64,000 nt of DNA from positions 1,530,978 to 1,594,977 of the forward strand of contig NZ_CP015193.1 of assembly GCF_002214605.1 (NCBI RefSeq), read 5' to 3'. The position numbers and the translations under genes were made by a program. Positions 1 through 64,000 of the stretch are shown here, piece by piece. The notes beneath the pieces are model-generated. The model was not told where the DNA came from, made no database searches, and was given only the letters and a program-made list of their open reading frames with translations. The stretch is from Thermococcus chitonophagus (GTDB lineage: Archaea; Methanobacteriota_B; Thermococci; Thermococcales; Thermococcaceae). Numbering within the stretch: the first letter of the stretch is position 1; each line of letters opens with the position of its first letter.

Positions 1-1153
1 TCACTTTAACAAGCAGTCGTTGCCTTGCATAATTCTCATCACCCTGGTGATATTTTCTGAGGGCGAACTTGACGTAAAATTCTCCTTCTCCCTTCTTTCT
101 AGTGTAGTGATTGCCGCTCTCATCGACGAACCTCATGACGTTTCCACAGTTTAAGCAGAAAGCCTGTTGTCTCCTTGACTCCATATTGCTCTTTGGAACT
201 TCAAAGACAACAGCCTCTTTACCATCAATCTTTCTAATCTTTGCATCAACTTCTCCTTTCTCGATCTTAGGTTTGAGCTTCTTGACTATTTCTTCATCTT
301 CAAAGACTATCTCTCCTTTTCTTGTGTCAACTTTGGCGTTTGAAACATCGCCCACTATCTGGTTTAAATCAACAACCTCAATCTCAATGCCATTCTCGGT
401 TCTCTTGGGCTTCATGTAAGCTAAGCGCTGATACTTCCCTTTGCTGTCTTTAACCCTTGCGAGCCACCAGTTACCCACTATTGGTGTCCACTTTCCACAA
501 TGGGGACATTTAACTTCCCAAGTGCCAATGTAAACAGCAACATCATCGTCATAAAGCTCTCTGATCTCTGGGTCGTTTTTAAGCTGCTCAGTAATCCAGT
601 TGCCCCACTTCGCAACATCATAAACTAAAGCGGGAACTTCAACACTTGTGATTATCTTCTTCTTTGCCTCTCGTGCGTAGCTGTCTAACCCTAAAGCTTC
701 AAGCTCCTTAACTGGAACTTTCACCTTCAGCCTTCCAAACTTCTTTGGATACTCAAGAACAGCCTTGAGGAAAACGTAAGCCGTTGGTAATAACTCAACA
801 GCGGTAACATCCAAACCCAAGCGAAGCCCTTCAAGCGGAATACTTCCAAAGCCAGCAAAAGGATCTAAAAGCTTTTTTCCTTCAAAATATTGCTTGTATT
901 TATCTGGAATTTGAGGATTAAAACGATGGGGAGTATTTTCATTAAGCCTTATCATCTTTTTAAATTCCTTAGCATCAACATTTTCTGGAAGCAATGCTCC
1001 AGCAATTACAGCTCTTGCTCCAATTAATGGTTTCCTTGTCCACCAGAAGACCATCTCCCAATAAGGTGGTCTCGCCGGACCCTTTTCTTTAGCACTTTTT
1101 TCATTAATTTCCCTTATGGGAAAGTTTGGGCTTTCAAGAAAAGTTCTTTTCAT
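1..1153 (-). CDS. DUF1156-family DNA methyltransferase (3' end outside window)
   Basis: The reading frame is open from an ATG at 1153 to the left edge, about 384 codons, so the C-terminus is missing. The N-terminus has the DUF1156 pattern (PPYWEMVFWWTRKP, residues 29-42) followed by an SAM-binding motif I, DPFAGFGS at 97-104. Two CxxC pairs (CPHC, CLNC) further on suggest a zinc ribbon insertion. Upstream of the ATG is GGTGGTGAAAAC, a good ribosome binding site. Proteins of this family are predicted adenine or cytosine DNA methylases, often found in defence islands with DUF499 ATPases; the partner genes would lie left of this window. Substrate site unknown. The family call is from motif recognition, not a search. 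Confidence 0.75.
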   Translation of the reverse strand, partial: MKRTFLESPNFPIREINEKSAKEKGPARPPYWEMVFWWTRKPLIGARAVIAGALLPENVDAKEFKKMIRLNENTPHRFNPQIPDKYKQYFEGKKLLDPFAGFGSIPLEGLRLGLDVTAVELLPTAYVFLKAVLEYPKKFGRLKVKVPVKELEALGLDSYAREAKKKIITSVEVPALVYDVAKWGNWITEQLKNDPEIRELYDDDVAVYIGTWEVKCPHCGKWTPIVGNWWLARVKDSKGKYQRLAYMKPKRTENGIEIEVVDLNQIVGDVSNAKVDTRKGEIVFEDEEIVKKLKPKIEKGEVDAKIRKIDGKEAVVFEVPKSNMESRRQQAFCLNCGNVMRFVDESGNHYTRKKGEGEFYVKFALRKYHQGDENYARQRLLVKV

Positions 1154-1292
1154 GTTTTCACCACCAGAAATAACTTATTGTTAGAAGAGTTTTTAACTTC
1201 TTTGATAGTTGTGGATAAAAATCGGCAAAAGAATAACCTCAAATTTACAATTGACGAAGGAAAAGCTTATTTGGAGAAATGCAGAGATAATA

Positions 1293-1619
1293 ATGAATGA
1301 GGTGTCCACAGGAATGGACCCTGCGAAGTTTTTTGCTCTTTTTGTCCCTACCATAATAGCGTTAATTGTTGCAGTAACTATTCCGAACCCAGAAAAAGTG
1401 GCTTATGATGCACTTACTCCAGCGATAAACGGGATTTATGAGCAAGCCCAAAGTCAGATTGGCGACCCTCAACTTGAGAGCTCTATGGAGTTAGTCAAGT
1501 TAAGCTGGAACTTACTCGGCTTTGGAATATGGCTTTCAGAAGTTCTTGCACCGTTTGCCATAATCTTCAGCTTCCTGACAAAAGCTGGGCTCCTCGATGG
1601 ATTTGACTTTAGCTTTTGA
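1293..1619 (+). CDS. small membrane protein of unknown function
   Basis: This small ORF starts at ATG 1293 (or at ATG 1314, which has GAGGTG just upstream); an in-frame TTG at 1209 gives a longer but less likely version. The product of about 108 residues has two clear hydrophobic segments: one near the N-terminus (FFALFVPTIIALIVAVTI) and one near the C-terminus (FGIWLSEVLAPFAIIFSFL). I recognise no family. It is divergent from the methyltransferase gene and may share its promoter region. Two-helix proteins of this size occur in archaeal plasmids and viruses, which fits the accessory setting but is not proof of origin. Confidence 0.5.
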   Translation: MNEVSTGMDPAKFFALFVPTIIALIVAVTIPNPEKVAYDALTPAINGIYEQAQSQIGDPQLESSMELVKLSWNLLGFGIWLSEVLAPFAIIFSFLTKAGLLDGFDFSF

Positions 1620-1791
1620 GGAGCTCTTTTAATTTTTTAATTGTATTCTCAGCTTCTTCAAAACTTTTTGCACCAACAACTACACATTCCACATTTGGTA
1701 GTTTAATTGCAAGTTCCTCTAAACTCAACTTCTCTCCGAGTTTGCCACTGATCACGAGATTTTTAGTCTTATTTGTGAGTAAATACTCCAA
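1609..1791 (-). pseudogene. short ORF, possible gene remnant
   Basis: A 60-codon frame starting at TTG 1791. The peptide looks like real protein (VECVVVGAKSFEEAENTIKK, then a helical Lys-rich tail), but the frame is closed by TAA only three codons before the TTG, and no ribosome binding site is visible. It reads like the C-terminal tail of a larger protein. It overlaps the end of the convergent membrane-protein gene by 11 bases. It could also be a small gene; confidence is low. Confidence 0.25.
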
Positions 1792-1884
1792 AGACTCTAT
1801 TTACAATTCTTTACGCTTCAAAAGAGCCAAAACTACATGTGCCCGGATGTAGGACGAAAAGTTAAAGGTGCAAAGACGAGTCTT

Positions 1885-2574
1885 TCATTGTTTGACCCAG
1901 TCCAAAAAGAGTGTCTTGAAGCACTCATAAATACTCTGTACATCAATTAAAGCTAGATCAAAGTCTTTTTTGTGAAGTTCACCATCCAGTTCCTCAAGAA
2001 AGTCCAAAAATTTCTTCCGTAGTTCTATTCTGAAAATTTCGACACTATTTAGGTGTTTTGAGAAACACAAACCAAAAAGGTATTTTATTTTCTCATCAAA
2101 ATTTTGATGAAACATTGAAGGATGACTTTCTAGATATTTATCGGGAACATCATAGTAAATTTCGTAGATTTTCTTGCGGATACATAGTCTGCAGTAACTT
2201 CCAAATTTAAACAAGAGCGCAACTGGAAATGCATAAACACGAAATGTGCCCATCTCTGGAATGTGTGGTGTTACAACTTCTATATCAAAACACATATCCA
2301 ACTCATTGAAATCACTAAGGAAGCTAGTAGGCAGCCGATAAAACATCATTGGGGTGTCATATCCATAAAAACCGTTACCTTTTTTCAGAACTAACATTTT
2401 CCTGAGATAAAAATCTCTATCTCCAACCAGTAGAAACTTATCGGGATTCTCCAAAATTTGCTGAAGTCTCTCAGGTACATCACCTTCAAAAAAAGTCGTG
2501 TGTATCGTTATTTTTCCGTTGTTTGATAAATTAGCTTGTATTATCTTTATTTTTGGGACATGTGATAATTCCAT
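1885..2574 (-). CDS. hypothetical protein, 229 aa
   Basis: A complete ORF from ATG 2574 to a stop at 1885. No domain is recognised. The protein is soluble, rich in aromatic residues and Lys, with a CRLC pair in the middle (SYCRLCIRKK) and a helical C-terminal third. It is AT-rich like the nurA operon, from which it is divergently transcribed across a 223-bp gap. Its position beside the DNA-end-processing genes suggests it belongs to the same accessory region, but no function follows from that. Confidence 0.6.
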   Translation of the reverse strand: MELSHVPKIKIIQANLSNNGKITIHTTFFEGDVPERLQQILENPDKFLLVGDRDFYLRKMLVLKKGNGFYGYDTPMMFYRLPTSFLSDFNELDMCFDIEVVTPHIPEMGTFRVYAFPVALLFKFGSYCRLCIRKKIYEIYYDVPDKYLESHPSMFHQNFDEKIKYLFGLCFSKHLNSVEIFRIELRKKFLDFLEELDGELHKKDFDLALIDVQSIYECFKTLFLDWVKQ

Positions 2575-2757
2575 AGGTTGTCCCCAGTAAAATCCTTGGA
2601 TTTAGAAATTTTTAAAATTTTTGGCAATACTAAGATATTAGCTAAATTAAATCTTAATTATCTTAACAACACTTTTTCATAAATCTTTACATAAATTAAT
2701 TTTGAAGCATTAATTATCACTAACATGAGAATTTTACTATTAGTCGCAAAAGCGGAA

Positions 2758-2797
2758 GATTTATTTATCTAATAGGTATTAATTTTAGTGATGCACT
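2758..2797 (+). promoter_or_regulatory. promoter of the nurA-herA-mre11-rad50 operon
   Basis: A TATA-like TTTATTTA lies at 2760-2767, about 34 bases before the nurA ATG, and is preceded by a purine-rich BRE-like GCGGAAGA. GTGATG just upstream of the ATG can serve as ribosome binding site. No other promoter is seen before rad50 ends, so the four genes are probably one transcript. Confidence 0.5.
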
Positions 2798-4108
2798 ATG
2801 TCCAAGTTCTATGATCTTTTTGCTAAAGAGTTAAGATCAAAGAGAGATAAATGGAAGAAGAGATACCATTCACTTCCAAATACACTTGAAAAATTCCTAA
2901 GAGAAGAATTCAATAAATTCTGGAAACCTGTTAATCTAAAAGATTATGAAAGAAATCCCAAAGAGTTTAATATTCTCGCTGTTGATAGCAGTTATCAGGC
3001 AGAGTCCCTCAAAAATGGCGGGATATTCTATGCAGTTAGAGCCCTTGGGATATCTAAAGACAAAGAATATCGTGATTTAATAGTTGATTTCGACTATGCA
3101 GATGGCCCGGTTCACAATGTAACTCATTTTCTTCAGAGAAAAATGGAATATCTGGAGCTTAAAGTTGCTGCAGATGCAATTTCTGACGGCTTCAATGGGA
3201 CTATCTTAATTGATGGCTCCATCTACGGAAGAATATCCCATCTAATCGAAGAAAGCCCTATGAGCAACGATAGAGGCTTTTTCATCGAGCATTACAAAGA
3301 AGTCATGAGACTCTTTAAACTTGCCAAGGAAAATGAAGTGGTACTTGTCGGAATCAGCAAAGAAAGCAGAAGCCGCTTTTTCAGAGATTTTCTTGTTAAA
3401 AACTTAGTTTCTTTAGACGAAATTAGAGGCGATGTTTCACTTAACGAGGTTTTTCATTTGTTATCTCTGGCATTAGACCAGAAGAGAAAAGCAATTAAAA
3501 TGTTGGACTCTTTAAAGAGGCAGTACGAAAATATTGGATTACTGGATGAAGTCTTGAAAGAACTGCTAACTCCCAGACCAGATTACCAGCTAATTGATAA
3601 ATTTGCCCAACAGCCAGGTTACACGATTCCACTGTTACTGGGGCCTTCTGCGAGATGGCTCCGTGGTATTGAACAAATAGAAAAGGATCCAGAAGGATAC
3701 ATTGAAAGTCATTTTCCAACTCTGTTTTCAGATCCCAATTTTGTCAGTTATGCAAAAGTCATTCTAAAAAATATTCCTGATCTTCCTTCCATAATCTCAA
3801 TGCATGTACTACCGGATGTCAATGATTCTCCTCTCAGAATAGATATTCCGGCTTTCTGTTTGGGAGATGATGTTAAGTTAAAAGAAATTGGATGGCCAGA
3901 ACCATTTACTGGAACTCTTGATCAAATTTTTGAAATCATAGCTACTGGATATGGAGGGTTGGAATTCTACAATATCTGGCTTTGGAAAGTGGATAGAGAG
4001 GTTAAGTTTCATAGGCATGAGTTTGATGAGCTGTATTTCTCTAAGTTTAAAGAAGCTATTGAGGTGGAAATAAATGCCCGAGGTCACAGAAGAGTTAGGT
4101 TCCTTTGA
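2798..4108 (+). CDS. nurA: NurA 5'-3' nuclease
   Basis: 436 residues. NurA is the RNase-H-like nuclease that works inside the HerA hexamer to resect DNA ends with Mre11-Rad50. The conserved first catalytic Asp is in LAVDSS (D63), followed by the family pattern ILIDGSIYGR in the middle and LPDVNDSPLRIDIP towards the end. Length is normal for the family (P. furiosus NurA is about 450 residues). It is the first gene of the operon, and herA starts 35 bases before its stop. In the standard Thermococcales locus, as I recall it, the order is herA-mre11-rad50-nurA, so nurA in first place is unusual and suggests a different lineage of this cluster. Confidence 0.85.
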   Translation: MSKFYDLFAKELRSKRDKWKKRYHSLPNTLEKFLREEFNKFWKPVNLKDYERNPKEFNILAVDSSYQAESLKNGGIFYAVRALGISKDKEYRDLIVDFDYADGPVHNVTHFLQRKMEYLELKVAADAISDGFNGTILIDGSIYGRISHLIEESPMSNDRGFFIEHYKEVMRLFKLAKENEVVLVGISKESRSRFFRDFLVKNLVSLDEIRGDVSLNEVFHLLSLALDQKRKAIKMLDSLKRQYENIGLLDEVLKELLTPRPDYQLIDKFAQQPGYTIPLLLGPSARWLRGIEQIEKDPEGYIESHFPTLFSDPNFVSYAKVILKNIPDLPSIISMHVLPDVNDSPLRIDIPAFCLGDDVKLKEIGWPEPFTGTLDQIFEIIATGYGGLEFYNIWLWKVDREVKFHRHEFDELYFSKFKEAIEVEINARGHRRVRFL

Positions 4109-5678
4109 AAAGATTGGAGTTGTTACTGGGGAAAGCACCCATGTCGAGTTTTATTTTGCAGTTGAAGATGGGAAAATGCCACAAGTATGGGACTATGTGG
4201 TAGTTCCGTCAAATGAATTGATTGATGGAGAGGAAAAAAGAGTCTTGGTGTTAGGGCAGATAACTTCAATAATAGCATATTCTCCAGGATTGACAGAATA
4301 TGTGCCATATTCAGTGGCTGAAAAGCTTAAAGAGGCTGAAATAATAGAGCCAAGAAATCTTGCCAAAGTTAAAATTCTTGGATTTCTTCATAATGGAACT
4401 GTTCTAATGCCTCGGCGAACTATTTATCCCGGAACCTATGTGTATCTGGCTCCTGATGACATTTTAACTGAAGTTTATTCATATCCAGAAGAAGAGGGTC
4501 TTTACATAGGCAACTTGATAACAAGACCAAGCGTTAAAGTCAATCTCACGATTAGGGGATTTAGACGACATTTGGCTATCTTGGCACAAACAGGTGCGGG
4601 AAAAAGTTACACTGCCGGCGTATTGCTTGAAGAACTTTACAAAAAAGGAGCTACTGTCATTGTGTTAGATCCTCATGCAGATTATGTGTTTATCTCAAAA
4701 GATCCAGAAGGAAAGAAAAAAGTGCTAAAGAGGGTTAAGGTATTTAGAACCTCAGAAAGTACTGGAAGGTACACAAAAGAAGAAATTGGACACGTGAAAA
4801 CTTTTGAAATCAAGTTTGCAGACTTATCTCTTGAAGAAATCTTTACAATAGCTGGAATTAATGAAAAATGGACCAACATTATGAAGGCTATTGAAGATGC
4901 CTTGGAGAGATTAAAAAGCAATGAGAATAAAGATGACAGCAAGAATTACACGTTAAATGATTTGATTACAGCATTGCAGACTTCAGATAACAACAACGCC
5001 CTTCGTGCTCTCACGTACATAAAGAGACTCAAAAAACTCAAAGTATTTGGAGACTCAACTACTCCAATAGGAGAGTTCCTGCAGCCCCAAAGCATTGCAG
5101 TTATGGATCTCTCCGGATTAAACGATAATGTTGCGGATTACATAGCTTACAGGATACTCTCGGAGGCGTACAATCAAAGAGAAAATGGCAAATATGAGTA
5201 CCCAATCTTTATTTTAATTGAAGAGGCACATAGATTTATTCCTAAAAATCAGAGTACTCTATCCAAGAGAATCGTTAAGAAAATCGCAGCAGAGGGTAGA
5301 AAATTTGGAGTCTTCTTGATTTTAGTAACCCAGAGACCCCAAAAAATTGATAGCGATGTTCTGAGCCAATGTAACAGCCAGATAATCATGAGAATGACAA
5401 ACCCCGAAGATCAAAATGCTGTTAAAAAGAGCGCTGAACAGGTAAGCGAGGATCTTCTTAGAGACTTGCCAGGACTGAATGTTGGAGAAGCTATTATTGT
5501 TGGGGAAGTTACTAAGATGCCGGTTATGGTCAAGATTAGAAAACGCATGACCAAAGAAGGTGGAGCAGACATAGACATTGTTGGACTACTCAAAAAAGCC
5601 AGGGAAAAAGCAAAAGAGAATATTGATAAAAAGGTTGAGCAGCTTAAGAATGAAATAAAAAGCTTCTTAGAAGTTTAA
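4074..5678 (+). CDS. herA: HerA bipolar DNA helicase/translocase
   Basis: 534 residues. HerA is a hexameric FtsK/HerA-type ATPase that pumps duplex DNA into NurA during end resection. The N-terminal 150 residues form the HAS-barrel region; Walker A is QTGAGKS at 172-178; Walker B is FILIEEAH with the acidic pair at 383-384; an arginine-containing TQRPQKID motif follows. The ATG at 4074 lies inside nurA and has GAGGTGG 7-13 bases upstream, so start and translational coupling are clear. It is somewhat shorter than the P. furiosus protein (about 570). Confidence 0.88.
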   Translation: MPEVTEELGSFEKIGVVTGESTHVEFYFAVEDGKMPQVWDYVVVPSNELIDGEEKRVLVLGQITSIIAYSPGLTEYVPYSVAEKLKEAEIIEPRNLAKVKILGFLHNGTVLMPRRTIYPGTYVYLAPDDILTEVYSYPEEEGLYIGNLITRPSVKVNLTIRGFRRHLAILAQTGAGKSYTAGVLLEELYKKGATVIVLDPHADYVFISKDPEGKKKVLKRVKVFRTSESTGRYTKEEIGHVKTFEIKFADLSLEEIFTIAGINEKWTNIMKAIEDALERLKSNENKDDSKNYTLNDLITALQTSDNNNALRALTYIKRLKKLKVFGDSTTPIGEFLQPQSIAVMDLSGLNDNVADYIAYRILSEAYNQRENGKYEYPIFILIEEAHRFIPKNQSTLSKRIVKKIAAEGRKFGVFLILVTQRPQKIDSDVLSQCNSQIIMRMTNPEDQNAVKKSAEQVSEDLLRDLPGLNVGEAIIVGEVTKMPVMVKIRKRMTKEGGADIDIVGLLKKAREKAKENIDKKVEQLKNEIKSFLEV

Positions 5679-5689
5679 GAGGTGATAGT

Positions 5690-6832
5690 ATGCGTATTGC
5701 CCATATTTCTGACACTCATTTGGGATATCGGCAGTACAACTTAGATGAAAGAGAAAATGACATTTATGATGCTTTCAATGAGGCTGTTGATATCATGATT
5801 GAAGAAAGGGTCGATGTCGTTGTTCATGCTGGAGATTTCTTTGACACTCCGAGACCGCCAATTAAAGCCCTTTATGTGGCAAAGGAAGCAATCAAGCGAT
5901 TGCATGAAAATGGGATTAAGATTTTAACAGTACTTGGTGAACATGATACTCCAAAGAGGAGAGCAATGCCACCACATAAGCTTTTGGATATTCCTATCCT
6001 AGGAATTGGAGAGTTAAGTGTTGTGGAAGTCAACGGAGTTGGATTTTTTGGAATATCAAACATGAAAGGGAAAAGGGTCGACTTACTAAAACAAGAGCTT
6101 TCAAAAGTTGATGCTTTAGCAAATAGATATCCAAAGGCTGTTTTGATTGTCCATCAGGGCATAAAGAAATACTTACCCTTTGAAGGTGCATATGAGCTTG
6201 AGCTTGGGGATTTACCAAAGGAAATAGACTACTATGCGTTTGGACACATTCACAGGAGAACCTTTGAAAAGTTTGGCAGAGGATATTTAGCATATTCTGG
6301 CTCAATTGAAATACTGAGTCGCAGTGAAATAAATGATTGGAAAAGAGATGGAAAGGGCATCTACATTGTTGATCTCGAAGGGGACCTCCCAGAGGTACAT
6401 AAAATTTCCCTCCAGCAAATACGCCCTCAATTTGAACTTTCATATTCCGAGAGTGATGTTATTGAAGAATTAAAGGCTTTTCTCTACAATTTGCTTAAAA
6501 ATCCTCTAGATAAATCTCCCATCTTGAGGATAAATATCAGTAGAGAGGGTATCAGAAAACCAGAAATCCTTGAAAAGGTCCAATATTTGCTAAGAAAAAT
6601 GGTTCCAGAAAAAGTGTTAAGGTATGATGTCCATTTTGTTGGAAGTGATACTCCCATTACCATTACTGCCGAAGAGCTTGGCAAGATTGCAGATTTAGAG
6701 GAACTTTTCATAGAGTACTTTAGGGATGAAACCTTGGGTCATTTAGCATTCGAACTTTACAAATCCCTTCAATATGGAGACGTTGAGGGAGGAATAGAGA
6801 TTTGTAAGGAATACTTGGAGGGAAGGAAATGA
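5690..6832 (+). CDS. mre11: Mre11 nuclease (DNA double-strand break repair)
   Basis: 380 residues. Mn-dependent phosphoesterase that pairs with Rad50. Visible metal-site motifs: SDTHLG (D8, H10), HAGDFFD (D49), GEHD (H85), VHQGI (H155) and FGHIHR (H186, H188). The usual GNHD is GEHD here, so the metal-bridging Asn84 is replaced by Glu84. A shorter C-terminus than P. furiosus Mre11 (about 426 residues) still leaves the capping domain and a Rad50-binding helix. It starts 11 bases after herA with AGAGGTGATAGT upstream, and its stop overlaps the rad50 ATG (ATGA). Identity is certain; whether the Asn-to-Glu change alters exo- or endonuclease activity is open. Confidence 0.88.
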   Translation: MRIAHISDTHLGYRQYNLDERENDIYDAFNEAVDIMIEERVDVVVHAGDFFDTPRPPIKALYVAKEAIKRLHENGIKILTVLGEHDTPKRRAMPPHKLLDIPILGIGELSVVEVNGVGFFGISNMKGKRVDLLKQELSKVDALANRYPKAVLIVHQGIKKYLPFEGAYELELGDLPKEIDYYAFGHIHRRTFEKFGRGYLAYSGSIEILSRSEINDWKRDGKGIYIVDLEGDLPEVHKISLQQIRPQFELSYSESDVIEELKAFLYNLLKNPLDKSPILRINISREGIRKPEILEKVQYLLRKMVPEKVLRYDVHFVGSDTPITITAEELGKIADLEELFIEYFRDETLGHLAFELYKSLQYGDVEGGIEICKEYLEGRK

Positions 6833-9636
6833 TACTAAAGAGGATTACTATGAAGAATTTCCTCTCACATAAGGACACAAAAATCGATTTTCCTCTTGGT
6901 GTTACAGTCTTCATAGGGCCTAATGGCGCTGGAAAAACATCAATAATAGATGCTATTTTTGTAGCACTCTTTAATACACCGCCACGTGGAGATAAGTTTG
7001 ATGATATTATCTACAGGGGAGAAAGAGAAGCGAAAATAGAACTAGAATTTGAAGAAGGCGGAATCCCATACAAAATTGTTTGGAGAAGAAAAAAGGGAAG
7101 GAGTTCCCCAACTTATGAACTTTATCGGCTTGATAGGAACATGCTTATTGCACATGGGGTAAAAGCAGTTAAAAAAGAAGTTGAAAATATTATCGGTATC
7201 GAAAAAGACTCGGCTGTTAACTCAATACTCATAAGACAGGGGGAGATAACGTCTTTACTAGACCAAGCGCCAGCAAAAAGGAAAGAAATCATCGGAAAAC
7301 TGCTTGGGTTAGATCGACTCGAAACTGCTTGGAAAACTATGAATGAGGTAATAAACTATTTCAAAGAGGAACTTAGAGAATATGAGGAATATGAATTCGA
7401 GTATTCTTACAAAACTAAGGAACTCCAACAAAAAACTGAAGAACTTCAAAGGCTATCTCGTGAAATAGAAACTTTAAAGAAACAGATTGTTACTCTCGAA
7501 GAAAAGCTGGAGAATATGCAACAGATTAAAGATAGCCTAGAGAACAAGAAAAAGAGGTATGAAGAATTAACTAAAGATATTGTAATACTTCAGGTAAAGA
7601 TTAAACAAACTAAGGAGAAAGTTGAAAAACTTAAAAGTGAGCTTGCAGAAGCAGAAAAGGCTAAAGAACTAGCTGAAAAGCTTGAAAGTGAAGTTAAGAA
7701 ATTGAGTCTTCTTGAGCAATTAAAGGATATTTTAGCTAAACTTGATTCACTAAATCAACAAAAAGAAGCTTTAGAAAGAGAACTGGATAAAATAAATCGT
7801 CTAGAGCAGGAAATAAGAGATACAGAAGACAAATATCGCCAATATGTGGAGATTGAGGAAAAGATTAAAGAAATAGAAGATGAGGTTTCTATCTTACAGC
7901 CTAAACGTCAAGATAAAGTTCAGATTGAAGAAACCATAAAACGAGTGGAGGATCAGATTAAAGCCCTTAATGAAGAGTTTCAGCAAGTATTAACTGAACT
8001 AAATAAGTACAAGATAGAGCTTTCAGCAATACCAAAGGAATATGAAGCAAAAACTCCAGCAGAAATAGATAGTGAAATTGCTGGCGAAAAGGCCAAGATT
8101 GAACAATTGAAGAAAGAAATAGAACGTCAAATTAGAGAATTAGAAAAAGCTAAAAGTGCTAAAGAAGAAGCAGAAAAACTAAAGCCTTTAGTAGATTTAT
8201 TGGAAAAGCTTAAACAGCTTTGGGAAATTCGTTCTAAAATAGATTCCCTTTCAAAAGATTTAGAGCACTTAAACAGAATTTTACAAGATATCAATGAGAA
8301 AAAAAGCGAACTTGAAAAGAGTAGAGATGGATATGAGGAATACCTCTTGCTGGAAAAGGAAATCGAGAGCCTAGAGAAGCAGAAGTCTGAGCTATTGTCC
8401 TATCGTTCTGAAGTTCAGAAACTACAAGCTATGATAGATGAAAAGAAGAAACAGCTACAAATTCTTCAAGGAGACGCTAACAAATTGGAAGCTGAAATCA
8501 AAATGTACCTCAATGAAATCACTCCAGAAGCTAAACAACAGAAGATTACTGAAATTCAACAGCAAATTAAACAACTAAAAGGTGAATTATTGCAAAAAAG
8601 GAACAAAATTGCTGAATTTAAGAGCAGAATAAAGGAAATAGAGGAGTATCTAAACATTCTTGGAGATGCCAATGAATGTCCTGTATGTCATCAAAAGTTA
8701 ACCCCTGAACACCGCCAAAAAGTTAAGGATGAATTCTCAGCAGAAAAAGCTGAAAAAGAAAAAATGATTCAGCAACTAGAATCTGAAACACTAACATTGG
8801 AAGAAGAAATTGAAAAACTTGAAGACCTTTTGATTACAATTGAGAAGCTTGATGTTAAGAGATACTTGGAGTACCAAAAGAAGATTCAAGAGATATCAAC
8901 AGAACTCAAGAAGCTTGAGGAGAAACTTTCCCAAGCAGAGGAAAAAGTCAATATGCTCAAGCACCTTGAAGAAGTACTTCTGCAAAAACTTCAACGCAAA
9001 AAGGAAGTTGAACCTGATTATTGGGGTTATCTAAGTGCAGAAGAAGAACTAAAATCACTGTTGAAGAAGTATCCAGAAGAAAAAATAAAGGAACAATACA
9101 AGGGCATTGAGGAAGAGCTTGCAGAATATCATCAAAAGGAATCAGCACTTATTGAGGCCATAGGACAGTTGCCGGAGAACCTTGAAAGTGAGATTAAAGC
9201 TCTTGAAGAAAAGAAAGAGCAGTTTATTCAGTTAAAGACAAAGGCTCAGCGTATTCCAATTATTGAAGACGATATTTCTAAATTAAAACAAGAAATTCAC
9301 GAAATAGAAACTTGGAAAATTCCAATGTTATTAGCAATTAAGAAGTTACTTTTAGAAAAAGCACTAAGGGAGTTAAATGAAGACATATCTAGGCTTAATG
9401 AGAAACTCAAGTTGATTCTCAAAGATATCGAGCATCTCGAAGAGCTCGAAAGTCAATTGCAAGAACTCAAGAACCAGTTGGAAACTCTAAAAGAGGACTA
9501 TCAACGATACATAGCAGCTTCTAATGCTTTAAAGCAAGAACGTTCAAAGTCACTAGTCTTGGAAGAACTTGAGGAAATTCATAAAAAAATTTTAGATCTC
9601 ACAAAGGAGGAAGAAGCTTTAGTTTCTAATATTTGA
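6829..9636 (+). CDS. rad50: Rad50 ATPase, N-terminal 935 codons up to an in-frame TGA
   Basis: SMC-like ATPase partner of Mre11. Walker A is GPNGAGKTS (30-38), the Q-loop is in ILIRQGEI near residue 140, and the zinc-hook CPVC is at 617-620. The whole reading frame through to 10506 would be 1225 residues, with the hook almost exactly in the middle. Known archaeal Rad50s are about 850-890 residues; the extra length comes from a duplicated coiled-coil segment in each arm. The frame is interrupted by TGA at codon 936, before the signature motif and Walker B. If truncated here the protein lacks half of its ATPase head and cannot work alone. The next frame is in phase and intact, so this is a single gene with one nonsense codon, a sequence error, or a split protein. 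Confidence 0.85.
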   Translation: MILKRITMKNFLSHKDTKIDFPLGVTVFIGPNGAGKTSIIDAIFVALFNTPPRGDKFDDIIYRGEREAKIELEFEEGGIPYKIVWRRKKGRSSPTYELYRLDRNMLIAHGVKAVKKEVENIIGIEKDSAVNSILIRQGEITSLLDQAPAKRKEIIGKLLGLDRLETAWKTMNEVINYFKEELREYEEYEFEYSYKTKELQQKTEELQRLSREIETLKKQIVTLEEKLENMQQIKDSLENKKKRYEELTKDIVILQVKIKQTKEKVEKLKSELAEAEKAKELAEKLESEVKKLSLLEQLKDILAKLDSLNQQKEALERELDKINRLEQEIRDTEDKYRQYVEIEEKIKEIEDEVSILQPKRQDKVQIEETIKRVEDQIKALNEEFQQVLTELNKYKIELSAIPKEYEAKTPAEIDSEIAGEKAKIEQLKKEIERQIRELEKAKSAKEEAEKLKPLVDLLEKLKQLWEIRSKIDSLSKDLEHLNRILQDINEKKSELEKSRDGYEEYLLLEKEIESLEKQKSELLSYRSEVQKLQAMIDEKKKQLQILQGDANKLEAEIKMYLNEITPEAKQQKITEIQQQIKQLKGELLQKRNKIAEFKSRIKEIEEYLNILGDANECPVCHQKLTPEHRQKVKDEFSAEKAEKEKMIQQLESETLTLEEEIEKLEDLLITIEKLDVKRYLEYQKKIQEISTELKKLEEKLSQAEEKVNMLKHLEEVLLQKLQRKKEVEPDYWGYLSAEEELKSLLKKYPEEKIKEQYKGIEEELAEYHQKESALIEAIGQLPENLESEIKALEEKKEQFIQLKTKAQRIPIIEDDISKLKQEIHEIETWKIPMLLAIKKLLLEKALRELNEDISRLNEKLKLILKDIEHLEELESQLQELKNQLETLKEDYQRYIAASNALKQERSKSLVLEELEEIHKKILDLTKEEEALVSNI
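7648..8136 (+). repeat. Rad50 N-arm coiled-coil duplication, copy 1
   Basis: Residues about 274-436 of Rad50. The block beginning EAEKAKELAEKLES...LLEQLKDILAKLDSL and ending in YRQYVEIEEKIKEIEDE aligns with the following block. Anchors: LLEQLK (codon at 7708) matches LLEKLK (8197), offset 489 bases; YRQY (7834) matches YEEY (8332), offset 498 bases. Confidence 0.65.
8137..8630 (+). repeat. Rad50 N-arm coiled-coil duplication, copy 2
   Basis: Residues about 437-600, directly preceding the zinc hook. It begins ELEKAKSAKEEAEKLK and contains LLEKLKQLWEIRSKIDSL and YEEYLLLEKEIESLEKQ, which align with the preceding block at an offset of 163-166 residues. Boundaries are approximate because coiled-coil sequence is low in complexity. 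Confidence 0.65.
8845..9324 (+). repeat. Rad50 C-arm coiled-coil duplication, copy 1
   Basis: Residues about 673-832, directly after the hook. Contains KKLEEKL (8911), PDYWGYLSAEEELKSL (9013) and IGQLPENLESEIKAL (9160). All three recur in the next block at offsets of 480, 480 and 471 bases. Constant spacing of three separate motifs argues for true duplication and not chance coiled-coil similarity. Confidence 0.7.
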
Positions 9637-9795
9637 CAATTGCCCGAGAACATAGAGGGCGAAATTAAACGCTTAAAACAAGTGAAAGAGGCATACATTC
9701 GTGCTACTGAGAAGAGCAAAGACATAGATTCCATAAAAGAGGAATTGAAAAAAGAAGAATTGGAACTTGAATCATTAATGAAAGAACTTGACTCA
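9325..9795 (+). repeat. Rad50 C-arm coiled-coil duplication, copy 2 (carries the stop codon)
   Basis: Residues about 833-989. Contains SRLNEKL (9391), EDYQRYIAASNALK (9493) and, across the stop, I-stop-QLPENIEGEIKRL (9631 on). In copy 1 the aligned codon is GGA (9163-9165); here it is TGA (9634-9636). Confidence 0.7.
9634..9636 (+). other. in-frame TGA nonsense codon in rad50
   Basis: The codon triplets ATT TGA CAA TTG CCC GAG AAC align with ATA GGA CAG TTG CCG GAG AAC in the upstream repeat copy. A single G-to-T change in the first base of a glycine codon explains the stop. Reading frame and protein character are unchanged on both sides. Confidence 0.85.
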
Positions 9796-10506
9796 AAAAA
9801 CAAAGAGCTTAAAGACCTTGCATATTCTCAAGAAGAATTTGAAAAGATACAGAAAGAAGTTCAAAATCTTTCAGCAGAGGTTAGTAGATTAAAGGGTACA
9901 TTATCTGAGAAAATTCAACAAAAGGAGAAACTTGAAACGGAGATTAAAGAATTACTGCATGATATTACTGAGTTGGAGAAACAGCTTCAAAAAATTGAAA
10001 AAATCCGGAAGTTCATAGCGGATTTAGAGCGTATTAGGGGTGCATACCACAAAGATGGGGTTCAAAAGCTCCTCCGCAAAAAGATTGCTCCAGTAATATC
10101 TGAATTAGCCACAAATTACATTGAGAGTTTCAATATGGACATAACAGACATTTACCTTTCTGAGGACTTTGATATTTCCGTTACTAAAAACTCTGTAGAT
10201 GTTCCAATATCTCTCCTTAGTGGTGGTGAGAAAGTTGCTGTGGCTCTTTCGTTGAGATTAGCGATTGCGAGGGTTCTCGCAAGAAGGCTTTCAGTGGTAA
10301 TAATGGATGAACCAACAACGCATTTAGATGAAGAAAGAAGGAGAGATTTAGTAGAAATTCTCGGAAAGTTCTTTAAAGCTGAGAATACAGTGCCACAAAT
10401 AATTATTGTAACCCACCATAGAGAGCTTGAAGACGTGGCAGATACAGTGTACCTTGTCCAAAAGGTTGACGGAATTTCAAAAGTTATTGAAAGTTCTTCT
10501 TTGTAA
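9640..10506 (+). CDS. rad50: Rad50, C-terminal part after the TGA (signature motif and Walker B)
   Basis: In phase with the upstream Rad50 frame. As an independent ORF it would start at TTG 9640 and give 288 residues: a C-arm coiled coil, then the ATPase head with signature LLSGGEK (residues 1129-1135 of the joined protein), Walker B VVIMDEPTTHLD (D1160) and the H-loop VTHHRELEDVADTVYLV. All catalytic motifs are intact, so any decay is very recent. No ribosome binding site precedes TTG 9640 within 20 bases (the nearest, AAGGAGG at 9603, is too far), so separate translation is unlikely unless it restarts after termination. Confidence 0.8.
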   Translation: MPENIEGEIKRLKQVKEAYIRATEKSKDIDSIKEELKKEELELESLMKELDSKNKELKDLAYSQEEFEKIQKEVQNLSAEVSRLKGTLSEKIQQKEKLETEIKELLHDITELEKQLQKIEKIRKFIADLERIRGAYHKDGVQKLLRKKIAPVISELATNYIESFNMDITDIYLSEDFDISVTKNSVDVPISLLSGGEKVAVALSLRLAIARVLARRLSVVIMDEPTTHLDEERRRDLVEILGKFFKAENTVPQIIIVTHHRELEDVADTVYLVQKVDGISKVIESSSL

Positions 10507-10747
10507 TTTCTAAATTTTTAGGTTTCGCTCTGGATTTCAACATGAATTTTGTTCCGAGTCGTTAACAGCATAACTAAATTTTAAGTTAAATAAACTCCAG
10601 TTCCTTATCTAATGGGACAAATATGATTTGCCTCATCTTTAACTGTTACAGTCAAGTTGTGTTATGTAATTTTCTGCATGGTGATGAGTTTGTATTATTA
10701 GAAAATATTTTAAACATTAAAATTACATACTTTTTTGGTGATCTAAC

Positions 10748-11236
10748 ATGAAAAAAGATGAGACTAAGGTAATTAGACTAACAGAAGACGCATACAATGC
10801 TCTTAGTAGACTACGAAAGAAGATTGTCGAACATGGCCAGAGAAGTTACTCCTACTCGGACATAGTGCTTACTGCAACTCTTCTTCTTGACAATGCAGTT
10901 GAACGTAATATTGCAAATGTCATGGACATAGTAACCATAGCAAAAGGGTTACGTCTTCAGAAATTAAGGGGAGAACTCCCAAAGAGCACCGATGTTTCTG
11001 AAGAGCTTAAAAAACACTTTCCTAACAGTGTTGATCAATTCACAACCCCAGTCAGCAAAATCATCTCATCAATAATTAAGCAACTCATTGAAAATGGTTA
11101 TCCAGATGCTGCCAGTTATGTGTTATTTTTACACAAGGATAAGCTTTCACCAGAAGAATTTGTTCGACTGAGTGTCAAAACACTTGAAGCGCAAGTGCAA
11201 ATGAAGATACGTGAAAAAGAACAATCCAGAGAGTAA
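10748..11236 (+). CDS. ribbon-helix-helix-like protein of unknown function, 162 aa
   Basis: The N-terminus (KVIRLTEDAYNALSRLRKKI, then YSYSDIV) has the pattern of a ribbon-helix-helix DNA-binding domain as found in archaeal VapB-type antitoxins and DUF217-like proteins. The remaining 110 residues are helical and unrecognised. It starts at ATG 10748 with TTGGTGATCTAAC upstream and a TATA-like AAATATTTTAAA near 10702. It lies 241 bases after rad50 and shares its AT-rich composition, so it may regulate or accompany the accessory cluster. No toxin gene is adjacent, and the next gene has different character. Confidence 0.55.
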   Translation: MKKDETKVIRLTEDAYNALSRLRKKIVEHGQRSYSYSDIVLTATLLLDNAVERNIANVMDIVTIAKGLRLQKLRGELPKSTDVSEELKKHFPNSVDQFTTPVSKIISSIIKQLIENGYPDAASYVLFLHKDKLSPEEFVRLSVKTLEAQVQMKIREKEQSRE

Positions 11237-11355
11237 CCGATGACAACTGGTAAATTCCATGAGATTGGTTTGCTCAAGAAAACAAAAGATAATTAAGCCT
11301 CTTTACAAAGTACTTCACGAAGCTGGGATGAAAGGTGGGTTGTAACCGATGACAA
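11233..11355 (+). repeat. 11-bp element GTAACCGATGA, copies 1 and 2 of 3
   Basis: GTAACCGATGACAA occurs at 11233-11246 (including the stop codon of the preceding gene) and at 11342-11355; the third copy, GTAACCGATGATGAG, at 11416-11430, is the start of the C/D-box sRNA. The first two copies have a C-box-like sequence but no clear CTGA D box after it. They may be decayed or divergent sRNA copies. Confidence 0.5.
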
Positions 11356-11418
11356 TGTCTCCGAGGAAAACGGTCTGTTTGGGAAATAAAGCCTAAAGAG
11401 GGGAGTTTAATGCGAGTA

Positions 11419-11484
11419 ACCGATGATGAGTGTCATCCCTGCTGATTCGGGGTCGATGATGAGGTAAAGTCCCCACCTGAGGTG
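11419..11484 (+). ncRNA. C/D-box sRNA
   Basis: All four boxes are present with normal spacing: C ATGATGA 11423-11429, D' CTGA 11442-11445, C' ATGATGA 11456-11462, D CTGA 11477-11480. Guides are GTGTCATCCCTG before D' and GGTAAAGTCCCCAC before D. Archaeal C/D sRNAs direct 2'-O-methylation of rRNA or tRNA at the base paired five positions before the box. Targets were not worked out. The D box is directly followed by the GAGGTG ribosome binding site of the next gene. Confidence 0.85.
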
Positions 11485-11490
11485 TTCCCA

Positions 11491-11964
11491 ATGATATTTG
11501 GAATATTCAGGAAAAAGAAGAAAGTTTATGGACCTCCCGTATATCTAAGCGAGCCTACGATTTTGTACCACACGAGAACTGAGAAGGTTATACTTGAAAT
11601 TATAGAGGAGAAACTTGGCTCAACCAACGTCATTCTGCCCTCAGATTATGGTATAAAAGATGTAAGCGACAAGATTAGGGATGTAGAGTACGTAGTTGCG
11701 GTTGCCATATATGGGAAGTTCTCTTCCTTAGTATGCAAAGAAGTTGAAAAAGCGAAAAGGTTCAACAAGAAAATATACACCCTAGATATCGCAAGCAAAA
11801 AGGAGGATTCCATAACCTACTACTTCGAAGAGGGTGTTCCGGAACATATAGAATGGCTTGATCCAGAGGAAACGAAAAAGTTCTTTGACGAGTTCCTGGG
11901 GGAGGATTTCATGGGAATAGCATTTAGGGGGTTCTTCTTAGGATACAGAAAAAATAAATGGTAG
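11491..11964 (+). CDS. hypothetical protein, about 157 aa
   Basis: ATG 11491 has GAGGTG six bases upstream and is preferred over an in-frame GTG at 11482. The product is soluble, with a basic start (FRKKKKVYGPP) and an alpha/beta pattern (EYVVAVAIYGKF, KKIYTLDIAS), resembling a nucleotide-binding or TIR-like Rossmann fold only in general appearance. No known family recognised. It is convergent with the NfnL gene, which ends directly after it. Confidence 0.6.
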   Translation: MIFGIFRKKKKVYGPPVYLSEPTILYHTRTEKVILEIIEEKLGSTNVILPSDYGIKDVSDKIRDVEYVVAVAIYGKFSSLVCKEVEKAKRFNKKIYTLDIASKKEDSITYYFEEGVPEHIEWLDPEETKKFFDEFLGEDFMGIAFRGFFLGYRKNKW

Positions 11965-13389
<1,425 letters not shown>

Positions 13390-14232
13390 TCAAATCATCC
13401 CCCTTTCTCTCTTCCACTTCTCAAAGCTTATTAACTCCAAATCTCTGTAGTAGGTCAACCTCTTCATTAGCTCGTCCCAATCAACCAGGTGAGCATCGAA
13501 TTCCGGTCCATCGACACATGCAAACTTTATCTCTCCCCCTACCGTAACCCTACATGCTCCACACATTCCAGTTCCATCTACCATTATTGGATTCAGGCTA
13601 GCAACAGTCTTTATCCCGTAAGGTTTTGTGAGCTCCGCGACGGCCTTCATCATAACTACTGGACCGACTGCATGCACTAAGTCAATTTTCCTGCCCTCAT
13701 CGATTAGCTTCTGGAGAGCGTGAGTTGTGAAACCCTTCATTCCATAGCTCCCGTCGTTTGTCGTTACTATCACCTCATCACTGACCTCTCTTAGTTTCTC
13801 CTCCCAGAAAACCAGATCCCTTGTTCTGAAACCTAGGATTGAAATCACGTAGTTACCAGCTTCTTTCATAGCCTTTGCAACTGGGTATATCTCGGCAACT
13901 CCAACTCCCCCTCCTACCATCACAACAGTTCCGAACTTGTCTATATGGCTTGGTTTTCCTAAGGGTCCCAGGAAGTCCAAAATGTAATCCCCCTCATTGT
14001 ACGTGCCCAGCTCATGAGTTGTCTTTCCGACCTCCTGAACAACTATTGTAACTGAACCTTTACTTATGTCAACGTCGGCAATTGTCAAGGGTATTCTTTC
14101 ACCCTTTTCGTGCAATCTTACGATCACAAACTGCCCTGGTTTGGCATGTTTGGCTACTCTTGGAGCCTCTATCTCAAAGAGATTGATGCCGGGAGCAAGC
14201 CGTTCTTTCCGTAAAATTTTGTACACTGGCAT
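13390..14232 (-). CDS. nfnS: NfnS / sulfide dehydrogenase beta subunit
   Basis: About 280 residues. FAD- and NAD-binding ferredoxin reductase-like subunit: the FAD region contains RIPLTIAD, the nucleotide region MVGGGVGVAEIYPVAKAM, and the C-terminal [2Fe-2S] site is DGTGMCGACRVTVGG with a further FACVDGPEFDAH. I place the start at ATG 14232; GTG 14226 behind AGGTGATGCCA is also possible. First gene of the nfnS-nfnL unit, divergent from the sulfhydrogenase operon across about 150 bases holding a SurR-type box. Confidence 0.88.
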   Translation of the reverse strand: MPVYKILRKERLAPGINLFEIEAPRVAKHAKPGQFVIVRLHEKGERIPLTIADVDISKGSVTIVVQEVGKTTHELGTYNEGDYILDFLGPLGKPSHIDKFGTVVMVGGGVGVAEIYPVAKAMKEAGNYVISILGFRTRDLVFWEEKLREVSDEVIVTTNDGSYGMKGFTTHALQKLIDEGRKIDLVHAVGPVVMMKAVAELTKPYGIKTVASLNPIMVDGTGMCGACRVTVGGEIKFACVDGPEFDAHLVDWDELMKRLTYYRDLELISFEKWKRERGMI

Positions 14233-14293
14233 CACCTTTTAGAATTTCTATATTAGGTGTAATAAAAATTTCTTTCGGGGTATTCCACCATTT

Positions 14294-14310
14294 GTTCAAA
14301 ACCCGGGGTT
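14294..14310. promoter_or_regulatory. SurR-type operator between nfnSL and the sulfhydrogenase operon
   Basis: GTTCAAAACCCGGGGTT matches GTTn3AACn5GTT exactly, the published binding consensus of the Thermococcales sulfur-response regulator SurR. A second, looser element GTTTTGGAAAC is at 14322-14332, next to the TATA-like CCTTATCA. SurR activates hydrogenase genes without sulfur and releases DNA when oxidised. Position upstream of the TATA box is that of an activator for the hydrogenase operon; effect on the divergent nfn genes is inferred. Confidence 0.75.
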
Positions 14311-14381
14311 GTCAAAATGGCGTTTTGGAAACCCTTATCACCCTGTTTTATCAATAGAAAACACTAAGAGGGTGAATATTC

Positions 14382-15386
14382 ATGAGGTACGTTAAGCTTT
14401 CTGCTGAAAACTTTTCCCCATTTTTTGAGGCCCTCAAAGAACTTGGCAAAATATATGGTCCAGTGAAACGTAACTCAACGTATACATTTGTACAAGTTGA
14501 CAATGTTAAAGAGCTAAGCCTAGATTACACGAGAACAATACTCCCTCCCAAGAAGTTCTTCGTAAAACCCAGGGACAAGCTATTCAGACTAAAAAAGGAA
14601 AATTGGGAAGATATAAAGGATGGAGAGAGCTTTGTCCTCTTCGGAGTTCACTCATGCGACATCCACGGGCTCAAGATTCTAGATAAAGTCTACCTTGGAG
14701 ATCCCCCAGACCCATACTACAAGTCGCGAAGGGAGAACGCGTTCATAGTTGGGATAAGCTGCATGCCCGATGAGTACTGCTTCTGCAAGAGCTTAGGCAC
14801 GGATTTCGCTATGGACGGCTTTGACCTCTTCCTTCACGAGTTGCCAGATGGCTGGCTCGTCAGGGTAGGAAGCGTCAAGGGACATGAAGTAGTATGGGAA
14901 AACCAGGAGCTGTTTGAAGAAGTTACAGAGGAAGATCTAAAGCACTTCAAGGAATTCGAAGAGAAGAGAGCTAAGGCGTTCAAGAGGAGCCTAAACAAAG
15001 AGGGATTAGCAGATATACTTGATTTAGCTTTCAACAGTCAGGTGTGGAAGAAGTATGCTGAGAAGTGCTTAGGCTGTGGAAACTGCACCCTTGTTTGTCC
15101 AACGTGCAGATGCTATGAGGTCTGCGACAACTGGATTAGAGCTTATGAAGCCGTGAGGGAGAGGAGATACGATTCATGCTTCATGCCCACACATGGGTTA
15201 GTTGCGGGAGGCCACAACTTCAGGCCTACCCGATTGGACAGATTTAGGCACCGCTACTACTGCAAGAGCTACTTTGATCCTTCTGCAGGCTTCAACTGTG
15301 TTGGCTGTGGCAGGTGTGATGAATTCTGTCCGGCGAGAATAGAGCACGTAAGGGTTCTTGAGGAGGTTCGGGAGGGATTGTTATGA
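14382..15386 (+). CDS. hydB/shyB: cytosolic sulfhydrogenase beta subunit (Fe-S electron transfer)
   Basis: 334 residues. Electron-transfer subunit with two [4Fe-4S] motifs at the C-terminus: CLGCGNCTLVCPTCRC and CVGCGRCDEFCP. The N-terminal two thirds match anaerobic sulfite reductase subunit A-like proteins (HSCDIHGLKILDKV, CMPDEYCFCKSLGTDF). It starts at ATG 14382 behind AGAGGGTGAATATTC. It overlaps the gamma gene by four bases. The gene order beta-gamma-delta-alpha and the adjacent nfn pair match the P. furiosus hydrogenase II locus, so this is likely soluble hydrogenase II. Confidence 0.88.
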   Translation: MRYVKLSAENFSPFFEALKELGKIYGPVKRNSTYTFVQVDNVKELSLDYTRTILPPKKFFVKPRDKLFRLKKENWEDIKDGESFVLFGVHSCDIHGLKILDKVYLGDPPDPYYKSRRENAFIVGISCMPDEYCFCKSLGTDFAMDGFDLFLHELPDGWLVRVGSVKGHEVVWENQELFEEVTEEDLKHFKEFEEKRAKAFKRSLNKEGLADILDLAFNSQVWKKYAEKCLGCGNCTLVCPTCRCYEVCDNWIRAYEAVRERRYDSCFMPTHGLVAGGHNFRPTRLDRFRHRYYCKSYFDPSAGFNCVGCGRCDEFCPARIEHVRVLEEVREGLL

Positions 15387-16249
15387 ACCCGTATCAAAGC
15401 TACGATGCCAAGATAATCGAGATTAGAGAGCTCACATCGAGGGAAAAGCTCTTTACCCTCCGCTTCACCGACAGGGAAGTTGAAGAAGGCTTTACCTTCA
15501 AGCCCGGACAGTTCGTGATAGTCGACCTGAGGGGCTACGGAGAGTTTCCTATTAGTCTCTGCTCCCCACCAACGAGGAAGCCGATACAGCTCTGCATAAG
15601 GAGGGCTGGAAGATTAACTAGGTTCATTCACAAATTTGGGGAAGGAGATTCAGTAGGAATAAGGGGACCTTACGGCAACGGCTTTCCGCTGGAGAAGATG
15701 GAGGGAGCAAACCTCATCTTGGTGGCCGGCGGTTTAGGAATGGCCCCATTACGCTCCGTCCTGTGGTACGCAATTGACACTGGCAAATTCGAGAAGATAT
15801 ACCTCTTCTACGGGACGAAGAGCTATGAGGATATACTCTTTAGGGACGAGATAATTTACCTGCTTAAGCACGGAGAAAAGCTCAACTGCCACGTTAAACT
15901 CGCTTATGAAGTTGAAACTCCCTCATGCATCTACCTCGAAAAGGGGTTCTCGGAGAAGGTGTGCAAGGGAGTTGTTACGGACTTATTCAGGGGAGAAGAG
16001 TTCGACGTTAACAACTCTTATGCATTAATTTGTGGTCCGCCTGTTATGTACAAGTTCGTGATTAGGGAGCTTCTGGATAGAGGACTCTCCCCAGGAAGAA
16101 TATACATGACCCTCGAGAGGAGGATGAAGTGCGGAATTGGAAAGTGCGGTCATTGTGTCGTTGGAACAAGTGTTTCTATGAAGTACATCTGCAAAGACGG
16201 GCCCGTCTTCACTTACTGGGATGCACTCTCAACGAGGGGGTTGATATGA
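15383..16249 (+). CDS. hydG/shyC: cytosolic sulfhydrogenase gamma subunit (NAD(P)H/FAD)
   Basis: 288 residues. Ferredoxin-NADP reductase-like diaphorase subunit: FAD pattern FPISLCSPPT, NAD(P) pattern VAGGLGMAPLRSVLWYA, LICGPPVMYKF, and a C-terminal [2Fe-2S] motif CGIGKCGHCVVG followed by YICKDGPVF. It carries electrons between NADPH and the Fe-S chain of the hydrogenase. ATGA overlaps occur at both ends. Confidence 0.88.
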   Translation: MNPYQSYDAKIIEIRELTSREKLFTLRFTDREVEEGFTFKPGQFVIVDLRGYGEFPISLCSPPTRKPIQLCIRRAGRLTRFIHKFGEGDSVGIRGPYGNGFPLEKMEGANLILVAGGLGMAPLRSVLWYAIDTGKFEKIYLFYGTKSYEDILFRDEIIYLLKHGEKLNCHVKLAYEVETPSCIYLEKGFSEKVCKGVVTDLFRGEEFDVNNSYALICGPPVMYKFVIRELLDRGLSPGRIYMTLERRMKCGIGKCGHCVVGTSVSMKYICKDGPVFTYWDALSTRGLI

Positions 16250-16962
16250 TGAAGTTGGCCATTTTCGAGCTTACCGACTGTGGAGGTTGTGCCCTCAACG
16301 TACTCTTCCTGTACGATAGGCTATTTGATATCCTCGAGTTCTACGAGATAGTCGAGTTTCACATGGCGAGCTCAAGCAGGAGTAAGGAGAAGGTCGATGT
16401 AGCCCTTGTAACTGGTACCGTTTCAACGCAGAGAGATCTCGAAGTTCTTAGGGAGGCTAGGAATAGGAGTGAGTACCTGATAGCCCTGGGAACCTGCGCA
16501 ACCCACGGTAGCGTTCAAGGGAGCGTTGAGAATGCGAAGGAGGCATTTAGACGAATATACGGACATGTTAAGGGGCCGACGAAAGTTCTCGAGCCAAGGC
16601 CAATAACTGAGTACGTCCCCGTTGACTTCGCAATTCCGGGATGTCCATACAATAAGGAGGAAATGTTCCAGGTTTTGATGAACCTAGCAAGGGGAGTGGA
16701 GCCAGTTGCAAAGGACTACCCTGTCTGCCTTGAGTGCAAGCTCAACGAGTACGAGTGCGTCCTCTTGAAGAAGGGTATCCCATGTCTTGGACCTGTAACG
16801 GCTGGAGGGTGCAATGCCCAGTGTCCAGCCCTGGGGTTAGGATGCATAGGGTGTAGGGGGCCTTCAATGGATGCAAACGTTCCTGGACTCGTTGAGGTTC
16901 TGAAGGAGATCCTGCCAGAGGAAGAAATTGCAAGGAAGCTTAGGACGTTCACGAGGTGGTAG
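16246..16962 (+). CDS. hydD/shyD: cytosolic sulfhydrogenase delta subunit ([NiFe] hydrogenase small subunit)
   Basis: 238 residues from ATG 16246, which overlaps the gamma stop (ATGATGA). The small subunit holds the proximal Fe-S clusters: TDCGGCALNV near the N-terminus, LGTCATHGS, IPGCPYNKEE, and a Cys-rich C-terminus including CLECKLNEYEC and LGCIGCRGP. An in-frame extension upstream to 16129 runs inside the gamma gene and is not a real start. It makes the catalytic heterodimer with the alpha subunit. Confidence 0.88.
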   Translation: MMKLAIFELTDCGGCALNVLFLYDRLFDILEFYEIVEFHMASSSRSKEKVDVALVTGTVSTQRDLEVLREARNRSEYLIALGTCATHGSVQGSVENAKEAFRRIYGHVKGPTKVLEPRPITEYVPVDFAIPGCPYNKEEMFQVLMNLARGVEPVAKDYPVCLECKLNEYECVLLKKGIPCLGPVTAGGCNAQCPALGLGCIGCRGPSMDANVPGLVEVLKEILPEEEIARKLRTFTRW

Positions 16963-16964
16963 TC

Positions 16965-18197
16965 ATGATAATAGAGCTTGACGAATTCACAAGGGTTGAA
17001 GGAATAGGAAAAGCCGAGATAGTTATTGAAGATGGAACGGTTAAGGAAGCGAGGGTTAAGATACTCGAGGGGCCAAGATTTTTTGAAGTCCTAACGTTGG
17101 GGAGGAGCTACTGGGATGTCCCCGATCTTGAAGCAAGGATATGTGCGATCTGCTATATATCCCACTCAATAGCATCGGTGAGAGCAATAGAAAATGCTCT
17201 TGGGATAGAAGTTCCATCCACAGTTGAGAAGTTAAGGGAGCTAGCCCTGTGGGGGGAGATAATAGAGAGCCACGCCCTACACCTCTACCTATTGGCGTTG
17301 CCTGATGTTTTCGGATATCCTGATGCAATCTCAATGGTCTCAAGGCACGGAGAGCTAATAAAGGAAGGGCTGACGATAAAGGCCCTCGGCAACACTATAA
17401 GGGAGCTTCTTGGAGGGAGGGAAATTCATGGAATAAACATAAAACCCGGAGGCTTCGGAAGGTACCCCAGGGAAGAAGAGCTCGAGGGGATAGCAAGGCA
17501 CGCAAGGTCACTCGTTAGGTTTGCCAGGAGGATAGTCGGAGTTTTCGCGTCGCAGGATCCCAGGGGAGCTAAGGTGGATATCCCAATGGCGACTGAAGAC
17601 TACCTCTGGGGGAGCGAGCTGATAATCGGAGAGGATAAGGGGCAATATACAGAGCTCGACGAAGTTCCCGTGAGCTATAGCTTTGCCAAGCACACTTACT
17701 ACAAGGGCAAACCGATATTTGTAGGTGCACTGGCAAGGCTACTTCTAAAAGACATCCACGGAGAGGCAGAAAGACTGCTGAAAACGTACAAAGAGAAAAT
17801 CGAGAGCAAGTACGTCATCTACAACAACTTGGCCCAGGCTATAGAGCTCGTCTATGCCTTGGAGAGGGTTGCAGAGCTTGGAGAAGAGCTCGCAAGCGAA
17901 GGAGTAGAGGAAGGCTTAGTTGAGCCAGAAGAGAAGAGCGGGGAAGGTATTGGGTATGTTGAGGCCCCAAGGGGAGTGCTCGTCCACCACTACAGAATCG
18001 AAGACGGCAGGGTTGTGTGGTCAAACACTATTACACCAACTGCGTTCAATCAAGGAATAATGGAGCTGAGCCTACTTGAAGATGCCAGAAAGATGTATGG
18101 TCTGCTCCCAGAAGACTCCTTAAAGAGGAAGCTAGAGGAAGTTGTTAGGGCCTTCGATCCGTGCATCTCCTGCTCAGTACATTTCGTCAAGCTTTAG
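16965..18197 (+). CDS. hydA/shyA: cytosolic sulfhydrogenase alpha subunit ([NiFe] hydrogenase large subunit)
   Basis: About 410 residues from ATG 16965, two bases after the delta stop and behind AGGTGG. Active-site motifs: ARICAICYISHSIAS at the N-terminus and DPCISCSVHFVKL at the C-terminus; these four Cys bind the Ni-Fe centre. Only four residues (FVKL) follow the last His, the usual cleavage point of the maturation protease, so processing would remove a tetrapeptide. hypC, hypD and hypF needed for CN/CO ligand synthesis lie a few kb downstream. A T-rich tract (18202-18216) may end the transcript. Confidence 0.9.
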   Translation: MIIELDEFTRVEGIGKAEIVIEDGTVKEARVKILEGPRFFEVLTLGRSYWDVPDLEARICAICYISHSIASVRAIENALGIEVPSTVEKLRELALWGEIIESHALHLYLLALPDVFGYPDAISMVSRHGELIKEGLTIKALGNTIRELLGGREIHGINIKPGGFGRYPREEELEGIARHARSLVRFARRIVGVFASQDPRGAKVDIPMATEDYLWGSELIIGEDKGQYTELDEVPVSYSFAKHTYYKGKPIFVGALARLLLKDIHGEAERLLKTYKEKIESKYVIYNNLAQAIELVYALERVAELGEELASEGVEEGLVEPEEKSGEGIGYVEAPRGVLVHHYRIEDGRVVWSNTITPTAFNQGIMELSLLEDARKMYGLLPEDSLKRKLEEVVRAFDPCISCSVHFVKL

Positions 18198-18242
18198 GCT
18201 TAAATTTTTATATTTTTGAGCGAACATTTCCCTGGGATAGCC

Positions 18243-18600
18243 ATGTTCTACAACAGGGAAAAGGAACTATCCACACTCAGAACTTTCGTTGAGAGCGAGC
18301 CAAATACAATTTTCTTCATTTATGGCCCGATAAACTCGGGCAAAACGACACTACTAATGGAATTTTCTAAGAGACTTCCTGAGGATTTCGTTCCATTCTA
18401 TATAACCCTCAGGTGGCCCAGTTCCAAAAGCTCTGCTGAGGGAGGTAATTGGAAACCACGAGAACGCTTTCTCCTTATATAATTGCGACGTTCAGGAAGA
18501 CGGGAAAATTAAAAATCGTAAATTCTAAATCTTAGATGAGCCCCAGAAAGCTGAAAGTCTAAAAATAAATGGCCCACACCTTATTAATAAATGACCCCTA
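18243..18600 (+). pseudogene. archaeal AAA ATPase, truncated and frameshifted
   Basis: ATG 18243 opens a product beginning FYNREKELSTLR and carrying a normal Walker A (FFIYGPINSGKTTLLMEF), as in the Thermococcales ATPase family with Walker B near residue 140. The frame ends at 18482. In another frame, from 18529, the sequence reads ILDEPQKAESLKINGPHLINK, which resembles the Walker B region of the same family (DELQKLKxxxING). So the gene suffered a frameshift or deletion and lost its C-terminal half. Confidence 0.7.
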
Positions 18601-18629
18601 AATAGCCTTCCAGTTTTACATTTTTCTTT

Positions 18630-19030
18630 TGAAAGCTTCGCCCTTTAGGGCGGGGATGTAGTAATTGAGAGTTTTGGTTTTTTTCAGGCCAAACCCTTTT
18701 GTACCTCGATAGCGTAATAGGGCCCGAAAAGGAGTCACTCCAAGAGAGTCTTTAGAGCGGGTTTCGCGTGTCCTCCCGCCATCGGGAGGAAGACTCCAAT
18801 AGGCGTCCTCTCAAAATTGCTCCCTTGCGGGTGGTCTTCCAGTGATAACTGCCTGCTTGGGCGGGTAGGGGTAACTTTAGGCCGGCCTGTGAGCTGAGCT
18901 GAAACTCGCGACGGGAGTAGGTGATGGGCCCGCAAACCAATGAACCCCCTGAAGGGTGGGGTAATGACGCCCAAGAGGAACCCCCACCCTTCAGGACGAG
19001 GAAGAGGCCAGTCAGCTCGAATCCTGTAAT
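18630..19030 (+). mobile_element. GC-rich hairpin tract, probable remnant of an IS200/IS605-type element
   Basis: No intact gene is seen between 18600 and 19118. At 18633 GCTTCGCCCTTTAGGGCGGGGATG resembles the 3' end of TnpB elements (split here: GCTTCGCCCTTTAGG, then GCGGGGATGTAG). At 18948-18961 and 18982-18995 lies a perfect 14-bp stem (CCTGAAGGGTGGGG / its complement) with a 20-base loop. The tract is far more GC-rich than its surroundings, as expected for structured RNA in a hyperthermophile. It could instead be a functional ncRNA. No transposase frame survives. Confidence 0.35.
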
Positions 19031-19118
19031 ATTATATCTCACAATGAATACTACTCAGACGGACTCGGAAAATCCTTTTCCTGTGCCTTTATCTTCTAAA
19101 TTACTAGTTATTAGAGCA

Positions 19119-19385
19119 CTATCGTTTTCTCCCCTGTATAAAGGTTATCAGTAGCACTCCTGCAGAAACTGTACTTAGAATTCTGAGGAAGAGTTCAACA
19201 ATAGATGAAGAGGAAGTGAGCTTCCAATATATTAAGAGCTCGTACAAGTCTCTAGCAGACATGAAAAGTGGTGTAATAACTGCCCATGTACGGTAGTCTC
19301 TAAATCCTCTACGCTTTATGGAAGTGATCGTAAAATACAAGAAGAGGGGAAATAGAGCAGAGGACAAAATGTCTCCCAAATTCAC
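19119..19385 (-). CDS. small membrane protein, second gene of the halocin-like locus
   Basis: 88 residues from GTG 19385, which stands behind AAGGTGAGGAACC and begins 11 bases after the stop of the Cys-rich precursor gene, so the two are co-transcribed. It has three likely membrane segments (ILSSALFPLFLYFTITSI; TWAVITPLFM region; ILSTVSAGVLLITFI) and a basic tail GRKR. No family recognised. Its place right after a bacteriocin-like gene fits a role in immunity or export, which is inference only. Confidence 0.6.
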   Translation of the reverse strand: MNLGDILSSALFPLFLYFTITSIKRRGFRDYRTWAVITPLFMSARDLYELLIYWKLTSSSSIVELFLRILSTVSAGVLLITFIQGRKR

Positions 19386-19396
19386 GGTTCCTCACC

Positions 19397-20398
19397 TTAT
19401 ACAGGTTCAACAGATTCAGATGTACATATGTTGGTCCAATAACTAAAGCATTTTGCACAGTCCCCATGGATACCACCAATCGTAGCTAAGCATGCACTGC
19501 AAGCTTCAATGTTTAGTTTTTTAGCTAAAAGACTTTCGGCACACTTAATGCAGTTTATAACCCCAGATACTATTGATGGCGCACATGACGTAGCTGCACA
19601 CCACCAATCTATATCTTGCGGATATGAAATGCATATCATAATTAAGTCCATTACTATGGTTGCCCCAGTTGCTTTATGCTGGTTGTATTCTGGTAGGTTG
19701 GTCTTTACCAACTGTGAGAGGCGCCTGAGCTCGTAAGCGCTCCTAGTCCAGAGCCACTTGGTCTCGTCGTTCCTATGCAGTTTTAGGAGGACTTCATTAA
19801 GAGTCCAGTAGTACTCTGAGAGAGTCAAGTTCTCGGCTGTGAGGACTATGTCACCGACGGGGAGGGCTTTGTCCTCCCTCGGTGCAATGTTTATTCCAGT
19901 AATAAAAGCCTTGTATTCTCCAGTCTCGGGGTCTGTGAAAATCCTAGTGATGAGGGTAAAGTTATACTGACTCCTCTCCGTGCGATAAACGAGGACATAC
20001 ATCATGTAGTTAAATGTCTCGTTGTGGAAGTTGATTTCCAGGAACAACAGCTGCTTGCCCTTTCCAGTCACGTTGTAAAGCGTGACTACGGAAGTATTTA
20101 ACTTTACAATCAAGCTACATGAGCTCGCATTACAACTGTTGCAACAGGAGCAGGAGGAGTTAGTTAAGTTTGCAAAGTTAATGGTCTTGTCTACCCAGGT
20201 CACGTTCATCTGGAGCCTATACTTCTCATCGTGCCATGCAACGACAGCCCTGCGGAAGGTTATGCTGGAGTTACCTGGATTCATTGCTGCCACCTGTGGT
20301 GTAAAAACTACTCGAGTACTTAACACTAAAAATGCCACTAAAAGGCTAAGTATGATTCTCTTCCACCTTATTCTCGTTCCCCTACTAAATAGTTTCAA
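19397..20398 (-). CDS. secreted Cys-rich protein with halocin-C8-like C-terminal domain
   Basis: 333 residues. Residues 1-38 form a Sec signal peptide (RIRWKRIILSLLVAFLVLS, cleavage near AA-M). The middle (40-250) is beta-rich and holds a dense Cys cluster SSCSCCNSCNASSC at 81-94. The last 80 residues hold ten Cys (256, 267, 272, 283, 286, 300, 303, 314, 317, 325) in a hydrophobic, Gly/Ala-containing context that starts near QDIDWWC. Halocin C8 of haloarchaea is a 76-residue peptide with ten Cys, begins DID, and is also cut from the C-terminus of a larger precursor whose N-part is the immunity protein. Start is TTG 20398; TTATATAA at 20417-20424 suits a nearly leaderless transcript. Family link is by pattern only. 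Confidence 0.6.
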   Translation of the reverse strand: MKLFSRGTRIRWKRIILSLLVAFLVLSTRVVFTPQVAAMNPGNSSITFRRAVVAWHDEKYRLQMNVTWVDKTINFANLTNSSCSCCNSCNASSCSLIVKLNTSVVTLYNVTGKGKQLLFLEINFHNETFNYMMYVLVYRTERSQYNFTLITRIFTDPETGEYKAFITGINIAPREDKALPVGDIVLTAENLTLSEYYWTLNEVLLKLHRNDETKWLWTRSAYELRRLSQLVKTNLPEYNQHKATGATIVMDLIMICISYPQDIDWWCAATSCAPSIVSGVINCIKCAESLLAKKLNIEACSACLATIGGIHGDCAKCFSYWTNICTSESVEPV

Positions 20399-20416
20399 GA
20401 ATATGTTAGACGATGA

Positions 20417-20424
20417 TTATATAA
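20417..20424 (-). promoter_or_regulatory. TATA box of the halocin-like gene
   Basis: TTATATAA lies about 22-25 bases before the TTG start on the minus strand, which implies a transcript starting at or next to the initiation codon. Confidence 0.5.
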
Positions 20425-20769
20425 GCATTTTCCTCCATAAGTTGTATATTGGACAATGCTTTGCTTTTCTAAAAATACTTACATCAAAGCAAAATAGTAG
20501 AGAGCACTACTTAACTCGAAGATAATCCAAATTAGGAAATGGCACATAGAATTCTTTTCGGAATCTTTATAACTCCCTTTAGGCTGGGGGAGAATGTCGG
20601 ACTCGTTTTGCAACTACAAAAGCCTCCCACCATTGGAGGATTGAAAAAAGAAGTTAAGCTCTACCTCAGAAACTTCTGGAGATTCACTTGAAACTTCCTT
20701 TGGATAGGAACCATAGGTTCCAAAAACACCTAAAAGTCCAGCCGGGGAAGGGTAAAATAGGTGAGAAGA
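20425..20769. other. intergenic region before hypC
   Basis: No gene is seen. Two short inverted repeats stand out: CCTCC-CACCATT-GGAGG at about 20625-20641 and GGAACC-ATA-GGTTCC at 20707-20721. The region has a GGTGAGAAGA ribosome binding site for hypC at its end. No tnp or sRNA box motif could be assigned. Confidence 0.5.
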
Positions 20770-20994
20770 ATGTGCTTGGCCGTTCCTGGGAAGGTTGTGG
20801 AAATTAAAGGCAACGTTGGAATAGTGGATTTTGGGGGCGTTAAAAGGGAGGTAAGGTTAGATTTACTCCCTGACGTCAAGGTTGGCGATTACGTGATAGT
20901 TCACACCGGCTTTGCAATAGAGAAGCTCGACGAGGAGAGAGCAAGGGAGATACTTGAAGCGTGGGAGGAAGTTCTCTCAGCTCTGGAGGGATAG
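20770..20994 (+). CDS. hypC: hydrogenase maturation chaperone HypC
   Basis: 74 residues starting at ATG 20770 (MCLAVPGKV). HypC proteins need Cys at position 2 for binding HypD and the hydrogenase precursor, so this ATG is right and the GTG at 20761 is not. The OB-fold-like body (GNVGIVDFGGVKREV) is typical. Next gene hypD starts two bases after the stop. HypC passes the Fe(CN)2CO group from HypD to the large subunit precursor. Confidence 0.92.
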   Translation: MCLAVPGKVVEIKGNVGIVDFGGVKREVRLDLLPDVKVGDYVIVHTGFAIEKLDEERAREILEAWEEVLSALEG

Positions 20995-20996
20995 CC

Positions 20997-22100
20997 ATGC
21001 TCGAGAAGTTCAGGGACAGGCAGATCGCCCAAAGTATAGTTAGGAAGATATATGAGGAAGCAAGGGAAATGGAAGAGCTAAGGTTCATGCACGTCTGTGG
21101 AACGCATGAGGATACAGTAACAAGGGCAGGCATAAGATCCCTCCTCCCCGAGAACGTCAAGATTATGAGCGGACCGGGCTGTCCAGTCTGCATAACCCCG
21201 GTTGAAGATATAGTGAAGATGATGGAGATAATGAGGCAGGCCTACGAAGAGGGAGAAAAAATAATCATGACGACCTTTGGGGACATGTACAGAATTCCTA
21301 CGCCAAGAGGAAGCTTCGCCGATTTGAAGAGCGAAGGATACGATGTTAGGGTCGTTTACTCAATTTACGACGCCTACAAAATCGCCAAAGAAAATCCTGA
21401 CAAGTTAGTCGTCCACTTTTCACCTGGCTTTGAGACTACAACGGCTCCAGCCGCGGGAATGCTAAACGCCATTGTGGAAGAAGATCTAGAGAACTTCAAG
21501 ATTTATTCAGTCCACAGGCTAACCCCTCCAGCCGTTGAAGCCTTGGTAAAGGCAGGAACAAGGTTCCATGGGCTAATTGATCCTGGGCACGTCTCCACGA
21601 TAATTGGCGTTAGGGGATGGGCTCACATAACCGAAAAGTACGGCATTCCCCAGGTAGTTGCCGGCTTTGAGCCCGTTGATATGCTACTTGCAATACTCAT
21701 GCTCATAAGGATGGTGAAGAAAGGAGAGGCGAAGATACTCAACGAGTACAGCAGGGTCGTGAAGTGGGAAGGAAACGTTAAGGCCCAAGAGCTAATTGAC
21801 AAGTTCTTCGAAGTCAGGGATGCGAAGTGGAGGGCCCTTGGAGTAATCCCGAAGAGCGGGCTTGAGCTCAGGAAAGAGTGGAGGGAGTTAGAGATAAGGA
21901 CTTACTACAATCCGGAAGTTCCAAAGCTTCCCGATTTGGAGAAGGGTTGCCTTTGCGGAGCTATCCTCAGGGGCCTGGCCCTACCTCCCCAGTGCCCGCA
22001 CTTCGGCAAGACCTGCACTCCAAGGCACCCCATAGGGCCCTGCATGGTTTCCTATGAGGGCACGTGCTCGATATTCTACAAGTATGGGGCACTCTTCTGA
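20997..22100 (+). CDS. hypD: hydrogenase maturation factor HypD
   Basis: 367 residues from ATG 20997 behind GGAGGGATAGCC. Motifs: MHVCGTHEDT near the N-terminus, GPGCPVCITP, FSPGFETTTAP, and a C-terminal [4Fe-4S] region CLCGAILRGLALPPQCPHFGKTC ending CMVSYEGTC. HypD is the scaffold on which the Fe(CN)2CO unit of [NiFe] hydrogenases is assembled. Works with HypC next to it and HypF 3 kb downstream; hypE, hypA and hypB are not in the window. Confidence 0.92.
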   Translation: MLEKFRDRQIAQSIVRKIYEEAREMEELRFMHVCGTHEDTVTRAGIRSLLPENVKIMSGPGCPVCITPVEDIVKMMEIMRQAYEEGEKIIMTTFGDMYRIPTPRGSFADLKSEGYDVRVVYSIYDAYKIAKENPDKLVVHFSPGFETTTAPAAGMLNAIVEEDLENFKIYSVHRLTPPAVEALVKAGTRFHGLIDPGHVSTIIGVRGWAHITEKYGIPQVVAGFEPVDMLLAILMLIRMVKKGEAKILNEYSRVVKWEGNVKAQELIDKFFEVRDAKWRALGVIPKSGLELRKEWRELEIRTYYNPEVPKLPDLEKGCLCGAILRGLALPPQCPHFGKTCTPRHPIGPCMVSYEGTCSIFYKYGALF

Positions 22101-22168
22101 TCTTTATTCAAATTTTTGTTCAAAAATTTTATACAGCAGTGCTCCTTAATGTACCAAGGTGATAAATT

Positions 22169-23770
22169 ATGGAGGGGGATGTTGAAGAGGAGGAAGAGAG
22201 TTACATAGGTACAGCTTTAAAAGCGTTTAGAATCATTTTGGGGAATCCAATAGCTAGAGCTCTTCTAAAGCCTTCTTTGAAGAAATACAAAATAAACAAC
22301 AGAGAGTTACCTGCTCTTTATTGGGCCCTAAGCATATATGCAGGGAAAGTTATCAATGCTCCTATGGTCATACGATTCCAGGCTGAAACACTAAAAGTCC
22401 TCCTCAAATTAGGTATAAAGCTTGCACGGGGCGACGAGGAAGTTGTGAAGGAGGCACTACTTAAATACCCGCATATTAGAAGAGGAATATGGGTTGTTTT
22501 AGAGGGGATAGCGAAATATGGGATAACAGTCCCACAGAGACTTGCAGGCCCATTTTTGATAGTCTGGAACTTGACTAACATGTGTAACTTCAAGTGTATA
22601 CACTGCTACCAGAGAGCCGACAAACCCTTGCCAGATGAACTTTCCTTAAGGGAAAAGTTGGATCTTGTTGATCAGCTAGACAAGGCCGGAGTTGCCGCGG
22701 TTGCCTTAAGTGGAGGAGAACCCACAATTCACCCTCACTTCCTCAGAGTAGTGCATGAATTGTCGTCGAGAGGCATACACACTTCGGTGGCAACTAATGG
22801 GTGGACTTTTGCAAAGATCGAAGAGCTAGAAAAAGCCGTGAAGGCGGGAATAAAGTACGTTGAAGTTAGTGTAGATTCAGCAGATCCTGAAAAGCATGAT
22901 AAATTTAGAGGAATTCCCGGAGCATGGGAGCACGCGATAAGGACCCTTGAAAATGCAGTCAAGCTGGGAGTAAGCCATGGCATGGCAACAATAATGAGCA
23001 GGGAAACGTTTTACGAAATAGATGACATCCTAGATCTAGCTGAGAACATTGGAGTAAAAAGAGTTATATTCTTCAACTTTATCCCAACTGGAAGGGGAAG
23101 AGAAAGCATTAACTTAGATTTAACCCCTGAAGAAAGAGAGGAGTTCATGAAGGAAGTTTACCATCAGATGAAAAAGAGAAATCTCGAGATACTGACAACG
23201 GCTCCTCAATACGCTAGAGTAACGTTATTGATGAGTAAGGGCAGAACTGTAACTCCTGCACACTTTTATCTCGGAGAAAATTCTTCCGTTAAAGTGCTAG
23301 CGGAGTTTATAGGGGGATGCGGGGCTGGGAGAATATACGCGGGAATAGAGCCGGACGGTACAGTTGTGCCATGTGTCTTCCTCCCAATTCCAGTTGGCAA
23401 TGTTAGAACCAGGCCCTTTAAAGAGATATGGAAAACGAGCAGGATCTTCAATATCCTTAGAGACAGAGATAGCTGGGAGGGAAATTGCGGGAGATGCCCG
23501 TATAAATATATATGCGGTGGTTGCAGGGCAAGAGCATATCACTACACCCTAGATATAACTGGTGATGACCCCGGGTGTATAATAAACAAGAGGCTTTGGA
23601 ACAGCGTACTAGAACATGGAATTCCAAAAGGATTATGCGAAGTCAGCTGGGTTGATGAAGTTCCAGTGCTTAGAAAGCCCATACTCAACGTGCCAAGGCA
23701 CTATGCTGAAGTCGAGAGTACTAGTGTCCCACTACCTGGGCATACTACCGGGAAACTAGTCCACGCATAG
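22169..23770 (+). CDS. radical SAM/SPASM-domain protein in the hyp locus
   Basis: 533 residues from ATG 22169 behind AAGGTGATAAATT. The radical SAM cluster motif is MCNFKCIHCYQ (about residue 144), after a 140-residue helical N-terminal domain. SAM-binding ALSGGEPTIHP follows. A SPASM-type C-terminus has GGCGAGRIYAGIEPDGTVVPC and CGRCPYKYICGGCRARAY. Such enzymes mature peptides or build cofactors. Location between hypD and hypF suggests a link with hydrogenase or metallo-enzyme maturation, but families of this sort also act on other targets; substrate unknown. Confidence 0.85.
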   Translation: MEGDVEEEEESYIGTALKAFRIILGNPIARALLKPSLKKYKINNRELPALYWALSIYAGKVINAPMVIRFQAETLKVLLKLGIKLARGDEEVVKEALLKYPHIRRGIWVVLEGIAKYGITVPQRLAGPFLIVWNLTNMCNFKCIHCYQRADKPLPDELSLREKLDLVDQLDKAGVAAVALSGGEPTIHPHFLRVVHELSSRGIHTSVATNGWTFAKIEELEKAVKAGIKYVEVSVDSADPEKHDKFRGIPGAWEHAIRTLENAVKLGVSHGMATIMSRETFYEIDDILDLAENIGVKRVIFFNFIPTGRGRESINLDLTPEEREEFMKEVYHQMKKRNLEILTTAPQYARVTLLMSKGRTVTPAHFYLGENSSVKVLAEFIGGCGAGRIYAGIEPDGTVVPCVFLPIPVGNVRTRPFKEIWKTSRIFNILRDRDSWEGNCGRCPYKYICGGCRARAYHYTLDITGDDPGCIINKRLWNSVLEHGIPKGLCEVSWVDEVPVLRKPILNVPRHYAEVESTSVPLPGHTTGKLVHA

Positions 23771-23801
23771 TCTTCAACCGATAGTTAAAAACTCCCCTCT
23801 C

Positions 23802-23818
23802 GTTCCCAACTTTTGGTT
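23802..23818 (+). promoter_or_regulatory. SurR-type box upstream of hypF
   Basis: GTTCCCAACTTTTGGTT matches GTTn3AACn5GTT exactly and sits about ten bases before the TATA box TATAAA (23828-23833), the position expected for an activator. hypF starts at 23867. This suggests that hydrogenase maturation is co-regulated with the hydrogenase operon by sulfur. Confidence 0.65.
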
Positions 23819-23866
23819 TTAGAAACGTATAAAGCTTTCAATTTCGTAAAACATTCGGGGGAGGGA

Positions 23867-26188
23867 ATGAAGGCATACAGGATTCACGTTCAAGGAATAG
23901 TCCAGGCTGTAGGATTTAGGCCCTTCGTGTACAGGATAGCTCACGCTCACAACTTGAGGGGCTATGTGAGGAATTTGGGAGATGCAGGGGTTGAGATAGT
24001 CGTTGAAGGGAAAGAGAAGGATATTGAGGCATTTTTAAATGACTTATATAGGAAGAAGCCGCCCTTAGCGAAGATAGAGAAAGTCGTCAGGAAAGAAATC
24101 CCAGTTCAGGGCTTTGATAGATTTTACATTGAAAAGAGCTCCACGGAAAAGAAGGGAGAGGGGGATTCAATAATCCCCCCAGATATAGCCATCTGTGAAG
24201 ATTGCCTAAGGGAGCTGTTTGATCCAAACGATAAGAGGTTTATGTATCCGTTCATAGTCTGCACTAACTGCGGGCCAAGGTTCACGATTATAGAGGATCT
24301 ACCCTACGACAGGGAGAACACGGCGATGAGAGAATTCCCAATGTGCGACTTCTGCAGGAGCGAGTATGAGGATCCCCTAAACAGGAGGTACCATGCTGAG
24401 CCAGTTGCATGCCCGACCTGCGGGCCGAGCTACAGGCTCTACACCTCCACGGGAGAAGAGATAATTGGAGATCCCCTAAGGAGGGCGGCAAAGCTGATAG
24501 ATAAGGGGTACATAGTGGCGATAAAGGGCATCGGCGGAATTCACCTAGCCTGTGATGCCACAAGGGAAGATGTTGTTGCTGAGCTGAGGAAAAGACTTTT
24601 CAGGCCGCAGAAGCCCTTCGCAATAATGGCCAAGGATTTGGAGACCGTTAAAACATTCGCCTACGTAACCGAGGAAGAAGAGGAAGAGCTAACGAGCTAC
24701 AGGAGGCCAATAGTGGCACTGAGGAAGAAAGAGCCCTTCCCGCTTCCCGAGAACCTTGCCCCAGGACTCCACACCATTGGAGTCATGTTGCCCTACGCGG
24801 GAACACACTACATCCTCTTCCACTGGTCGAAGACCCCCGTTTACGTCATGACATCCGCAAACTTCCCTGGGATGCCGATGATAAAGGACAATGATGAGGC
24901 CTTTGAAAAGCTAAAGGACGTTGCGGACTATTTGCTACTCCACAACAGGAAAATCCCGAATAGAGCCGATGACAGCGTAGTGAGGTTCGTCGATGGGAGG
25001 AGGGCGGTGATCAGGAGGTCAAGAGGATTCGTCCCCTTACCAATCGAGATACCCTTCGAGTACAAAGGACTAGCTGTAGGGGCCGAATTAATGAACGCTT
25101 TTGGAGTGGTAAAAGGCAATAGGGTTTATCCGAGCCAGTACATAGGGAACACATCAAAGATTGAAGTCCTTGAATTCATGAGGAAGGCAATAGCCCACTT
25201 TAGAAAGATCCTCAGGGTTTCAGGGTTTGATCTGATTATAGCTGACCTGCACCCATCTTACAACACCACGAAGCTCGCCATGGAGATAGCCGAGGAAACG
25301 AATGCAGAACTGCTCCAAGTCCAGCACCACTACGCTCATATAGCCTCGGTTATGGCCGAGCACGGGCTTGAAGAGGTTGTTGGGATAGCCCTAGATGGTG
25401 TCGGCTACGGAACCGACGGAAAGACTTGGGGTGGAGAGGTTATTTACCTCAGCTACGAAGACGTGGAGAGGCTAGCTCATATAGAATACTATCCCCTCCC
25501 CGGCGGGGATCTCGCGAGCTATTACCCGTTGAGGGCCCTAATAGGAATCTTAAGCGAAATGTATGAGCTTGATGAAGTGAGAAAAATAATTGAGAGATTC
25601 TGCCCGAAGGCGATTGAAAGCCTAAAGTACGGGAGGGTAGAGTTCAACGTAATATTCAACCAGCTCGCTAGGGGAATTAACGTGGCTTACGCCTCTTCAA
25701 CAGGAAGGGTTCTCGATGCTTTTGCGGTCCTATTGAATGTCGCCTACAGGAGGCACTACGAGGGAGAGCCGGCGATGAAGCTTGAGAGCTTTGCCTTCAA
25801 GGGGAAGAACGACCTGAGGCTCAAGGTCCCAGTAGAGGGGGAGGAGATAGAAATTACCGAGCTGTTCAGGGAAGTTCTTGAACTAATGGATAAAGCAAAC
25901 CCGGCGGATATTGCCTACTCAGTCCACCTCGCCCTGGCGAGGGCCTTCGCGGAGCTTGCCGTTGAGAAGGCCAAGGAGTTCGGAGTTAAGGGAGTTGCAA
26001 TGAGCGGGGGAGTTGCCTACAATGAGCTCATAGTCAAGACCGTAAGGAAGTTCGTTGAGGCCCATGGGCTGAGATTCTACTCAACCTACGAAGTTCCGAG
26101 AGGAGACAACGGGATAAACGTTGGGCAAGCATTCCTCGGGGGGCTGTACTTGGAGGGCTACCTCAACAGTGAAGACTTGATGATGTGA
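23867..26188 (+). CDS. hypF: carbamoyltransferase HypF (hydrogenase maturation)
   Basis: 773 residues from ATG 23867 behind GGGGGAGGGA. Domains in order: acylphosphatase (IVQAVGFRPFVYRIA); two zinc-finger modules (CEDCLRELF...CTNC and CDFC...CPTC); a YrdC-like domain (KGIGGIHLACDA); and a Kae1/TobZ-like domain with HHYAHIASVMAEHG and ALDGVGYGTDGKTWGGE. HypF makes thiocarbamate from carbamoyl phosphate and ATP, the source of the CN ligands. Length is normal. An in-frame ORF extension to 23813 crosses the TATA box and is not coding. Confidence 0.93.
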   Translation: MKAYRIHVQGIVQAVGFRPFVYRIAHAHNLRGYVRNLGDAGVEIVVEGKEKDIEAFLNDLYRKKPPLAKIEKVVRKEIPVQGFDRFYIEKSSTEKKGEGDSIIPPDIAICEDCLRELFDPNDKRFMYPFIVCTNCGPRFTIIEDLPYDRENTAMREFPMCDFCRSEYEDPLNRRYHAEPVACPTCGPSYRLYTSTGEEIIGDPLRRAAKLIDKGYIVAIKGIGGIHLACDATREDVVAELRKRLFRPQKPFAIMAKDLETVKTFAYVTEEEEEELTSYRRPIVALRKKEPFPLPENLAPGLHTIGVMLPYAGTHYILFHWSKTPVYVMTSANFPGMPMIKDNDEAFEKLKDVADYLLLHNRKIPNRADDSVVRFVDGRRAVIRRSRGFVPLPIEIPFEYKGLAVGAELMNAFGVVKGNRVYPSQYIGNTSKIEVLEFMRKAIAHFRKILRVSGFDLIIADLHPSYNTTKLAMEIAEETNAELLQVQHHYAHIASVMAEHGLEEVVGIALDGVGYGTDGKTWGGEVIYLSYEDVERLAHIEYYPLPGGDLASYYPLRALIGILSEMYELDEVRKIIERFCPKAIESLKYGRVEFNVIFNQLARGINVAYASSTGRVLDAFAVLLNVAYRRHYEGEPAMKLESFAFKGKNDLRLKVPVEGEEIEITELFREVLELMDKANPADIAYSVHLALARAFAELAVEKAKEFGVKGVAMSGGVAYNELIVKTVRKFVEAHGLRFYSTYEVPRGDNGINVGQAFLGGLYLEGYLNSEDLMM

Positions 26189-26508
26189 TGTGCTGTCAAT
26201 GATCTATGACTTATATTTACTTCCCAAGTATGCCCTCACCAAGGGAAAAGGTCAGAGAGACAGGTAGGGCATTACGCATGTTGCCTAGAGAAGAGTTGAC
26301 AAGGATAGTCATGTTTGAAGGGGTATTGAAGTAGTAAATGGCCAGCATGATGTTTATATAACCGTGTGGACAGGGAAGTTATTGAGCCCGTGAGAAGTGG
26401 TAATGAGCGGGCAATGAACCCGCAATTCATGAAGCCCCGTTGGGGGCGAAGTGGGCGGGCTTTGTCATATTACTCCTTTCTTATAGTCTTACTGAGGTTA
26501 CCTTGAGA
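26189..26508. other. intergenic region with a TnpB-like 3' end motif
   Basis: No gene is seen. At about 26390-26460 there is GGTAATGAGCGGGCAATGAA followed by a GAAGCCCC-GTT-GGGGGC hairpin, similar to the motif in the tract at 18630-19030 (CAATGAACCCCC...GGGTGGGG). It may be the end of a lost IS200/IS605 element or a small structured RNA. TTATATAA at 26355 could be a TATA box for such an RNA. Confidence 0.35.
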
Positions 26509-27156
26509 TTAGAGGTTATAGAATAAGTCTGCTCCTTTTAGTATTGTAAAGGCCTCATATTTTACACCCCAAAGGTCAAGGAATTCCTTAAACTTGTATG
26601 TATGCTGGATTGGAATTAAAATTACCCACGCCCCCAACTGCAATCCGTTCAGTTCCTTTAGCAGGCCACTCATCATGTCCCTTCCCTTCAAGGCATATTG
26701 GAATTTCACTCTTTCCTTTCTTTCCAAGCCGTCAAGAGTAAAGCGGAAGAGTGTGTAAGCCTTCCCATTCATGAGCTCTGCCACGGGCTTTTCCTTAGTG
26801 AGTGAGTAGCCTTCCACTATTATACCAAGGCTGGCTAAGTTGTTGGAATCAAAGAGCTCTTCGAGGCTTATGATCCTAACGTCAAGCCTTTCCCTTGGAA
26901 TAACTCCACTCAATTTCCTCTTCAATTCAAGAACAAGTTCCCTAGCTTTCATGGCAGGAAGTTTTGTTTTGGTTAGTATCATCAGATCTATATCATTTGG
27001 ATTGGGTTTTCCGAGGACTGTTGAGCCATAGAGGATTACGTCAAAGACTTCCTCATGCTCACTAACAAATTCCACAACATGGGTTTTCAAGGCTGTTAGT
27101 TCGTCTGATATGGCATGAAAATATTCAGAGGAGGGAATTGAGTTTGTGAACGTCAT
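26509..27156 (-). CDS. MNT-type nucleotidyltransferase (antitoxin of HEPN/MNT pair)
   Basis: 215 residues. The nucleotidyltransferase motif is LYGSTVLGKPNPNDIDLMIL (GS followed by DxD). The start overlaps the stop of the HEPN gene by four bases. In HEPN/MNT modules the MNT enzyme adds AMP groups to the HEPN toxin and silences it. The C-terminal half is longer than in minimal MNT antitoxins and unrecognised. Transcription is from the palindrome-bearing promoter upstream of the HEPN gene. Confidence 0.75.
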   Translation of the reverse strand: MTFTNSIPSSEYFHAISDELTALKTHVVEFVSEHEEVFDVILYGSTVLGKPNPNDIDLMILTKTKLPAMKARELVLELKRKLSGVIPRERLDVRIISLEELFDSNNLASLGIIVEGYSLTKEKPVAELMNGKAYTLFRFTLDGLERKERVKFQYALKGRDMMSGLLKELNGLQLGAWVILIPIQHTYKFKEFLDLWGVKYEAFTILKGADLFYNL

Positions 27157-27455
27157 TCTTCAGCACCTCCACCCATTCTTTTGTGGCTCTCATAAAGTAG
27201 GCTTTGCGATAGTTGTTGAAGTGGAAGTCTACAATGTCTATAGATTTCCGGATATTTCTCTTCTAGGATCCTGAAGCGTTCGGCGTGGTTTCTTGGGAGT
27301 CTGCCAGTGTCTCTAAGGATTATGTAGTCACAGATCGCTACAAGAGCTTTGAAATAGAGGTTTAGGACTGAATTATAGTGCCCTTTGTTAAAGAGATAGT
27401 CGGCATCTTCAAGGTACTCCTTGATGTTGGACCTAAGCTCATCAAGATTTACCAT
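27153..27455 (-). CDS. HEPN-domain protein (putative RNase toxin)
   Basis: 100 residues, all-helical HEPN pattern. The Rx4-6H active-site motif is present as RLPRNH. Start is ATG 27455 behind GGGTGTAGTGA. HEPN toxins cleave RNA, often tRNA. The gene pair with the downstream MNT antitoxin and the four-base overlap are typical of this toxin-antitoxin class. Confidence 0.75.
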   Translation of the reverse strand: MVNLDELRSNIKEYLEDADYLFNKGHYNSVLNLYFKALVAICDYIILRDTGRLPRNHAERFRILEEKYPEIYRHCRLPLQQLSQSLLYESHKRMGGGAEE

Positions 27456-27466
27456 TCACTACACCC

Positions 27467-27519
27467 GTTATCATGATAACAATTCTCACTTTTTCTTTTG
27501 TTGTTGTTATCATGATAAC
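27467..27519. promoter_or_regulatory. twin perfect palindromes upstream of the HEPN/MNT operon
   Basis: GTTATCATGATAAC, a perfect 14-bp palindrome, occurs at 27467-27480 and again at 27506-27519, 39 bases apart centre to centre. The first ends 12 bases before the HEPN start codon. Such an arrangement is expected for cooperative binding of a dimeric repressor. No regulator gene is adjacent, so the binding protein may be the toxin-antitoxin complex itself or an outside factor. Confidence 0.75.
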
Positions 27520-27618
27520 CCCCTGTTAGCTTTGATATTTAGATATATGATTTCATTCTCATTCCATTATCACGGTCGTTTTACCTTGATTTTTATCTAG
27601 CTATATTTTGGTGCATTC

Positions 27619-27638
27619 CTAACGTTGGCTAACGTTGG
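27619..27638. repeat. tandem 10-bp repeat CTAACGTTGG x2
   Basis: CTAACGTTGGCTAACGTTGG at 27619-27638, each copy with the palindromic AACGTT core, downstream of a TATA-like CTATATTTTGG at 27601 and about 90 bases before the helicase start. Possible operator or leader element. Confidence 0.5.
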
Positions 27639-27725
27639 GCCTCTCTCCTTATCGAAGAACATTTCCACTCTCCAACTAAAAAGGAAATCCAAAACTTTAT
27701 GAATTTACCTCAGGAGAGACCTTCG

Positions 27726-29690
27726 ATGAACATAATAAGCTTCATAAACAGGCTCAAGGAGCTCGTTGAAATTGAGAGAGAAGCTGAAATAGAGGCAATG
27801 AGGCTAGAGATGAGAAGGTTAAGTGGGGCTGAAAGGGAGAAGGTTGGGAGGGCCATTCTCAACCTGAACGGGAAGATCGTTGGGGAGGAGCTCGGCTATT
27901 TTCTCGTGAAGTATGGGAGGAGTAGGGAGATAAAGACCGAGATAAGCGTTGGCGATTTAGTCGTTATAAGCAAGAGGGACCCCTTAAAGAGCGATCTCGT
28001 TGGTACTGTAGTTGAGAAGGGGAAGAGGTTCATTGTTGTGGCCTTAGAAACGGTTCCAGAATGGGCCCTAAAAGATGTGAGGCTTGATCTGTACGCCAAC
28101 GACATAACGTTCAAAAGGTGGCTAGAAAACCTTGACAGGGTAAAGAAGGCCGGCAAAAAAGCACTAGAGTTCTACCTGGGCTTGGATGAGCCCTCAAAGA
28201 GTGAGGAAGTTGAATTCGAGCCTTTCGATAAGAGCCTCAATCCTGCCCAAAGGAGGGCTATATCAAAAGCCCTGGGGAGTGAGGACTTCTTCTTAATTCA
28301 CGGCCCCTTCGGGACAGGAAAGACCAGGGCATTGGTCGAGCTGATAAGGCAGGAGGTTAAGAGGGGAAACAAGGTCCTCGCAACGGCCGAAAGCAACGTT
28401 GCAGTTGATAACTTGGTAGAGAGGCTCGCCAAAGAGGGCGTTAAGATAGTTAGGGTGGGCCACCCGAGCAGGGTCTCGAGGGAGCTTCACGAGACGACCT
28501 TAGCTTACCTGATAACCCAGCACGAGCTCTACGGTGAGCTTAGGGAACTGAGGGTCATAGGGCAGAGCTTGGCTGAGAAGAGAGATACCTACACTAAGCC
28601 GACTCCAAAGTTCAGGAGGGGATTGAGTGATTCGGAAATTCTAAAGCTCGCCGAGAGGAAGAGGGGAGCGAGGGGATTATCGGCGAGGCTCATCAGGGAG
28701 ATGGCGGAGTGGATAAAGCTGAACAGGCAGGTCCAGAAGGCTTTCGAAGACGCTAGGAAGCTTGAGGAGAGGATAGCGAGGGACATAATCAGGGAAGCGG
28801 ATGTAGTGCTAACGACTAACTCCTCGGCGGCACTGGAGGTTGTCGATTACGATAGCTACGATGTTGCAATAATAGACGAGGCAACCCAGGCAACGATCCC
28901 CAGCATCTTGATCCCACTGAATAAGGTCGAGAGGTTCATCTTGGCTGGAGATCATAAACAACTACCGCCAACGATACTTAGCTTAGAGGCCCAGGAACTA
29001 TCTAAAACTTTGTTTGAGGGATTAATTGAGAGGTACCCCTGGAAGAGCGAGATGCTTACGGTTCAGTACAGGATGAACGAGAGGATAATGGAGTTCCCGA
29101 GCAGGGAGTTCTATCAGGGCAGAATCATGGCCGATGAAAGGGTTAAAGGAATTACGCTGAGGGATCTCGGGGTTGATGTTGAATTAAAGGATCCCTGGGC
29201 TGAGGTTATAAACCCGGAGAACGTTGTGGTGTTCATTGATACTTCGAAGATCGAGAACAGGTGGGAGAGGCAGAGGAGGGGAAGCGAGAGCAGGGAAAAT
29301 CCCTTGGAGGCCAAGATAGTTGCTGAAGTCGTGAAGAAACTTTTGAAGGTAGGAGTTAAGCCTGAATGGATCGGGGTTATAACCCCATATGATGACCAGA
29401 GGGATCTAATAAGCATGAGCGTCCCTGAGGAGATAGAGGTTAAGACCGTGGACGGCTATCAGGGAAGGGAGAAGGAGGTAATAATTCTGTCCTTCGTCAG
29501 GTCAAATAGAGCTGGGGAGATAGGATTTCTTAAGGATCTGAGGAGGTTAAATGTCTCGCTGACGAGGGCCAAGAGGAAGCTGATAATGATTGGGGATTCA
29601 AGCACTTTGAGCAGTCACGAGACGTACAAAAGGCTGATAGAGCATGTAAAAGAGAAAGAGAGGTTGATTGATGCAAGGAAGTTGATTTAG
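27726..29690 (+). CDS. SF1 DNA/RNA helicase (IGHMBP2/UPF1-like)
   Basis: About 654 residues from ATG 27726 (AGGAGAGACCTTCG upstream); an ATG at 27699 is in frame but lacks a site. Motif I GPFGTGKTRA, motif II IIDEATQATIP, motif III GDHKQLPPTI, motif V VDGYQGREKEVIILSFVRS and motif VI LTRAKRKLIMIGD are all intact. An N-terminal beta-barrel and a helical insert (1C-like region) fit SF1B 5'-3' helicases of the Smubp-2 type. Function in archaea is not settled; nucleic acid unwinding or RNP remodelling is likely. It is convergent with the next gene, four bases overlapping. Confidence 0.88.
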   Translation: MNIISFINRLKELVEIEREAEIEAMRLEMRRLSGAEREKVGRAILNLNGKIVGEELGYFLVKYGRSREIKTEISVGDLVVISKRDPLKSDLVGTVVEKGKRFIVVALETVPEWALKDVRLDLYANDITFKRWLENLDRVKKAGKKALEFYLGLDEPSKSEEVEFEPFDKSLNPAQRRAISKALGSEDFFLIHGPFGTGKTRALVELIRQEVKRGNKVLATAESNVAVDNLVERLAKEGVKIVRVGHPSRVSRELHETTLAYLITQHELYGELRELRVIGQSLAEKRDTYTKPTPKFRRGLSDSEILKLAERKRGARGLSARLIREMAEWIKLNRQVQKAFEDARKLEERIARDIIREADVVLTTNSSAALEVVDYDSYDVAIIDEATQATIPSILIPLNKVERFILAGDHKQLPPTILSLEAQELSKTLFEGLIERYPWKSEMLTVQYRMNERIMEFPSREFYQGRIMADERVKGITLRDLGVDVELKDPWAEVINPENVVVFIDTSKIENRWERQRRGSESRENPLEAKIVAEVVKKLLKVGVKPEWIGVITPYDDQRDLISMSVPEEIEVKTVDGYQGREKEVIILSFVRSNRAGEIGFLKDLRRLNVSLTRAKRKLIMIGDSSTLSSHETYKRLIEHVKEKERLIDARKLI

Positions 29691-30496
29691 CTTTCCCTGG
29701 GAGTCGCAATATCTTTGAGCTCTTCTTGAATTTTGTCAATCTTCTTCATTTCGATGGTGATAATATCCGTTAATGCTTTCAAAACTTCCTTGCTAACTTC
29801 AATTACGTTTTCTGGGAAGCCAAGACTAATTATTATTCTCCCTTTTAGGGGGCTTATACTCACATCTATTTTAAGTTTCCTCTCATCTTCCTTCTTTATA
29901 GAGCTCCTCAAAAGATCTCTAAGCTCATAAAAAGGCCACAGAATTTCGGAGTTTTTATATTTGAGCCTGAGAGATGGTCCAGAGGTATAAACATCAACAC
30001 CAAGTTCCTCTCGAGGGTATACTAAAAGTTTGTATCCAGCGGCATCCCTTTTCACTTTGTATTCCCAGAACACTTCATTCCTTCCCACAGGTCTCACCTC
30101 CTCTTGGGTATGAGATATCAACTCCCTAACTACTTCCTCCACACCTTCTTTTCCCAAGCTGAGAAGGATATCGCTCGCAGCTATTTCCCTGAGCCTGTTT
30201 TCTATTTCATCTTTAACATCCTCTGGCAACCTCTCCAAAAGCTTTCTTATCTTCACGATGTCATAAGAAACTTTCCAATAGTTGGCTCTCTTGTCCCTGC
30301 TAGTGTATTCCTTCCACCATAATGGATCACTCCTCCCAACGATGTCGCTTATAATCTCTGAGAGTTTCTTAAACAGATAGAAGTACCTCTCATGTTTAGG
30401 GTGATTACTGGGCAAGTTGCAAAGAGCATTGTCACATCTGTCCATAATCTCTGCAAGAATTTCAAAAACTTCTTCACTAACCATAAACTTCACCAT
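29687..30496 (-). CDS. hypothetical protein, 269 aa
   Basis: A complete ORF from ATG 30496 (TATGGTGAAGTTT context). Helical N-terminal half with many charged residues, then a beta-rich segment (EVFWEYKVKRDAAGYKLLVY) and an alternating pattern IDVSISPLKGRIIISLGF. No recognised domain, no signal peptide or membrane segment. Possibly an accessory gene, as in its neighbours. Confidence 0.6.
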   Translation of the reverse strand: MVKFMVSEEVFEILAEIMDRCDNALCNLPSNHPKHERYFYLFKKLSEIISDIVGRSDPLWWKEYTSRDKRANYWKVSYDIVKIRKLLERLPEDVKDEIENRLREIAASDILLSLGKEGVEEVVRELISHTQEEVRPVGRNEVFWEYKVKRDAAGYKLLVYPREELGVDVYTSGPSLRLKYKNSEILWPFYELRDLLRSSIKKEDERKLKIDVSISPLKGRIIISLGFPENVIEVSKEVLKALTDIITIEMKKIDKIQEELKDIATPRES

Positions 30497-30688
30497 AGAA
30501 ATAACAAGCCCCTAGTTAGTTAAAAATATATTCCTGGAACATAGAAGTTTAAGGTGCCCAAGTAGTGAAGACAATGAGAATAACTATCCTGGGTAATATT
30601 GCTTTAAGAACTATAAAGCTATACACAGACTAATATGGAGGGATGAGGAGGTGTTAGTACTCAATACTCAACACCCGAAGGCATTAGA
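30497..30688. other. intergenic region
   Basis: 192 bases without a gene or recognised signal, apart from the likely promoter of the 29687-30496 gene near its left end. Confidence 0.5.
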
Positions 30689-31759
30689 TTATCTCCTTGG
30701 GATTAGTGGGAGTTTCATCGCTGCTTTCCTATAAACAGGATCAACAAAGTAGTAAACTCCTGTATCTTCGTCTTTCTCAACGATAAAAAGACCCTCCGTT
30801 AAAGTAGTTAGCAACCTACTTAAGGCATCCTCGGAAATTCCAGTACTAACCATATCACTCCATGACGCTCCAAGTGCCAATAACTTGATAACTTCCCTCG
30901 CTTTGGGGCTTCTTCCCTTTAGCAAACTCTCCAACTCCTTCTCCGCCTCTTTAACTGCTTTGTCAATTGTAGTTTTTAGAGCAACCCTGTGATCTTTCTC
31001 TATATACCTTTTAACTCCGTACAAGTTCAACCACCCAGGTAACGTGCCAAGTTGCTTTATTGCTTCTCTAATCTCCCATTCTTGGTACTCTATCTTAAGC
31101 TTCTTGAACCCCGTTTTTAGAAAATCCTCCGCCGTAGTCTCTTTCCAAGGAGCAAGTCGTATATCAATTGGAGGGCGTCCAAACATGGCCTCCCTGTACG
31201 TTGACTCAAACATTTTCTTTACAATACCGGAATATGAGCCAGTGAAAATAACGATTAACGAAGGATTTTCGTTAAACACAGAGCCAAGAACTTTAAGAAA
31301 ATGGTGGACTCCTTGATTTATGCTCTGGACTTCATCAAGAATGAGTATAGTATTGTTAAGCTTAGCTAGTGCATCCGAAAGGATTTTTCTAGCTGGGCTG
31401 TTCTTCTTTAGTTTAATAGAGACTCCCACTTTAGTCGTGGAAATGGAAATTCTGGAAATATACTGTGAAAGAGACGTCAAGAGTGATTTTGGAAGTCTTG
31501 CAAGTATCTTTTCAGTGGCTTGTCTAAAAGTTTCAGTATCTCTCAGATCAACCAAAACTACTTTGTACTTGTTCTTTTTAGCAAATACATTAGCTCCAGC
31601 TAACGCTAAACTTGTTTTCCCAACCATTCTTGGGCCAAGAATTGCTACCCAGCTACCTGCCTCCAGAGCCCTTAGTAATTTCCTTATATCTTCCTCCCTT
31701 CCAAACAACTGGTCAGGTGTTGTTCTAGGTCTCTGGTCGAAGAATATGGACTTACGCAT
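30689..31759 (-). CDS. archaeal STAND-like ATPase (ATPase_2 family)
   Basis: About 356 residues from ATG 31759. Walker A is LGPRMVGKTSLAL; Walker B is TILILDEVQSI; a sensor-like VIFTGSYSGIV follows, then a helical lid and a C-terminal winged-helix-like part (EVIKLLALGASWSDMV, GLFIVEKDEDTGVYYFVDP). The FGREEDIRKLLRAL start is standard. Thermococcales carry many of these; roles are mostly unknown, some in defence or replication of mobile elements. An in-frame TTG at 31792 extends through the palindrome and is not used, since GGGGGGTATCA before ATG 31759 is the ribosome binding site. Confidence 0.8.
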   Translation of the reverse strand: MRKSIFFDQRPRTTPDQLFGREEDIRKLLRALEAGSWVAILGPRMVGKTSLALAGANVFAKKNKYKVVLVDLRDTETFRQATEKILARLPKSLLTSLSQYISRISISTTKVGVSIKLKKNSPARKILSDALAKLNNTILILDEVQSINQGVHHFLKVLGSVFNENPSLIVIFTGSYSGIVKKMFESTYREAMFGRPPIDIRLAPWKETTAEDFLKTGFKKLKIEYQEWEIREAIKQLGTLPGWLNLYGVKRYIEKDHRVALKTTIDKAVKEAEKELESLLKGRSPKAREVIKLLALGASWSDMVSTGISEDALSRLLTTLTEGLFIVEKDEDTGVYYFVDPVYRKAAMKLPLIPRR

Positions 31760-31792
31760 TGATACCCCCCGAAGTACTTCGGGGGGTATCAA
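31759..31792. promoter_or_regulatory. 34-bp perfect palindrome over the ATPase ribosome binding site
   Basis: The half-site TTGATACCCCCCGAAGT (31759-31775) is followed directly by its exact complement ACTTCGGGGGGTATCAA (31776-31792). On the minus strand the right-hand GGGGGG is the Shine-Dalgarno sequence of the ATPase gene, and the last base is the A of its ATG. In RNA the palindrome could fold and hide the site; in DNA it is an ideal operator for a dimer. Confidence 0.8.
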
Positions 31793-31989
31793 CCTATAAA
31801 AATCTTTCCTTCATTTAAAAGCCCATTGCCGGGTTCTTTAAACCAATAAACCCATCTGTAGGGAGATTATAAAAAGGGCAAAGAAACGGCAAAATACAAA
31901 AATCATAGAATAAACCAATGTTTTACCCAAATTAAGCCACTAGAGGCAATAGATTAAATGGAAAGAATAAATGTAAGTTTGTGCTAGGG

Positions 31990-32427
31990 TCAAGAGCTTG
32001 CTGAGCTATTTTTTGGCTTCCTTAGCCTTGGAATAGGAATTAGCTCTTTCTTGTCTATGTCAATTGTGAAAACCTTAACTCTATCTCCGTATCGTTCCTT
32101 CACATATTTTGCAAATTCAACTAGCTCTTTCCTTAGTAACATCGCCGAGTAGGGAGGAATAACTATCCATAAGTTGGGCCCATATTCGAGCCTTGTTTCG
32201 ATGTCATGTCTCAACTTTAATAGGGGCACTGGTTCCCCATATAGAGTCTCGACTTCTATTGCAAGGTTTTGGGAACTAACGTAGACATCAAGTCTAATAC
32301 TCCCCAGGGAAAATTCTGTCTCTATGCTCCTTTTTCCCTTTTCCAAGTCCTTAAATGGTATCTCGAGTTTGTTGTGTAAGTATTCAACCACAAATACCTT
32401 TTGGCCATCGTCGAGGTCATGAAGCAC
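31990..32427 (-). CDS. hypothetical protein with possible PD-(D/E)xK-like fold, perhaps 5'-truncated
   Basis: 145 residues from GTG 32427. The segment GSIRLDVYVSSQNLAIEVET resembles a restriction-endonuclease-like core (D, then ExE in place of ExK). The frame stays open upstream of the GTG for about 18 codons (LPV, LANLPV) with no start codon, so the gene may have lost its N-terminus. Function is unknown. It lies head to head against the M23 pseudogene. Confidence 0.4.
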   Translation of the reverse strand: MLHDLDDGQKVFVVEYLHNKLEIPFKDLEKGKRSIETEFSLGSIRLDVYVSSQNLAIEVETLYGEPVPLLKLRHDIETRLEYGPNLWIVIPPYSAMLLRKELVEFAKYVKERYGDRVKVFTIDIDKKELIPIPRLRKPKNSSASS

Positions 32428-32528
32428 AGGAAGATTCGCAAGTGAAAACAGGAGAGAAAGGAAGTCAAGGTATTGTAGGCTCCAAGGAGAGACTTAGGCT
32501 TTTATACCTCTTCTTCATATTCTTGGCC

Positions 32529-33424
32529 ATGGGGTGGAGGGTTGCGAGAAACCTCCTGCTGACTGGGCTTTTCTTCAAGTTGCTGGGAGACTACATGGCA
32601 GTGCGGGAGTTTAGAATCGCGGGTGCATTATTTGCCCTTTTTGGTATAGGGGTTGGGGTAGTATCGCTTTTTTTTGGGTACTGAGAAATGAATGTCATGC
32701 CAGGCTGTATATGGACATATTTCTCTGGACCATTACCCCTTGGGGTATCTGGACGATGGTAAGGCAGTTGTGGGCAGAGATAAAAGGTAGAAAACGCGCT
32801 GTAGATGATATCAAACATTACAGGCCCAGGCTTGTGGTGATCCCGCCGTTTAGGGGTTGTTGATACGTCGTCAACGGAGGGGTTACCCAGGATACAAGCC
32901 ATTCCTGGGAACTTGTAGGGCAGAGATTCGCTTATGACCTTGTACGGGTGGAGGACTCATCAAAACTAGAAAATCCCTGTTCTTACAAGCAACTCGATGA
33001 ATGGGCAACCTATGGTTCCGAGGTCGTAGCAGTGGCGGATGGCATAGTCGTTGACGTTTCTGATGGTATGAAGGACAATCCCGTTGGAAGAATATCCCTT
33101 TCGGTCAAGGAAATTTTAGGAAATTACGTTGTGATTGACCATGGAGGTGTTTATTCCCTCTACGCCCACCTAAAGAACGGTAGCGTGTCCGTAAGGCCTG
33201 GTGAGAGGGTAAAGGCGGGTACCGTTATCGGTCTCGCGGGAAATAGCGGTATGTCCTCCTTCCCACATCTGCACTTTCAGCTTATGGATAGGGAAGATTT
33301 TTATGATGCTGTAAGTCTGCCAGTGTTAATGCAGTACACTGTGGAAGGAAAAAACTGCAAAAAATATCCCTCAAAGAACGAAATCATATGTGGCTTAGAC
33401 CCTCAGATACATCCCATTCCATAG
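32529..33424 (+). pseudogene. membrane-anchored M23 (LytM-type) metallopeptidase, two inactivating lesions
   Basis: The N-terminal part (ATG 32529, or slightly upstream) has two membrane segments (NLLLTGLFFKLLGDY, RIAGALFALFGIGVGVVSLFF) and stops at 32684. Reading on in another frame from the run of eight T at 32668-32675 gives WVLRNECHARLYMDIFLWTI...VIPPFRGC, then TGA at 32861-32863, then YVVNGG and the M23 domain with HSWELVGQRFAYD and the zinc motif HLHFQL. So one T is missing in the homopolymer and one Trp codon (TGG) has probably become TGA. The catalytic residues are otherwise present. A sequence error cannot be excluded for the T run. Confidence 0.75.
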
Positions 33425-33524
33425 CCACTTTAGTGCAAGAACGAGAGTCACACATATCACCAAGTAACAATTTAAGATTAAGGAGTTTTAAAGTTTACAC
33501 TTAAAACATTAAATAAGAAGAGGA

Positions 33525-34892
33525 TCACTTCATAGCATTCTCAAGCAAACTCAATCCCAATTCTAGATACTCCTTAGCTTTTTCCTCGCTCTTTGCCTCG
33601 CTGAATATCCTTATTATCGGCTCTGTTCCGCTAGCCCTAACCAGAACCCATCCATCCTCAAAGATTATCTTAGCTCCATCGGTCGTGTCAACCTTGTATC
33701 CCCTCTCCCTCGCCATCTCAGCAACCTTATTGACTATCCCATATCTATCCCCTTCAACGTGCCTCTTGGTCTTTATCTGGTAATACTTGGGAAGCTCATC
33801 TATAAGCTCGCTGAACTTCTTTCCGCTCTTTGCGAATATCTCGACTATCTTAGCTACCGTCATTGCACCGTCTCTTCCCAGGACGTGGTCAGGGAATATC
33901 ACTCCTCCGTTCTCCTCCCCGCCTATCGTTCCGTTGTTCTCTAGGAGGGCCCTGGCAACTACTAGATCGCCAACCTTCGTCCTCATTACCCTGGCATTGT
34001 TCCTCTTAGCTATGTCATCCAAGAGGTTTGAAGTTGCAACCGTTGTAACCAGCAAACCGCCACCGTTCTCCCTGAGCACTGCATCAGCTACGAGGGCGAA
34101 AGTCTTGTCCCCCTGAATGAACCTGCCGTTCTCATCTATGAACACCGCCCTATCAGCGTCACCGTCCTGGGCCACTCCAAAGTCCGCCCCTAGGGCTTTA
34201 ACTATCTCCATGAAGCCCTTCAGGTTCTCCTCGTTTGGCTCGGGATTCCTCGCGGGGAAGTGGCCGTCGGGATGAGCGTTAACTGAAACCACCTTACAGC
34301 CGAGCTCCCTCAGGAGGTACGGCAAAGTCAGGGAGCCGGCACCGTTTGAAGTGTCAACTACTACGAAAGGCCTCCTCTTCTTTATCGCCTCAACGTCGAC
34401 CTTGCTCTTTATCGCCTCAATGTAGTCCTTGATTATGTCCTCCCTCCTAACCTCACCTATCTCCCACCACTTTGCCCTGTCGAAGTCTTCCTTGAAGAAG
34501 AGCTCCTCAACTACTGCCTCTCTCTCCTTCTTTAGGCCCATCCCGTTAGGCTCGAGGAGCTTTATTCCGTTGTACTCTGGAGGATTGTGAGAGGCCGTAA
34601 TTACCGCCCCTCCATCGGCGTTGAAGTGCTTGGTCGCCCACTGAACCGCTGGGGTTGGAGCAATTCCTACGTCGATAACGTCACAACCAACGCTCAAGAG
34701 TCCGCTTATCAGCGCGTTCTTGAGCATCTCTCCGCTTACCCTCGTGTCCCTGCCAACGACGACTAATGGCTTCTTCCTTCCCTCCCTCTTCAGCATTGTT
34801 CCGAAGGCCATCCCTATCTTCAGGGCGAACTCTGGGGTTATCTTCTCGTTGGCAATGCCCCTAACTCCGAACGTTCCAAAGAGCTTGCCCAT
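33525..34892 (-). CDS. phosphomannomutase/phosphoglucomutase, last gene of the mannosylglycerate operon
   Basis: 455 residues. Alpha-D-phosphohexomutase family: phosphoserine loop [13 protein letters not shown], metal-binding DGDADRA, sugar-binding GGEENGG, and phosphate-binding RASGTEPIIRI. It provides mannose-1-phosphate (from mannose-6-phosphate) for GDP-mannose synthesis by the manC product, 40 bases upstream. Start ATG 34892 behind GGAGGTGATAAA. Confidence 0.88.
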   Translation of the reverse strand: MGKLFGTFGVRGIANEKITPEFALKIGMAFGTMLKREGRKKPLVVVGRDTRVSGEMLKNALISGLLSVGCDVIDVGIAPTPAVQWATKHFNADGGAVITASHNPPEYNGIKLLEPNGMGLKKEREAVVEELFFKEDFDRAKWWEIGEVRREDIIKDYIEAIKSKVDVEAIKKRRPFVVVDTSNGAGSLTLPYLLRELGCKVVSVNAHPDGHFPARNPEPNEENLKGFMEIVKALGADFGVAQDGDADRAVFIDENGRFIQGDKTFALVADAVLRENGGGLLVTTVATSNLLDDIAKRNNARVMRTKVGDLVVARALLENNGTIGGEENGGVIFPDHVLGRDGAMTVAKIVEIFAKSGKKFSELIDELPKYYQIKTKRHVEGDRYGIVNKVAEMARERGYKVDTTDGAKIIFEDGWVLVRASGTEPIIRIFSEAKSEEKAKEYLELGLSLLENAMK

Positions 34893-34931
34893 TTTATCAC
34901 CTCCAGTGAATAATAAAGAAAAGTTAAAAGG

Positions 34932-36329
34932 TTATTCCCTTCCGTAATCGTCTTGTAGCCTGACTATGTCATCCTCTTCGAGGTACTCTCCTATCTGGGT
35001 TTCTATGACCTCCAAAATTACCTTTCCTGGGTTCTCGAGCCTGTGAACTACACCCGCAGGGATGAAGGTGCTCTCTCCAGGCCTCAGTATGAACTCCTTG
35101 TCTCCGACCCTAACCTTAGCGGTTCCCCTAACGACCACCCAGTGCTCGCTCCTGTGGTAGTGCATCTGAAGGGAGAGCTTCTTCCCTGGGAGAACCGTTA
35201 TCCTCTTTATCTTGTACCTCTCTCCCTCCTCTAGAACCGTGTAGCTACCCCAGGGCCTATAGGCGGTTCTATGAACTACCGCCCTCTCGTCGTTCTGCTC
35301 TTTAAGCTTCTTGTAGACCTCCTTTACCTTCTGGGTCTCTCCCTTCTTCGCAACGAGCAGGGCATCTCCAGTATCTATTATCACGAGGTCTTCAACTCCA
35401 ACCGTAGCGGTAAGTCTCTCCGTGAGGATTAAGTTGTTCCTTGAGTCAACATTTATATACTTGGCCTTGAAGCCCCTAACCTTTACCGCGTTCCCATTCT
35501 CATCCTTTTCTAGGGCTTCATAGACGGCATCGAAGCTTCCAAGGTCGTTCCAGTAGGTGTTCAGTGGAACTACGGCGGCCTTATCGGTCTTCTCCATTAC
35601 CCCGTAATCAACGCTTATCTCCGGGGCGAGCTCGTATATTTCCTCTATGCTCTTCCCGTCCTCAAAAGCCCTGACAACTTCAGGGGCGTGCTTTTTAGCT
35701 TCCTCCATGAAGACGGAGGTCCTGAACATGAACATTCCGCTGTTCCAGTAGTAGCCACTCTCCACGTACCTCTTCGCGGTTTCAAAGTCTGGCTTCTCCT
35801 TGAACTCATCAACTAAGTATCCCAGGAACTTCCCTTCCACCTCTATCTTCTCCCCAGGCTTTATGTAGCCGTAGCCGGTATGAGGTTTAGTTGGCTTTAT
35901 TCCGAAGGTGACGAGGTACTTCTCCGCGAGCTTTTCGGCCTTCTTAAAGGCCTCGATGTAGTTGTCGTTAACCTCAATTGCGTGATCGCTTGGGAGGACG
36001 GCAACCACTGAGTCACCGTAATTCTCGTCTATAACCTTGAGGCCCCAATATATTGCGGGTAGTGTGTTCTTTCCAATAGGTTCAAGGAGAACGTTTTCCT
36101 CGGGGACCTTAACCCCTAACTCGTCAAGATCGTCGAACACCCTAAATCGGTACTCCTTATTAGTTACAATGAATATTTCCTTCGGCTTCGAGAATAGTAA
36201 AGCTCTCTCCACCGTCTTCTGGAACAGAGATCTCTCGTTGAAAAACTTTATGAACTGCTTGGGCATCATCTCCCTGCTTAGGGGCCAGAGCCTTGTTCCC
36301 TTACCTCCTGCCAATATCAACGTCTTCAT
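34932..36329 (-). CDS. manC: mannose-1-phosphate guanylyltransferase / mannose-6-phosphate isomerase
   Basis: 465 residues. The N-terminal nucleotidyltransferase carries [19 protein letters not shown] and VAVLPSDH; the C-terminal cupin ([34 protein letters not shown]) is the isomerase half. It makes GDP-mannose from mannose-1-phosphate and GTP, and can also convert fructose-6-phosphate. ATG 36329 overlaps the end of mpgP by four bases. Confidence 0.88.
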
Positions 36330-37057
36330 TCTATCACCTCCAAAACCTCCTCTATCGAGGAGACGTTTTTTGCCTTTTTATGCCTCAAATTTCCTATGAG
36401 AAACGCCTCATCCACGACATCGAACATGGGGAAGTCATTGTAACCGTCACCAACGGCATAGCTTTTAACTTGACCAAGCCTCCTATAAAAATCTAGGAGA
36501 ATTCTTGCAGCCTTTCCCTTGTCAGAGTGCCCGTGGACAGCGTAAAACCTGCTTCCCATTGTAACGTTAAACCCTTTACCCCTGAGAATGTCCTGCCAGC
36601 CGTCCCTACTCCATGTGAATATCGTTTCGCTGTACTCCCTCTCCATCGCTAAGGGGACTAAGTCAAGGGGCATTTTCGTGAACTCCGCAACTTCCTCCTT
36701 CGTGGAATTTGCATAGTACTTAAGGCCATAGGATGTTTCTAGAGATTTCAGTTCTCTCCTTATCTCCTCAACTCTAACTCCCAGCTCAATAACTATGTAA
36801 TTTCTGGTCTCTTTTCCCTGAATTGAAAAGGGAAAGTAGTCCTTCGGAATATAGATTGCACTTCCGTTTTCAACTATGAAGGGGGTTTCAACCTTAAGGT
36901 GCTCTCTGTAATACTCCTGCTCTGCCCTTGTCTTTGAAGAGTTGAAGATTATCTCATAGCCCCTCTTCTTGAGCTCCTTTATTATCGGCTTGGCGGGTTC
37001 TGGGTCGTACTCTGGAAGCAGGGTTTTGTCCAGGTCAAAAAATATGACCCTAATCAT
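36326..37057 (-). CDS. mpgP: mannosyl-3-phosphoglycerate phosphatase
   Basis: 243 residues. HAD-superfamily Cof-type phosphatase: motif [15 protein letters not shown], motif II IFNSSK, motif [12 protein letters not shown]. It removes the phosphate from mannosyl-3-phosphoglycerate to give the compatible solute mannosylglycerate. Overlaps both neighbours by four bases. Confidence 0.9.
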
Positions 37058-38238
37058 ATCTCAAACCTCAGCAGAGTTTCTGCGTTGTCTTCAACTATGT
37101 CGAACCACTCCTTTATCGGGATTTCCTTGATCGGCCTCATTATCCTGGGCTTTGGAGGCTCTTCGCCTTCCTTGACTATGCCATGCTCCACCAGATCCGT
37201 TAGAATTCTCTTCTTCAAGCCCTTTGAAGCGAGCTTCGAGTGGTATATAGTTGCTAAGCTTAGCAGAATCATTTCCTTCACGTGCTCCTGACCCTTATCC
37301 TCGTGGAAGTGGGGATTCAGAGTTTCGATCTGGAATATCTCTATTCCCTGATCGAAGACGTCCTTGAACTCCTCAACTCCCTCCCACTTTCCGAACCTCT
37401 CAAGGAGGTATACAATTTCGTAGGGCTCTATGGAATAGCCCGTGGAGAAGGGCATTATCTCGGCAAGTTTCATTGTCATTGCGTGCTCTCCCGCGTTCCC
37501 TGTGACCATTATCGTCGTCTCAAATGCCGTCTGCTCGCTTATGAGCATGTTTAGGTAGTGGTTCGTAATCTCGCTGACCCTTCCCCACTTCTTGAAGTAC
37601 AGGGTTCCCTTCGTGACCTTGGGCTTGTGCCTCCAGTGAAGCCTCACCATTGCATAGTCGCTCTCGCTCATCAGGAATCCCGCAGCGTAGTCTTTCACGT
37701 ACTCGTTCACGGAGCCTGGGATGTAGTTGTCAGCATCAACAAAGCCGATGTATTCAGCCCCGATTGCCTTGGCCAGGAGTATTCCTATCAGCATTCCCTC
37801 GCCTTTTCCACTCCTTATGTTGCCATTTCCGTCAAGAATATCCGTGTAGCCAACTTCCCTGAATGCCTTAGCTAGCCCAGGATCCTTCTGGTGAACCATC
37901 ATGACCTTGGAGTGAGTTAAGTTGTAGAAGTGCCTTACTAAGTCGACTTCCATCTTGTACCTGTTGGGCCCTTCTCTCTTGCTGTTTGAGACAATGATTA
38001 TTGGGCACTTGTGCGGGATTGCCTTGAGAACACCGTCCACTAGGTGTAGCTTCTCGTTCTTCATGGGTACTATAACCGCCATCTTCCCCAGAGTTTCGTA
38101 AATTTTCTCCCTGGGGATATTTGTGATCGTATAAATTGGGACTTCCTCAGTTTCAGTATCCATTTTTATGACCTTTTGAAGCTCATAAATCGTTACAGCA
38201 CCAAATATTTCCTTGTAAACAGGGGCCTCCAGAAGCAT
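37054..38238 (-). CDS. mpgS: mannosyl-3-phosphoglycerate synthase
   Basis: 394 residues from ATG 38238 (GGGTGGTCG upstream). GT55 family: [17 protein letters not shown] start, [24 protein letters not shown] (DxD) and [13 protein letters not shown]. The sequence is close to the characterised P. horikoshii enzyme as I remember it. It joins GDP-mannose and 3-phosphoglycerate; mannosylglycerate accumulates under salt and heat stress in these archaea. First gene of the four-gene operon; the longer start at 38250 lies within the leader. Confidence 0.93.
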
Positions 38239-38270
38239 TCGACCACCCAAAGAAAATTAGAAGAGGATAG

Positions 38271-38278
38271 TATATAAA
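38271..38278 (-). promoter_or_regulatory. TATA box of the mannosylglycerate operon
   Basis: TTTATATA on the minus strand, about 35 bases before the mpgS ATG, preceded by a BRE-like AACCACTTGA. The transcript would have a short leader with GGGTGGTCG as ribosome binding site. Confidence 0.6.
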
Positions 38279-39014
38279 TCAAGTGGTTTCTGAGATAAGC
38301 AACCCCGGATAGTTCCTATTAACATCCTTTAACGTCTATCTTCAATAATTATCAGGATTCATTCACGTTAAGTCCGTACAAGTTCGTGTTTTTCTTATCC
38401 TCATTTTTAGCTTACCCAAGATAGCCAATCTCTTCGTCATTCCAAGTTTGCACGCAATTTCGTTCTTCTTATACCAACACCCGAATGGACATGCCTTTAA
38501 ATACCCAACAAGATCATACAAAATATACAAAATTTAATAAAGCTGATAGCAAGGGAAAAGCAAGAGATCATAGAGCTTTTACCCTGTTCTGTAAGTCAAG
38601 GCAAAAATTCCCCAGGGAAGTTGAAGGAAAAATAAGGGTCTTCCTTCCAGAATTTTAAGAATATGAGTTCTACCTCCGGAACCAATTCCACTAAGATTCT
38701 TAGTTTCAAGTTGGAGGCATAAGACGAGAGAAGTGCTATAAGACTAGCTGGATGCTTTCTGTGTGTGAAAGATATAAAAACTAGTTTGTCACCATTGTCC
38801 TCCTTTTAGGATCCTCTCTAATGCCCTATTAGGTGTCGATTAAATTAGAATTTCCTGAAATTACAGTGTCTTAGTCAATATATTGTTGAATAGTTCAATA
38901 TATTTTCCGAAACTTTGAGATGTTGTGTCTGGTTTGAATCTTAACCAGGATAATTTTTTATATTAAAAATATTGCATGATATATAAGGCGAGAGCCCAAT
39001 AGGGGTGGAAGAGC
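38279..39014. other. gene-poor region with a possible HTH-protein remnant
   Basis: About 735 bases without an intact gene. On the minus strand 38363 to about 38530 a short frame reads ACPFGCWYKKNEIACKLGMT, then KRLAILGKLKMRIRK; this looks like the fragment of a helix-turn-helix protein. The right half has no coding character. AT-rich promoter-like sequence precedes the gene at 39015 (TTTTTTATATTAAAAATA near 38950). A decayed segment or integration scar is likely. Confidence 0.4.
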
Positions 39015-41795
39015 ATGAGGAGAGTTGGAGGAAAAATATTAGTTTTCTTCCTTCTGTTATCTAGCGTTAATTTTGGGAACTTCGTCACGGGAGACCAAAT
39101 GTGGAGGTATGATATCGTAGTAGATCCTTCAGATCGAATACTACTAGTCAGGGCCTTGATGAGCCCTGTCCCCGACTACCTTGAGATAAGACACGTCCCT
39201 CCAGGAGAACGTGTCGAAATAATATCTGCAGAAGGTTGTACCTTAATTGAAGTTCAAAGGTTTTCATGGAAAGTTACTAAACAAGAAGATTCGTGTACGA
39301 TAAAATATAAGGTATACTATAGCTTGGATGATATCAAAAAAGCAGGTTATCATAAGAATGCCGGAATAACTGATACTTATGCCGCAATAGGGCTTGAACA
39401 TGTTCTTTTATACTCTCCCTCAAATTTAGATATACAAGTTCTAGTTACAATACATTCTCCAGAAAAATGGAAGACTTACTACACCAAACCAACTATACGC
39501 GGTTCAATGAAGGAAATATTGCGAGGCAACGTTATAACTGGTGAGCCATTATATGAAAAATCCATAGTAAGTATGGGGAAAACATACACATATATAGTCT
39601 TTAAGAAACCCAAGAAGGATTATAAAGATGGATTCATAAATCAGGTTCCAATCAGGTACTATTACCCAGAGCTTGAAAGGGACACAATAGCTTATCTGAA
39701 ATCAGTATCGTTTTATTTTCAAAAATTAAGTCAGATATTTAACTTCACTCCCGACATTGAGAATATTCTTATAACTCCGGCATCTAGGATAACGCCCTAT
39801 CTTAACGGTCATGGTCTAGATTATTCTTTAAGAGAGGACCATATAGCCCACCATATAGTTCATCTCTGGACGACTGTCATGGGAATCACAACCTTTTCAC
39901 CAGATCCAAGAAAGAGCTGGACCTTGGATGAAGGCATTGCGAATTTTTATTCTTTTCCCCTAGCATACGAGTACACAAAAGAAAGGAGATATCTCGGACA
40001 TCATTATCTGTACTACCTGCTCTATGTTAGAGGCTGCCAAGAGAGATTAAAGAGGTGGGATCCGAACGATAGATATATTGAGCAAACAAAAAGTTACTTG
40101 TATGGGTACATAGTCACTTTTTATCTTTATGAAAAATTGAAGGAAGTCGGAAAAGACTTTGGAAAGATCTATGGAGAGACAATATCCAAGCATAAGTTTG
40201 AAACGATTTCATTTGAAGAATTTTTGGACATAGTGGAATCAGAAGGTGCAAAAATTGATAGAGATGCTATCTACAACTTTGACATTGATATATCTAAATA
40301 TGCAAAGCAATACTATCCATATTTCAATGATACACTAAAGTTCTTTGTCCTAAATCATGAAGCCCCTCCAGATCTTTACTATGCTATGATTGATATTGAA
40401 GCAAGGTTTGGTAACCCGGAGTATACCCCCTATCTATATTCAGATTACTTTACCTCCTACTTCCTCACGGACAATTACAGGAACTTTATAGCAGAGCTTA
40501 GAAAGAGGGACAGTATAACTAAAGAAGAATTTCTTGATTTACTGACTAAATTTGGTGGAAAAAGAGATTTCTTTGAGTTCTACTCAAAAAATGCCCCAAT
40601 AAAACCATCGATTGAGGCTATCAATCTCTGGCTTTCAGGAAAATACTCCGAAATAGTTAGGAAAATCAATTACGTTATTCATATTTCAGAAAAGTTAGAA
40701 GATTATGGTGTTGAAGTGGAAGAAAAGGAGATTGCAAAAAAGGCTTTAGATGCACTTTTAGCTGGAAAGTTCGATGAAGCTGAAAATATGATAAACGATG
40801 CGATAAGGGCACTAAACACAAGGTTCTCCGAAGACAAAGATGGGGATGGAGTAATTGATATAGCGGAGAAAATACATGGAACCTCCCCAAGTTCCCCAGA
40901 TACGGATAATGATGGCATACCTGACCGGTTAGATGTTAACATAGAAGCTGATGGAGTATTAGATGATTGGAACACTATATACTCATCAGTACCATTACAA
41001 AGTTGTGAGATTTTGGAGTTGAGAGCATATAATGATGGAACGTACATACACATCGGTATCAAGCTTTCCAAGCCTGTATATGAGTATGTGGGTTATTCAT
41101 TATCTTTTGGATTTGATGACATTCCTTTTATTGTCTTTAACAGAAATTCATTCTGGGGAAATGAGCTAACGAGAGAAATGTGGACTGGAAATATATATCC
41201 AAACAGTTTTGTATTTAACAATACTATAGAAGCAAAACTTCCCTTGAAAGTCATTAAGGAGTGGGAAGAATATTCTGGTGGGGAGTTTCAAAGGGTTTGG
41301 GTTATTTTATCACCCGAAAAAGGACAAAGATGTATGACATGGTTGTACATACCACAGCCTTTGAATATGACCAACTTTAAGATTGTTTATGGAGAGGGTA
41401 GAGTGGATAAAGAGTTTGCAAGCTTCCTTCAGAAGGAGGGATATGGTACTGCAGTTCCAGACTCCGAAAATCTAAGTCTAATCAAAAGCAATCTAATTCT
41501 AGTCGGTGGTCCAGTAGCAAACAAATTGACAAGAAAGTATCTTTATATATTTCCAGTTGAAGTCTCAAACACTTGGCCTGGGAAGAAAAGAGGAGTACTA
41601 ATGGCGAAATTATATGAGAACAGGCTAGTAGTTATAGTAGCAGGCTCAGATCGTTGGGGAACAAAGGCCGCTACTTTGCTTCTTTCAAAACTTGGGTACT
41701 TGCCCAATATGCCAGTTGTAGTTGAAATGATAAATAACAACACCATAAGAGTTCTAGATCCATATAATAGTGCAATAGCTAATCAGAATACATGA
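39015..41795 (+). CDS. large secreted M1-like (gluzincin-fold) protein with Ca-binding repeats and cell-surface domain
   Basis: 926 residues with an N-terminal signal peptide (KILVFFLLLSSVNFGNFVTG). An M1-peptidase-like region has AHHIVHLW at 278-285 and LDEGIANFY around Glu306. The catalytic HExxH would be HHIVH here, with His280 replacing the catalytic Glu, so peptidase activity is doubtful. Residues about 600-645 carry thrombospondin-type-3 repeats (DKDGDGVIDIAEK, DTDNDGIPDRLD) that bind calcium. A carbohydrate-binding-like region follows, then a C-terminal module (LILVGGPVANKLT, VIVAGSDRWGTKAATLLL) as in Thermococcales S-layer-associated proteins. Extracellular and alone; AT-rich, perhaps acquired. 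Confidence 0.75.
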   Translation: MRRVGGKILVFFLLLSSVNFGNFVTGDQMWRYDIVVDPSDRILLVRALMSPVPDYLEIRHVPPGERVEIISAEGCTLIEVQRFSWKVTKQEDSCTIKYKVYYSLDDIKKAGYHKNAGITDTYAAIGLEHVLLYSPSNLDIQVLVTIHSPEKWKTYYTKPTIRGSMKEILRGNVITGEPLYEKSIVSMGKTYTYIVFKKPKKDYKDGFINQVPIRYYYPELERDTIAYLKSVSFYFQKLSQIFNFTPDIENILITPASRITPYLNGHGLDYSLREDHIAHHIVHLWTTVMGITTFSPDPRKSWTLDEGIANFYSFPLAYEYTKERRYLGHHYLYYLLYVRGCQERLKRWDPNDRYIEQTKSYLYGYIVTFYLYEKLKEVGKDFGKIYGETISKHKFETISFEEFLDIVESEGAKIDRDAIYNFDIDISKYAKQYYPYFNDTLKFFVLNHEAPPDLYYAMIDIEARFGNPEYTPYLYSDYFTSYFLTDNYRNFIAELRKRDSITKEEFLDLLTKFGGKRDFFEFYSKNAPIKPSIEAINLWLSGKYSEIVRKINYVIHISEKLEDYGVEVEEKEIAKKALDALLAGKFDEAENMINDAIRALNTRFSEDKDGDGVIDIAEKIHGTSPSSPDTDNDGIPDRLDVNIEADGVLDDWNTIYSSVPLQSCEILELRAYNDGTYIHIGIKLSKPVYEYVGYSLSFGFDDIPFIVFNRNSFWGNELTREMWTGNIYPNSFVFNNTIEAKLPLKVIKEWEEYSGGEFQRVWVILSPEKGQRCMTWLYIPQPLNMTNFKIVYGEGRVDKEFASFLQKEGYGTAVPDSENLSLIKSNLILVGGPVANKLTRKYLYIFPVEVSNTWPGKKRGVLMAKLYENRLVVIVAGSDRWGTKAATLLLSKLGYLPNMPVVVEMINNNTIRVLDPYNSAIANQNT

Positions 41796-41827
41796 ACTTG
41801 ACAAATCCCAGTCTAGAAGATCTGCTA

Positions 41828-41862
41828 TGGAGTCCCAGGCGGGATTTAAATCCGCGACCTTA
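41828..41862 (-). other. relic of a tRNA 3' end (possible attachment site)
   Basis: On the minus strand the sequence ends CCCGCCTGGGACTCCA, preceded by a 5-bp T-stem and the 7-base loop TTTAAAT (normal TTCAAAT, so C56 is mutated). That is a T-arm, a 3' acceptor strand and CCA, with no 5' half of a tRNA found. It is typical of a decayed attL/attR left by integration into a tRNA gene. The parent tRNA is not in this window. Confidence 0.6.
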
Positions 41863-42166
41863 GGACATAGAACACGTTTGTTTTTTAACAATTATTTATA
41901 TTCAAGAAACAACTACTCAAAAACTGCATGAACTTGTATAATTATCGAACGATGTCATTTAAGTACACCAGTTAGTTCCGTGAGAAAGCATGGATTGTTG
42001 GATAAATTTCTCCGAGAACAAACCATGCAACTGTTCTTGAGAACTGTCGTCAAAGGATCCAAAAACAACTTACTTACCTCAAAGCTTCCAGAAGCATTCA
42101 CCCAAAAAATATTTCGCGTGAGAGTATATAAAGGACCTGCCCACATATTATATCAGGTGCTAAACA
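41863..42166. other. intergenic region before moaD
   Basis: No gene supported. A 64-codon frame at 41980-42174 lacks a ribosome binding site and has poor coding character. AGTATATAAAGG at about 42122-42133 is a good TATA box for the moaD-radical SAM unit, some 38 bases before its ATG. Confidence 0.5.
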
Positions 42167-42421
42167 ATGCCTAAGGTCACAGTTAAAGTTTTTGCTACCC
42201 TCATAGAAATAATAGGGAAGAGAATACTTGAGGAAGAGGCTTCAACAGTCAAGGAGCTCCTTGAGAAGATCTACGAAAAGTATCCAAAGGTTAAGGAGGA
42301 ACTCGAGGAAGGGTACATTATCCTAGTAAACGGCCACAACATTGAGCACCTCCAGGGCTTAGAAACACCTTTAAAGGAGGGAGATACAGTGAGTATATTT
42401 CCACCCGCCGGAGGGGGTTGA
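42167..42421 (+). CDS. moaD: MoaD/ThiS-family sulfur carrier protein
   Basis: 84 residues, ubiquitin-like fold with C-terminal FPPAGGG, the diglycine end that is adenylated and thiocarboxylated. It supplies sulfur for molybdopterin synthesis, which in this organism serves tungsten enzymes. The next gene starts at the base after its stop (TGAATG), so both are one unit, suggesting delivery of pterin sulfur for a tungsten-bispyranopterin enzyme. Confidence 0.85.
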   Translation: MPKVTVKVFATLIEIIGKRILEEEASTVKELLEKIYEKYPKVKEELEEGYIILVNGHNIEHLQGLETPLKEGDTVSIFPPAGGG

Positions 42422-43543
42422 ATGAAGTTTCATCTTTGGGGGGCTAAAGTTTCGATAGACCCGAAACCCGATCTCAAATACCTGTATATAGAAATAACGA
42501 ACCGTTGCAACCTTAAATGTGAAATGTGCTTCAAGCAATATTGGGAGGATGAAGAGGGAGACATGGACTGGGATCTCTTCTTGAAGATCCTTGATGACGC
42601 CAAGGAGTTTCCTGACTTAAAGATGATCTACTTTGGAGGAATCGGAGAACCGGCAGTTCATCCAAGGTTTATGGATATGGTTAGGGAGGTAAAGAGGAGG
42701 GGCTTTGCCCTTGGAATGAGTTCAAATGGTGTTCTCCTGACTGAAAGTATTCTGGAGGAGTTCGTAAGGCTTGGAGTTGACCTGATATACTTCTCCATGG
42801 ATGCCATACCAACTGCGTCCGATATAATAAAGCTCGGCCACGTTACTTCAAAGGTAGTTGAAAACAGGATAAAGACCCTCGTCAGGTTAAAGGAGAAGTA
42901 TAAGACTGAGAAGCCCGTTATTGGCGTTGAAGTTGTTGCAACAAAGGAGAACTACCGGCAACTGCCGGAGATGGCCCTCTACCTTAGGGAGCTTGGCGTT
43001 GATTCTATGCTAGTCTCAAACTTGCTTCCAATGACAGAAGAGCAGGCAAAGCTGACAGTTTACGATGGTAGTGTTGACATGGATCCCATAGTAAGGGAAC
43101 TCCAGAGGATAGCAAGTGGAGGCCCTTTCATGAAGATAGCTGAGTTCAGGCTTAGGACAGAGAGGTACTGCGAATTCGTTGAGAACAACGTTGCGGTAGT
43201 CAGGTGGGATGGGGAAGTTTTCCCCTGCTACCGGTTCCTCCACACTTACCCAGAGGTTATATTTGAAAGGGAGAAGAAAGTTATAGCCCACTCCTTCGGG
43301 AACGTTAAAGAGAAAAATCTGAAAGATATATGGATGAGCAGGGACTTTGTATGGTTCAGGTTTATAGTCAGGGCCTCAGCTTATCCGTCCTGCATAGACT
43401 GTCCGCTGAATGATTCGTGCTCATTTGTTTTAGATACAAGGCAGGACTGCTGGGGTAACTCACCGAGCTGTGGTGACTGTCTATGGGGAAGAGGAATAAT
43501 TCTCTGCCCAATTCCAACGGAGTACATGGGGAAGTTCTTATAG
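42422..43543 (+). CDS. radical SAM enzyme, AOR tungsten-cofactor maturase-like
   Basis: 373 residues. The radical SAM motif is TNRCNLKCEMCFKQYW, with GGIGEPAVHP as SAM-binding motif; C-terminal auxiliary cluster Cys are CIDCPLNDSC and CGDCLWGRGIILC. The pattern resembles the cmo-type cofactor-modifying gene found beside aldehyde ferredoxin oxidoreductase genes. No AOR-family gene is in the window, so the target enzyme is unknown. Confidence 0.8.
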   Translation: MKFHLWGAKVSIDPKPDLKYLYIEITNRCNLKCEMCFKQYWEDEEGDMDWDLFLKILDDAKEFPDLKMIYFGGIGEPAVHPRFMDMVREVKRRGFALGMSSNGVLLTESILEEFVRLGVDLIYFSMDAIPTASDIIKLGHVTSKVVENRIKTLVRLKEKYKTEKPVIGVEVVATKENYRQLPEMALYLRELGVDSMLVSNLLPMTEEQAKLTVYDGSVDMDPIVRELQRIASGGPFMKIAEFRLRTERYCEFVENNVAVVRWDGEVFPCYRFLHTYPEVIFEREKKVIAHSFGNVKEKNLKDIWMSRDFVWFRFIVRASAYPSCIDCPLNDSCSFVLDTRQDCWGNSPSCGDCLWGRGIILCPIPTEYMGKFL

Positions 43544-43545
43544 TA

Positions 43546-43839
43546 TTGCCTAGGGAAGAGTGGAAGAAGCTAAAGAAGCTCGATGTAGAGACAATACTTA
43601 GGGAGAACATCGGAAATGTTGAAGAAACTTTGTTAGCTGAATACGAGGAGTTCCTGTTAAGCAAGAAGGCAAAACTGGAAGAGAAATTGCAGGAGATTGA
43701 AAAAGACTTAGAAAGACTGAGGAAATTCTATGAGAAAGCTTTGAAGGACAAGGAGTTGATGATGAAGGAGAGAGACAGGCTTAGAAGGGAGAACAAGGAG
43801 CTAACTGAAAAGCTGAGGCTAAAAAGATCTCGCGGATAG
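43546..43839 (+). CDS. coiled-coil hypothetical protein, about 97 aa
   Basis: The ORF runs in frame from ATG 43483 inside the previous gene, but TTG 43546, two bases after that gene's stop and behind GGGGAAG, is the more likely start. Residues after ETLLAEYEEFLLSKK form a long basic coiled coil. No family recognised. It overlaps the convergent dacZ gene by 21 bases. Confidence 0.5.
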   Translation: MPREEWKKLKKLDVETILRENIGNVEETLLAEYEEFLLSKKAKLEEKLQEIEKDLERLRKFYEKALKDKELMMKERDRLRRENKELTEKLRLKRSRG

Positions 43840-44637
43840 TCTTGGATTGTACTCAAGGACTATCTGTCCATCTTTGAACACCCTTACGGTGCCACTTTCA
43901 GAGAGAGTTATTGCTATGGCCCTAGTTATCTTTGTAATGGCTGCCGAAGCTAGATGCCTACTGCCCAGCCCTTGGGGGAGAGTTACTTCAAGGCTCTTTG
44001 GATCGACATCTAAATATCTGCCTGCGGCCAGTATTCTGCCCTTCGAAGTTATTATGAAAGCACCGTCAAGGAAAGAGAACTCCTTTATTATGGGCTTGAC
44101 CTTTGGATCTAGGATGTTTAAATTGTGACCCTTGAAGGGGTTTGGAACTATTTGATGTGAATGCTTCATGACTTCCTTCGTGTCGCCCACAACGAAAATA
44201 GTGCCAACTGGCTTTCCTTCTCTTCCCTCTATGCTAAGCTCAATAGCGATCTCCAGAGCTCTCTGAACTATCCCCTCATACCTATCAAAAAGCTCATTAC
44301 TAACGATGCTTCTCTCCTCAACTCTCTTAATGCCAAGTGAATCCTCGGTAACGTACACGAACAATTCCCCCTTCTCTATAATCCCCTGCCCCTTCAGAAA
44401 GGCAGCAACTAAATTAAGGAGGTTGCTAAGGCCTATGGAAAGGGGCAGAGGGAGTTTCTTGATATCATCCCTTTCTATATCAAATTCCCTACCAACTATT
44501 ATTACAGGACCTTCAAACTCTACTTCAATGTCTTCAATTGGAGGATAGACTAACACAAGTGCTTTTGCATTTATCTGCCTTGCCAGGTCTTTCGCCTTCT
44601 CTAATAGAACCTCGTACGTTGCCACTTCCTGCACCAC
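43819..44637 (-). CDS. dacZ: diadenylate cyclase DacZ (c-di-AMP synthase)
   Basis: 272 residues. The DAC domain is at the C-terminus: FLDGAFIIT (DGA motif) and [14 protein letters not shown] (RHxxA motif). The N-terminal domain is the one specific to archaeal DacZ. It makes c-di-AMP from two ATP, a signal for osmotic and potassium balance. The start is GTG 44637; no ribosome binding site precedes it, and a TATA box CTTATAAAG lies about 25 bases upstream, so the mRNA is likely leaderless. Confidence 0.85.
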
Positions 44638-44654
44638 TGAATATTTTTCAGCTC

Positions 44655-44670
44655 AGCTTTATAAGGGTTT
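44655..44670. promoter_or_regulatory. shared TATA element between dacZ and ubiX
   Basis: GCTTTATAAGGG is nearly symmetric, so that one AT box can serve dacZ (minus) and ubiX (plus). Start codons lie about 22 and 38 bases away on either side. Confidence 0.45.
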
Positions 44671-44698
44671 ACTAAATTTAAACCAGCTGGTGGATCTG

Positions 44699-45262
44699 AT
44701 GAGGATAATAGTAGCAATAACTGGCGCAAGTGGTAGCATTTATGGCATAGAACTTTACAGAACTCTCAAAGCTCTGGGTCATGAAGTAATACTCCTAGCA
44801 TCAGAAGTTGGAAAGAGGGTAGCAAAATTTGAAACCGGGATAGATTTAAAGCCAGATTACGAGGAGTATGATCTGTTTGCTCCAATAGCATCTGGATCAT
44901 ATATGTTTGATGCTATGGTCATAGCTCCATGCTCGATGAAAACTCTTGCTGCAATAGCGAATGGGTGTTCTTATAATCTAATAACGAGAGTTGCCGATGT
45001 GACACTAAAAGAGAGGAGAAAGCTTGTTCTTCTTATAAGGGAAACCCCGCTAAGTTTGGTGCATATCCAAAACATGTTGAAAGTTACCCAAGCTGGAGCC
45101 ATAGTTATGCCAGCATCTCCAGCATTCTATACAAAACCTCAAACACTAGACGACATAGTAAGGTTTATAATTGGGAAAATCCTCGACATATTGGGGATTA
45201 ACCATAATCTCTATCCAAGGTGGGGGGTCGAAAATGCCGAACACTCAGCTGGACGATCTTGA
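44699..45262 (+). CDS. ubiX: UbiX-type flavin prenyltransferase
   Basis: About 187 residues from ATG 44699 behind GGTGGATCTG. Rossmann-type flavoprotein motifs [25 protein letters not shown] and [16 protein letters not shown]. It makes prenylated FMN for UbiD-type decarboxylases. The C-terminus runs into the start of the next gene (29 bases shared). Confidence 0.9.
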
Positions 45263-45722
45263 TAGAGCAATATTAAGGTTACTAAAGTCAGATGCGAGAC
45301 TTACAATAGCGGAAATTAGTAATAAAATAGGGAAACCGGAGTCAACTGTTCATTTTAGGATCAAAAAGTTGCAAGAAAGAGGAATCATTGATAAATATAC
45401 AATAATTCTGGGGGAGCCCCTGAAGCCTAAGTATCTGGCTTTTATAATACTGGAGGTTGGGAGACCAATAATTGAGGATTTCTTGGACAGGTACGTTGAG
45501 TATATAACAAAGACACTGTCCGCTCTTCCTGGGGTTCTTTTCGTGGCAAAAAGTGGTGCAGACAAGATAATAGCCCTCGTTGGCAAGAACGATAAGGAAG
45601 AGCTGATGAACTTCATAGAGGATAACATAAAGAGCATCCCCACACTAAGGAATGTTGTAGTCCTTCCAGTCTCGGAAATTAGAAAGGGGGAGGATATAGC
45701 CGGCTTCCTTGCGGAGGTCTGA
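45234..45722 (+). CDS. Lrp/AsnC-family transcription regulator
   Basis: 162 residues from ATG 45234 (GGGGGGTCGAAA upstream). The N-terminal winged helix reads [20 protein letters not shown] and [16 protein letters not shown]; the rest is a RAM-like ligand domain. The upstream frame to 45171 lies inside ubiX and is not used. Targets unknown; ubiX and the following CYTH gene are close enough to be in the same transcript. Confidence 0.85.
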
Positions 45723-45724
45723 GA

Positions 45725-46222
45725 ATGGAAATAGAGATCAAATTCAAGGTAAACTTCGATGAAATCAAGAAGAAAATTGAGGCCCTTGGCGCTCATTTTT
45801 CCCATTTTGAGGAGCAAGAGGACGTTTATTTCAAAGTCCCCAGACCAAAGCTCCTCCGGGTTAGGACCATCAACAACCTCAGCGAGTATTATATAACATA
45901 TAAGGAAATTAAGGACGAAAGAAACGAGGAGTTCTATGAAATCGAATTCAAGGTAGAAGATTTCCAAAAAGCTGTGGAAATGTTCAAAGGGCTTGGGTAC
46001 GAAGTTGAAGCAGTAGTAAAAAAGAAGAGATGGATCTACAAGCTGAACGACGTTACTTTCGAGCTGAACAGAGTTGAAAAAGCTGGAGACTTCCTGGATA
46101 TAGAGGTAATCGCCGAGGATCCAGAAGAGGCCAAGAGAAAAATATGGGAGGTCGCTAAAAAGCTTGGATTAAAGGAGGAAGACGTAGAGCCAAGGCTGTA
46201 CATAGAGCTTGTCAACGAGTAA
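45725..46222 (+). CDS. CYTH-domain phosphatase/CyaB-like protein
   Basis: 165 residues starting MEIEIKFKV, the ExExK signature of the CYTH fold. The family covers class IV adenylyl cyclases and thiamine triphosphatases; archaeal members are often named CyaB but their substrate is usually an inorganic or nucleoside triphosphate. It starts two bases after the Lrp stop and overlaps the convergent tyrS end by 11 bases. Confidence 0.85.
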   Translation: MEIEIKFKVNFDEIKKKIEALGAHFSHFEEQEDVYFKVPRPKLLRVRTINNLSEYYITYKEIKDERNEEFYEIEFKVEDFQKAVEMFKGLGYEVEAVVKKKRWIYKLNDVTFELNRVEKAGDFLDIEVIAEDPEEAKRKIWEVAKKLGLKEEDVEPRLYIELVNE

Positions 46223-47339
46223 TCTTAACCTGTTGCATCAGCTCCAGAGGCTCAGGGTGCTTCTCGAAGTACTTCCTCACGGGTTCAAGCAGGTCTATGA
46301 GGTACTCAGCAACGGCATTCTTCAGGTCAAGTGGGTGTAGCTTGCCCTCGGCGAAGTCCCTCTTTAGCTCTTCAAAGGTAGTGTAAGTGATATCCCCTCC
46401 AAACTTCGCGGGCCTGTGTATGGTGAACTCCGTGGGCTCTTCACGGAAGATTATATACTCAGCCCAGTCAAGAACAGGATTGTACCTGACTTCTCTTGCG
46501 GGACAAAATGCTTTCCTGAGCTTCTGCTTGATCTCTTCAGGACTGTCGTGGATGAATACAGCTGAATATGGCTTGCTTTTGCTCATCTTCATCTGGGCCT
46601 TTATCTCCTTGAACTCTTCCTCGCTTTCAATGGGCCACTTCGGTGGCTCCTGAAGTCCGAGGAGTAAGTGGTGGTGAACTGCAACGGGCTTAAGCTTCTC
46701 CCCGTTGTGGATTATCGGGTGGTACCTCAGCTTTTGAGCAACCTCAATTGCGATAACGTGAGCTTTCCTCTGATCCATTCCGGCGTGAGCTATTGTGACT
46801 CCTTGGTAAAATATATCGGCAACTTGCATCATTGGGTAAATCAGCTTGGCGAAGTCTATTGCCTCTCCCATCTGCCTGCCCATTATCGTGATCGAACGCA
46901 TGACCCTGCTTAGGGTCACGTTCTTTGAAATGTCAATTACCGTCTGCCAGTAGTCCCCGTTCTCGAGAATTTCACTTGCTAAAACGAACTCCACCTTCTT
47001 TGGATTTCCGCCCATAACCTCAATGCTCCTCTCCATCCCGACCTTGAAGTACTTTAATGCCACTTCCTGAATCGTTTCAAGGTCTCCCCCAAGCTTGTCG
47101 TTTATCCAGCTGTGCCAGTCAGCTAGGAAAATCCTAGTCTTTATTCCAGCCTTTTGGAAGTCGGCTATCTTAGCTCCAGCCATTAATCCGGTGCCGAGAT
47201 GAATGTAACCGCTTATCTCAAATCCAATGTAGTGCTGAAGGGGAGCACCAACTTCAAAGAGGTACCTCAAATTCTCAACAGTCAAAACCTCTTCAGTGGG
47301 CTTTTTCAGGACTAAGTTTATTCTCTCCTCAATGTCCAT
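46212..47339 (-). CDS. tyrS: tyrosyl-tRNA synthetase
   Basis: 375 residues from ATG 47339 (GCTGGTGGTGAGT upstream). Class I archaeal/eukaryal-type TyrRS: HIGH-like HLGTG after FEISGYI, and the KMSKS loop QMKMSKSKP. MDQRKAH and YPMMQVADIF are conserved. Charges tRNA-Tyr with tyrosine. The six extra N-terminal codons of the longer frame lie in the leader. Confidence 0.93.
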   Translation of the reverse strand: MDIEERINLVLKKPTEEVLTVENLRYLFEVGAPLQHYIGFEISGYIHLGTGLMAGAKIADFQKAGIKTRIFLADWHSWINDKLGGDLETIQEVALKYFKVGMERSIEVMGGNPKKVEFVLASEILENGDYWQTVIDISKNVTLSRVMRSITIMGRQMGEAIDFAKLIYPMMQVADIFYQGVTIAHAGMDQRKAHVIAIEVAQKLRYHPIIHNGEKLKPVAVHHHLLLGLQEPPKWPIESEEEFKEIKAQMKMSKSKPYSAVFIHDSPEEIKQKLRKAFCPAREVRYNPVLDWAEYIIFREEPTEFTIHRPAKFGGDITYTTFEELKRDFAEGKLHPLDLKNAVAEYLIDLLEPVRKYFEKHPEPLELMQQVKITR

Positions 47340-47385
47340 ACTCACCACCAGCTTCATAAAGGATTATGCATTTAAGGGGTTTTCG

Positions 47386-47441
47386 AGGATGATGAGCCCT
47401 TGCACTGCTGAGGGGTGATGATGCTGGACCAAGGCTGAAGG
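47386..47441 (+). ncRNA. C/D-box sRNA
   Basis: C ATGATGA 47389-47395, D' CTGA 47408-47411, C' GTGATGA 47415-47421, D CTGA 47435-47438. Guides: GCCCTTGCACTG (12 bases) before D' and TGCTGGACCAAGG (13 bases) before D. Box spacing is typical of Thermococcales 2'-O-methylation guides. It fills the gap between the divergent tyrS and a membrane-protein gene. Confidence 0.88.
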
Positions 47442-47448
47442 TGGTTTC

Positions 47449-48060
47449 ATGATAAGAGAATTGTTGTTGCTTATCCTCTTGTACTCCTTCAAACTTATCA
47501 TCTCCTTGTTTGGGTTCATGGTAAGAATATTCTTGATCCCTCTTAAGAAAACGATCGATCTACCAGAGAACAGGAGAAAGACAATTGAAGCATTAATTGA
47601 AATTGTGAGGTATATTCTGGCGGTAATTCTAGCGGTAAAGATCAGCGGAATCTTGAGAGCATTTCTGGTGTTCCTTGGGTTTAACAGCGGAGTTAGTCTT
47701 GGTAAGAGAACAATATACTCAGCCCACGACATTAGCGTGCTGAGAAAGCATAGAGAGGACAAGTTGCTTGGCCCATTTGCGGCACTATCAACAGTCATGA
47801 CTATAGTAGAAGTTTCAATATTCGTAGCTTTAACTCTTGCTTCCAAGGTTCTCACACCCTCAACAACGATTCTACATTACTGGATCCTGGGATTGGCCTA
47901 TGGAGTTGCATATCTTGCAGTGTCTTACGGAAACTTAGGAGTACTCCAAAGGAATTCGCTTTTCCTGCTGATTTTCTTTGGGATTAAAACAGGAAAAGCT
48001 AAAGCAGAAGAAGTGTCCCAGCGACTATCAAGAAAACTCCCAGGGCTGTTTTTAAGGTGA
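47449..48060 (+). CDS. hypothetical membrane protein, 203 aa
   Basis: ATG 47449 follows AAGGTGGTTTC, directly after the sRNA D box. Five or so hydrophobic segments (LLLLILLYSFKLIISLFGFM; ALIEIVRYILAVILAVKI; TIVEVSIFVALTLASKVL; YGVAYLAVSY; SLFLLIFFGI). No family recognised. The 3' end overlaps the convergent EamA gene by 62 bases, an unusually long overlap. Confidence 0.7.
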   Translation: MIRELLLLILLYSFKLIISLFGFMVRIFLIPLKKTIDLPENRRKTIEALIEIVRYILAVILAVKISGILRAFLVFLGFNSGVSLGKRTIYSAHDISVLRKHREDKLLGPFAALSTVMTIVEVSIFVALTLASKVLTPSTTILHYWILGLAYGVAYLAVSYGNLGVLQRNSLFLLIFFGIKTGKAKAEEVSQRLSRKLPGLFLR

Positions 48061-48403
48061 TATTTTCTCCCAGAATAAGCCAGGCCAGAATTACGGCTAG
48101 GGCAACGCTCAGTCTGTCTATGGGGGCTACAATTGATACCTTTCCAAGCTTAATAGCTTTAAAGTAGAATAACCAGGATAGAGCCCCTGCTATGCCAGAG
48201 AGAAGAATGAATGCAAATTCTTTCCCATTTATTTCCTTTAGCTCGCCCTTGGTAATGACAAGCATGGTCAAGAAAGTAGCCATAACTATAGCCCTAACGG
48301 CAGAAGCCAGTTCCGGGCTTGTAGTTTTAAGGCCGAGTTTACCAAAAATTGGGACTAGAGAAGCAAAGAACGCAGATAGCAGAGCGTAGGCTATGTAGTT
48401 CAT
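47999..48403 (-). CDS. EamA-family membrane transporter, single domain
   Basis: 134 residues, four or five membrane segments, with the EamA pattern [19 protein letters not shown] at the start and [21 protein letters not shown] at the end. Single-domain members act as dimers; full-length DMT exporters have two copies. The ATG at 48403 overlaps the stop of the phosphomutase gene upstream by four bases. Confidence 0.8.
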
Positions 48404-49755
48404 CCTTGGGCCTCCCTTATTGCCTCTCTAACGAGTTTCTCAGCTTTCTCCATTAACTCTTCAGCTTTCTCTTGGGTTTGGGCCTCTAATGTTATCCTCA
48501 TTATTGGCTCGGTTCCGCTCGGCCTAAATAGGATCCACCACTCCTCATTTTCTATCCTTACGCCGTCAATATCTATTAGTCTCTTGTACTCAAAGCTCTC
48601 CAAAGCCCTCTTCGCTATTATCTCCATTGCCTTCTCCTTCAACTCATTTGGGCAGGGTATCTTAGCCCTTAACGTTACGTACCTTGGCACTTCCTTTGCA
48701 AGCTCGCTTATCGGGCCGAGCTTATCTATCATCTCAAGAACGAGAGCTCCCGCAAATATGCCATCTGGCGTTAAGTTCCACTGGGGCATTATCCACGTCC
48801 CACTCGGCTCTCCACCAAAAACACCCCCATGTCTCGCCAGCTCTTCAGCAACCGCAACGTCACCAACCTTAGTCCTAACTACCCTACCTCCAAGATCCCT
48901 AATGTAGTCATCCAAGGCGAAGCCAGCATCCACGGTTGTTACCACTATCCCCTCCCCGTACTTCCTGAGCATGTAGCCCGCGATAAGGGAGAGCATGACC
49001 TCGTACTCAACGAACTTTCCAGTGTCATCAACAACTCCAATCCTATCGGCATCGCCATCATGGGCTATTCCCACGTCAGCGTTCATTGCCTTGACAGTTT
49101 TGGCTAACATTTCAAGGCTCTTTGCGTTGGGCTCGAGCTCTCTAACAAAGAACCCACTTGGATGGGAGTTCAGACTTATAACTCTATTCCCGAGCTCCCT
49201 TTGGAGGTAGGGACTTAAGATCGAGCCGGCCCCGTTGCCTGTATCAACAACAACTGTGTAGGAATCTTCAAGACTTACCGTTTTCAGGGCTTCCTCTATG
49301 TACTCTTCTCTGGGATCTTCCCTAGTCAGCTTTCCTATCTCGTTCCACGGAACTCTCTTAAACTGACCAGAATCCATTATCTCCTCAAGCTTCCTCTCCC
49401 TATCCGGAGTGTATGCCATCCCATTCTTGTCCCAGACTTTGATCCCGTTGTATTCCGGAGGATTGTGGCTCGCCGTTATCGTTACCCCCGCATCAGCCCC
49501 ATAAAGCTTAATGGCGAAGCCAGTAAGGGGTGTCGGAGCAAGACCTATATCGATCACGTTAATTCCAGTAGCGAGGAGGCCACTTATGACAGCATTCTTC
49601 AGCATTTCACTGCTTGTTCTCGTATCTACTCCAATAACGACGGTTCCTTCACCAAGATATGTACCCAAGGCCAAACCAGCCTTCAGGGCAAGCTCCGGAG
49701 TTAGCTTTTCATTAACAACCTCCCTTATTCCACTTGTTCCGAAGTACTTACCCAT
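48400..49755 (-). CDS. phosphohexomutase (phosphoglucosamine/phosphomannomutase family)
   Basis: 451 residues. Phosphoserine loop [13 protein letters not shown], metal site DGDADRI, sugar loop GGEPSGTW, phosphate loop [12 protein letters not shown] paralogue of the 33525-34892 gene; GEPSGT points to a GlmM-like (glucosamine) or dual role, whereas the operon copy sits with mannose genes. Start ATG 49755. Confidence 0.88.
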
Positions 49756-49773
49756 CCCGAACCCCCCACAATT

Positions 49774-50550
49774 TTATCTTTGTAAAATATCGTCCCTTAT
49801 CCTAACTAAAGCTTTTGCCCTTTCAATGGAAACAGGATTCTCGGTAATTCCACCTTCCTTAACCCACGTTCCAACTATAAATCCATCCGCGAATTTGGCA
49901 AGCAAGGGCAGATTCTGAGGATTGACACCTGAACCGACTATAACTGGAACTCTACTTACTTTTTTGACAGTTTTAAGATCATTTAGGCTGACTTCACTTC
50001 CTGTCCTAGAACCGCTCACTATTACCGCATCCGCCCCTCCCCTCTCCACGGTATCGAGGACTGCATCCTCTAAGCGAGAGAAGTGAACCGCGTGCTTGAC
50101 GTGAACGTCGGCAAAGACTTTGACCCCAGGAAGTAGTCTCTTCACAAGCGCTAGATCCCTAGCACAGCCCTCTATTATTCCTTGGTCGGTGAAGGCAACT
50201 CCCGTGAGAACATTAACCCTAATGAACTCAGCCTTCACGGAATACGCTATTCCATATGCAGCTATGCAATCATTTCTTAGCACGTTTATGCCTACCGGTA
50301 TAGACACCTCTCTGCGAACCTCTTTAGCAACAACCGTAAAGGCAGCAACTGTCTCCTTCCCAACTTCCTTGGCAAATGGGTAGTCCCCAAAGTTCTCAAC
50401 TATTATGGCATCAAAGCCAGCCTCCTCATAAGTCCGTGCATCCCTTACGGCGTTCTCAATAGCATCCTCAAGATCTCCCGAGAACCTGGGGGATCCTGGG
50501 AGGGGTCTTAGATGGACAACGCCTATTAGGGGCTTACTCTCGAAGTTCAT
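49774..50550 (-). CDS. BtpA/SgcQ-family TIM-barrel protein
   Basis: 258 residues. Family pattern GVVHLRPLPGSPRF, IVENFGDYPF, GINVLRND, ADAVIVSGSRTG and GSGVNPQNL. BtpA was named for photosystem I biogenesis in cyanobacteria; archaeal members have a phosphate-binding TIM barrel and unknown substrates. It lies upstream of the phosphomutase gene with an 18-base gap, so a sugar-related role is possible. Confidence 0.85.
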   Translation of the reverse strand: MNFESKPLIGVVHLRPLPGSPRFSGDLEDAIENAVRDARTYEEAGFDAIIVENFGDYPFAKEVGKETVAAFTVVAKEVRREVSIPVGINVLRNDCIAAYGIAYSVKAEFIRVNVLTGVAFTDQGIIEGCARDLALVKRLLPGVKVFADVHVKHAVHFSRLEDAVLDTVERGGADAVIVSGSRTGSEVSLNDLKTVKKVSRVPVIVGSGVNPQNLPLLAKFADGFIVGTWVKEGGITENPVSIERAKALVRIRDDILQR

Positions 50551-50597
50551 GGGTTGAATTAAAAAGTTAGAAGTGTAAAGCTTTTCGGTGGTTAAAG

Positions 50598-51356
50598 GTG
50601 ATAGACGCTCACGCTCACATTGAATTTTACAAAAAGGATCACGAGGAGATAATTAGAGAAGCCCAAGAAAAACTCAGGGCGATAGTTGACTCAATAACCG
50701 AGTACAGGAAAACTCATGTCTGGAAGAGTTGGGATCTGCTGAAGCACTATTTCGGCTTTATCTTCCCTACTCTGGGCTACCATCCAAACGAGGCTAGGAG
50801 GGGGAATTGGGAGAAAGTAAGAAAGGTGGAGGAGTTCATCAGAGATCATGCAGGGGAGATATATGCCATAGGGGAGATAGGCCTAGACTATTTCCATGCG
50901 AAAACTGAAAAGGAAAGGGAAAATCAAAGGAAAATATTTGAACACTTCTTGGAGCTCGCCGTGGAGTTAGATTTGCCAGTTGTAATTCACGCAAGAGATG
51001 CCGAGAGGGAAGCTTACGAGCTCGTGCAGAAGTACGGCGTTAAAGCCTATTTCCACTCCTATACGGGACCCACAGACGTTGCGAAGGAGATAGCTGAGAA
51101 TGGACACATAATAGGGATAGTTACCGGCATAGTCTTTATTCCTGAAGTTAGGGAGGTTGCTAAGACCTTAGATATTGAAAACCTCGTTGCTGAGACTGAC
51201 TCCCCCTATATGAGCCCCTACAAGGGAGAGAGGAACAAGCCGTGGTACATAAGGGTTGTCATTGAGGAGCTTTCAAAGCTCAAGGAGATTCCGGAATCTG
51301 AAATAGAAAGGATAACAGAGAAAAACACAATAGATTTCTTCTCGCTTCTTCTATAA
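50598..51356 (+). CDS. TatD-family metal-dependent hydrolase
   Basis: 252 residues from GTG 50598 (GGTGGTTAAAG upstream). Amidohydrolase fold with DAHAHIE at the N-terminus, GEIGLDYFHA, VVIHARDAE and VAETDSPYMSP. TatD-like proteins are 3'-5' DNases or deoxyribonucleases acting in DNA repair; the archaeal substrate is not certain. Confidence 0.85.
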   Translation: MIDAHAHIEFYKKDHEEIIREAQEKLRAIVDSITEYRKTHVWKSWDLLKHYFGFIFPTLGYHPNEARRGNWEKVRKVEEFIRDHAGEIYAIGEIGLDYFHAKTEKERENQRKIFEHFLELAVELDLPVVIHARDAEREAYELVQKYGVKAYFHSYTGPTDVAKEIAENGHIIGIVTGIVFIPEVREVAKTLDIENLVAETDSPYMSPYKGERNKPWYIRVVIEELSKLKEIPESEIERITEKNTIDFFSLLL

Positions 51357-51394
51357 CGAAATTCAAACTTTATTCTTTCGCTTTTCGGACATAA

Positions 51395-51434
51395 GCTTTT
51401 TAAAGCACTCCCTCAAAAATTAGGTTGGCCTAAT
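51395..51434 (+). promoter_or_regulatory. feo operon promoter with DtxR-box-like operator
   Basis: TATA-like CTTTTTAAAG at 51395-51404. The inverted repeat ATTAGG-TTGG-CCTAAT at 51419-51434 falls at the expected transcription start. It matches the DtxR consensus half TTAGGTTAGCCTAA and the element upstream of the dtxR-like gene at 59133. A repressor bound here in iron-replete cells would block initiation. Confidence 0.75.
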
Positions 51435-51454
51435 AATATTGGGAGGTGCCTAAT

Positions 51455-51682
51455 TTGTACGTGCCACTGACGGCATTAAACGAGGGAGAGGCAGGGATTG
51501 TCGTGGACATTCAGGGAGGGCCCAACGCTAGGGCGAAGCTGATAGCCATGGGAATAGCCCCAGGAGTCACGGTTAGAGTCATTAAGGGTAGAGGACCCGG
51601 TCCCATGATAATAGCCGTTGGCTCCTCGAGAATAGCAATTGGCTGGGGAATAGCGAGGAAGATAATCGTCAGGAGGGTTTGA
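51455..51682 (+). CDS. feoA: ferrous iron transport protein FeoA
   Basis: About 75 residues, SH3-like fold (LYVPLTALNEGEAG, AKLIAMGIAPGVTVRVI, GPMIIAVGSSRIAIG). TTG 51455 is preferred as start since GGGAGGTG ends seven bases before it; GTG 51446 overlaps that site. The stop overlaps the feoB leader. Small partner of FeoB. Confidence 0.88.
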   Translation: MYVPLTALNEGEAGIVVDIQGGPNARAKLIAMGIAPGVTVRVIKGRGPGPMIIAVGSSRIAIGWGIARKIIVRRV

Positions 51683-51684
51683 CG

Positions 51685-53670
51685 ATGCTCAAGACGATAG
51701 CCCTCGTTGGGAATCCAAACGTTGGGAAGACTACAATATTCAACGCTCTTACAGGATTAAGGCAACACGTAGGTAATTGGCCCGGAGTCACCGTGGAGAA
51801 GAAGGAGGGAATATTCAAGTACAAAGACAAGGAGTTCTTGGTAGTGGATCTCCCAGGAATTTACTCAATGACCGCCCATAGCGTCGACGAGCTAATAGCG
51901 AGAAACTTCATCCTTGAGGGGAACGCTGACGTAATAGTGGATATAGTAGATTCTACATGCCTAATGAGAAACCTCTTCCTCACCATGGAGCTCTTCGAGA
52001 TGGGAGCTAAGAACGTGATAATAGCCCTCAACAAGTTCGATCTCATAAAGAAGAAGGGCGTTGAGATAGACATAAAGGAGATGCAGAAAGTCCTTGGTGT
52101 TCCTGTAGTTCCCACGAACGCGAAGAGCGGGGAGGGATTGGAGGAGCTGAAGAGGCTAATAGTGATGATGGCCGAGGGCAAGATAACCACTAACCCCATC
52201 ATTCCAAGGTACGATGAGGACATCGAGAGGGAGATAGAACACGTATCCCAGGTTCTAAAGGGAACCCCACTGGCCGAGAAGTACCCAATAAGGTGGCTCG
52301 CCATAAAGCTCCTTCAGAGGGACGAGGAGGTAATAAAGCTCGTTCTAAAGTACTTGGGCCAGTCCAAGATGGACGAGATACTCAAGCACATAGGCGAGCT
52401 CGAGGAGAAGTACAAGAGATCCCTCGATATAGTGATGGCGAGTCAGAAGTACGAGTTCCTTGAAGAGTTGCTGAGGAAGTTCGTGAGGCACCCAGTTGAA
52501 ATAAGGGAAACCTTGAGCGATCAACTCGATAAGCTCTTGACTCATCCAGTTTACGGCTTAATATCCATGGTCATCGTGTTCTACATCCTGTTCCAGTTCG
52601 TGTTCACGCTTGGCGGGCCCTTACAGGAGTGGCTTGATTCAGCGTTTTCGTGGCTCGGAGAAGCTATAGCACCTCACATAGCCAATGAAACCCTTAGGGG
52701 CCTCATAGTGGATGGAATCATCGGTGGAGTTGGGGCAGTACTGAGCTTCTTCCCGCTGGTGTTCCTGCTGTTCGTCGGCATGTCGATACTCGAGGACACT
52801 GGGTACATGGCTAGAATCGCTGCGATGATGGAGAGGTTCCTGAGGGTGTTCAACCTCCCGGGGAAGGCAATAATTCCAATGGTGTTGGCGTTTGGCTGTA
52901 ACGTTCCCGCGATAATGGCAACGAGAACCTTGGAGAACGAGAGGGACAGAATATTAACGATGCTCGTGAATCCGCTAGTCCCGTGCGTTGCGAGAATGGT
53001 AGTAATAACATTCCTCGCTGGAACGTTCTTCCCAGACAAAGCGGCCCTGGTAGCGATAAGTATCTATGCGATAGCGATAGCTCTAGCATTAATATCAGCG
53101 TTAATCCTGGGCAAGTTCTTCATCAAGGGGGAGGAGAGCCCGTTCGTCATAGAGCTGCCAGAGTACTCGATACCCTCATGGAAGACCGTGATAATCCACT
53201 CCTGGGAGAGAAGCAAGGAGTTCCTTAGGAAGGCAGCAACGGTAATACTCTTAGGTTCGATCACAATATGGTACCTATCGAGCTATCCTCAACCAGTAGG
53301 AACCGGCTTAAGCTATGCGGAAAGGCTTGGAAGGGCCTTTGAACCGATAGCTAGGCTGATGGGTCTAGACTGGAAGGCGGCGGTAAGCCTAATCTTCGGA
53401 ATAATAGCAAAGGAGAACGTTATAGCAACGTATAGCGTCATCTATGGGGTGAGTGAAGAATCATTGGCCGGAGCGATGGCTCATGCCATGACTCCCCTCC
53501 AAGCCTACGTCCTCGCACTGGTAACGACGCTATACCTGCCATGCATAGCAACGCTCGCCGCGATAAGGGCCGAAGGGGGAAGTAAGTGGATGATAGTTGC
53601 CGCGGTATACAACTTAACACTGGCCACCGTCGTAGGAATGCTTGCTTATGCCATAGGCTCGGTGGTCTGA
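51685..53670 (+). CDS. feoB: ferrous iron transport protein FeoB
   Basis: 661 residues from ATG 51685. The N-terminal G domain has GNPNVGKTTIFN (G1), VDLPGIYS (G3) and ALNKFD (G4), then a helical GDI-like region and about 8-9 membrane segments with the gate motifs VLAFGCNVPAIMATR and LVNPLVPCVARM. Imports Fe2+ across the membrane. Overlaps feoA by a few bases in the leader; the following gene starts at the base after its stop. Confidence 0.94.
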   Translation: MLKTIALVGNPNVGKTTIFNALTGLRQHVGNWPGVTVEKKEGIFKYKDKEFLVVDLPGIYSMTAHSVDELIARNFILEGNADVIVDIVDSTCLMRNLFLTMELFEMGAKNVIIALNKFDLIKKKGVEIDIKEMQKVLGVPVVPTNAKSGEGLEELKRLIVMMAEGKITTNPIIPRYDEDIEREIEHVSQVLKGTPLAEKYPIRWLAIKLLQRDEEVIKLVLKYLGQSKMDEILKHIGELEEKYKRSLDIVMASQKYEFLEELLRKFVRHPVEIRETLSDQLDKLLTHPVYGLISMVIVFYILFQFVFTLGGPLQEWLDSAFSWLGEAIAPHIANETLRGLIVDGIIGGVGAVLSFFPLVFLLFVGMSILEDTGYMARIAAMMERFLRVFNLPGKAIIPMVLAFGCNVPAIMATRTLENERDRILTMLVNPLVPCVARMVVITFLAGTFFPDKAALVAISIYAIAIALALISALILGKFFIKGEESPFVIELPEYSIPSWKTVIIHSWERSKEFLRKAATVILLGSITIWYLSSYPQPVGTGLSYAERLGRAFEPIARLMGLDWKAAVSLIFGIIAKENVIATYSVIYGVSEESLAGAMAHAMTPLQAYVLALVTTLYLPCIATLAAIRAEGGSKWMIVAAVYNLTLATVVGMLAYAIGSVV

Positions 53671-53913
53671 ATGGGGAAGCTCGAGGAGCTACTTGAGCTC
53701 ATGCAGAAGGGAACGTACACAACGGAGGATATAGCTAGGAAGCTCAATGTATCCAAGGAGGAAGTTAAGGGAATGCTCGAGATACTTAAGTCCATGGGCT
53801 ACGTAAAGGAGATACAAACCGTGAGCTGTGAAAGCTGTCCTTTAAGAAAAGTGTGCCCGGGGAAGTGCGTTAGAAGTGGAGTCAAAGCCTATGTTCCTTC
53901 ATTTGAATTGTAA
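53671..53913 (+). CDS. feoC: FeoC-like winged-helix Fe-S regulator
   Basis: 80 residues. Winged helix (YTTEDIARKLNVSKEEVKGM) with a Cys cluster SCESCPLRKVCPGKC near the C-terminus that can hold an Fe-S cluster, as in FeoC proteins. It directly follows feoB (TGAATG) and would sense iron or oxygen and control FeoB stability or expression. It overlaps the convergent gene by 32 bases. Confidence 0.78.
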   Translation: MGKLEELLELMQKGTYTTEDIARKLNVSKEEVKGMLEILKSMGYVKEIQTVSCESCPLRKVCPGKCVRSGVKAYVPSFEL

Positions 53914-54436
53914 CTTTTTCCTTTCTACCCCTTATCTCCACTTCATGGAGGCACAACTCTTCCCATTCGCCATGGCACAACTCGGTAAACCTCAACCTTA
54001 TCTCAGGCTTTTCTCCCTTGAATTTTGATTCAAGCTCAGCTCCCCTAACTTCAGCTCTAAACGCTACTTCAAGCTTCTTGCCATCTCTACTTTCCCGGAG
54101 ACCCTCAACGGTACCTTCCCTTACAAAGGGAAGTTCAGTCGTTGCAGAAATATCCTTCTCAGCGGGTAGGTATATGGTGACACTCTCCGGTATGTAAGGA
54201 GAGTGTCCATAGAACGCAACCATTATTGAACCCCCTTTTATCCTGGCTTCTCCAACGTTTCTCTTGCCCTTTACGATTGATATTTCAAGGTTTTCCTCTG
54301 ATTCATGAAATATTTTAACTAGCGTTTCAAGCAACTTTTCTTCCCTTGCTCTAACTCTCACAAGATCCCATTCTCTTCTGTACCTGAGGGGGAGCCTCTT
54401 TCTGGGCCACTCAAACACCAGCTGATAGTTTCCCAC
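53882..54436 (-). CDS. hypothetical protein, 184 aa
   Basis: Soluble protein with alternating beta character (GGSIMVAFYGHSP, KLEVAFRAEVRG, IRLRFTELCHGEWEELCLHE). No domain recognised. Start at ATG 54436 (AAGTGGGAAACT...). The 3' end overlaps feoC by 32 bases on the other strand. Confidence 0.6.
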   Translation of the reverse strand: MGNYQLVFEWPRKRLPLRYRREWDLVRVRAREEKLLETLVKIFHESEENLEISIVKGKRNVGEARIKGGSIMVAFYGHSPYIPESVTIYLPAEKDISATTELPFVREGTVEGLRESRDGKKLEVAFRAEVRGAELESKFKGEKPEIRLRFTELCHGEWEELCLHEVEIRGRKEKVTIQMKEHRL

Positions 54437-54551
54437 TTCACTTCACCCTACTTAATTATTTTACCCCCATAAATTATCTAATCAGTTGTGGTTTTGTTAG
54501 TATGTGTTAATAAATTTTTCTCTGGTGTGTAATTAACTAAAAAATAAAGTT

Positions 54552-55661
54552 CTAAAATCTAGAACCTAAGAAACCATTAAGGTTTATCCTCTGCTCAAGC
54601 CATTCCCTCACGAATCCCGTAATCACGAGTGGAACTTTTTTCAATTCATGAATATTTTTTGCCCCGACTAGGAACATTGCATTTTTTAGCTCCTCTACAT
54701 ATCCCAGAATAACCCTTTTTACCCCTTCAACATCTCCCTTAGCGGCTGGCCTGAGAACGGGCAAAGCAATTCCAACCAACGTAGCTCCCATTGCAAGAGC
54801 CTTCGCCATTGTAATCCCATCCCTCATTCCGCCACTTGCTATTATTGGAAGGCTTGTCCAGTACCTAACCTCGGCAAGACTTATTGCAGTTTTAATCCCC
54901 CAGTCCCAAAACCTTAACGCTAACCTCCTTCCCACGTTATCCTTCGCCCTGTAATATTCGACACCGCTCCAGCTCGTCCCACCAAGACCGCTTATGTCCA
55001 CTGCATCGATGCCTATCGCCTCCAACTTGACTGCAACCTCCCTAGATACTCCTGCCCCTGTTTCCTTGGCTATAACCGGATAATCTATGCTAGACTTTAT
55101 CTCTGCTAAAGCCTCTAGGACACCTGCAAAAGTCGTGTCTCCTTCGGGCTGGACGCTCTCTTGAAGGGGATTCATGTGGATGGCAATTGCATCTGCTTCG
55201 ATCTTTTCTATCGCGTAGAGAACTTCCTCAACCCCATACCTTCTCATTGCATTCTTCCCGAATTGGGGAGCACCAAGGTTGCCAACGAGAAATACATCGG
55301 GAGCAACGTCTCTAACGTAGTAACTCTCCCAGGTTTCGGGTTTCTCAATCATCGCCCTCTGACTTCCGACACCAAAGGGTATGTTGAGTTCCTGGGCTGC
55401 TTGAGCTAAAGTTCTGTTTATCTTCCAAGCTATTTCTCCCTTTCTCGTCCCGCCGGTCATTCCCGTAATCATTATTGGGTAATCAAATTTTCTCCCCAGG
55501 AATTCCACTGAGAGATCTATTTCCTCCTTATCAATTTCAGGGAGGCTCATGTGAATTAGGTGAACATCTTCAAAGCCATTCGAAACATGAGCTTGGACAT
55601 TCCGCTTAAGGCAGTGTTCTATGTGCTCAAACTTTCTAAGAACAGTTATCTCTCCGTCCAT
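54552..55661 (-). CDS. fni: isopentenyl-diphosphate delta-isomerase, type 2
   Basis: 369 residues. FMN- and NADPH-dependent IPP isomerase: [49 protein letters not shown] and [15 protein letters not shown]. It provides DMAPP for archaeal lipid isoprenoids. ATG 55661; TATA-like CTTATAAG about 30 bases upstream. Confidence 0.93.
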
Positions 55662-55865
55662 GCAGATCCCCGGATAACGCTCCGGTCAGAAGCTTATAAG
55701 GTTATAGGAGCTCTGTAAACATGACCTGTTATTCCCACTATCAACGTTCCTCGTCTGATGTAGTTAGTGCTATTTGGTCTAAGATATGTGTATGCCCCTC
55801 TACTGTTGAATTTTGAACGATAGGTAGTTTGAAAACACAGAACCACGGGGATTGATTTAAATATT

Positions 55866-55941
55866 GGTGGACCGGGCGGGATTTGAACCCGCGGCCTCCG
55901 CCTTGCGAGGGCGGCGCTCTCCCAGGCTGAGCTACCGGCCC
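55866..55941 (-). tRNA. tRNA-Ala (anticodon CGC)
   Basis: Complete cloverleaf with encoded CCA: acceptor GGGCCGG pairs with CCGGTCC, anticodon stem CCGCC/GGCGG with loop CTCGCAA, T-arm GCGGGTTCAAATCCCGC. The + strand frame read through it (MVDRAGFEPAASAL) is an artefact, often seen over antisense tRNAs. Confidence 0.95.
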
Positions 55942-56037
55942 ACTCCCGATAACCCTAAACTACAGAAGGCTTTAAAAGCTTTTGGAGGATGCATTATATT
56001 TTTAAGGAGTAATACCACAACCAAGTGGGATTTAAGG

Positions 56038-56919
56038 ATGGTGGCTATAAAATCGTTCGGAGAAGCAGTTTCCTTCCTGATATCTAATCCTAAGGTAATC
56101 CTAATACCTTTAGTCTTCCTTCTAATCTTGGCCCCGATAAACACGTACATCCAAAAGGACAACGTTCTCAAATCCTTAGAAAATCTTGAAAAAGGGAGCA
56201 TAATATTTGAAGAGCATGGAGCAGCCGAAGAGTTAACACCAGAACAGCTGAGAGCCCTCCTGGTAATTGCCCTCCTCTACATGCTCCTCCTCTCAGCCGC
56301 CCAATATTCAGTAACAATGTACGCCTACCGCAGACGGTTAGGGGAAACTCTGAGCCTTGGAGATGCCCTGATATCTGGGTTGGAGAATGTAATCCCGGCA
56401 TTTATAGTGACACTAATCTCTGCGATCATCCTGGGCCTCATTGCCATTGTCGTCGCTATACCCTTCAGCGTAATCATTGGAATTGGCGCCATTGGGGGAT
56501 CAAAGGGCATGATAACTGTAGGAATGCTGGCCCTCCTAGTGGGCGAATTTTTTGCACTTACATTCTCTGGAGGTGCGGTATCAGTCATATTCCCTGCGTA
56601 CGTTGTAAACAACTCCATAAGAAGAGGCATAGAAGGGCTCATGCTACCTCTGCGGAGGCCAAAATCAACACTCAGCTTCGGTCTACTCCTGATGCTAACG
56701 ATATTCACACTCTACATCGTCGCCAGTATGTTAGTATTCCTCCCACTTATATTTTCAAGGTCGTTAGCAGGCCTACTTATTGGAGCGCTTCTCCAAGCTC
56801 CGATAATGGCCCTACTTCATGCCTTCACATCAGTGGCATCACTGTCGTTCTACGAGAACTTAAGGGAAGAGCTTTTAAACCAAACCCAAGGCATCATGAC
56901 AGATGTACGAACTTACTGA
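56038..56919 (+). CDS. hypothetical multi-pass membrane protein, 293 aa
   Basis: The start is ATG 56038 (TTTAAGG upstream); the longer frame to 55864 is antisense to a tRNA gene. About six membrane segments, Gly/Ala/Ile-rich ([36 protein letters not shown]). Similar in layout to archaeal DUF4013-type membrane proteins, but no clear motif. Its 3' end overlaps the next gene by 17 bases. Confidence 0.75.
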
Positions 56920-57979
56920 AGACCTAAAGCTGAGGAAGATAACTAAGTACGAGCTCGACGGCATCGATGAGAGGGAGGATCTTTTGGTTATTCCCCCATC
57001 TTCTAAAGCTGGACCCTGTGGAAACGGTTGCGTATTCTGCTATCTCCTCCAAAATCCTCCAACCATGATATATAGAGTTTCAAGACATGACACCCTAAAC
57101 GATCCAGAGCTTGAAAATAGAATAAAGTATGCAAGGGAGCACTATGACCTCTGGATAAGGGTGACTGATACCTCAGGAAACGTGAAGTTCGACAAAAATA
57201 GAGTAGAAAGCCTGTACTCGGCGGGCCTTGATGAGATCCAAATCTCAGTGCACACAACGAAGAAGGATGTAAGGATAAAGTTGATGAGAAACAGGCACGC
57301 TGGAAAGCTTATAGATCTCCTCCCCTTTGTAGCGGAGCACTTTAGAGTGATAGCGGACATAATTCTGACCCCAGGGTACAACGTTGCCGATATAGGTGAG
57401 ATAATTGAAGATCTCGATTCAATGGGGATCCACGAAGTGAGACTGTTCCCCGTGGGGGTTACTAGGTACAACAGATTTGGTATTAGGTCCCTAACCAGGG
57501 AAGAGCTGATGTTCGTGAAGAGGGTGGCCCTCGAGAAAGACAGGGAGCTGGACATCAAGGTAGTAATCCCTCCAATATTCCTAGCGTTGCTGGGCGAATT
57601 TACAACGGGACTCAAGCCATTCAATATAGAGCCCGATATTCCAACATATATCCTAACGGGAGAGCTGGCCTATCCTGAGATGAAGAGGCTGTTCCCCAAA
57701 ATAAATGTCGTTATGGTCAAGAACGAGTTCTTTGGAGGCAACATAGGGACAGCGGGCCTGCTTACAGGTAGGGATGTTCTTAGAGAAGTCGAAAAGCTTC
57801 CAGAGGTTGAAATAGGCCTAATCTTATTGCCCGAGCTTATGTTCTATGGAGACATGACGCTTGATGGGTGGAGAAGGCAAGAGCTGTTCACGAAGATACT
57901 GGTGGAGAAGGGTTATATAGTTGAGACAGCACTTGAACCCCAAGAGGTACCAAAGGTTATAGAGAAGGTAGCCCTATGA
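56903..57979 (+). CDS. radical SAM / DUF512-type protein
   Basis: 358 residues. Fe-S motif [12 protein letters not shown] (CxxxCxxC), then a TIM-barrel-like section, and a C-terminal section with [16 protein letters not shown] typical of DUF512. The substrate is not known. It overlaps the preceding membrane protein. The stop TGA forms part of the C box of a candidate sRNA. Confidence 0.8.
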
Positions 57980-58028
57980 TGAGAGAGCTGTTAAATGAAC
58001 TTGATGATTAGAGGATGGCTGGCTGAGG
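57974..58028 (+). ncRNA. candidate C/D-box sRNA between two radical SAM genes
   Basis: C ATGATGA 57976-57982 overlaps the stop codon of the upstream gene; C' TTGATGA 58001-58007; D CTGA 58023-58026; guide TTAGAGGATGGCTGG (15 bases) before D. The D' box is weak (ATGA at 57995). It fits the intergenic gap well but is less certain than the other two. Confidence 0.5.
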
Positions 58029-58036
58029 GGATTTGA

Positions 58037-59119
58037 ATGAGAGAAACCCCATACTATTCGTACGTTGTTGGAGAGCTTCCAGAAGGGTGTAAGTACTGTG
58101 TTAGGGGGGAGAAGCTGGTTCTCTTTGTCACTGGTGTATGTCCCAGGAACTGCTTCTACTGTCCTTTAAGCCCTTGGAGGAGGAAAGATGTTGTTTATGC
58201 CAATGAGAGACCCGTTAAGTCAGTGAAAGATATAATAGAGGAAGCAAAGATTCAAGATGCCAGGGGAGCAGGAGTTACGGGAGGGGATCCCCTAGCAAGG
58301 CTCTCGAGGACTATTGAATACATAAAGGCTCTCAAGGAAGAATTTGGAAAAAAGTTTCACATCCACCTCTACACTACAGGAATTCTAGCCGATGAAAAAG
58401 CCCTACAGAAACTTTACGATGCTGGGTTGGATGAGATTAGGTTCCATCCGGACTTGTTTGAGCCAAATTCGAAGTTCCTGCAGAGGGAAATTGAAAATAT
58501 GAAGAAGGCCTTTGACTTCTCATGGGACGTTGGAGGGGAAGTTCCAGCTGTTCCTGGCTTTGGAGACAGAATAAAATGGTTCGCTAGTCTCTTGGACAAC
58601 ATGGGAGGAAGGTTCCTTAACATAAACGAGCTCGAGTTCAGCGAGACTAACTTAAGGAACCTGCTTACGAGAGGATACAGGCCAATTAGTGATGAGAGTT
58701 CTGCGATAAAGGGCTCACTTGAGCTGGGCCTTGAGATATTAGAGTGGGGCGAGAAGAATACCTCACTGAACTACCACCTCTGCACGGCGAAGCTAAAGGA
58801 TGCCGTCCAGCTCAGGAACAGGCTTATAAGGATGGCCAAGAACGTTGCAAGGCCCTACATGGAGATAACGGAGGACGGAACATTAAGGTTTGGAATAGCA
58901 GAGTACGAGGATCTCGAAGAGTTATACGAGTTACTCGTTGAGGAGGCAGGCGTTCCTGAAGAGTGGCTCTACATAAACTGGGAGAAAAAGAGGATAGAGA
59001 TGCCCGTTGAAGTTGCCGAGGAGCTCGCGGATGCAATAGAGGGGGATGTTAAGTTCTACATAGTGGAGGAGTATCCGACTTGGGACAGGGTCGAAGTGGA
59101 GAGGATTCCACTCAATTAA
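58037..59119 (+). CDS. radical SAM protein of unknown substrate
   Basis: 360 residues. The radical SAM motif is GVCPRNCFYCPLSPWRR, GAGVTGGDPLARL serves as SAM-binding segment, and an extra Cys pair GCKYCVRGEK lies at the N-terminus. C-terminal part is helical with no known accessory domain. Start ATG 58037 (GGGGATTTGA). Probably modifies RNA or a cofactor; I cannot say which. Confidence 0.8.
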   Translation: MRETPYYSYVVGELPEGCKYCVRGEKLVLFVTGVCPRNCFYCPLSPWRRKDVVYANERPVKSVKDIIEEAKIQDARGAGVTGGDPLARLSRTIEYIKALKEEFGKKFHIHLYTTGILADEKALQKLYDAGLDEIRFHPDLFEPNSKFLQREIENMKKAFDFSWDVGGEVPAVPGFGDRIKWFASLLDNMGGRFLNINELEFSETNLRNLLTRGYRPISDESSAIKGSLELGLEILEWGEKNTSLNYHLCTAKLKDAVQLRNRLIRMAKNVARPYMEITEDGTLRFGIAEYEDLEELYELLVEEAGVPEEWLYINWEKKRIEMPVEVAEELADAIEGDVKFYIVEEYPTWDRVEVERIPLN

Positions 59120-59120
59120 T

Positions 59121-59146
59121 TATTTAAATTCTTTAGGTTAGTCTAA
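59121..59146 (+). promoter_or_regulatory. promoter and DtxR-box-like operator of the dtxR-like gene
   Basis: TATA box TATTTAAATT at 59121-59130 directly followed by TTAGGTTAGTCTAA (59133-59146), which differs from the feo element by two bases and follows the DtxR consensus TTAGGTTAGCCTAA. This implies autoregulation. Confidence 0.75.
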
Positions 59147-59161
59147 CTCTGGTGGGTGAAG

Positions 59162-59623
59162 GTGGTTTCAAAGAGGGAAGAGGAGTACTTAGAGGTCATG
59201 TACCTCCTTCAGAAAAATAAAGGCGTAATTAGGGTTAAAGACATAGCAAGGATCCTGCACATTAAGCCTCCAAGTGTTGTAGATGCTCTGAAAAAGCTTG
59301 CCGAAAAGGGTTTAGTTGAGTATGAAAAATACGACAGGATACTTCTAACGGAAGAGGGGAGGAAGATCGCGGAGAAAACGTATTCTAAGCATCTCCTCCT
59401 TACCGAGTTCTTTACCAACGTCCTGGGGATCCCTCCAGAGATTGCTGAGGAAGATGCATGCCAATTTGAGCATTACGTTCATGATATAACGATTCAAAGA
59501 ATAAAGGATTTCATAAGTTATGTCCAAGAGCACTGTCCCTATGTGCTAAAACAGTTTCTAAAAAAGGTAATGGAAGAATCAGAAGACACCAGCAAGGTAA
59601 CCGAAGTAGCCAACGAACACTAA
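59162..59623 (+). CDS. DtxR/MntR-family metal-dependent repressor
   Basis: About 153 residues from GTG 59162 (GGTGGGTGAAG upstream; GTG 59156 is inside that site). Winged helix with KREEEYLEVMYLLQ and HIKPPSVVDALKKLAEKGLV; the dimer and metal-binding domain has EEDACQFEHYVHD, where Cys, Glu and His match DtxR Cys102, Glu105, His106. Likely the iron-responsive regulator of the feo operon and itself; P. furiosus MDR1 sits in the same setting. Its end overlaps the convergent permease gene by 45 bases. Confidence 0.88.
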   Translation: MVSKREEEYLEVMYLLQKNKGVIRVKDIARILHIKPPSVVDALKKLAEKGLVEYEKYDRILLTEEGRKIAEKTYSKHLLLTEFFTNVLGIPPEIAEEDACQFEHYVHDITIQRIKDFISYVQEHCPYVLKQFLKKVMEESEDTSKVTEVANEH

Positions 59624-60910
59624 AGCCAAGATGTACATCAGTGGGTGTACTTCCTTCCACCTTCCGGTGAATATCTTGAGTAGGGTGTAGCTTATGAAAC
59701 CAACGCCAATTCCATCGGCTATTGAGTATGTGAACGGTATCGTTATCAACACGAGGAACGCTGGAATTGCCTCGGTTGGATCGCTGAAGTCGACCTCCTT
59801 GAAGGCGCTCATCATGTAGTAACCGACTATCACTAGGGCAGGAGCCGTTGCGAACGCTGGGATGGCCTTTGCCAAGGGTGCTATAAAGAGACCTATAGCC
59901 AAGAATAGGAGGCCAACTACAACTGCCGTGAATCCCGTTCTACCTCCCTCCTCTATACCTGCGGCACTCTCGATGTATGTTGTAACTGTTGAAGTACCGA
60001 GTATTGCACCGAACGTGGTTCCTATCGCATCCGTGAGGAGCACCTTTTCTGCATCTGGGATTTTACCTTCCTTAGTCAGGAACCCGGCCTTGGCGCTCAA
60101 ACCGGTGACTGTTCCAAGAGTGTCGAAGAAGTCTACCATGAAGAATGCAAACACTACTCCAAGGGCTCCAGCGTTCAGCAGGCCGTGGAGGTCGAGCTTC
60201 ATGAAGGTGTAGCTTATCGTCGGCATTGAGAACAGCTTCTCGGGCCAAGGAGCGACCCCAGTTATCCAGCCAATGATGCTCGTCGCGAGTATCGATATAA
60301 GCAGGGCTCCCTTGATCCTCATTCCAATGAGAATTGCCGCAACGAAGAGACCGAAGAGGAACAGCAGTATTTCGGGCTTTGCCAATGCTGGAGCGTTAAG
60401 GCCCGTGAACTGGAGAACTCCCTCCTTGGTCGTTGCCGCCGTGAGAAGGCCAACATCGTTGAGGCCTATGAAAGTCAAGAACAGCCCTATACCGGCACCA
60501 ACGGCGTACTTTTGACTCAGAGGAATTGCGTGGATTATGGCACTTCTGACTTTGGTTATGCTGAGGATGATGAAAATTATACCCTCGACGAACACCGCAG
60601 CTAAGGCTACCCTCCAGCCGTACTTGGGAGCTACTGTGAAGGCAAAGTACGCGTTGAGACCCATTCCTGGGGCTAAGGCAAATGGCTTCTTGGCGTAGAC
60701 ACCCATGAGGATAGTCGTTAGTCCTGCTGCCAGGGCAGTTACTGCAACGAGCGAATCAAAGGCTTCTTTTCCCATTGCAACGCTGAGAATCGATGGATTA
60801 ACAAAGAGAATATATGCCATCGTCATGAAGGTAGTCAACCCGGCAAGGATCTCGGTTCTAAGATCAGTACCATATTTCTCAAACTCAAAGTATTTTTCAA
60901 TCCAGCCCAT
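59579..60910 (-). CDS. purine permease, AzgA-like (NCS2/NAT superfamily)
   Basis: 443 residues from ATG 60910 (GGAGGTGCCCTG upstream). Starts GWIEKYFEFEKYGTDLRTEI; TTFMTMAYILFVNPSIL is the AzgA signature, with about 12-14 membrane segments and PGMGLNAYFAF. Imports adenine, guanine or hypoxanthine. The longer frame to 61087 crosses the leader. Next to a purine nucleoside phosphorylase, so both serve purine salvage. Confidence 0.9.
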   Translation of the reverse strand: MGWIEKYFEFEKYGTDLRTEILAGLTTFMTMAYILFVNPSILSVAMGKEAFDSLVAVTALAAGLTTILMGVYAKKPFALAPGMGLNAYFAFTVAPKYGWRVALAAVFVEGIIFIILSITKVRSAIIHAIPLSQKYAVGAGIGLFLTFIGLNDVGLLTAATTKEGVLQFTGLNAPALAKPEILLFLFGLFVAAILIGMRIKGALLISILATSIIGWITGVAPWPEKLFSMPTISYTFMKLDLHGLLNAGALGVVFAFFMVDFFDTLGTVTGLSAKAGFLTKEGKIPDAEKVLLTDAIGTTFGAILGTSTVTTYIESAAGIEEGGRTGFTAVVVGLLFLAIGLFIAPLAKAIPAFATAPALVIVGYYMMSAFKEVDFSDPTEAIPAFLVLITIPFTYSIADGIGVGFISYTLLKIFTGRWKEVHPLMYILALVFVGYFGYLAGVF

Positions 60911-61016
60911 CAGGGCACCTCCAATTGCCTTTGTTTTGTCAAAGAAAAGGGTGTTTTTAAGATTTATTTTACATGTACATGACAAAACTCTAAAGAATTG
61001 AAAAGTTTGGGGGAAT

Positions 61017-61814
61017 TTATCCAGTAGCCCCCTTAAGCGCATCTTTGCATGGGCAGTTCCTCTCCTTGGGTATGAGGGGAATTGCATGAACTATCAACGA
61101 AACTATCTCCTTCGTCTTTCTCTGCATTAGCTCAACTACTTCAGTGTGAGTTAGTTTTTGATGACTTATTCCAGCGGCATAATTAGTGACTATCGCAACG
61201 CTGGCATAGCACATTTCGAGTTCTCTCGCAAGTATCGCCTCTGGGCACTGGGTCATTCCAACAACGTCCCCGCCCAGGATTCTATAAGCCCTAATCTCTG
61301 CGGCAGTCTCGAATCTAGGACCTTCAGTGCAGACGTAGGTTCCCCTGGGGTGGTATGGGAGTGCCAGATTCTTTGCGGCTGTTATTAACGCCCTTCTTAT
61401 CTCAGGGCAGTAAGGTTCAGTAAAGTCAACGTGAGCAACGAACTTCCTATCGTGGGGACTTTCCTCCCCATCATAGAACGTCCTGGGCCTTGAAACGGTG
61501 AAGTCCATGAGCTGATCAAGAATCACGAAGTCCCCAGGCTTCATGTTCGGGTTTAGGGAACCAACCGCTGAGGTAGCAATAATCCTTTCAACGCCGAGCT
61601 CGTAGAGAGCCCAAATGTTAGCCCTGTAGTTTATCTTGTGGGGAGGGATTGAGTGCCCCTTTCCGTGTCTAGCAAGGAAAGCTACTTCTTCCTCACCTAT
61701 TCTTCCAATGGTTAGAGTCACCTCACCGTATGGAGTCTTCACTGCTTCCTCCCTTTTATCCTCAGCAGGGAAGTCGTAGACTCCAGAACCTCCTATGACG
61801 GCTATCCTGGGCAT
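61017..61814 (-). CDS. 6-oxopurine nucleoside phosphorylase / MTA phosphorylase family
   Basis: 265 residues. PNP-family: IGGSGVYDF, FLARHGKGHSIPPH, TSAVGSLNP, GTYVCTEGPRFET, GMTQCPEAILAREL. Thermococcales PNP and MTAP paralogues are alike; gene neighbours match the P. furiosus PNP locus, so inosine/guanosine phosphorolysis is favoured. A C-terminal CxC (NCPCKD) is thought to help thermal stability in these enzymes. Confidence 0.88.
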   Translation of the reverse strand: MPRIAVIGGSGVYDFPAEDKREEAVKTPYGEVTLTIGRIGEEEVAFLARHGKGHSIPPHKINYRANIWALYELGVERIIATSAVGSLNPNMKPGDFVILDQLMDFTVSRPRTFYDGEESPHDRKFVAHVDFTEPYCPEIRRALITAAKNLALPYHPRGTYVCTEGPRFETAAEIRAYRILGGDVVGMTQCPEAILARELEMCYASVAIVTNYAAGISHQKLTHTEVVELMQRKTKEIVSLIVHAIPLIPKERNCPCKDALKGATG

Positions 61815-61863
61815 GATACCACCAGTAAGAAATTTAAGCTAACTCCTTAAAAGGGAAATGGGT

Positions 61864-61941
61864 GGGCCGGTAGTTTAGCCAGGATAGAACGCCGCCCTCC
61901 GGAGGCGGAAGTCCCGGGTTCAAATCCCGGCCGGCCCGCCA
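61864..61941 (+). tRNA. tRNA-Arg (anticodon CCG)
   Basis: Complete cloverleaf with encoded CCA: acceptor GGGCCGG/CCGGCCC, D-arm AGTTTAGCC, anticodon stem CCGCC/GGCGG with loop CTCCGGA, T-arm CCGGGTTCAAATCCCGG. Starts about 50 bases after the divergent PNP gene. Confidence 0.95.
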
Positions 61942-61958
61942 TTGCCAAAAGCATGATT

Positions 61959-63461
61959 TCAACCCTCCACTTTCAAGATGTAAAATTCCCACCAGTGGAA
62001 TATAATCCTAAAATTGCTATCTCCCTCAAAATCCTTAATTGTGACATTGTAAGCCCATTTTACATAGGGGCCCAAAATTACGTATTTGATTTCATATTTC
62101 TTAATAATCTTTGATCTTTCGCTAGGCTTTGTGAAAAATAATTCAATCTCCTTCCTTCGTTGCTCCATGTTCAAAAAGGGATTTCCGTGCCCAAATGTTA
62201 CAGCCACTATAGGCCGTCCAGTAAAGCCTGCAATCCATTCTAGAGTGTAGGGATGACCAATTAAATAGTCGTTACTATTAGTATTTTCGTTGATCCATCT
62301 AGAGACCTTTACTAAGCCCTTTGTATAGTTTTCAGCCAATTTCTCGAAATCTACATAAGTGTACGTCGGGAAGGCATAGAAAGTACTTGGATTGTGAAAG
62401 TTGTAGTCAACAAAGGAAAGTGAACCATAAGTCAGTAGTATTGCCGAAACTCCAAACACTACAAACTTTCCAGCTTTGATTTCCTCAAAAATACTCATCA
62501 CACCACAGAAATACGCAAGTAGGTAGGTATAGTGAAGAGGAATCACAAATCGAGATGGAAATATCTTGATTCCAGTAAAGAGGAACAGAATCGATGGGAG
62601 CACGTTAACTACTCCCATGATCCCGAGCATGAAAAATATGAAATCCCAAGGCCCACATTTCTTGCCCTTCCACACTGCTGGTATCAAGAGGGCTATCCCC
62701 CAAGCTGGAGGAAGTATTCTTCTTATTGTGGCGTGGAGGGAGAGGGAGTTTAGCCAATCACCTTCAACCATCAGGGATGCCCCATGTTCAGTGTGTAAGA
62801 GAACGTTAACGACAAACGGCAAAATTAACAAGCCTCCTATGGTAGGAAGAAGTATCCACAATTTATCTTCCCTGGATTTAAGAAGGGCATAGAAAAGCAA
62901 CCCAATGAAAACTGGCATAGCGGCCCCATAGTGGCTCCACAGCATTAGACCCAGCAACAAGCCTGCATAAAGGAGGTATTTTCTTTTTCCAGTCTTTTGG
63001 TACCTGAGAACTTCCAAGTACAACAAGGGGAGGAAAATTGGAATTAGGGCCTTAGGATTTGGGAAAAGCTGCGATTTCATTATCAGGAATGAAAACGAAC
63101 CCAACAAAACTCCACCATATCCTCCATCAATTTCCTCTCCAAGCCTGTACCATGCAAAGACCATCAACACGGCAAAGATCAGCGGAGTCCAGATCATGAG
63201 GGTCCAGATAGAAACGTGAGTAACTTTTGCTAAGAATGCCATAAGAAGGTGGTAAAGGAAGGGGTACCAGTTTGGATAGACGTTGTAGTGCTGGTCGAGG
63301 AAAGGATTTCTGCCGAGGAAAATCCCCCTAATCATTGCCATGTGGATTATAGTATCTCCACCATTAGCCCCGACTGGCATTCTCCGGTCATGGACAACCA
63401 TAAAGTTCACAACAAATGAAATCAGTAAAAGCCAAAGCAACTCTGGTTTTATTCTTCTCAT
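61959..63461 (-). CDS. GT-C-type membrane glycosyltransferase-like protein
   Basis: 500 residues. About 10 membrane segments after a basic start, with an extracytoplasmic loop carrying ANGGDTIIHMAMIRG (Asp typical of GT-C transferases) and SHYGAAMPVFIGLL. The C-terminal 110 residues form a soluble domain (RWINENTNSNDYLIGHPYTL). Probably uses a lipid-linked sugar for glycosylation of lipids or proteins; donor and acceptor unknown. Confidence 0.72.
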   Translation of the reverse strand: MRRIKPELLWLLLISFVVNFMVVHDRRMPVGANGGDTIIHMAMIRGIFLGRNPFLDQHYNVYPNWYPFLYHLLMAFLAKVTHVSIWTLMIWTPLIFAVLMVFAWYRLGEEIDGGYGGVLLGSFSFLIMKSQLFPNPKALIPIFLPLLYLEVLRYQKTGKRKYLLYAGLLLGLMLWSHYGAAMPVFIGLLFYALLKSREDKLWILLPTIGGLLILPFVVNVLLHTEHGASLMVEGDWLNSLSLHATIRRILPPAWGIALLIPAVWKGKKCGPWDFIFFMLGIMGVVNVLPSILFLFTGIKIFPSRFVIPLHYTYLLAYFCGVMSIFEEIKAGKFVVFGVSAILLTYGSLSFVDYNFHNPSTFYAFPTYTYVDFEKLAENYTKGLVKVSRWINENTNSNDYLIGHPYTLEWIAGFTGRPIVAVTFGHGNPFLNMEQRRKEIELFFTKPSERSKIIKKYEIKYVILGPYVKWAYNVTIKDFEGDSNFRIIFHWWEFYILKVEG

Positions 63462-63510
63462 GGTTTTATCCCAAGCCCCTCCTACTACCTTTGCTTTTAA
63501 AAATACAATG

Positions 63511-64000
63511 TTAAGGCAACTTTAGAGGATCCCTGTCCAATACTATGTAATCCGCCTTAAACCCAGGCTCAAGCTTCCCTATATCCTTACCTAGTGATAT
63601 TTTTGCTGAGCCGTAGGTATAGAAGTGCAATGCTTCACTCACTGAGAGAGACTCATCTTTTGTCAGCTCATACAGTCTGACTCTCCCCTTACCTCTGTTC
63701 ACTGCAGCATCTACCGTCAACCACGGATCAGCAGGTTCTATTGGGGCATCCGTACTGAACCCGAGCTCAGTGTACCTGCTTAAGGTTTTGAATCTGTACA
63801 CCCACCTAGCCCTCTCCTCTCCGACCCTGTCCACAATCCACCAGTCACTTATTATGAAGTGGGGCTGAACTGAAAGCCTAACCCCTAAATCTCTAATCCT
63901 CTCAAGCTGGTCATCCCGGACTACTGATGCATGCTCTATCCTTCCCGAGAATCCTGCCTCTTCAAAAGCATCCAAGGCAATGTCGAGAGCCTTATCACCG
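63511..64000 (-). CDS. amidohydrolase (YtcJ-like, metal-dependent), 5' end outside window
   Basis: The frame runs from a stop at 63511 through the right edge without a start, at least 163 codons. IEHASVV, FSTDAPIEPADPWLTVDAAV and KLEPGFKADYIVLDRDP are typical of the C-terminal part of YtcJ/amidohydrolase-3 proteins; D in STDAP binds metal. The N-terminal HxH motif lies outside. Confidence 0.8.
   Translation of the reverse strand, partial: GDKALDIALDAFEEAGFSGRIEHASVVRDDQLERIRDLGVRLSVQPHFIISDWWIVDRVGEERARWVYRFKTLSRYTELGFSTDAPIEPADPWLTVDAAVNRGKGRVRLYELTKDESLSVSEALHFYTYGSAKISLGKDIGKLEPGFKADYIVLDRDPLKLP

What the first reader, a model, noticed from the sequence alone, without database searches (positions are those of the whole stretch)
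2798..10506. A non-standard, probably second, nurA-herA-mre11-rad50 cluster
Order is nurA first, then herA-mre11-rad50 with overlaps at each junction except one. Known Thermococcales loci, as I recall, run herA-mre11-rad50-nurA with a roughly 880-residue Rad50 and 426-residue Mre11. Here all four proteins differ in length, the DNA is AT-rich, and flanks are orphan genes and a DUF1156 methylase. This fits a horizontally gained end-resection machine, perhaps for defence or for an integrated element.
Basis: partly seen in the sequence, partly recalled or inferred. Interest (0 to 1): 0.7.

Follow-up and report, generated by a model that had tools for sequence, protein, structure and literature searches.

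The report
Second, mobile archaeal DNA-end nuclease cassette
This heat-loving archaeon has its normal set of four DNA-end-processing genes and also a second set, gained from other archaea and sitting among anti-virus genes; its Rad50 gene has swapped arms and is cut by a stop codon, so the extra set may be a defence weapon that is now partly broken here.

Summary
Confirmed: window 2798-10506 encodes nurA-herA-mre11-rad50, and the same genome carries a normal Pyrococcus-type herA-mre11-rad50-nurA locus 400 kb away. The window copy fails every NCBI equivalog cut-off that the canonical HerA and NurA pass. It occurs in only 5 of 94 Thermococcaceae and 5 of 57 Archaeoglobales, on top of resident HerAs. 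In a HerA tree it joins Archaeoglobi, Methanoliparum, Methanophagales and Asgard sequences; in that wider family nurA-herA-mre11-rad50 is the normal order. The nearest copy, in another genus, is 92-97% identical in NurA, HerA and Mre11, while the two canonical HerAs are 64% identical: recent horizontal transfer.

Rad50 is interrupted by an in-frame TGA (9634-9636; 935 + 289 residues). Its heads are 93-96% identical to that relative, but the coiled coil between them was replaced by an unrelated, 1.6-fold longer one. Relatives also carry a variable gene between herA and mre11, which the window lacks; one has the N-terminal domain of a McrB.

The cassette lies beside a BREX-related system and McrBC, at a hotspot reused in two other genomes. 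Best reading: an accessory, defence-island end-processing nuclease, probably impaired here by the TGA. Location and transfer are shown; antiviral function is inferred.

The parts
2798..4108 (+). accessory nurA (436 aa): NurA-domain nuclease
   Evidence: Pfam NurA E 2.1e-12; 20.5 bits against NCBIfam NurA_Pyro cut-off 650; dN/dS 0.09 against G086
4074..5678 (+). accessory herA (534 aa): hexameric DNA translocase
   Evidence: DUF87, HAS-barrel and HerA_C in Pfam; 237 bits against NCBIfam HerA cut-off 970, own canonical 1001; tree
5583..5690 (.). HerA tail and herA-mre11 junction: not homologous to G086, which has an extra 210-225 aa 'slot' gene here
   Evidence: DNA match to G086 ends at 5583 and resumes at 5690; slot gene at L064:13818-14495
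5690..6832 (+). accessory mre11 (380 aa)
   Evidence: Metallophos E 3e-16; best solved relative M. jannaschii-type Mre11 3auz E 8e-62, P. furiosus 1ii7 only 5e-23
6829..9636 (+). rad50, N-terminal part (935 aa): Walker A head, ascending arm, zinc hook, most of the descending arm; ends at in-frame TGA 9634-9636
   Evidence: motifs GPNGAGKT at 30 and CPVC at 617
7361..10009 (+). replaced Rad50 coiled coil (arms 426 and 419 aa, against 265 and 227 in G086)
   Evidence: no DNA match to G086 inside, 95% before and 89% after; identity profile; arm lengths and heptad-shuffle z-scores
9637..10506 (+). rad50, C-terminal part in the same frame (289 codons): rest of coil, signature LSGGEK, Walker B head
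   Evidence: dN/dS 0.13 over the head against G086
2..1153 (-). N-terminal part of a DUF1156 N6-type DNA methylase (1053 aa, start codon at 1151-1153, continues left of the window) of a DUF499-centred BREX-related system
   Evidence: PF06634 and PADLOC MTase_II 1178 bits (L008); match of the window to the methylase
1885..2574 (-). orphan gene (229 aa), no family found
10748..11236 (+). dn162: small gene found at this spot also in G078 and G067
   Evidence: 30% identity in both, same order next to dn160
11419..11482 (+). sR55 C/D box RNA: right boundary of the variable region
   Evidence: Rfam RF01307 E 1e-21; homology with four same-genus genomes (G010, G006, G004, G007) starts at or near here

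Best explanation
An accessory NurA-HerA-Mre11-Rad50 cassette, horizontally acquired from an Archaeoglobi-like source and resident in a defence island. Shown: second set, foreign origin, island location, mosaic structure, interrupted rad50. Inferred mechanism: Mre11-Rad50 senses, tethers and nicks DNA ends; the HerA hexamer then pumps the duplex into the NurA dimer, which destroys both strands. The target would be linear or cleaved invader DNA, including fragments made by the neighbouring restriction systems (McrBC, BREX-related), while the canonical set keeps the repair work. In this genome the TGA separates the two Rad50 head halves, so the Mre11-Rad50 arm works only if the C-terminal piece is translated separately (TTG one codon after the stop) and reassembles; HerA-NurA could still act alone.
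For: Second copy. Patchy: HerA 3 of 94 and Rad50 5 of 94 Thermococcaceae, 5 of 57 Archaeoglobales, which also carry other HerAs. Foreign: tree, NCBIfam cut-offs failed, 92-97% identity to G086 against 64% for canonical HerA. Defence context: own island with BREX-related trio and McrBC, DUF1156 and DUF499 genes next to the cassette in G086 and the whole trio in G067, type I-B cas5 and cas7 in G046, McrBC in G109. DUF499 of this high-scoring type is in only 14 of 94 genomes, so 3 of 5 cassettes lying within about 10 kb of one is far above chance. Purifying selection on all parts, dN/dS 0.06-0.13. For T. kodakarensis HerA-NurA the authors doubt a resection role and propose degradation of viral dsDNA (PMC12977600).
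Against: No functional data. G078 and G158 show no recognised defence genes next to the cassette. In Bathyarchaeia, Methanophagales and Methanoliparum members this family is the only HerA found at the threshold used, so the enzymes themselves are not dedicated to defence. Islands collect passengers. The interrupted rad50 argues that the full complex may be inactive in this strain.
Confidence: 0.6

Rival explanations
1. A redundant repair set: horizontally gained duplicate of the end-resection machinery that simply adds repair capacity or is neutral cargo in a hotspot.
For: Family is the only HerA found in several archaeal lineages; hotspot also takes up unrelated metabolic genes in G010; G078 copy has no recognised defence neighbours.
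Against: Most cassettes with enough flanking sequence lie beside defence genes; the hosts already have a resident copy; rare and patchy rather than fixed.
Confidence: 0.28
2. A decaying remnant: the cassette is a pseudogene cluster in this strain because rad50 has a nonsense codon (GGA to TGA suggested by the neighbouring repeat GQLPEN) and the herA-mre11 slot gene is gone. (This concerns its present state and can be true together with the defence or the repair reading.)
For: In-frame TGA; G086, G078 and G046 Rad50 frames are intact; slot gene missing against the two nearest relatives.
Against: No other disruption in 7.7 kb; selection on both Rad50 heads still strong (dN/dS 0.07 and 0.13); the stop may be recent or a sequencing error; some relatives lack a slot gene and keep their frames.
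Confidence: 0.35
3. A naturally split Rad50: the TGA is used as a real gene boundary with re-initiation at TTG 9640, giving two chains that assemble.
For: TTG lies one codon after the stop; separately made Rad50 head halves are known to assemble in the P. furiosus crystal work (own knowledge; chains 1f2t_B and 1ii8_B seen).
Against: No ribosome-binding site at usable distance before TTG 9640 (AAGGAGG lies about 30 nt upstream); no relative shows the same split; one substitution explains it.
Confidence: 0.1
4. The vertical Thermococcales locus in rearranged form.
For: Same four gene families.
Against: Canonical locus present as well; tree and cut-offs.
Confidence: 0.01

Closest known systems
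Canonical Thermococcales herA-mre11-rad50-nurA locus (described by Constantinesco et al. 2004, cited in PMC3396285)
   Same: Same four gene families in one tight cluster.
   Different: Different order, low identity (HerA about 30%, Mre11 37% over its nuclease part), fails the Pyrococcus equivalog cut-offs, accessory and patchy, AT-rich, longer Rad50 coil, in a defence island.
nurA-herA-mre11-rad50 clusters of Archaeoglobi, Bathyarchaeia, Asgard, Methanophagales
   Same: Same order and family (HerA 41-61% identity in the archaeal loci); window copy nests among them.
   Different: There sometimes the only copy; here an addition beside a resident set, with a mosaic, interrupted Rad50.
CRISPR-associated nurA-csm6-herA of Pyrobaculum (PMC3396285)
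   Same: Accessory NurA-HerA paralogue next to defence genes.
   Different: Includes Csm6 (a CARF protein) and is described without mre11-rad50; the window has no CARF gene, though Archaeoglobi relatives do.
HerA-Sir2 and HerA-DUF4297 anti-phage systems (cited in PMC12977600)
   Same: HerA hexamer coupled to a nuclease or effector.
   Different: Partner here is NurA with Mre11-Rad50; HerA scores far below the anti-phage HerA cut-offs (144 and 106 against 850 and 800 bits).
DUF499-centred Type-1 BREX-related system (PMC12839542)
   Same: It is the neighbour: DUF499 ATPase, DUF1156 methylase, helicase.
   Different: NurA, HerA, Mre11 and Rad50 are not among its described core parts; adjacency only.

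Membership tests
Archaeal NurA-HerA-Mre11-Rad50 end-processing cluster | All four genes adjacent with recognisable domains | tested here: met
Archaeal NurA-HerA-Mre11-Rad50 end-processing cluster | Rad50 with both ATPase halves and zinc hook in one intact frame | tested here: not met
   Motifs present but in-frame TGA at 9634-9636 separates the halves
Canonical Pyrococcus/Thermococcales locus | Proteins above NCBIfam equivalog cut-offs | tested here: not met
   HerA 237 of 970, NurA_Pyro 20.5 of 650, Mre11_Pyroc 112.5 of 600; own canonical HerA 1001 and NurA 670.5 pass
Canonical Pyrococcus/Thermococcales locus | Order herA-mre11-rad50-nurA and grouping with vertical orthologues | tested here: not met
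Archaeoglobi/Bathyarchaeia/Asgard-type nurA-herA-mre11-rad50 family | Order and tree position | tested here: met
   (SH-aLRT 100 for the 15-row set; quick tree, no bootstrap)
CARF/CRISPR-linked NurA-HerA | CARF gene in the cluster | tested here: not met
   None next to the window, G086 or G078 copies; present in G094, G109, G096. That CARF family also occurs in many Archaeoglobales without this cassette
HerA anti-phage families (NF042943, NF042944) | Score above curated cut-off | tested here: not met
   106 of 800 and 144 of 850 bits
Anti-phage defence system | Protection phenotype | not testable with these tools
   Only genomic context available
Lamassu (LmuB) | LmuA and LmuC partners | tested here: inconclusive
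   Rad50 parts hit LmuB models (best 2e-27) as generic Rad50/SMC relatives; no LmuA or LmuC hit among the nine neighbouring window proteins scanned

The most novel reading that the evidence does not exclude
The cassette is a modular antiviral machine of hyperthermophilic archaea: a conserved NurA-HerA-Mre11-Rad50 engine with a variable 'slot' gene between herA and mre11 that aims it. In one Archaeoglobales genome the slot protein has the N-terminal domain of a McrB (in studied McrBs the part that reads DNA modification), in others a different 210-225 aa protein or none, and in three genomes a CARF regulator sits next to nurA. Rad50 arms are exchanged between alleles by recombination in the conserved heads.
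Probability: 0.25. Interest if true: 0.8.

Novelty: new variant of a known kind. Interest (0 to 1): 0.55.

Why it matters
Whether archaeal HerA-NurA and Mre11-Rad50 serve repair or defence is open; a 2026 study of the Thermococcus kodakarensis enzyme doubts the resection role and suggests defence (PMC12977600). A naturally duplicated, horizontally moving, defence-island copy beside an intact housekeeping copy would let the two roles be separated genetically. The Rad50 coil exchange, with heads kept and arms replaced by a 1.6-fold longer symmetrical pair, is a natural domain swap that tests what arm length does. The variable herA-mre11 slot points to possible targeting subunits.

Tried and rejected
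Viral origin: HerA and Mre11 scans of IMG/VR gave no relative. tRNA-linked insertion: no tRNA in the own island stretches scanned. Internal duplication as source of the long coil: no self-match under BLAST; the two arms are equally long, so one-sided repeat growth is unlikely. CARF as an exclusive partner: rejected, because close CARF relatives are common in Archaeoglobales that lack the cassette. A common C-terminal domain linking the McrB-type slot protein of G094 to the slot family of G086/G078/G096: only weak (hhalign probability 27%, E 7e-4); the L009 slot gene is unrelated. The slot gene of G096 first looked broken by stops; all interior stops in that genome's cassette are TAG and the checked ends are TGA, so it is probably intact under TAG recoding. 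The first HerA search of the family used E 1e-60 and missed two partial-contig cases, later found by Rad50. One Pfam call failed on wrong coordinates and was not repeated, so the integrase calls rest on sequence appearance.
Full report
OBSERVATION. The four genes are present and form one tight + strand cluster: nurA 2798-4108, herA 4074-5678 (35 nt overlap), mre11 5690-6832 (11 nt gap), rad50 from 6829 (4 nt overlap). Pfam confirms NurA, HerA (DUF87, HAS-barrel, HerA C-terminal), Mre11 phosphoesterase and Rad50 with zinc hook. The cassette has 36.5% GC against 45.6% for the window right of 11419. The codon sits in the sequence NI*QLPEN; an earlier stretch of the same protein reads AIGQLPEN, which suggests a one-base change from GGA (inference).

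SECOND COPY. The genome (1.96 Mb, one contig) also holds herA-mre11-rad50-nurA at G000:C1:1130093-1136980, with proteins of 549, about 418, 881 and 450 residues. That HerA and NurA pass the NCBIfam equivalog cut-offs (1001 of 970; 670.5 of 650); the window HerA, NurA and Mre11 fail theirs by wide margins (237 of 970; 20.5 of 650; 112.5 of 600). By sequence the accessory Mre11 is nearest, among solved structures, to 3auz (E 8e-62) and the accessory Rad50 head to 5f3w/3aux (E 2e-33), the Methanocaldococcus jannaschii-type entries (organism from own knowledge), and much less to P. furiosus.

DISTRIBUTION AND TRANSFER. HerA of this type is in 3 of 94 Thermococcaceae and its Rad50 C-terminal half in 5 of 94, spread over 4 of 6 genera. 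In Archaeoglobales it is in 5 of 57 genomes (55-59% identity), which also show further HerAs at lower identity. In Bathyarchaeia, Methanophagales and Methanoliparum members it was the only HerA found. Across the archaeal loci among 53 related stretches from genome contigs, nurA-herA-mre11-rad50 is the usual order. The HerA tree (62 rows, SH-aLRT only) puts the window copy with G086, G078 and an Archaeoglobi MAG, inside a fully supported set that also holds Archaeoglobales, Methanoliparum, Methanophagales and two Asgard sequences, far from canonical Thermococcales HerA. G086, of another genus, is 97% (NurA), 92% (HerA) and 96% (Mre11) identical, whereas the two canonical HerAs are 64% identical. 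This is horizontal transfer. dN/dS between window and G086 is 0.06-0.13 for every part, both Rad50 heads included, so the set was under selection as functional protein until recently.

MOSAIC STRUCTURE. Window and G086 DNA match at 95% over 2712-5583 and 5690-7361 and at 89% over 10009-10635, with nothing between. In protein terms the Rad50 heads are 93-96% identical while the coil is barely alignable; G086 and G078 are about 70% alike over the whole length. The window arms are 426 and 419 residues, against 265 and 227 in G086 and about 257 in Archaeoglobales. The window coil is only remotely related to all others, least weakly to Archaeoglobales coils (heptad-shuffle z 9-16). Equal arm lengths argue that a full 1225-residue Rad50 once worked. 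Together with the differing HerA tail, at least two segments were exchanged.

THE SLOT. Between herA and mre11, G086 and G078 carry a 210-225 residue gene (44% identical to each other), and G096 a homologue with TAG codons in frame. G094 has at the same place a 440-residue gene whose first 173 residues are 42% identical over 169 residues to the N-terminal region of a McrB encoded near the cassette of G109; that protein's AAA part matches solved McrB structures. L009 has a third, unrelated gene. The window, G109, L011 and L013 have none. In G094 and G109 a CARF-HTH gene (PADLOC CARF3, E 1e-110 or better) lies directly upstream of nurA, and in G096 divergently beside it; the same CARF family is common in Archaeoglobales without the cassette, so this link is suggestive only.

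GENOMIC CONTEXT. Left of the cassette the own genome has a DUF1156 methylase, a nucleotidyltransferase-like gene with a regulator, a DUF499 ATPase, an SNF2/NOV_C helicase, and further out McrB and McrC. Methylase, DUF499 and helicase match the Type-1 BREX-related system of PMC12839542. The methylase and DUF499 genes stand next to the cassette in G086 (88 and 98% identical) and the whole trio, more diverged, in G067. G046 has type I-B cas7 and cas5 beside its rad50; G109 has McrBC. High-scoring DUF499 hits occur in 14 of 94 Thermococcaceae, one locus each. If placed at random, a cassette would lie within 10 kb of one with a chance of about 0.0015 (14/94 times 20 kb in 2 Mb), so 3 of 5 is not chance (own calculation; window and G086 are not independent, and two of four still gives about 1e-5). 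The right boundary is the sR55 RNA at 11419, where homology with same-genus genomes resumes or begins close by. The cassettes of G078 and G067 are next to the same small genes dn162 and dn160; G006 has only about 0.8 kb between dn160 and the next shared gene, and G010 has a 10-kb metabolic insert. This is a reused hotspot.

HOW IT PROBABLY WORKS. Established for the families: Mre11-Rad50 binds and nicks ends; HerA-NurA is an ATP-driven translocase-nuclease. For T. kodakarensis the authors of PMC12977600 argue against a resection role and for degradation of foreign duplex DNA. From the island location I infer that this accessory set destroys linear or restricted invader DNA, downstream of the neighbouring systems. 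Shown steps: gene content, motifs, foreign origin, location, selection. Inferred: substrate, protection, cooperation with neighbours, aiming by slot proteins. In this strain the Rad50 stop probably disables or splits the Mre11-Rad50 part; the HerA and NurA frames are intact.

LIMITS. No function was tested. The tree lacks bootstraps. Cassettes in G046, G067, G095, G097 and G158 lie on short or truncated contigs. 

Noticed in passing
L012 / G096:C13 (JdFR-19 MAG), cassette region: Four in-frame interior stops in nurA, the slot gene (two) and rad50 are all TAG, while the checked gene ends are TGA; an Mre11 elsewhere in that genome also shows an inner TAG. This looks like a TAG-recoded (pyrrolysine-type) genetic code.
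   Followed up: partly
L094:16659-19994, L008:987-13131 (genome 1515659-1532130): Large defence island left of the window: McrB, McrC, SNF2-NOV_C helicase, DUF499 ATPase, nucleotidyltransferase-like gene plus regulator (toxin-antitoxin-like), DUF1156 methylase.
   Followed up: partly
L094:11338-12703: Two overlapping frames (202 and 256 aa) that read like one tyrosine recombinase broken by a frameshift, near the left end of the island; not checked against a family library.
   Followed up: no
L064:18757-19863: Integrase-like gene just downstream of the accessory rad50 in G086, perhaps the mobiliser of the block; called by eye only.
   Followed up: no
window 10748-11236 and dn162 homologues in L066, L138: Small gene of unknown family (no Pfam hit), about 30% conserved, next to dn160 at the hotspot in three genomes that carry the cassette and not found by DNA in same-genus genomes without it.
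   Followed up: partly
L140:16294-17832, L133:5661-7190, L139:8609-10123: A 510-residue metallo-beta-lactamase-fold protein (62-64% identical) accompanies the Archaeoglobi-type cassette in three genomes.
   Followed up: no
window 1209-1619 and L064:9421-9792: Small protein with hydrophobic stretches (85% identical in G086) between methylase and nurA, a possible further part of the moved block.
   Followed up: no

Follow-up and report, generated by a model that had tools for sequence, protein, structure and literature searches.

A second NurA-HerA-Mre11-Rad50 cluster in a low-GC island

The window, meaning the whole analysed stretch of 64,000 nucleotides from Thermococcus chitonophagus, carries near its start a row of genes for NurA-like, HerA-like, Mre11-like and Rad50-like proteins, the last of which is divided between two reading frames. 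The closest relative of this row has been found in genome G086 (locus L051). The genes are arranged as follows:

2798-4108, + strand: NurA-like nuclease gene, 436 aa (Pfam NurA E=2e-12; 97% identical protein in G086)
4074-5678, + strand: HerA-like helicase gene, 534 aa (Pfam DUF87/HerA_C; residues 1-503 97% identical to G086)
5690-6832, + strand: Mre11-like nuclease gene, 380 aa (Pfam Metallophos; 96% identical to G086)
6829-9636, + strand: Rad50 5' ORF, 935 aa, with the N-terminal head, the N-arm, the zinc hook and most of the C-arm (Pfam AAA_23, Rad50_zn_hook)
9640-10506, + strand: Rad50 3' ORF, ~289 aa from a TTG, with the remaining C-arm and the C-terminal head, including LSGGEK and the Walker B motif MDEP (Pfam SMC_N, SbcC_Walker_B)

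The assignment to Rad50 follows from the linked mre11 gene (5690-6832), which overlaps the rad50 start by four bases, from the N-terminal head with its Walker A motif GPNGAGKT at residues 30-37 (AAA_23 E=2e-10), from a CxxC zinc hook in the middle of the coil (CPVC, residues 617-620), and from the C-terminal head, which lies in the separate ORF and holds LSGGEKVAV and VIMDEPTTHLDEE (SbcC_Walker_B E=4e-6). The continuous chain of a Rad50/SbcC protein, in contrast, is interrupted by the TGA at 9634-9636. The NCBIfam Rad50 equivalog is not reached (best score 249.8, cut-off 1000), and as the intact G086 relative also fails (436 vs 847), a divergent Rad50 subfamily is indicated. Scores from the same source lean to the Sulfolobus-type Mre11 and NurA and to the Thermoplasma/Sulfolobus-type Rad50 over the Thermococcales types, all of them below the curated cut-offs. 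This second cluster is rare, being present in 4 of the 115 genomes of the phylum (the window genome, G086, G046 and G078). The same cell encodes a canonical Rad50 of 881 aa in a HerA-Mre11-Rad50-NurA operon elsewhere (L054), and canonical Rad50s of 20 genomes have 878-929 aa with near-constant arms; the window Rad50 is not the main Rad50 of the cell.

The cluster sits in a low-GC stretch of ~35 kb (34-42% vs 43-49% outside), the downstream border of which has been located near 11418, where similarity to the neighbouring species starts. Among its neighbours in this island are a DrmD/HmaA-like helicase, an HmaC/DUF499-like ATPase and a DUF1156 methylase, which resemble parts of Hma, DISARM and BREX, whereas a search of the cluster itself with defence models returned only general HerA, SMC and ABC matches. 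A defence role of the cluster is suggested only by its neighbourhood. These defence-like genes, together with proteins that appear McrB- and McrC-like by eye, occupy positions 2-1153 and a locus of the same genome just upstream of the window (L097). Positions 1639-1770 (- strand) hold the remnant of a second TATA-binding-protein-like (TBP-like) gene, reduced to the C-terminal half and carrying a 26-residue internal deletion; its counterpart in G086 (L051:1282-1806, 174 aa) is open. Two genes have been noted near the G086 cluster, one tyrosine-integrase-like (L051:10257-11513) and one resembling prokaryotic Argonaute (L051:11749-14253; PADLOC PprPIWI/pAgo E about 1e-28). Downstream of rad50, the ORFs 10748-11236 and 11482-11964 are without a Pfam match; the latter (51% over 112 aa, tblastx) and, weakly, the former have counterparts in the same order beside the G078 cluster.

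Repeats and an in-frame stop in the coiled-coil arms

In the first-pass annotation, a single Rad50 of 1225 residues had been described. No such ORF exists; the count results from reading through the TGA at 9634-9636, which breaks the frame into 935 and ~289 aa, and the case is a caution that a long ORF traced by eye may cross a stop. The features of the coil are:

7540-8037, + strand: first repeat copy of the N-arm (N1), residues 238-403 (47.5 bits with the N-arm profile of the relatives; null maximum, 6.1)
8038-8535, + strand: N-arm repeat copy N2, residues 404-569 (8.3 bits against the same profile, null maximum 7.6)
8677-8688, + strand: zinc hook CPVC, residues 617-620 (Pfam Rad50_zn_hook E=1e-7)
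8875-9354, + strand: C-arm repeat copy C1, residues 683-842 (diagonal, local alignment, profile)
9355-9777, + strand: C-arm repeat copy C2, residues 843-983, holding the in-frame stop (diagonal, local alignment, profile)
9634-9636, + strand: in-frame TGA, residue 936 (frame reading; alignment of the C-arm copies)

The duplications that had been proposed for both arms are borne out by self-alignment. Before the hook, residues 238-399 align gaplessly with 404-565 (51/162 identical, 31%), and after the hook, residues 683-826 align with 843-983 (40/144 identical, 28%). Both arms exceed 2000 of 2000 heptad-block shuffles of the coiled coil, with local alignment scores of 211 in the N-arm (shuffle maximum 166) and 187 in the C-arm (maximum 171). 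The best ungapped diagonal has been found at an offset of 166 in the N-arm (score 230; maximum of 200 heptad-block shuffles, 121) and at an offset of 157 in the C-arm, where an adjacent piece has an offset of 160 (score 144; maximum of 200 shuffles, 95); the previously listed offsets of 480, 480 and 471 bases between C-arm anchors are correct and correspond to 160, 160 and 157 aa. The hook likewise is central, as had been stated, between arms of 455 and 452 residues. A nearly equal extra length of the two arms, also claimed before, holds only roughly, as the gain against the nearest short relatives, whose own arms are unequal (293-294/260 residues), is ~161 residues for the N-arm but ~192 for the C-arm. 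On the DNA level, no clear repeat of the block length has been found, only short chance repeats, and the arm repeats are old and diverged.

Comparison with the short Rad50s supports the same picture, as the relatives' profile stretch is used twice in each arm of the window protein. An N-arm profile of three short relatives matches the window N-arm at profile positions 1-229 and then 23-292, and the corresponding C-arm profile matches with overlap at 91-247 and then 32-259, as expected from one extra tandem block per arm. N1 is clearly the copy nearest to the relatives and N2 is marginal; in the C-arm, C1 (18.7 bits, null maximum 12.8) scores above C2 (10.2 bits, null maximum 11.1), a weak contrast. 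The AlphaFold model of the coil (pLDDT 66, pTM 0.29) is of too low confidence for reading arm pairing or register.

Regarding the stop, the 3' ORF continues in the same frame, reopens immediately past the TGA and runs to 10506. The matching codon in C1 is GGA (9163-9165; ..AIGQLPEN.. vs ..SNI*QLPEN..), so that the TGA is most simply explained by one G-to-T substitution in a glycine codon. Insertion of selenocysteine has been considered and rejected, as the genome holds no tRNA-Sec above the Rfam cut-off, and the TGA is therefore best read as a stop. It could also be a sequencing error or strain-specific. The stop context at 9634-9642 (TGA CAA TTG) resembles STOP CAR YYA, a known leaky-stop context; this likeness is probably a coincidence, with CA(A/G) TTG inherited from the repeat. 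Beyond the stop, the C-terminal head is as constrained as the N-terminal head and Mre11 (dN/dS 0.129 each in one estimate; dN 0.024, dS 0.25 and dN/dS 0.09 for residues 1075-1223 in a second estimate), and it shows no excess of window-specific changes. Accordingly, the stop is recent, is an error, or is tolerated because the two pieces reassemble.

Mosaic borders and the origin of the long coil

The similarity to the closest relative is sharply divided along the rad50 gene and, at a second junction, between HerA and Mre11:

5584-5689, + strand: second junction, with a HerA C-terminal tail unlike the relatives' and the accessory gene absent (DNA match to L051 ends at 5583 and resumes at 5690)
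6829-7314, + strand: Rad50 N-terminal ATPase head, residues 1-162, conserved (92-97% DNA identity to L051 in 60-base steps; dN 0.013, dS 0.22)
7315-10008, + strand: whole coiled coil and hook, the putatively replaced segment (similarity to the closest relative's DNA lost from 7362 on; head/coil identity 0.95/0.37)
10009-10506, + strand: Rad50 C-terminal ATPase head, conserved (88.9% DNA identity to L051 over 10009-10635)

BLASTN comparison with G086 (L051) gives DNA identities of 94.7% for 2712-5583, 94.6% for 5690-7361 and 88.9% for 10009-10635, whereas 7362-10008 cannot be aligned. The similarity changes abruptly at residues ~163 and ~1061, where the two head halves end and the coil adjoins them. 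Synonymous divergence amounts to 0.1-0.3 through codon 150 and is saturated (1.65) in codons 151-180, and selection at the protein level thus cannot explain the change of the coil. While head and coil of the window protein are 0.95 and 0.37 identical to those of G086, canonical control pairs with heads of 0.94-0.95 retain coils of 0.76-0.80, and other pairs of second-cluster Rad50s show 0.71-0.79 in the head and 0.63-0.66 in the coil. Between G086 and G078, the DNA match runs without a break across both the coil and the accessory gene (7.1 kb at 69.7%), which identifies the window copy as the altered one.

Across the 115 genomes searched, matches of the window coil below 1e-10 were limited to Rad50s of the second-cluster subfamily (28-32% identity). 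A close coil that could mark the donor has been found neither in these genomes nor in plasmids, phages and viral contigs; a peptide-pattern scan of genome contigs returned only distant ATPases, the chosen patterns being too general. With no donor found, it is the borders from which the transfer is deduced, and the case for a coil swap concerns one event in one genome. The repeat copies are 28-31% alike and ~23-30% identical to the short relatives. They are as far apart from each other as from these relatives, to one of which the heads are 95% identical, and the duplication therefore predates the arrival of the coil.

At the second junction, the window lacks an accessory gene of 210-225 aa, which lies between HerA and Mre11 and has been detected in G086 and G078 only. 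The accessory proteins (L051:5318-5995; L053:8988-9617) are 45% identical to each other and have a sub-threshold similarity to the Pfam AF0941-like family; the predicted structure (pLDDT 64) gave no significant fold match. A simple deletion fusing HerA to Mre11 has been rejected, as no part of the accessory gene in the relative could be aligned with the HerA tail as its source (best local score, 21). On the relation between accessory loss and coil type, only three genomes are informative, two with the accessory gene and one without; in G046, the contig begins within mre11 and the assembly lacks the herA of the second cluster.

Taken together, we consider it probable (roughly three in four) that a recombinational swap brought an anciently duplicated, longer pair of arms from an unsampled donor into the island Rad50, and that the stop codon arose thereafter. 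On this reading, an archaeon of the Thermococcales type would have gained a second NurA-HerA-Mre11-Rad50 cluster for end processing by horizontal transfer, and the gene would be part of this cluster in its defence-rich island. Homologous recombination, with the conserved heads as anchors, may have exchanged the whole coil and hook for those of a distant allele of the same subfamily, in which one block per arm would already have been duplicated in tandem long before. The arms would thereby have gone from ~294 and ~260 residues (roughly 40 nm) to ~455 and ~452 (roughly 65 nm), the lengths in nm being estimates at 0.15 nm per residue. A later point mutation, most likely GGA to TGA, would have split the gene in the C-arm.

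Other origins of the long coil have been weighed against this history. Very fast coil evolution under positive selection and without exchange might be considered, as coils outpace heads in the control pairs as well, but the step of synonymous sites from 0.1-0.3 to saturation within ~15 codons and the 76-80% coil identity kept by controls of equal head identity leave it hardly credible, and we have rejected it. A single nested event, in which one Rad50 received the distal hairpin of another at its tip and both arms were lengthened in register, would simply explain the matched arm lengths and is in line with copies that have diverged to a similar extent in the N-arm (31% identity) and the C-arm (28%). 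It predicts, however, that N1 and C2, or N2 and C1, jointly resemble the relatives, whereas N1 (47.5 bits) and C1 (18.7) score best and N2 (8.3) and C2 (10.2) least; the C-arm contrast is too weak to be decisive, and we regard such an event as unlikely. The first-pass annotation had favoured two matched duplications that became fixed here because selection favoured tethering of DNA ends over a longer distance. Repeats in both arms, the central hook with arms of 455 and 452 residues, and the discrete lengths kept by natural SMC arms (PMC5344682) speak for such lengthening. Selection for longer reach in this lineage is nevertheless not supported, as the coil came as one replaced segment with sharp recombination borders, the duplication is older than its arrival (copies 28-31% alike, yet heads 95% identical to a short relative, hence not recent here), the ORF is broken, and the gene is a second copy beside an ordinary Rad50. 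We consider fixation by selection here quite improbable; possibly, selection for length acted in the unseen donor.

The present state of the gene can be read in two further ways. The island copy may be dead or dying, its arm length being without present function. The in-frame TGA, the absence of the accessory gene and the intact canonical cluster of the same cell point in this direction, and decay is also supported by the broken TBP-like gene of the same island, truncated and internally deleted here and intact in G086. The C-terminal head beyond the stop, on the other hand, is as constrained as the N-terminal head and Mre11, without an excess of window-specific changes, and the NurA, HerA and Mre11 frames are open, so that decay, while a serious candidate, falls short of an even chance. 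Doubtful by comparison is a split but working Rad50, in which ribosomes restart at the TTG 3 bases past the TGA and chains of 935 and 289 aa assemble. The TTG (9640) directly follows the stop in the same frame, the constraint on the C-terminal head is kept, and Rad50 N-lobe structures exist as separate chains of 149-195 residues (1f2t, 1ii8); as both chain ends contribute to the head, pairing of the arms could in principle bring the two pieces together again. On the other side, TTG is a poor start codon, the sole good ribosome-binding-like stretch (AAGGAGG, 9604-9610) lies ~30 bases upstream and is too far away to serve it, and none of the relatives is split.

Exchangeable arms and known systems

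If the complex is still made, it would grip and trim DNA ends by nearly unchanged heads and Mre11 with a longer rod between hook and head. Within such a complex, the Mre11 nuclease and the Rad50 ATPase heads would be placed at the DNA end, the hook-joined arms would bridge, and HerA-NurA would resect. Tethering and trimming of ends are roles established for these families (e.g. PMC2288612, PMC5715905).

The canonical Thermococcales HerA-Mre11-Rad50-NurA operon shares with the window cluster the four protein families, the zinc hook and the two-part ATPase head. It differs in gene order, which is NurA-HerA-Mre11-Rad50 in the window, and the window heads are only ~33% identical to those of the cell's own canonical Rad50. 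Much closer are the short second-cluster Rad50s of G086 (872 aa), G046 (875 aa) and G078 (884 aa), which belong to the same subfamily (heads 72-95% identical) and, in G086 and G078, to the same operon. These proteins have a single block per arm, arms of 293-294/260 residues and unbroken ORFs, in contrast to the doubled blocks and the split gene of the window.

The locus shows that recombination can replace a Rad50 coil as a unit, as nearly unchanged heads are joined to a different, longer arm pair with its strands still length-matched (455/452). More speculatively, Rad50 coil and hook, as well as HerA tail and accessory gene, might be exchangeable modules between conserved motor and nuclease cores in island clusters, so that arm length and accessory partner would vary together by recombination, like restriction specificity subunits. 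In type I restriction specificity subunits, a variable module is swapped between conserved flanks by recombination. The likeness in cassette exchange is by analogy only; the window gives no evidence that the module switches repeatedly or that a population holds several alleles.

Such arms may serve as passive spacers or as tuned levers, and nature appears to have set up an experiment on this question at the locus: a coil ~1.6 times longer and different almost throughout is combined with the same heads and an Mre11 that is nearly unchanged, which bears on the independence of heads and arms. Artificial changes of SMC arm length are tolerated only in certain length ranges (PMC5344682), and truncations of Rad50 are harmful (PMC5082667). 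With Bacillus subtilis Smc (PMC5344682) and the eukaryotic Rad50 of 1312 aa (PMC5082667), the window protein shares antiparallel coiled-coil arms that need length-matched strands, and 1225-1312 aa lies inside the known range of SMC/Rad50 proteins with tuned arms. Those proteins, however, are encoded by single unbroken genes and have had their length conserved by descent, whereas in the window the arm pair appears to have been exchanged as a unit.

Follow-up and report, generated by a model that had tools for sequence, protein, structure and literature searches.

Archaeocins and related toxin–immunity systems

To our knowledge, almost nothing has been learned about the means by which hyperthermophilic archaea fight one another. 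A 2019 survey of archaeal toxins in mBio (Makarova et al.) reportedly enlarges the halocin C8 family and puts forward many predicted archaeocins; in the literature that we searched, of which that survey was not part, we found no description of an antimicrobial peptide of Thermococcales. In Gram-positive bacteria, class II bacteriocins are encoded as gene pairs that join a small peptide to a small membrane immunity protein, and spare immunity genes are also found. Halocin C8, for which killing activity is known, derives from a 283-residue precursor, ProC8, that is exported by the Tat pathway (PMC11509114); in haloarchaea, ProC8 yields both HalI and the 76-residue halocin C8 peptide (PMC11509114, citing Sun 2005).

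Here, we analyzed a 64,000-nucleotide stretch of the Thermococcus chitonophagus genome (the window) in which a secreted Cys-rich precursor and a small membrane protein are encoded side by side. We consider this locus a probable member of a polymorphic archaeocin system of Thermococcales with separate cognate immunity genes. Somewhat less confidently, we propose that this system has not been described before and that it consists of one exported carrier, about ten unrelated disulfide-rich peptide families with membrane immunity proteins of their own, and carrier-independent exchange at fixed sites beside spare immunity genes; some of the cassette types may already be among those predicted in the 2019 mBio survey.

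Such an arrangement would resemble polymorphic toxin systems, in which a constant delivery part is joined to a C-terminal toxic part swapped by recombination, with the cognate immunity gene directly downstream and more immunity genes nearby (PMC3482391). It differs from them in its small Sec-type precursor, in carrying disulfide-rich peptides rather than enzyme domains, and in that a dedicated secretion machinery is not seen here. The VARTIG modules, also of Thermococcales, are alike in layout, with a recombining C-terminal region and downstream membrane genes that follow the subfamilies, but VARTIG proteins are large, contain immunoglobulin domains, and have no identified toxin (PMC8416519). 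The locus shares with class II bacteriocins the peptide/membrane-protein gene pair and the spare immunity genes (for immunity topology, see PMC6957408), whereas the Cys-rich peptide here is attached to a precursor part of ~250 residues and not to a short leader.

The gene pair and its type-A cassette

The two ORFs described in the first-pass annotation, together with the 11-base gap between them, are present on the minus strand. These are a carrier-cassette precursor gene at 19397 to 20398 (333 codons from TTG) and an 88-codon gene at 19119 to 19385 with a GTG start and an SD-like GGTGAG at 19391 to 19396. Neither protein matched a profile in Pfam or NCBIfam, and a PDB sequence search with the 333-residue precursor, carrier domain included, was likewise without a match; full-length homologues and the two-gene arrangement reappear in other genomes, which is more than chance. 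The precursor has a Sec-type-looking N terminus (...VAFLVLS...PQVAA|M), in which a hydrophobic segment and a cleavage-like motif span residues ~10 to 38 (20285–20371, minus strand) and are kept in the relatives in an alignment read by eye, in agreement with the signal peptide assigned earlier. This is followed by the carrier (N-) domain, residues ~39 to 250 (19649–20284, minus strand), delimited by conservation in the alignment and ending in LPEYNQxKAxG....D, and by the type-A Cys-rich cassette, residues 251 to 333 (19400–19648, minus strand), a putative mature antimicrobial peptide. In the 88-residue protein, the putative immunity partner of the type-A cassette, two hydrophobic segments are clear and a central one is weaker, which makes for two to three transmembrane helices where three had first been assigned.

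The cassette starts near D251, where the likeness among family members ends in the alignment. It had been described as a 70-residue tail with ten Cys from QDIDWWC onward; ten tail Cys are indeed present, but 73 residues and nine Cys lie from residue 261, where that motif begins, and the tenth Cys is Cys256, upstream of it. All ten are invariant across four type-A tails of ~83 residues, so Cys positions are stable among these homologues. The DID of the window tail, which had been likened to the DID at the start of halocin C8, is HID or HIS in the other type-A tails and, because it is not conserved, is ruled out as a processing signature. Among 115 genomes of the phylum, five have a type-A tail, and the type-A membrane gene occurs in those five and in G008, where the contig end falls inside a type-A tail. 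An intact type-A copy is present in G004; in G007 (L089), the type-A carrier is interrupted by stops, and what is left is the cassette with its membrane gene. Modeling with AlphaFold gave a pLDDT of 39.7 for the whole precursor (three sequences) and of 56.9 for the isolated tail, too low for a fold search; these low-confidence models suggest that the carrier is rich in strands and the tail mostly helical.

Start codon and coding constraint of the window copy

A TATA-box-like element (CTTATATAA; 20417–20425, minus strand) lines up with its counterpart in the upstream regions of most other copies of the family. Comparison of the upstream regions reveals that the relatives mostly have an ATG ~46 nt past this conserved element. 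The homologous codon in the window (20369–20371) is ATA, which makes present expression of this copy uncertain, and the TTG at 20398 is only ~23 nt beyond the TATA box and probably not downstream of the transcription start; expression of the window copy may be poor. It is possible, although we think it the less likely case, that this one copy is a decaying, nonexpressed remnant retained for its immunity gene, which would be compatible with the archaeocin reading of the family. The two start-codon features just described point that way, as do a long carrier branch (0.6) and the broken state of a second copy in the same genome. Against decay, the frame is open across 339 codons, and both carrier and cassette show far less nonsynonymous than synonymous change (pn 0.17 versus ps 0.59 relative to the nearest carrier; pn 0.24 versus ps 0.63 for the tail relative to that of L073); the open frame and the low nonsynonymous change together indicate that the window gene has been under coding constraint. 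In the second copy (C1:1001072–1001266; L002, and L103 4052–4276), the carrier has lost an internal stretch and contains frameshifts, and behind it come a type-K tail with 12 Cys and an intact-looking membrane gene.

A conserved carrier with exchangeable cassettes

With the full precursor as query, relatives were found in 9 of the 61 genomes searched, the window's own counted, and a profile of the N-domain detects the family in 29 of 94 Thermococcales genomes. The alignment is strongly conserved through the LPEYNQxKAxG....D motif (~residue 251) and shows nearly no conservation beyond it. Clustering of the tails of 44 copies by BLAST (E 1e-4) resulted in ten clusters, A (the window kind), B, C, D, E, F, G, H, D2, and I; type K, after the broken second copy in the window's genome, is a further tail. 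Profile–profile comparison with hhalign identifies D2 as a distant D (85%) and gives borderline values for F–G (52%) and C–K (25%), with the remaining pairs unrelated. The family combines a single N-terminal part of ~250 residues with about ten mutually unrelated Cys-rich cassettes. Cys counts are even in almost every cassette type, with ten in A, 16 in B, 20 in full-length copies of E, and 12 in K. A scan of a genome-contig collection with the N-domain returned only two Thermococcus MAG loci, missing known copies, and so does not bound the range of the family. A mobile-element origin was rejected, as searches of plasmids and viral contigs gave no match, and a known defense family was rejected on the PADLOC result, which consisted of insignificant matches only.

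In the window gene, GC3 falls from 0.58 in the carrier part to 0.29 in the cassette (Fisher p 7e-6), and a drop at the carrier/cassette junction is seen in 45 of 45 copies. The carrier tree mixes cassette types, requiring 18 changes where the least possible is 10. The window carrier groups with the type-B carrier L068 from another genus (G030; 100/96), not with the type-A carrier L073; that it nonetheless bears a type-A cassette indicates that cassettes have been exchanged. A single site, with TruB/Cbf5 upstream and a methyltransferase downstream, holds types A, C, D, D2, E, F, H, and I across genomes.

Membrane protein genes are paired with cassette types

Directly after each of the 45 copies is a same-strand gene for a membrane protein, usually at most 90 nt away. 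These genes fall into 15 families by BLAST, each found with one cassette type only, and a shared membrane family coincides with a shared cassette type in 103 of 103 pairs; in a test that ignores common descent, the maximum among 10,000 label permutations was 35, and none reached 103. That the pairing does not come from descent alone is indicated by the mixing in the carrier tree, the eight types at one site, and the fall in GC3 at the junction.

Many loci harbor extra membrane genes of types other than that of the adjacent cassette, for example L068, L090, L082, and L100, and these are apparent spare immunity genes. By type, the membrane genes are I, E, B, B, B, D2, and D in L068 and B, E, B, B, C, D, and F in L090; the window contains no membrane gene of another cassette type. 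L068, L090, L082, and L065 are islands in which up to seven putative immunity genes of differing types stand together. Among the 42 copies away from contig ends, carriers are broken in 12 and membrane genes are full length in 41, a count that is trivially true for single-member membrane families and that concerns copies located through their tails. A weapon lost with its protection kept is what a toxin–immunity pair predicts, although a ligand–receptor pair could show the same pattern.

Peptide signaling, in which the cassette would be a secreted pheromone, the membrane protein its cognate receptor, and the extra genes receptors for the signals of neighbors, accommodates the one-to-one pairing and the extra membrane genes equally well. 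We nevertheless find it improbable, as the membrane proteins are of many unrelated kinds (62–309 residues) and have no recognizable output domain, and as one cassette type is the halocin-C8 domain, whose killing activity is known (PMC11509114).

Relationship to halocin C8

The window product had been annotated as halocin-C8-like, a label that does not survive comparison with the domain itself. In a search with the halocin C8 domain model (TIGR04449, halocin_C8_dom), the window protein has no match at E values up to 10; it matches no Pfam profile either, so that its tail belongs to no known antimicrobial family by these searches, and an order-wide search found no TIGR04449 match in the window's own genome. 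The type-A and type-D tails have a profile–profile probability of 1.1% (hhalign), and their Cys order is not alignable. These profile and profile–profile tests rule out the window tail as a member of the halocin C8 family, and the DID on which the proposal had drawn is not conserved. The two are alike in that both are secreted as precursors, both have ten Cys in a C-terminal peptide of comparable size, and release of this peptide by proteolysis is expected.

In contrast to the window gene, sister genes that share its carrier bear a genuine halocin-C8 domain, type D. TIGR04449 matches the tails of L007/L069 (E 1.4e-11) and L066 (1.6e-10), with weaker matches in L071 and L084. The function that we ascribe to type A is deduced from this carrier and from the gene layout common to the halocin-C8-type copies. 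Three more halocin-C8 precursors are found in Thermococcus-like genomes (L070:9426–10226, L105:4016–4807, and L106:3493–4284). Their tails are clearly type D (hhalign 98%), and their N-domain is unrelated to the carrier (0.3%), so that one kind of cassette occurs on two carriers. This would link the halocin-C8 domain with another, unrelated carrier and also with immunity genes that lie outside the precursor. The gene that follows in L105 and L106 is similar, by eye, to the one for the membrane protein next to the type-D copy of L076.

The first-pass annotation had also placed immunity in the N-terminal part of the precursor, as in halocin C8 proper. Under such a layout, modeled on the release of both HalI and halocin C8 from haloarchaeal ProC8 (PMC11509114, citing Sun 2005), the N-domain would be a HalI-like immunity protein and the membrane gene an accessory to export or processing. 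Our comparisons make this very improbable. The N-domain is constant over all cassettes, whereas the downstream membrane gene changes with them and tracks the cassette exactly; an accessory export factor would be expected to be constant and not cassette-specific. The carrier is also unrelated to the other N-domain on the Thermococcus halocin-C8 precursors, and comparison with those precursors lends no support to the N-domain as a HalI relative. Tail diversity and export differ from halocin C8 as well; ProC8 uses the Tat pathway whereas the signal here is Sec-like, and by eye no twin-arginine motif precedes the hydrophobic segment, either in the window protein or in its relatives (RIRWKR.., MNWRK..). 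Finally, a hypervariable surface or self-recognition protein devoid of toxic activity, for which the recombining C-terminal regions and ensuing membrane genes of the Thermococcales VARTIG modules provide a precedent (PMC8416519), is highly unlikely given cassettes that are small and Cys-rich, one of them a known bacteriocin domain, the lack of any immunoglobulin domain match above the cut-off, and the retention of membrane genes where carriers are lost, which fits immunity.

Proposed mode of action

In the polymorphic archaeocin system that we favor, the precursor would be exported by Sec via the signal peptide read by eye, and the constant ~210-residue domain may help to export the C-terminal cassette, to deliver it, or to keep it inactive. 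Cleavage outside the cell, close to the conserved ...(V/I/M)D junction at ~residue 250, would then release a peptide of ~83 residues, which in type A is expected to form five disulfides from the ten invariant Cys. The targets of this peptide would be other archaea, probably closely related ones, and it would probably act on their membrane. As its exact co-inheritance with the cassette suggests, the small membrane protein of the downstream gene would protect the producer, presumably at the level of the membrane. We infer killing, cleavage, and immunity alike from sequence comparisons. The earlier functional proposal, in which a hyperthermophile secretes a disulfide-stabilized antimicrobial precursor and makes a partner membrane protein along with it, is well supported by this comparative evidence. 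If this reading is correct, it adds some ten new peptide families, heat-stable and rich in disulfides, each with a matched immunity gene. Competition and self-recognition among archaea could then be tested with simple spot assays, and the order has genetically tractable species among its members.

Surroundings of the locus

A GC-rich noncoding stretch, possibly a structured RNA, is found at 18621 to 19024 of the window, with a GC content of 0.53 to 0.59 from ~18700 on compared with ~0.39 around it. It contains a perfect 14-bp inverted repeat (18948–18961/18982–18995) and two weak, subthreshold matches to HgcC (RF00062; E 0.49 and 0.71). At 18216 to 18482 is a truncated archaeal ATPase_2 gene (PF01637, E 2.8e-15) that covers only profile positions 1 to 60 of 225 and is apparently a remnant adjoining the peptide locus.
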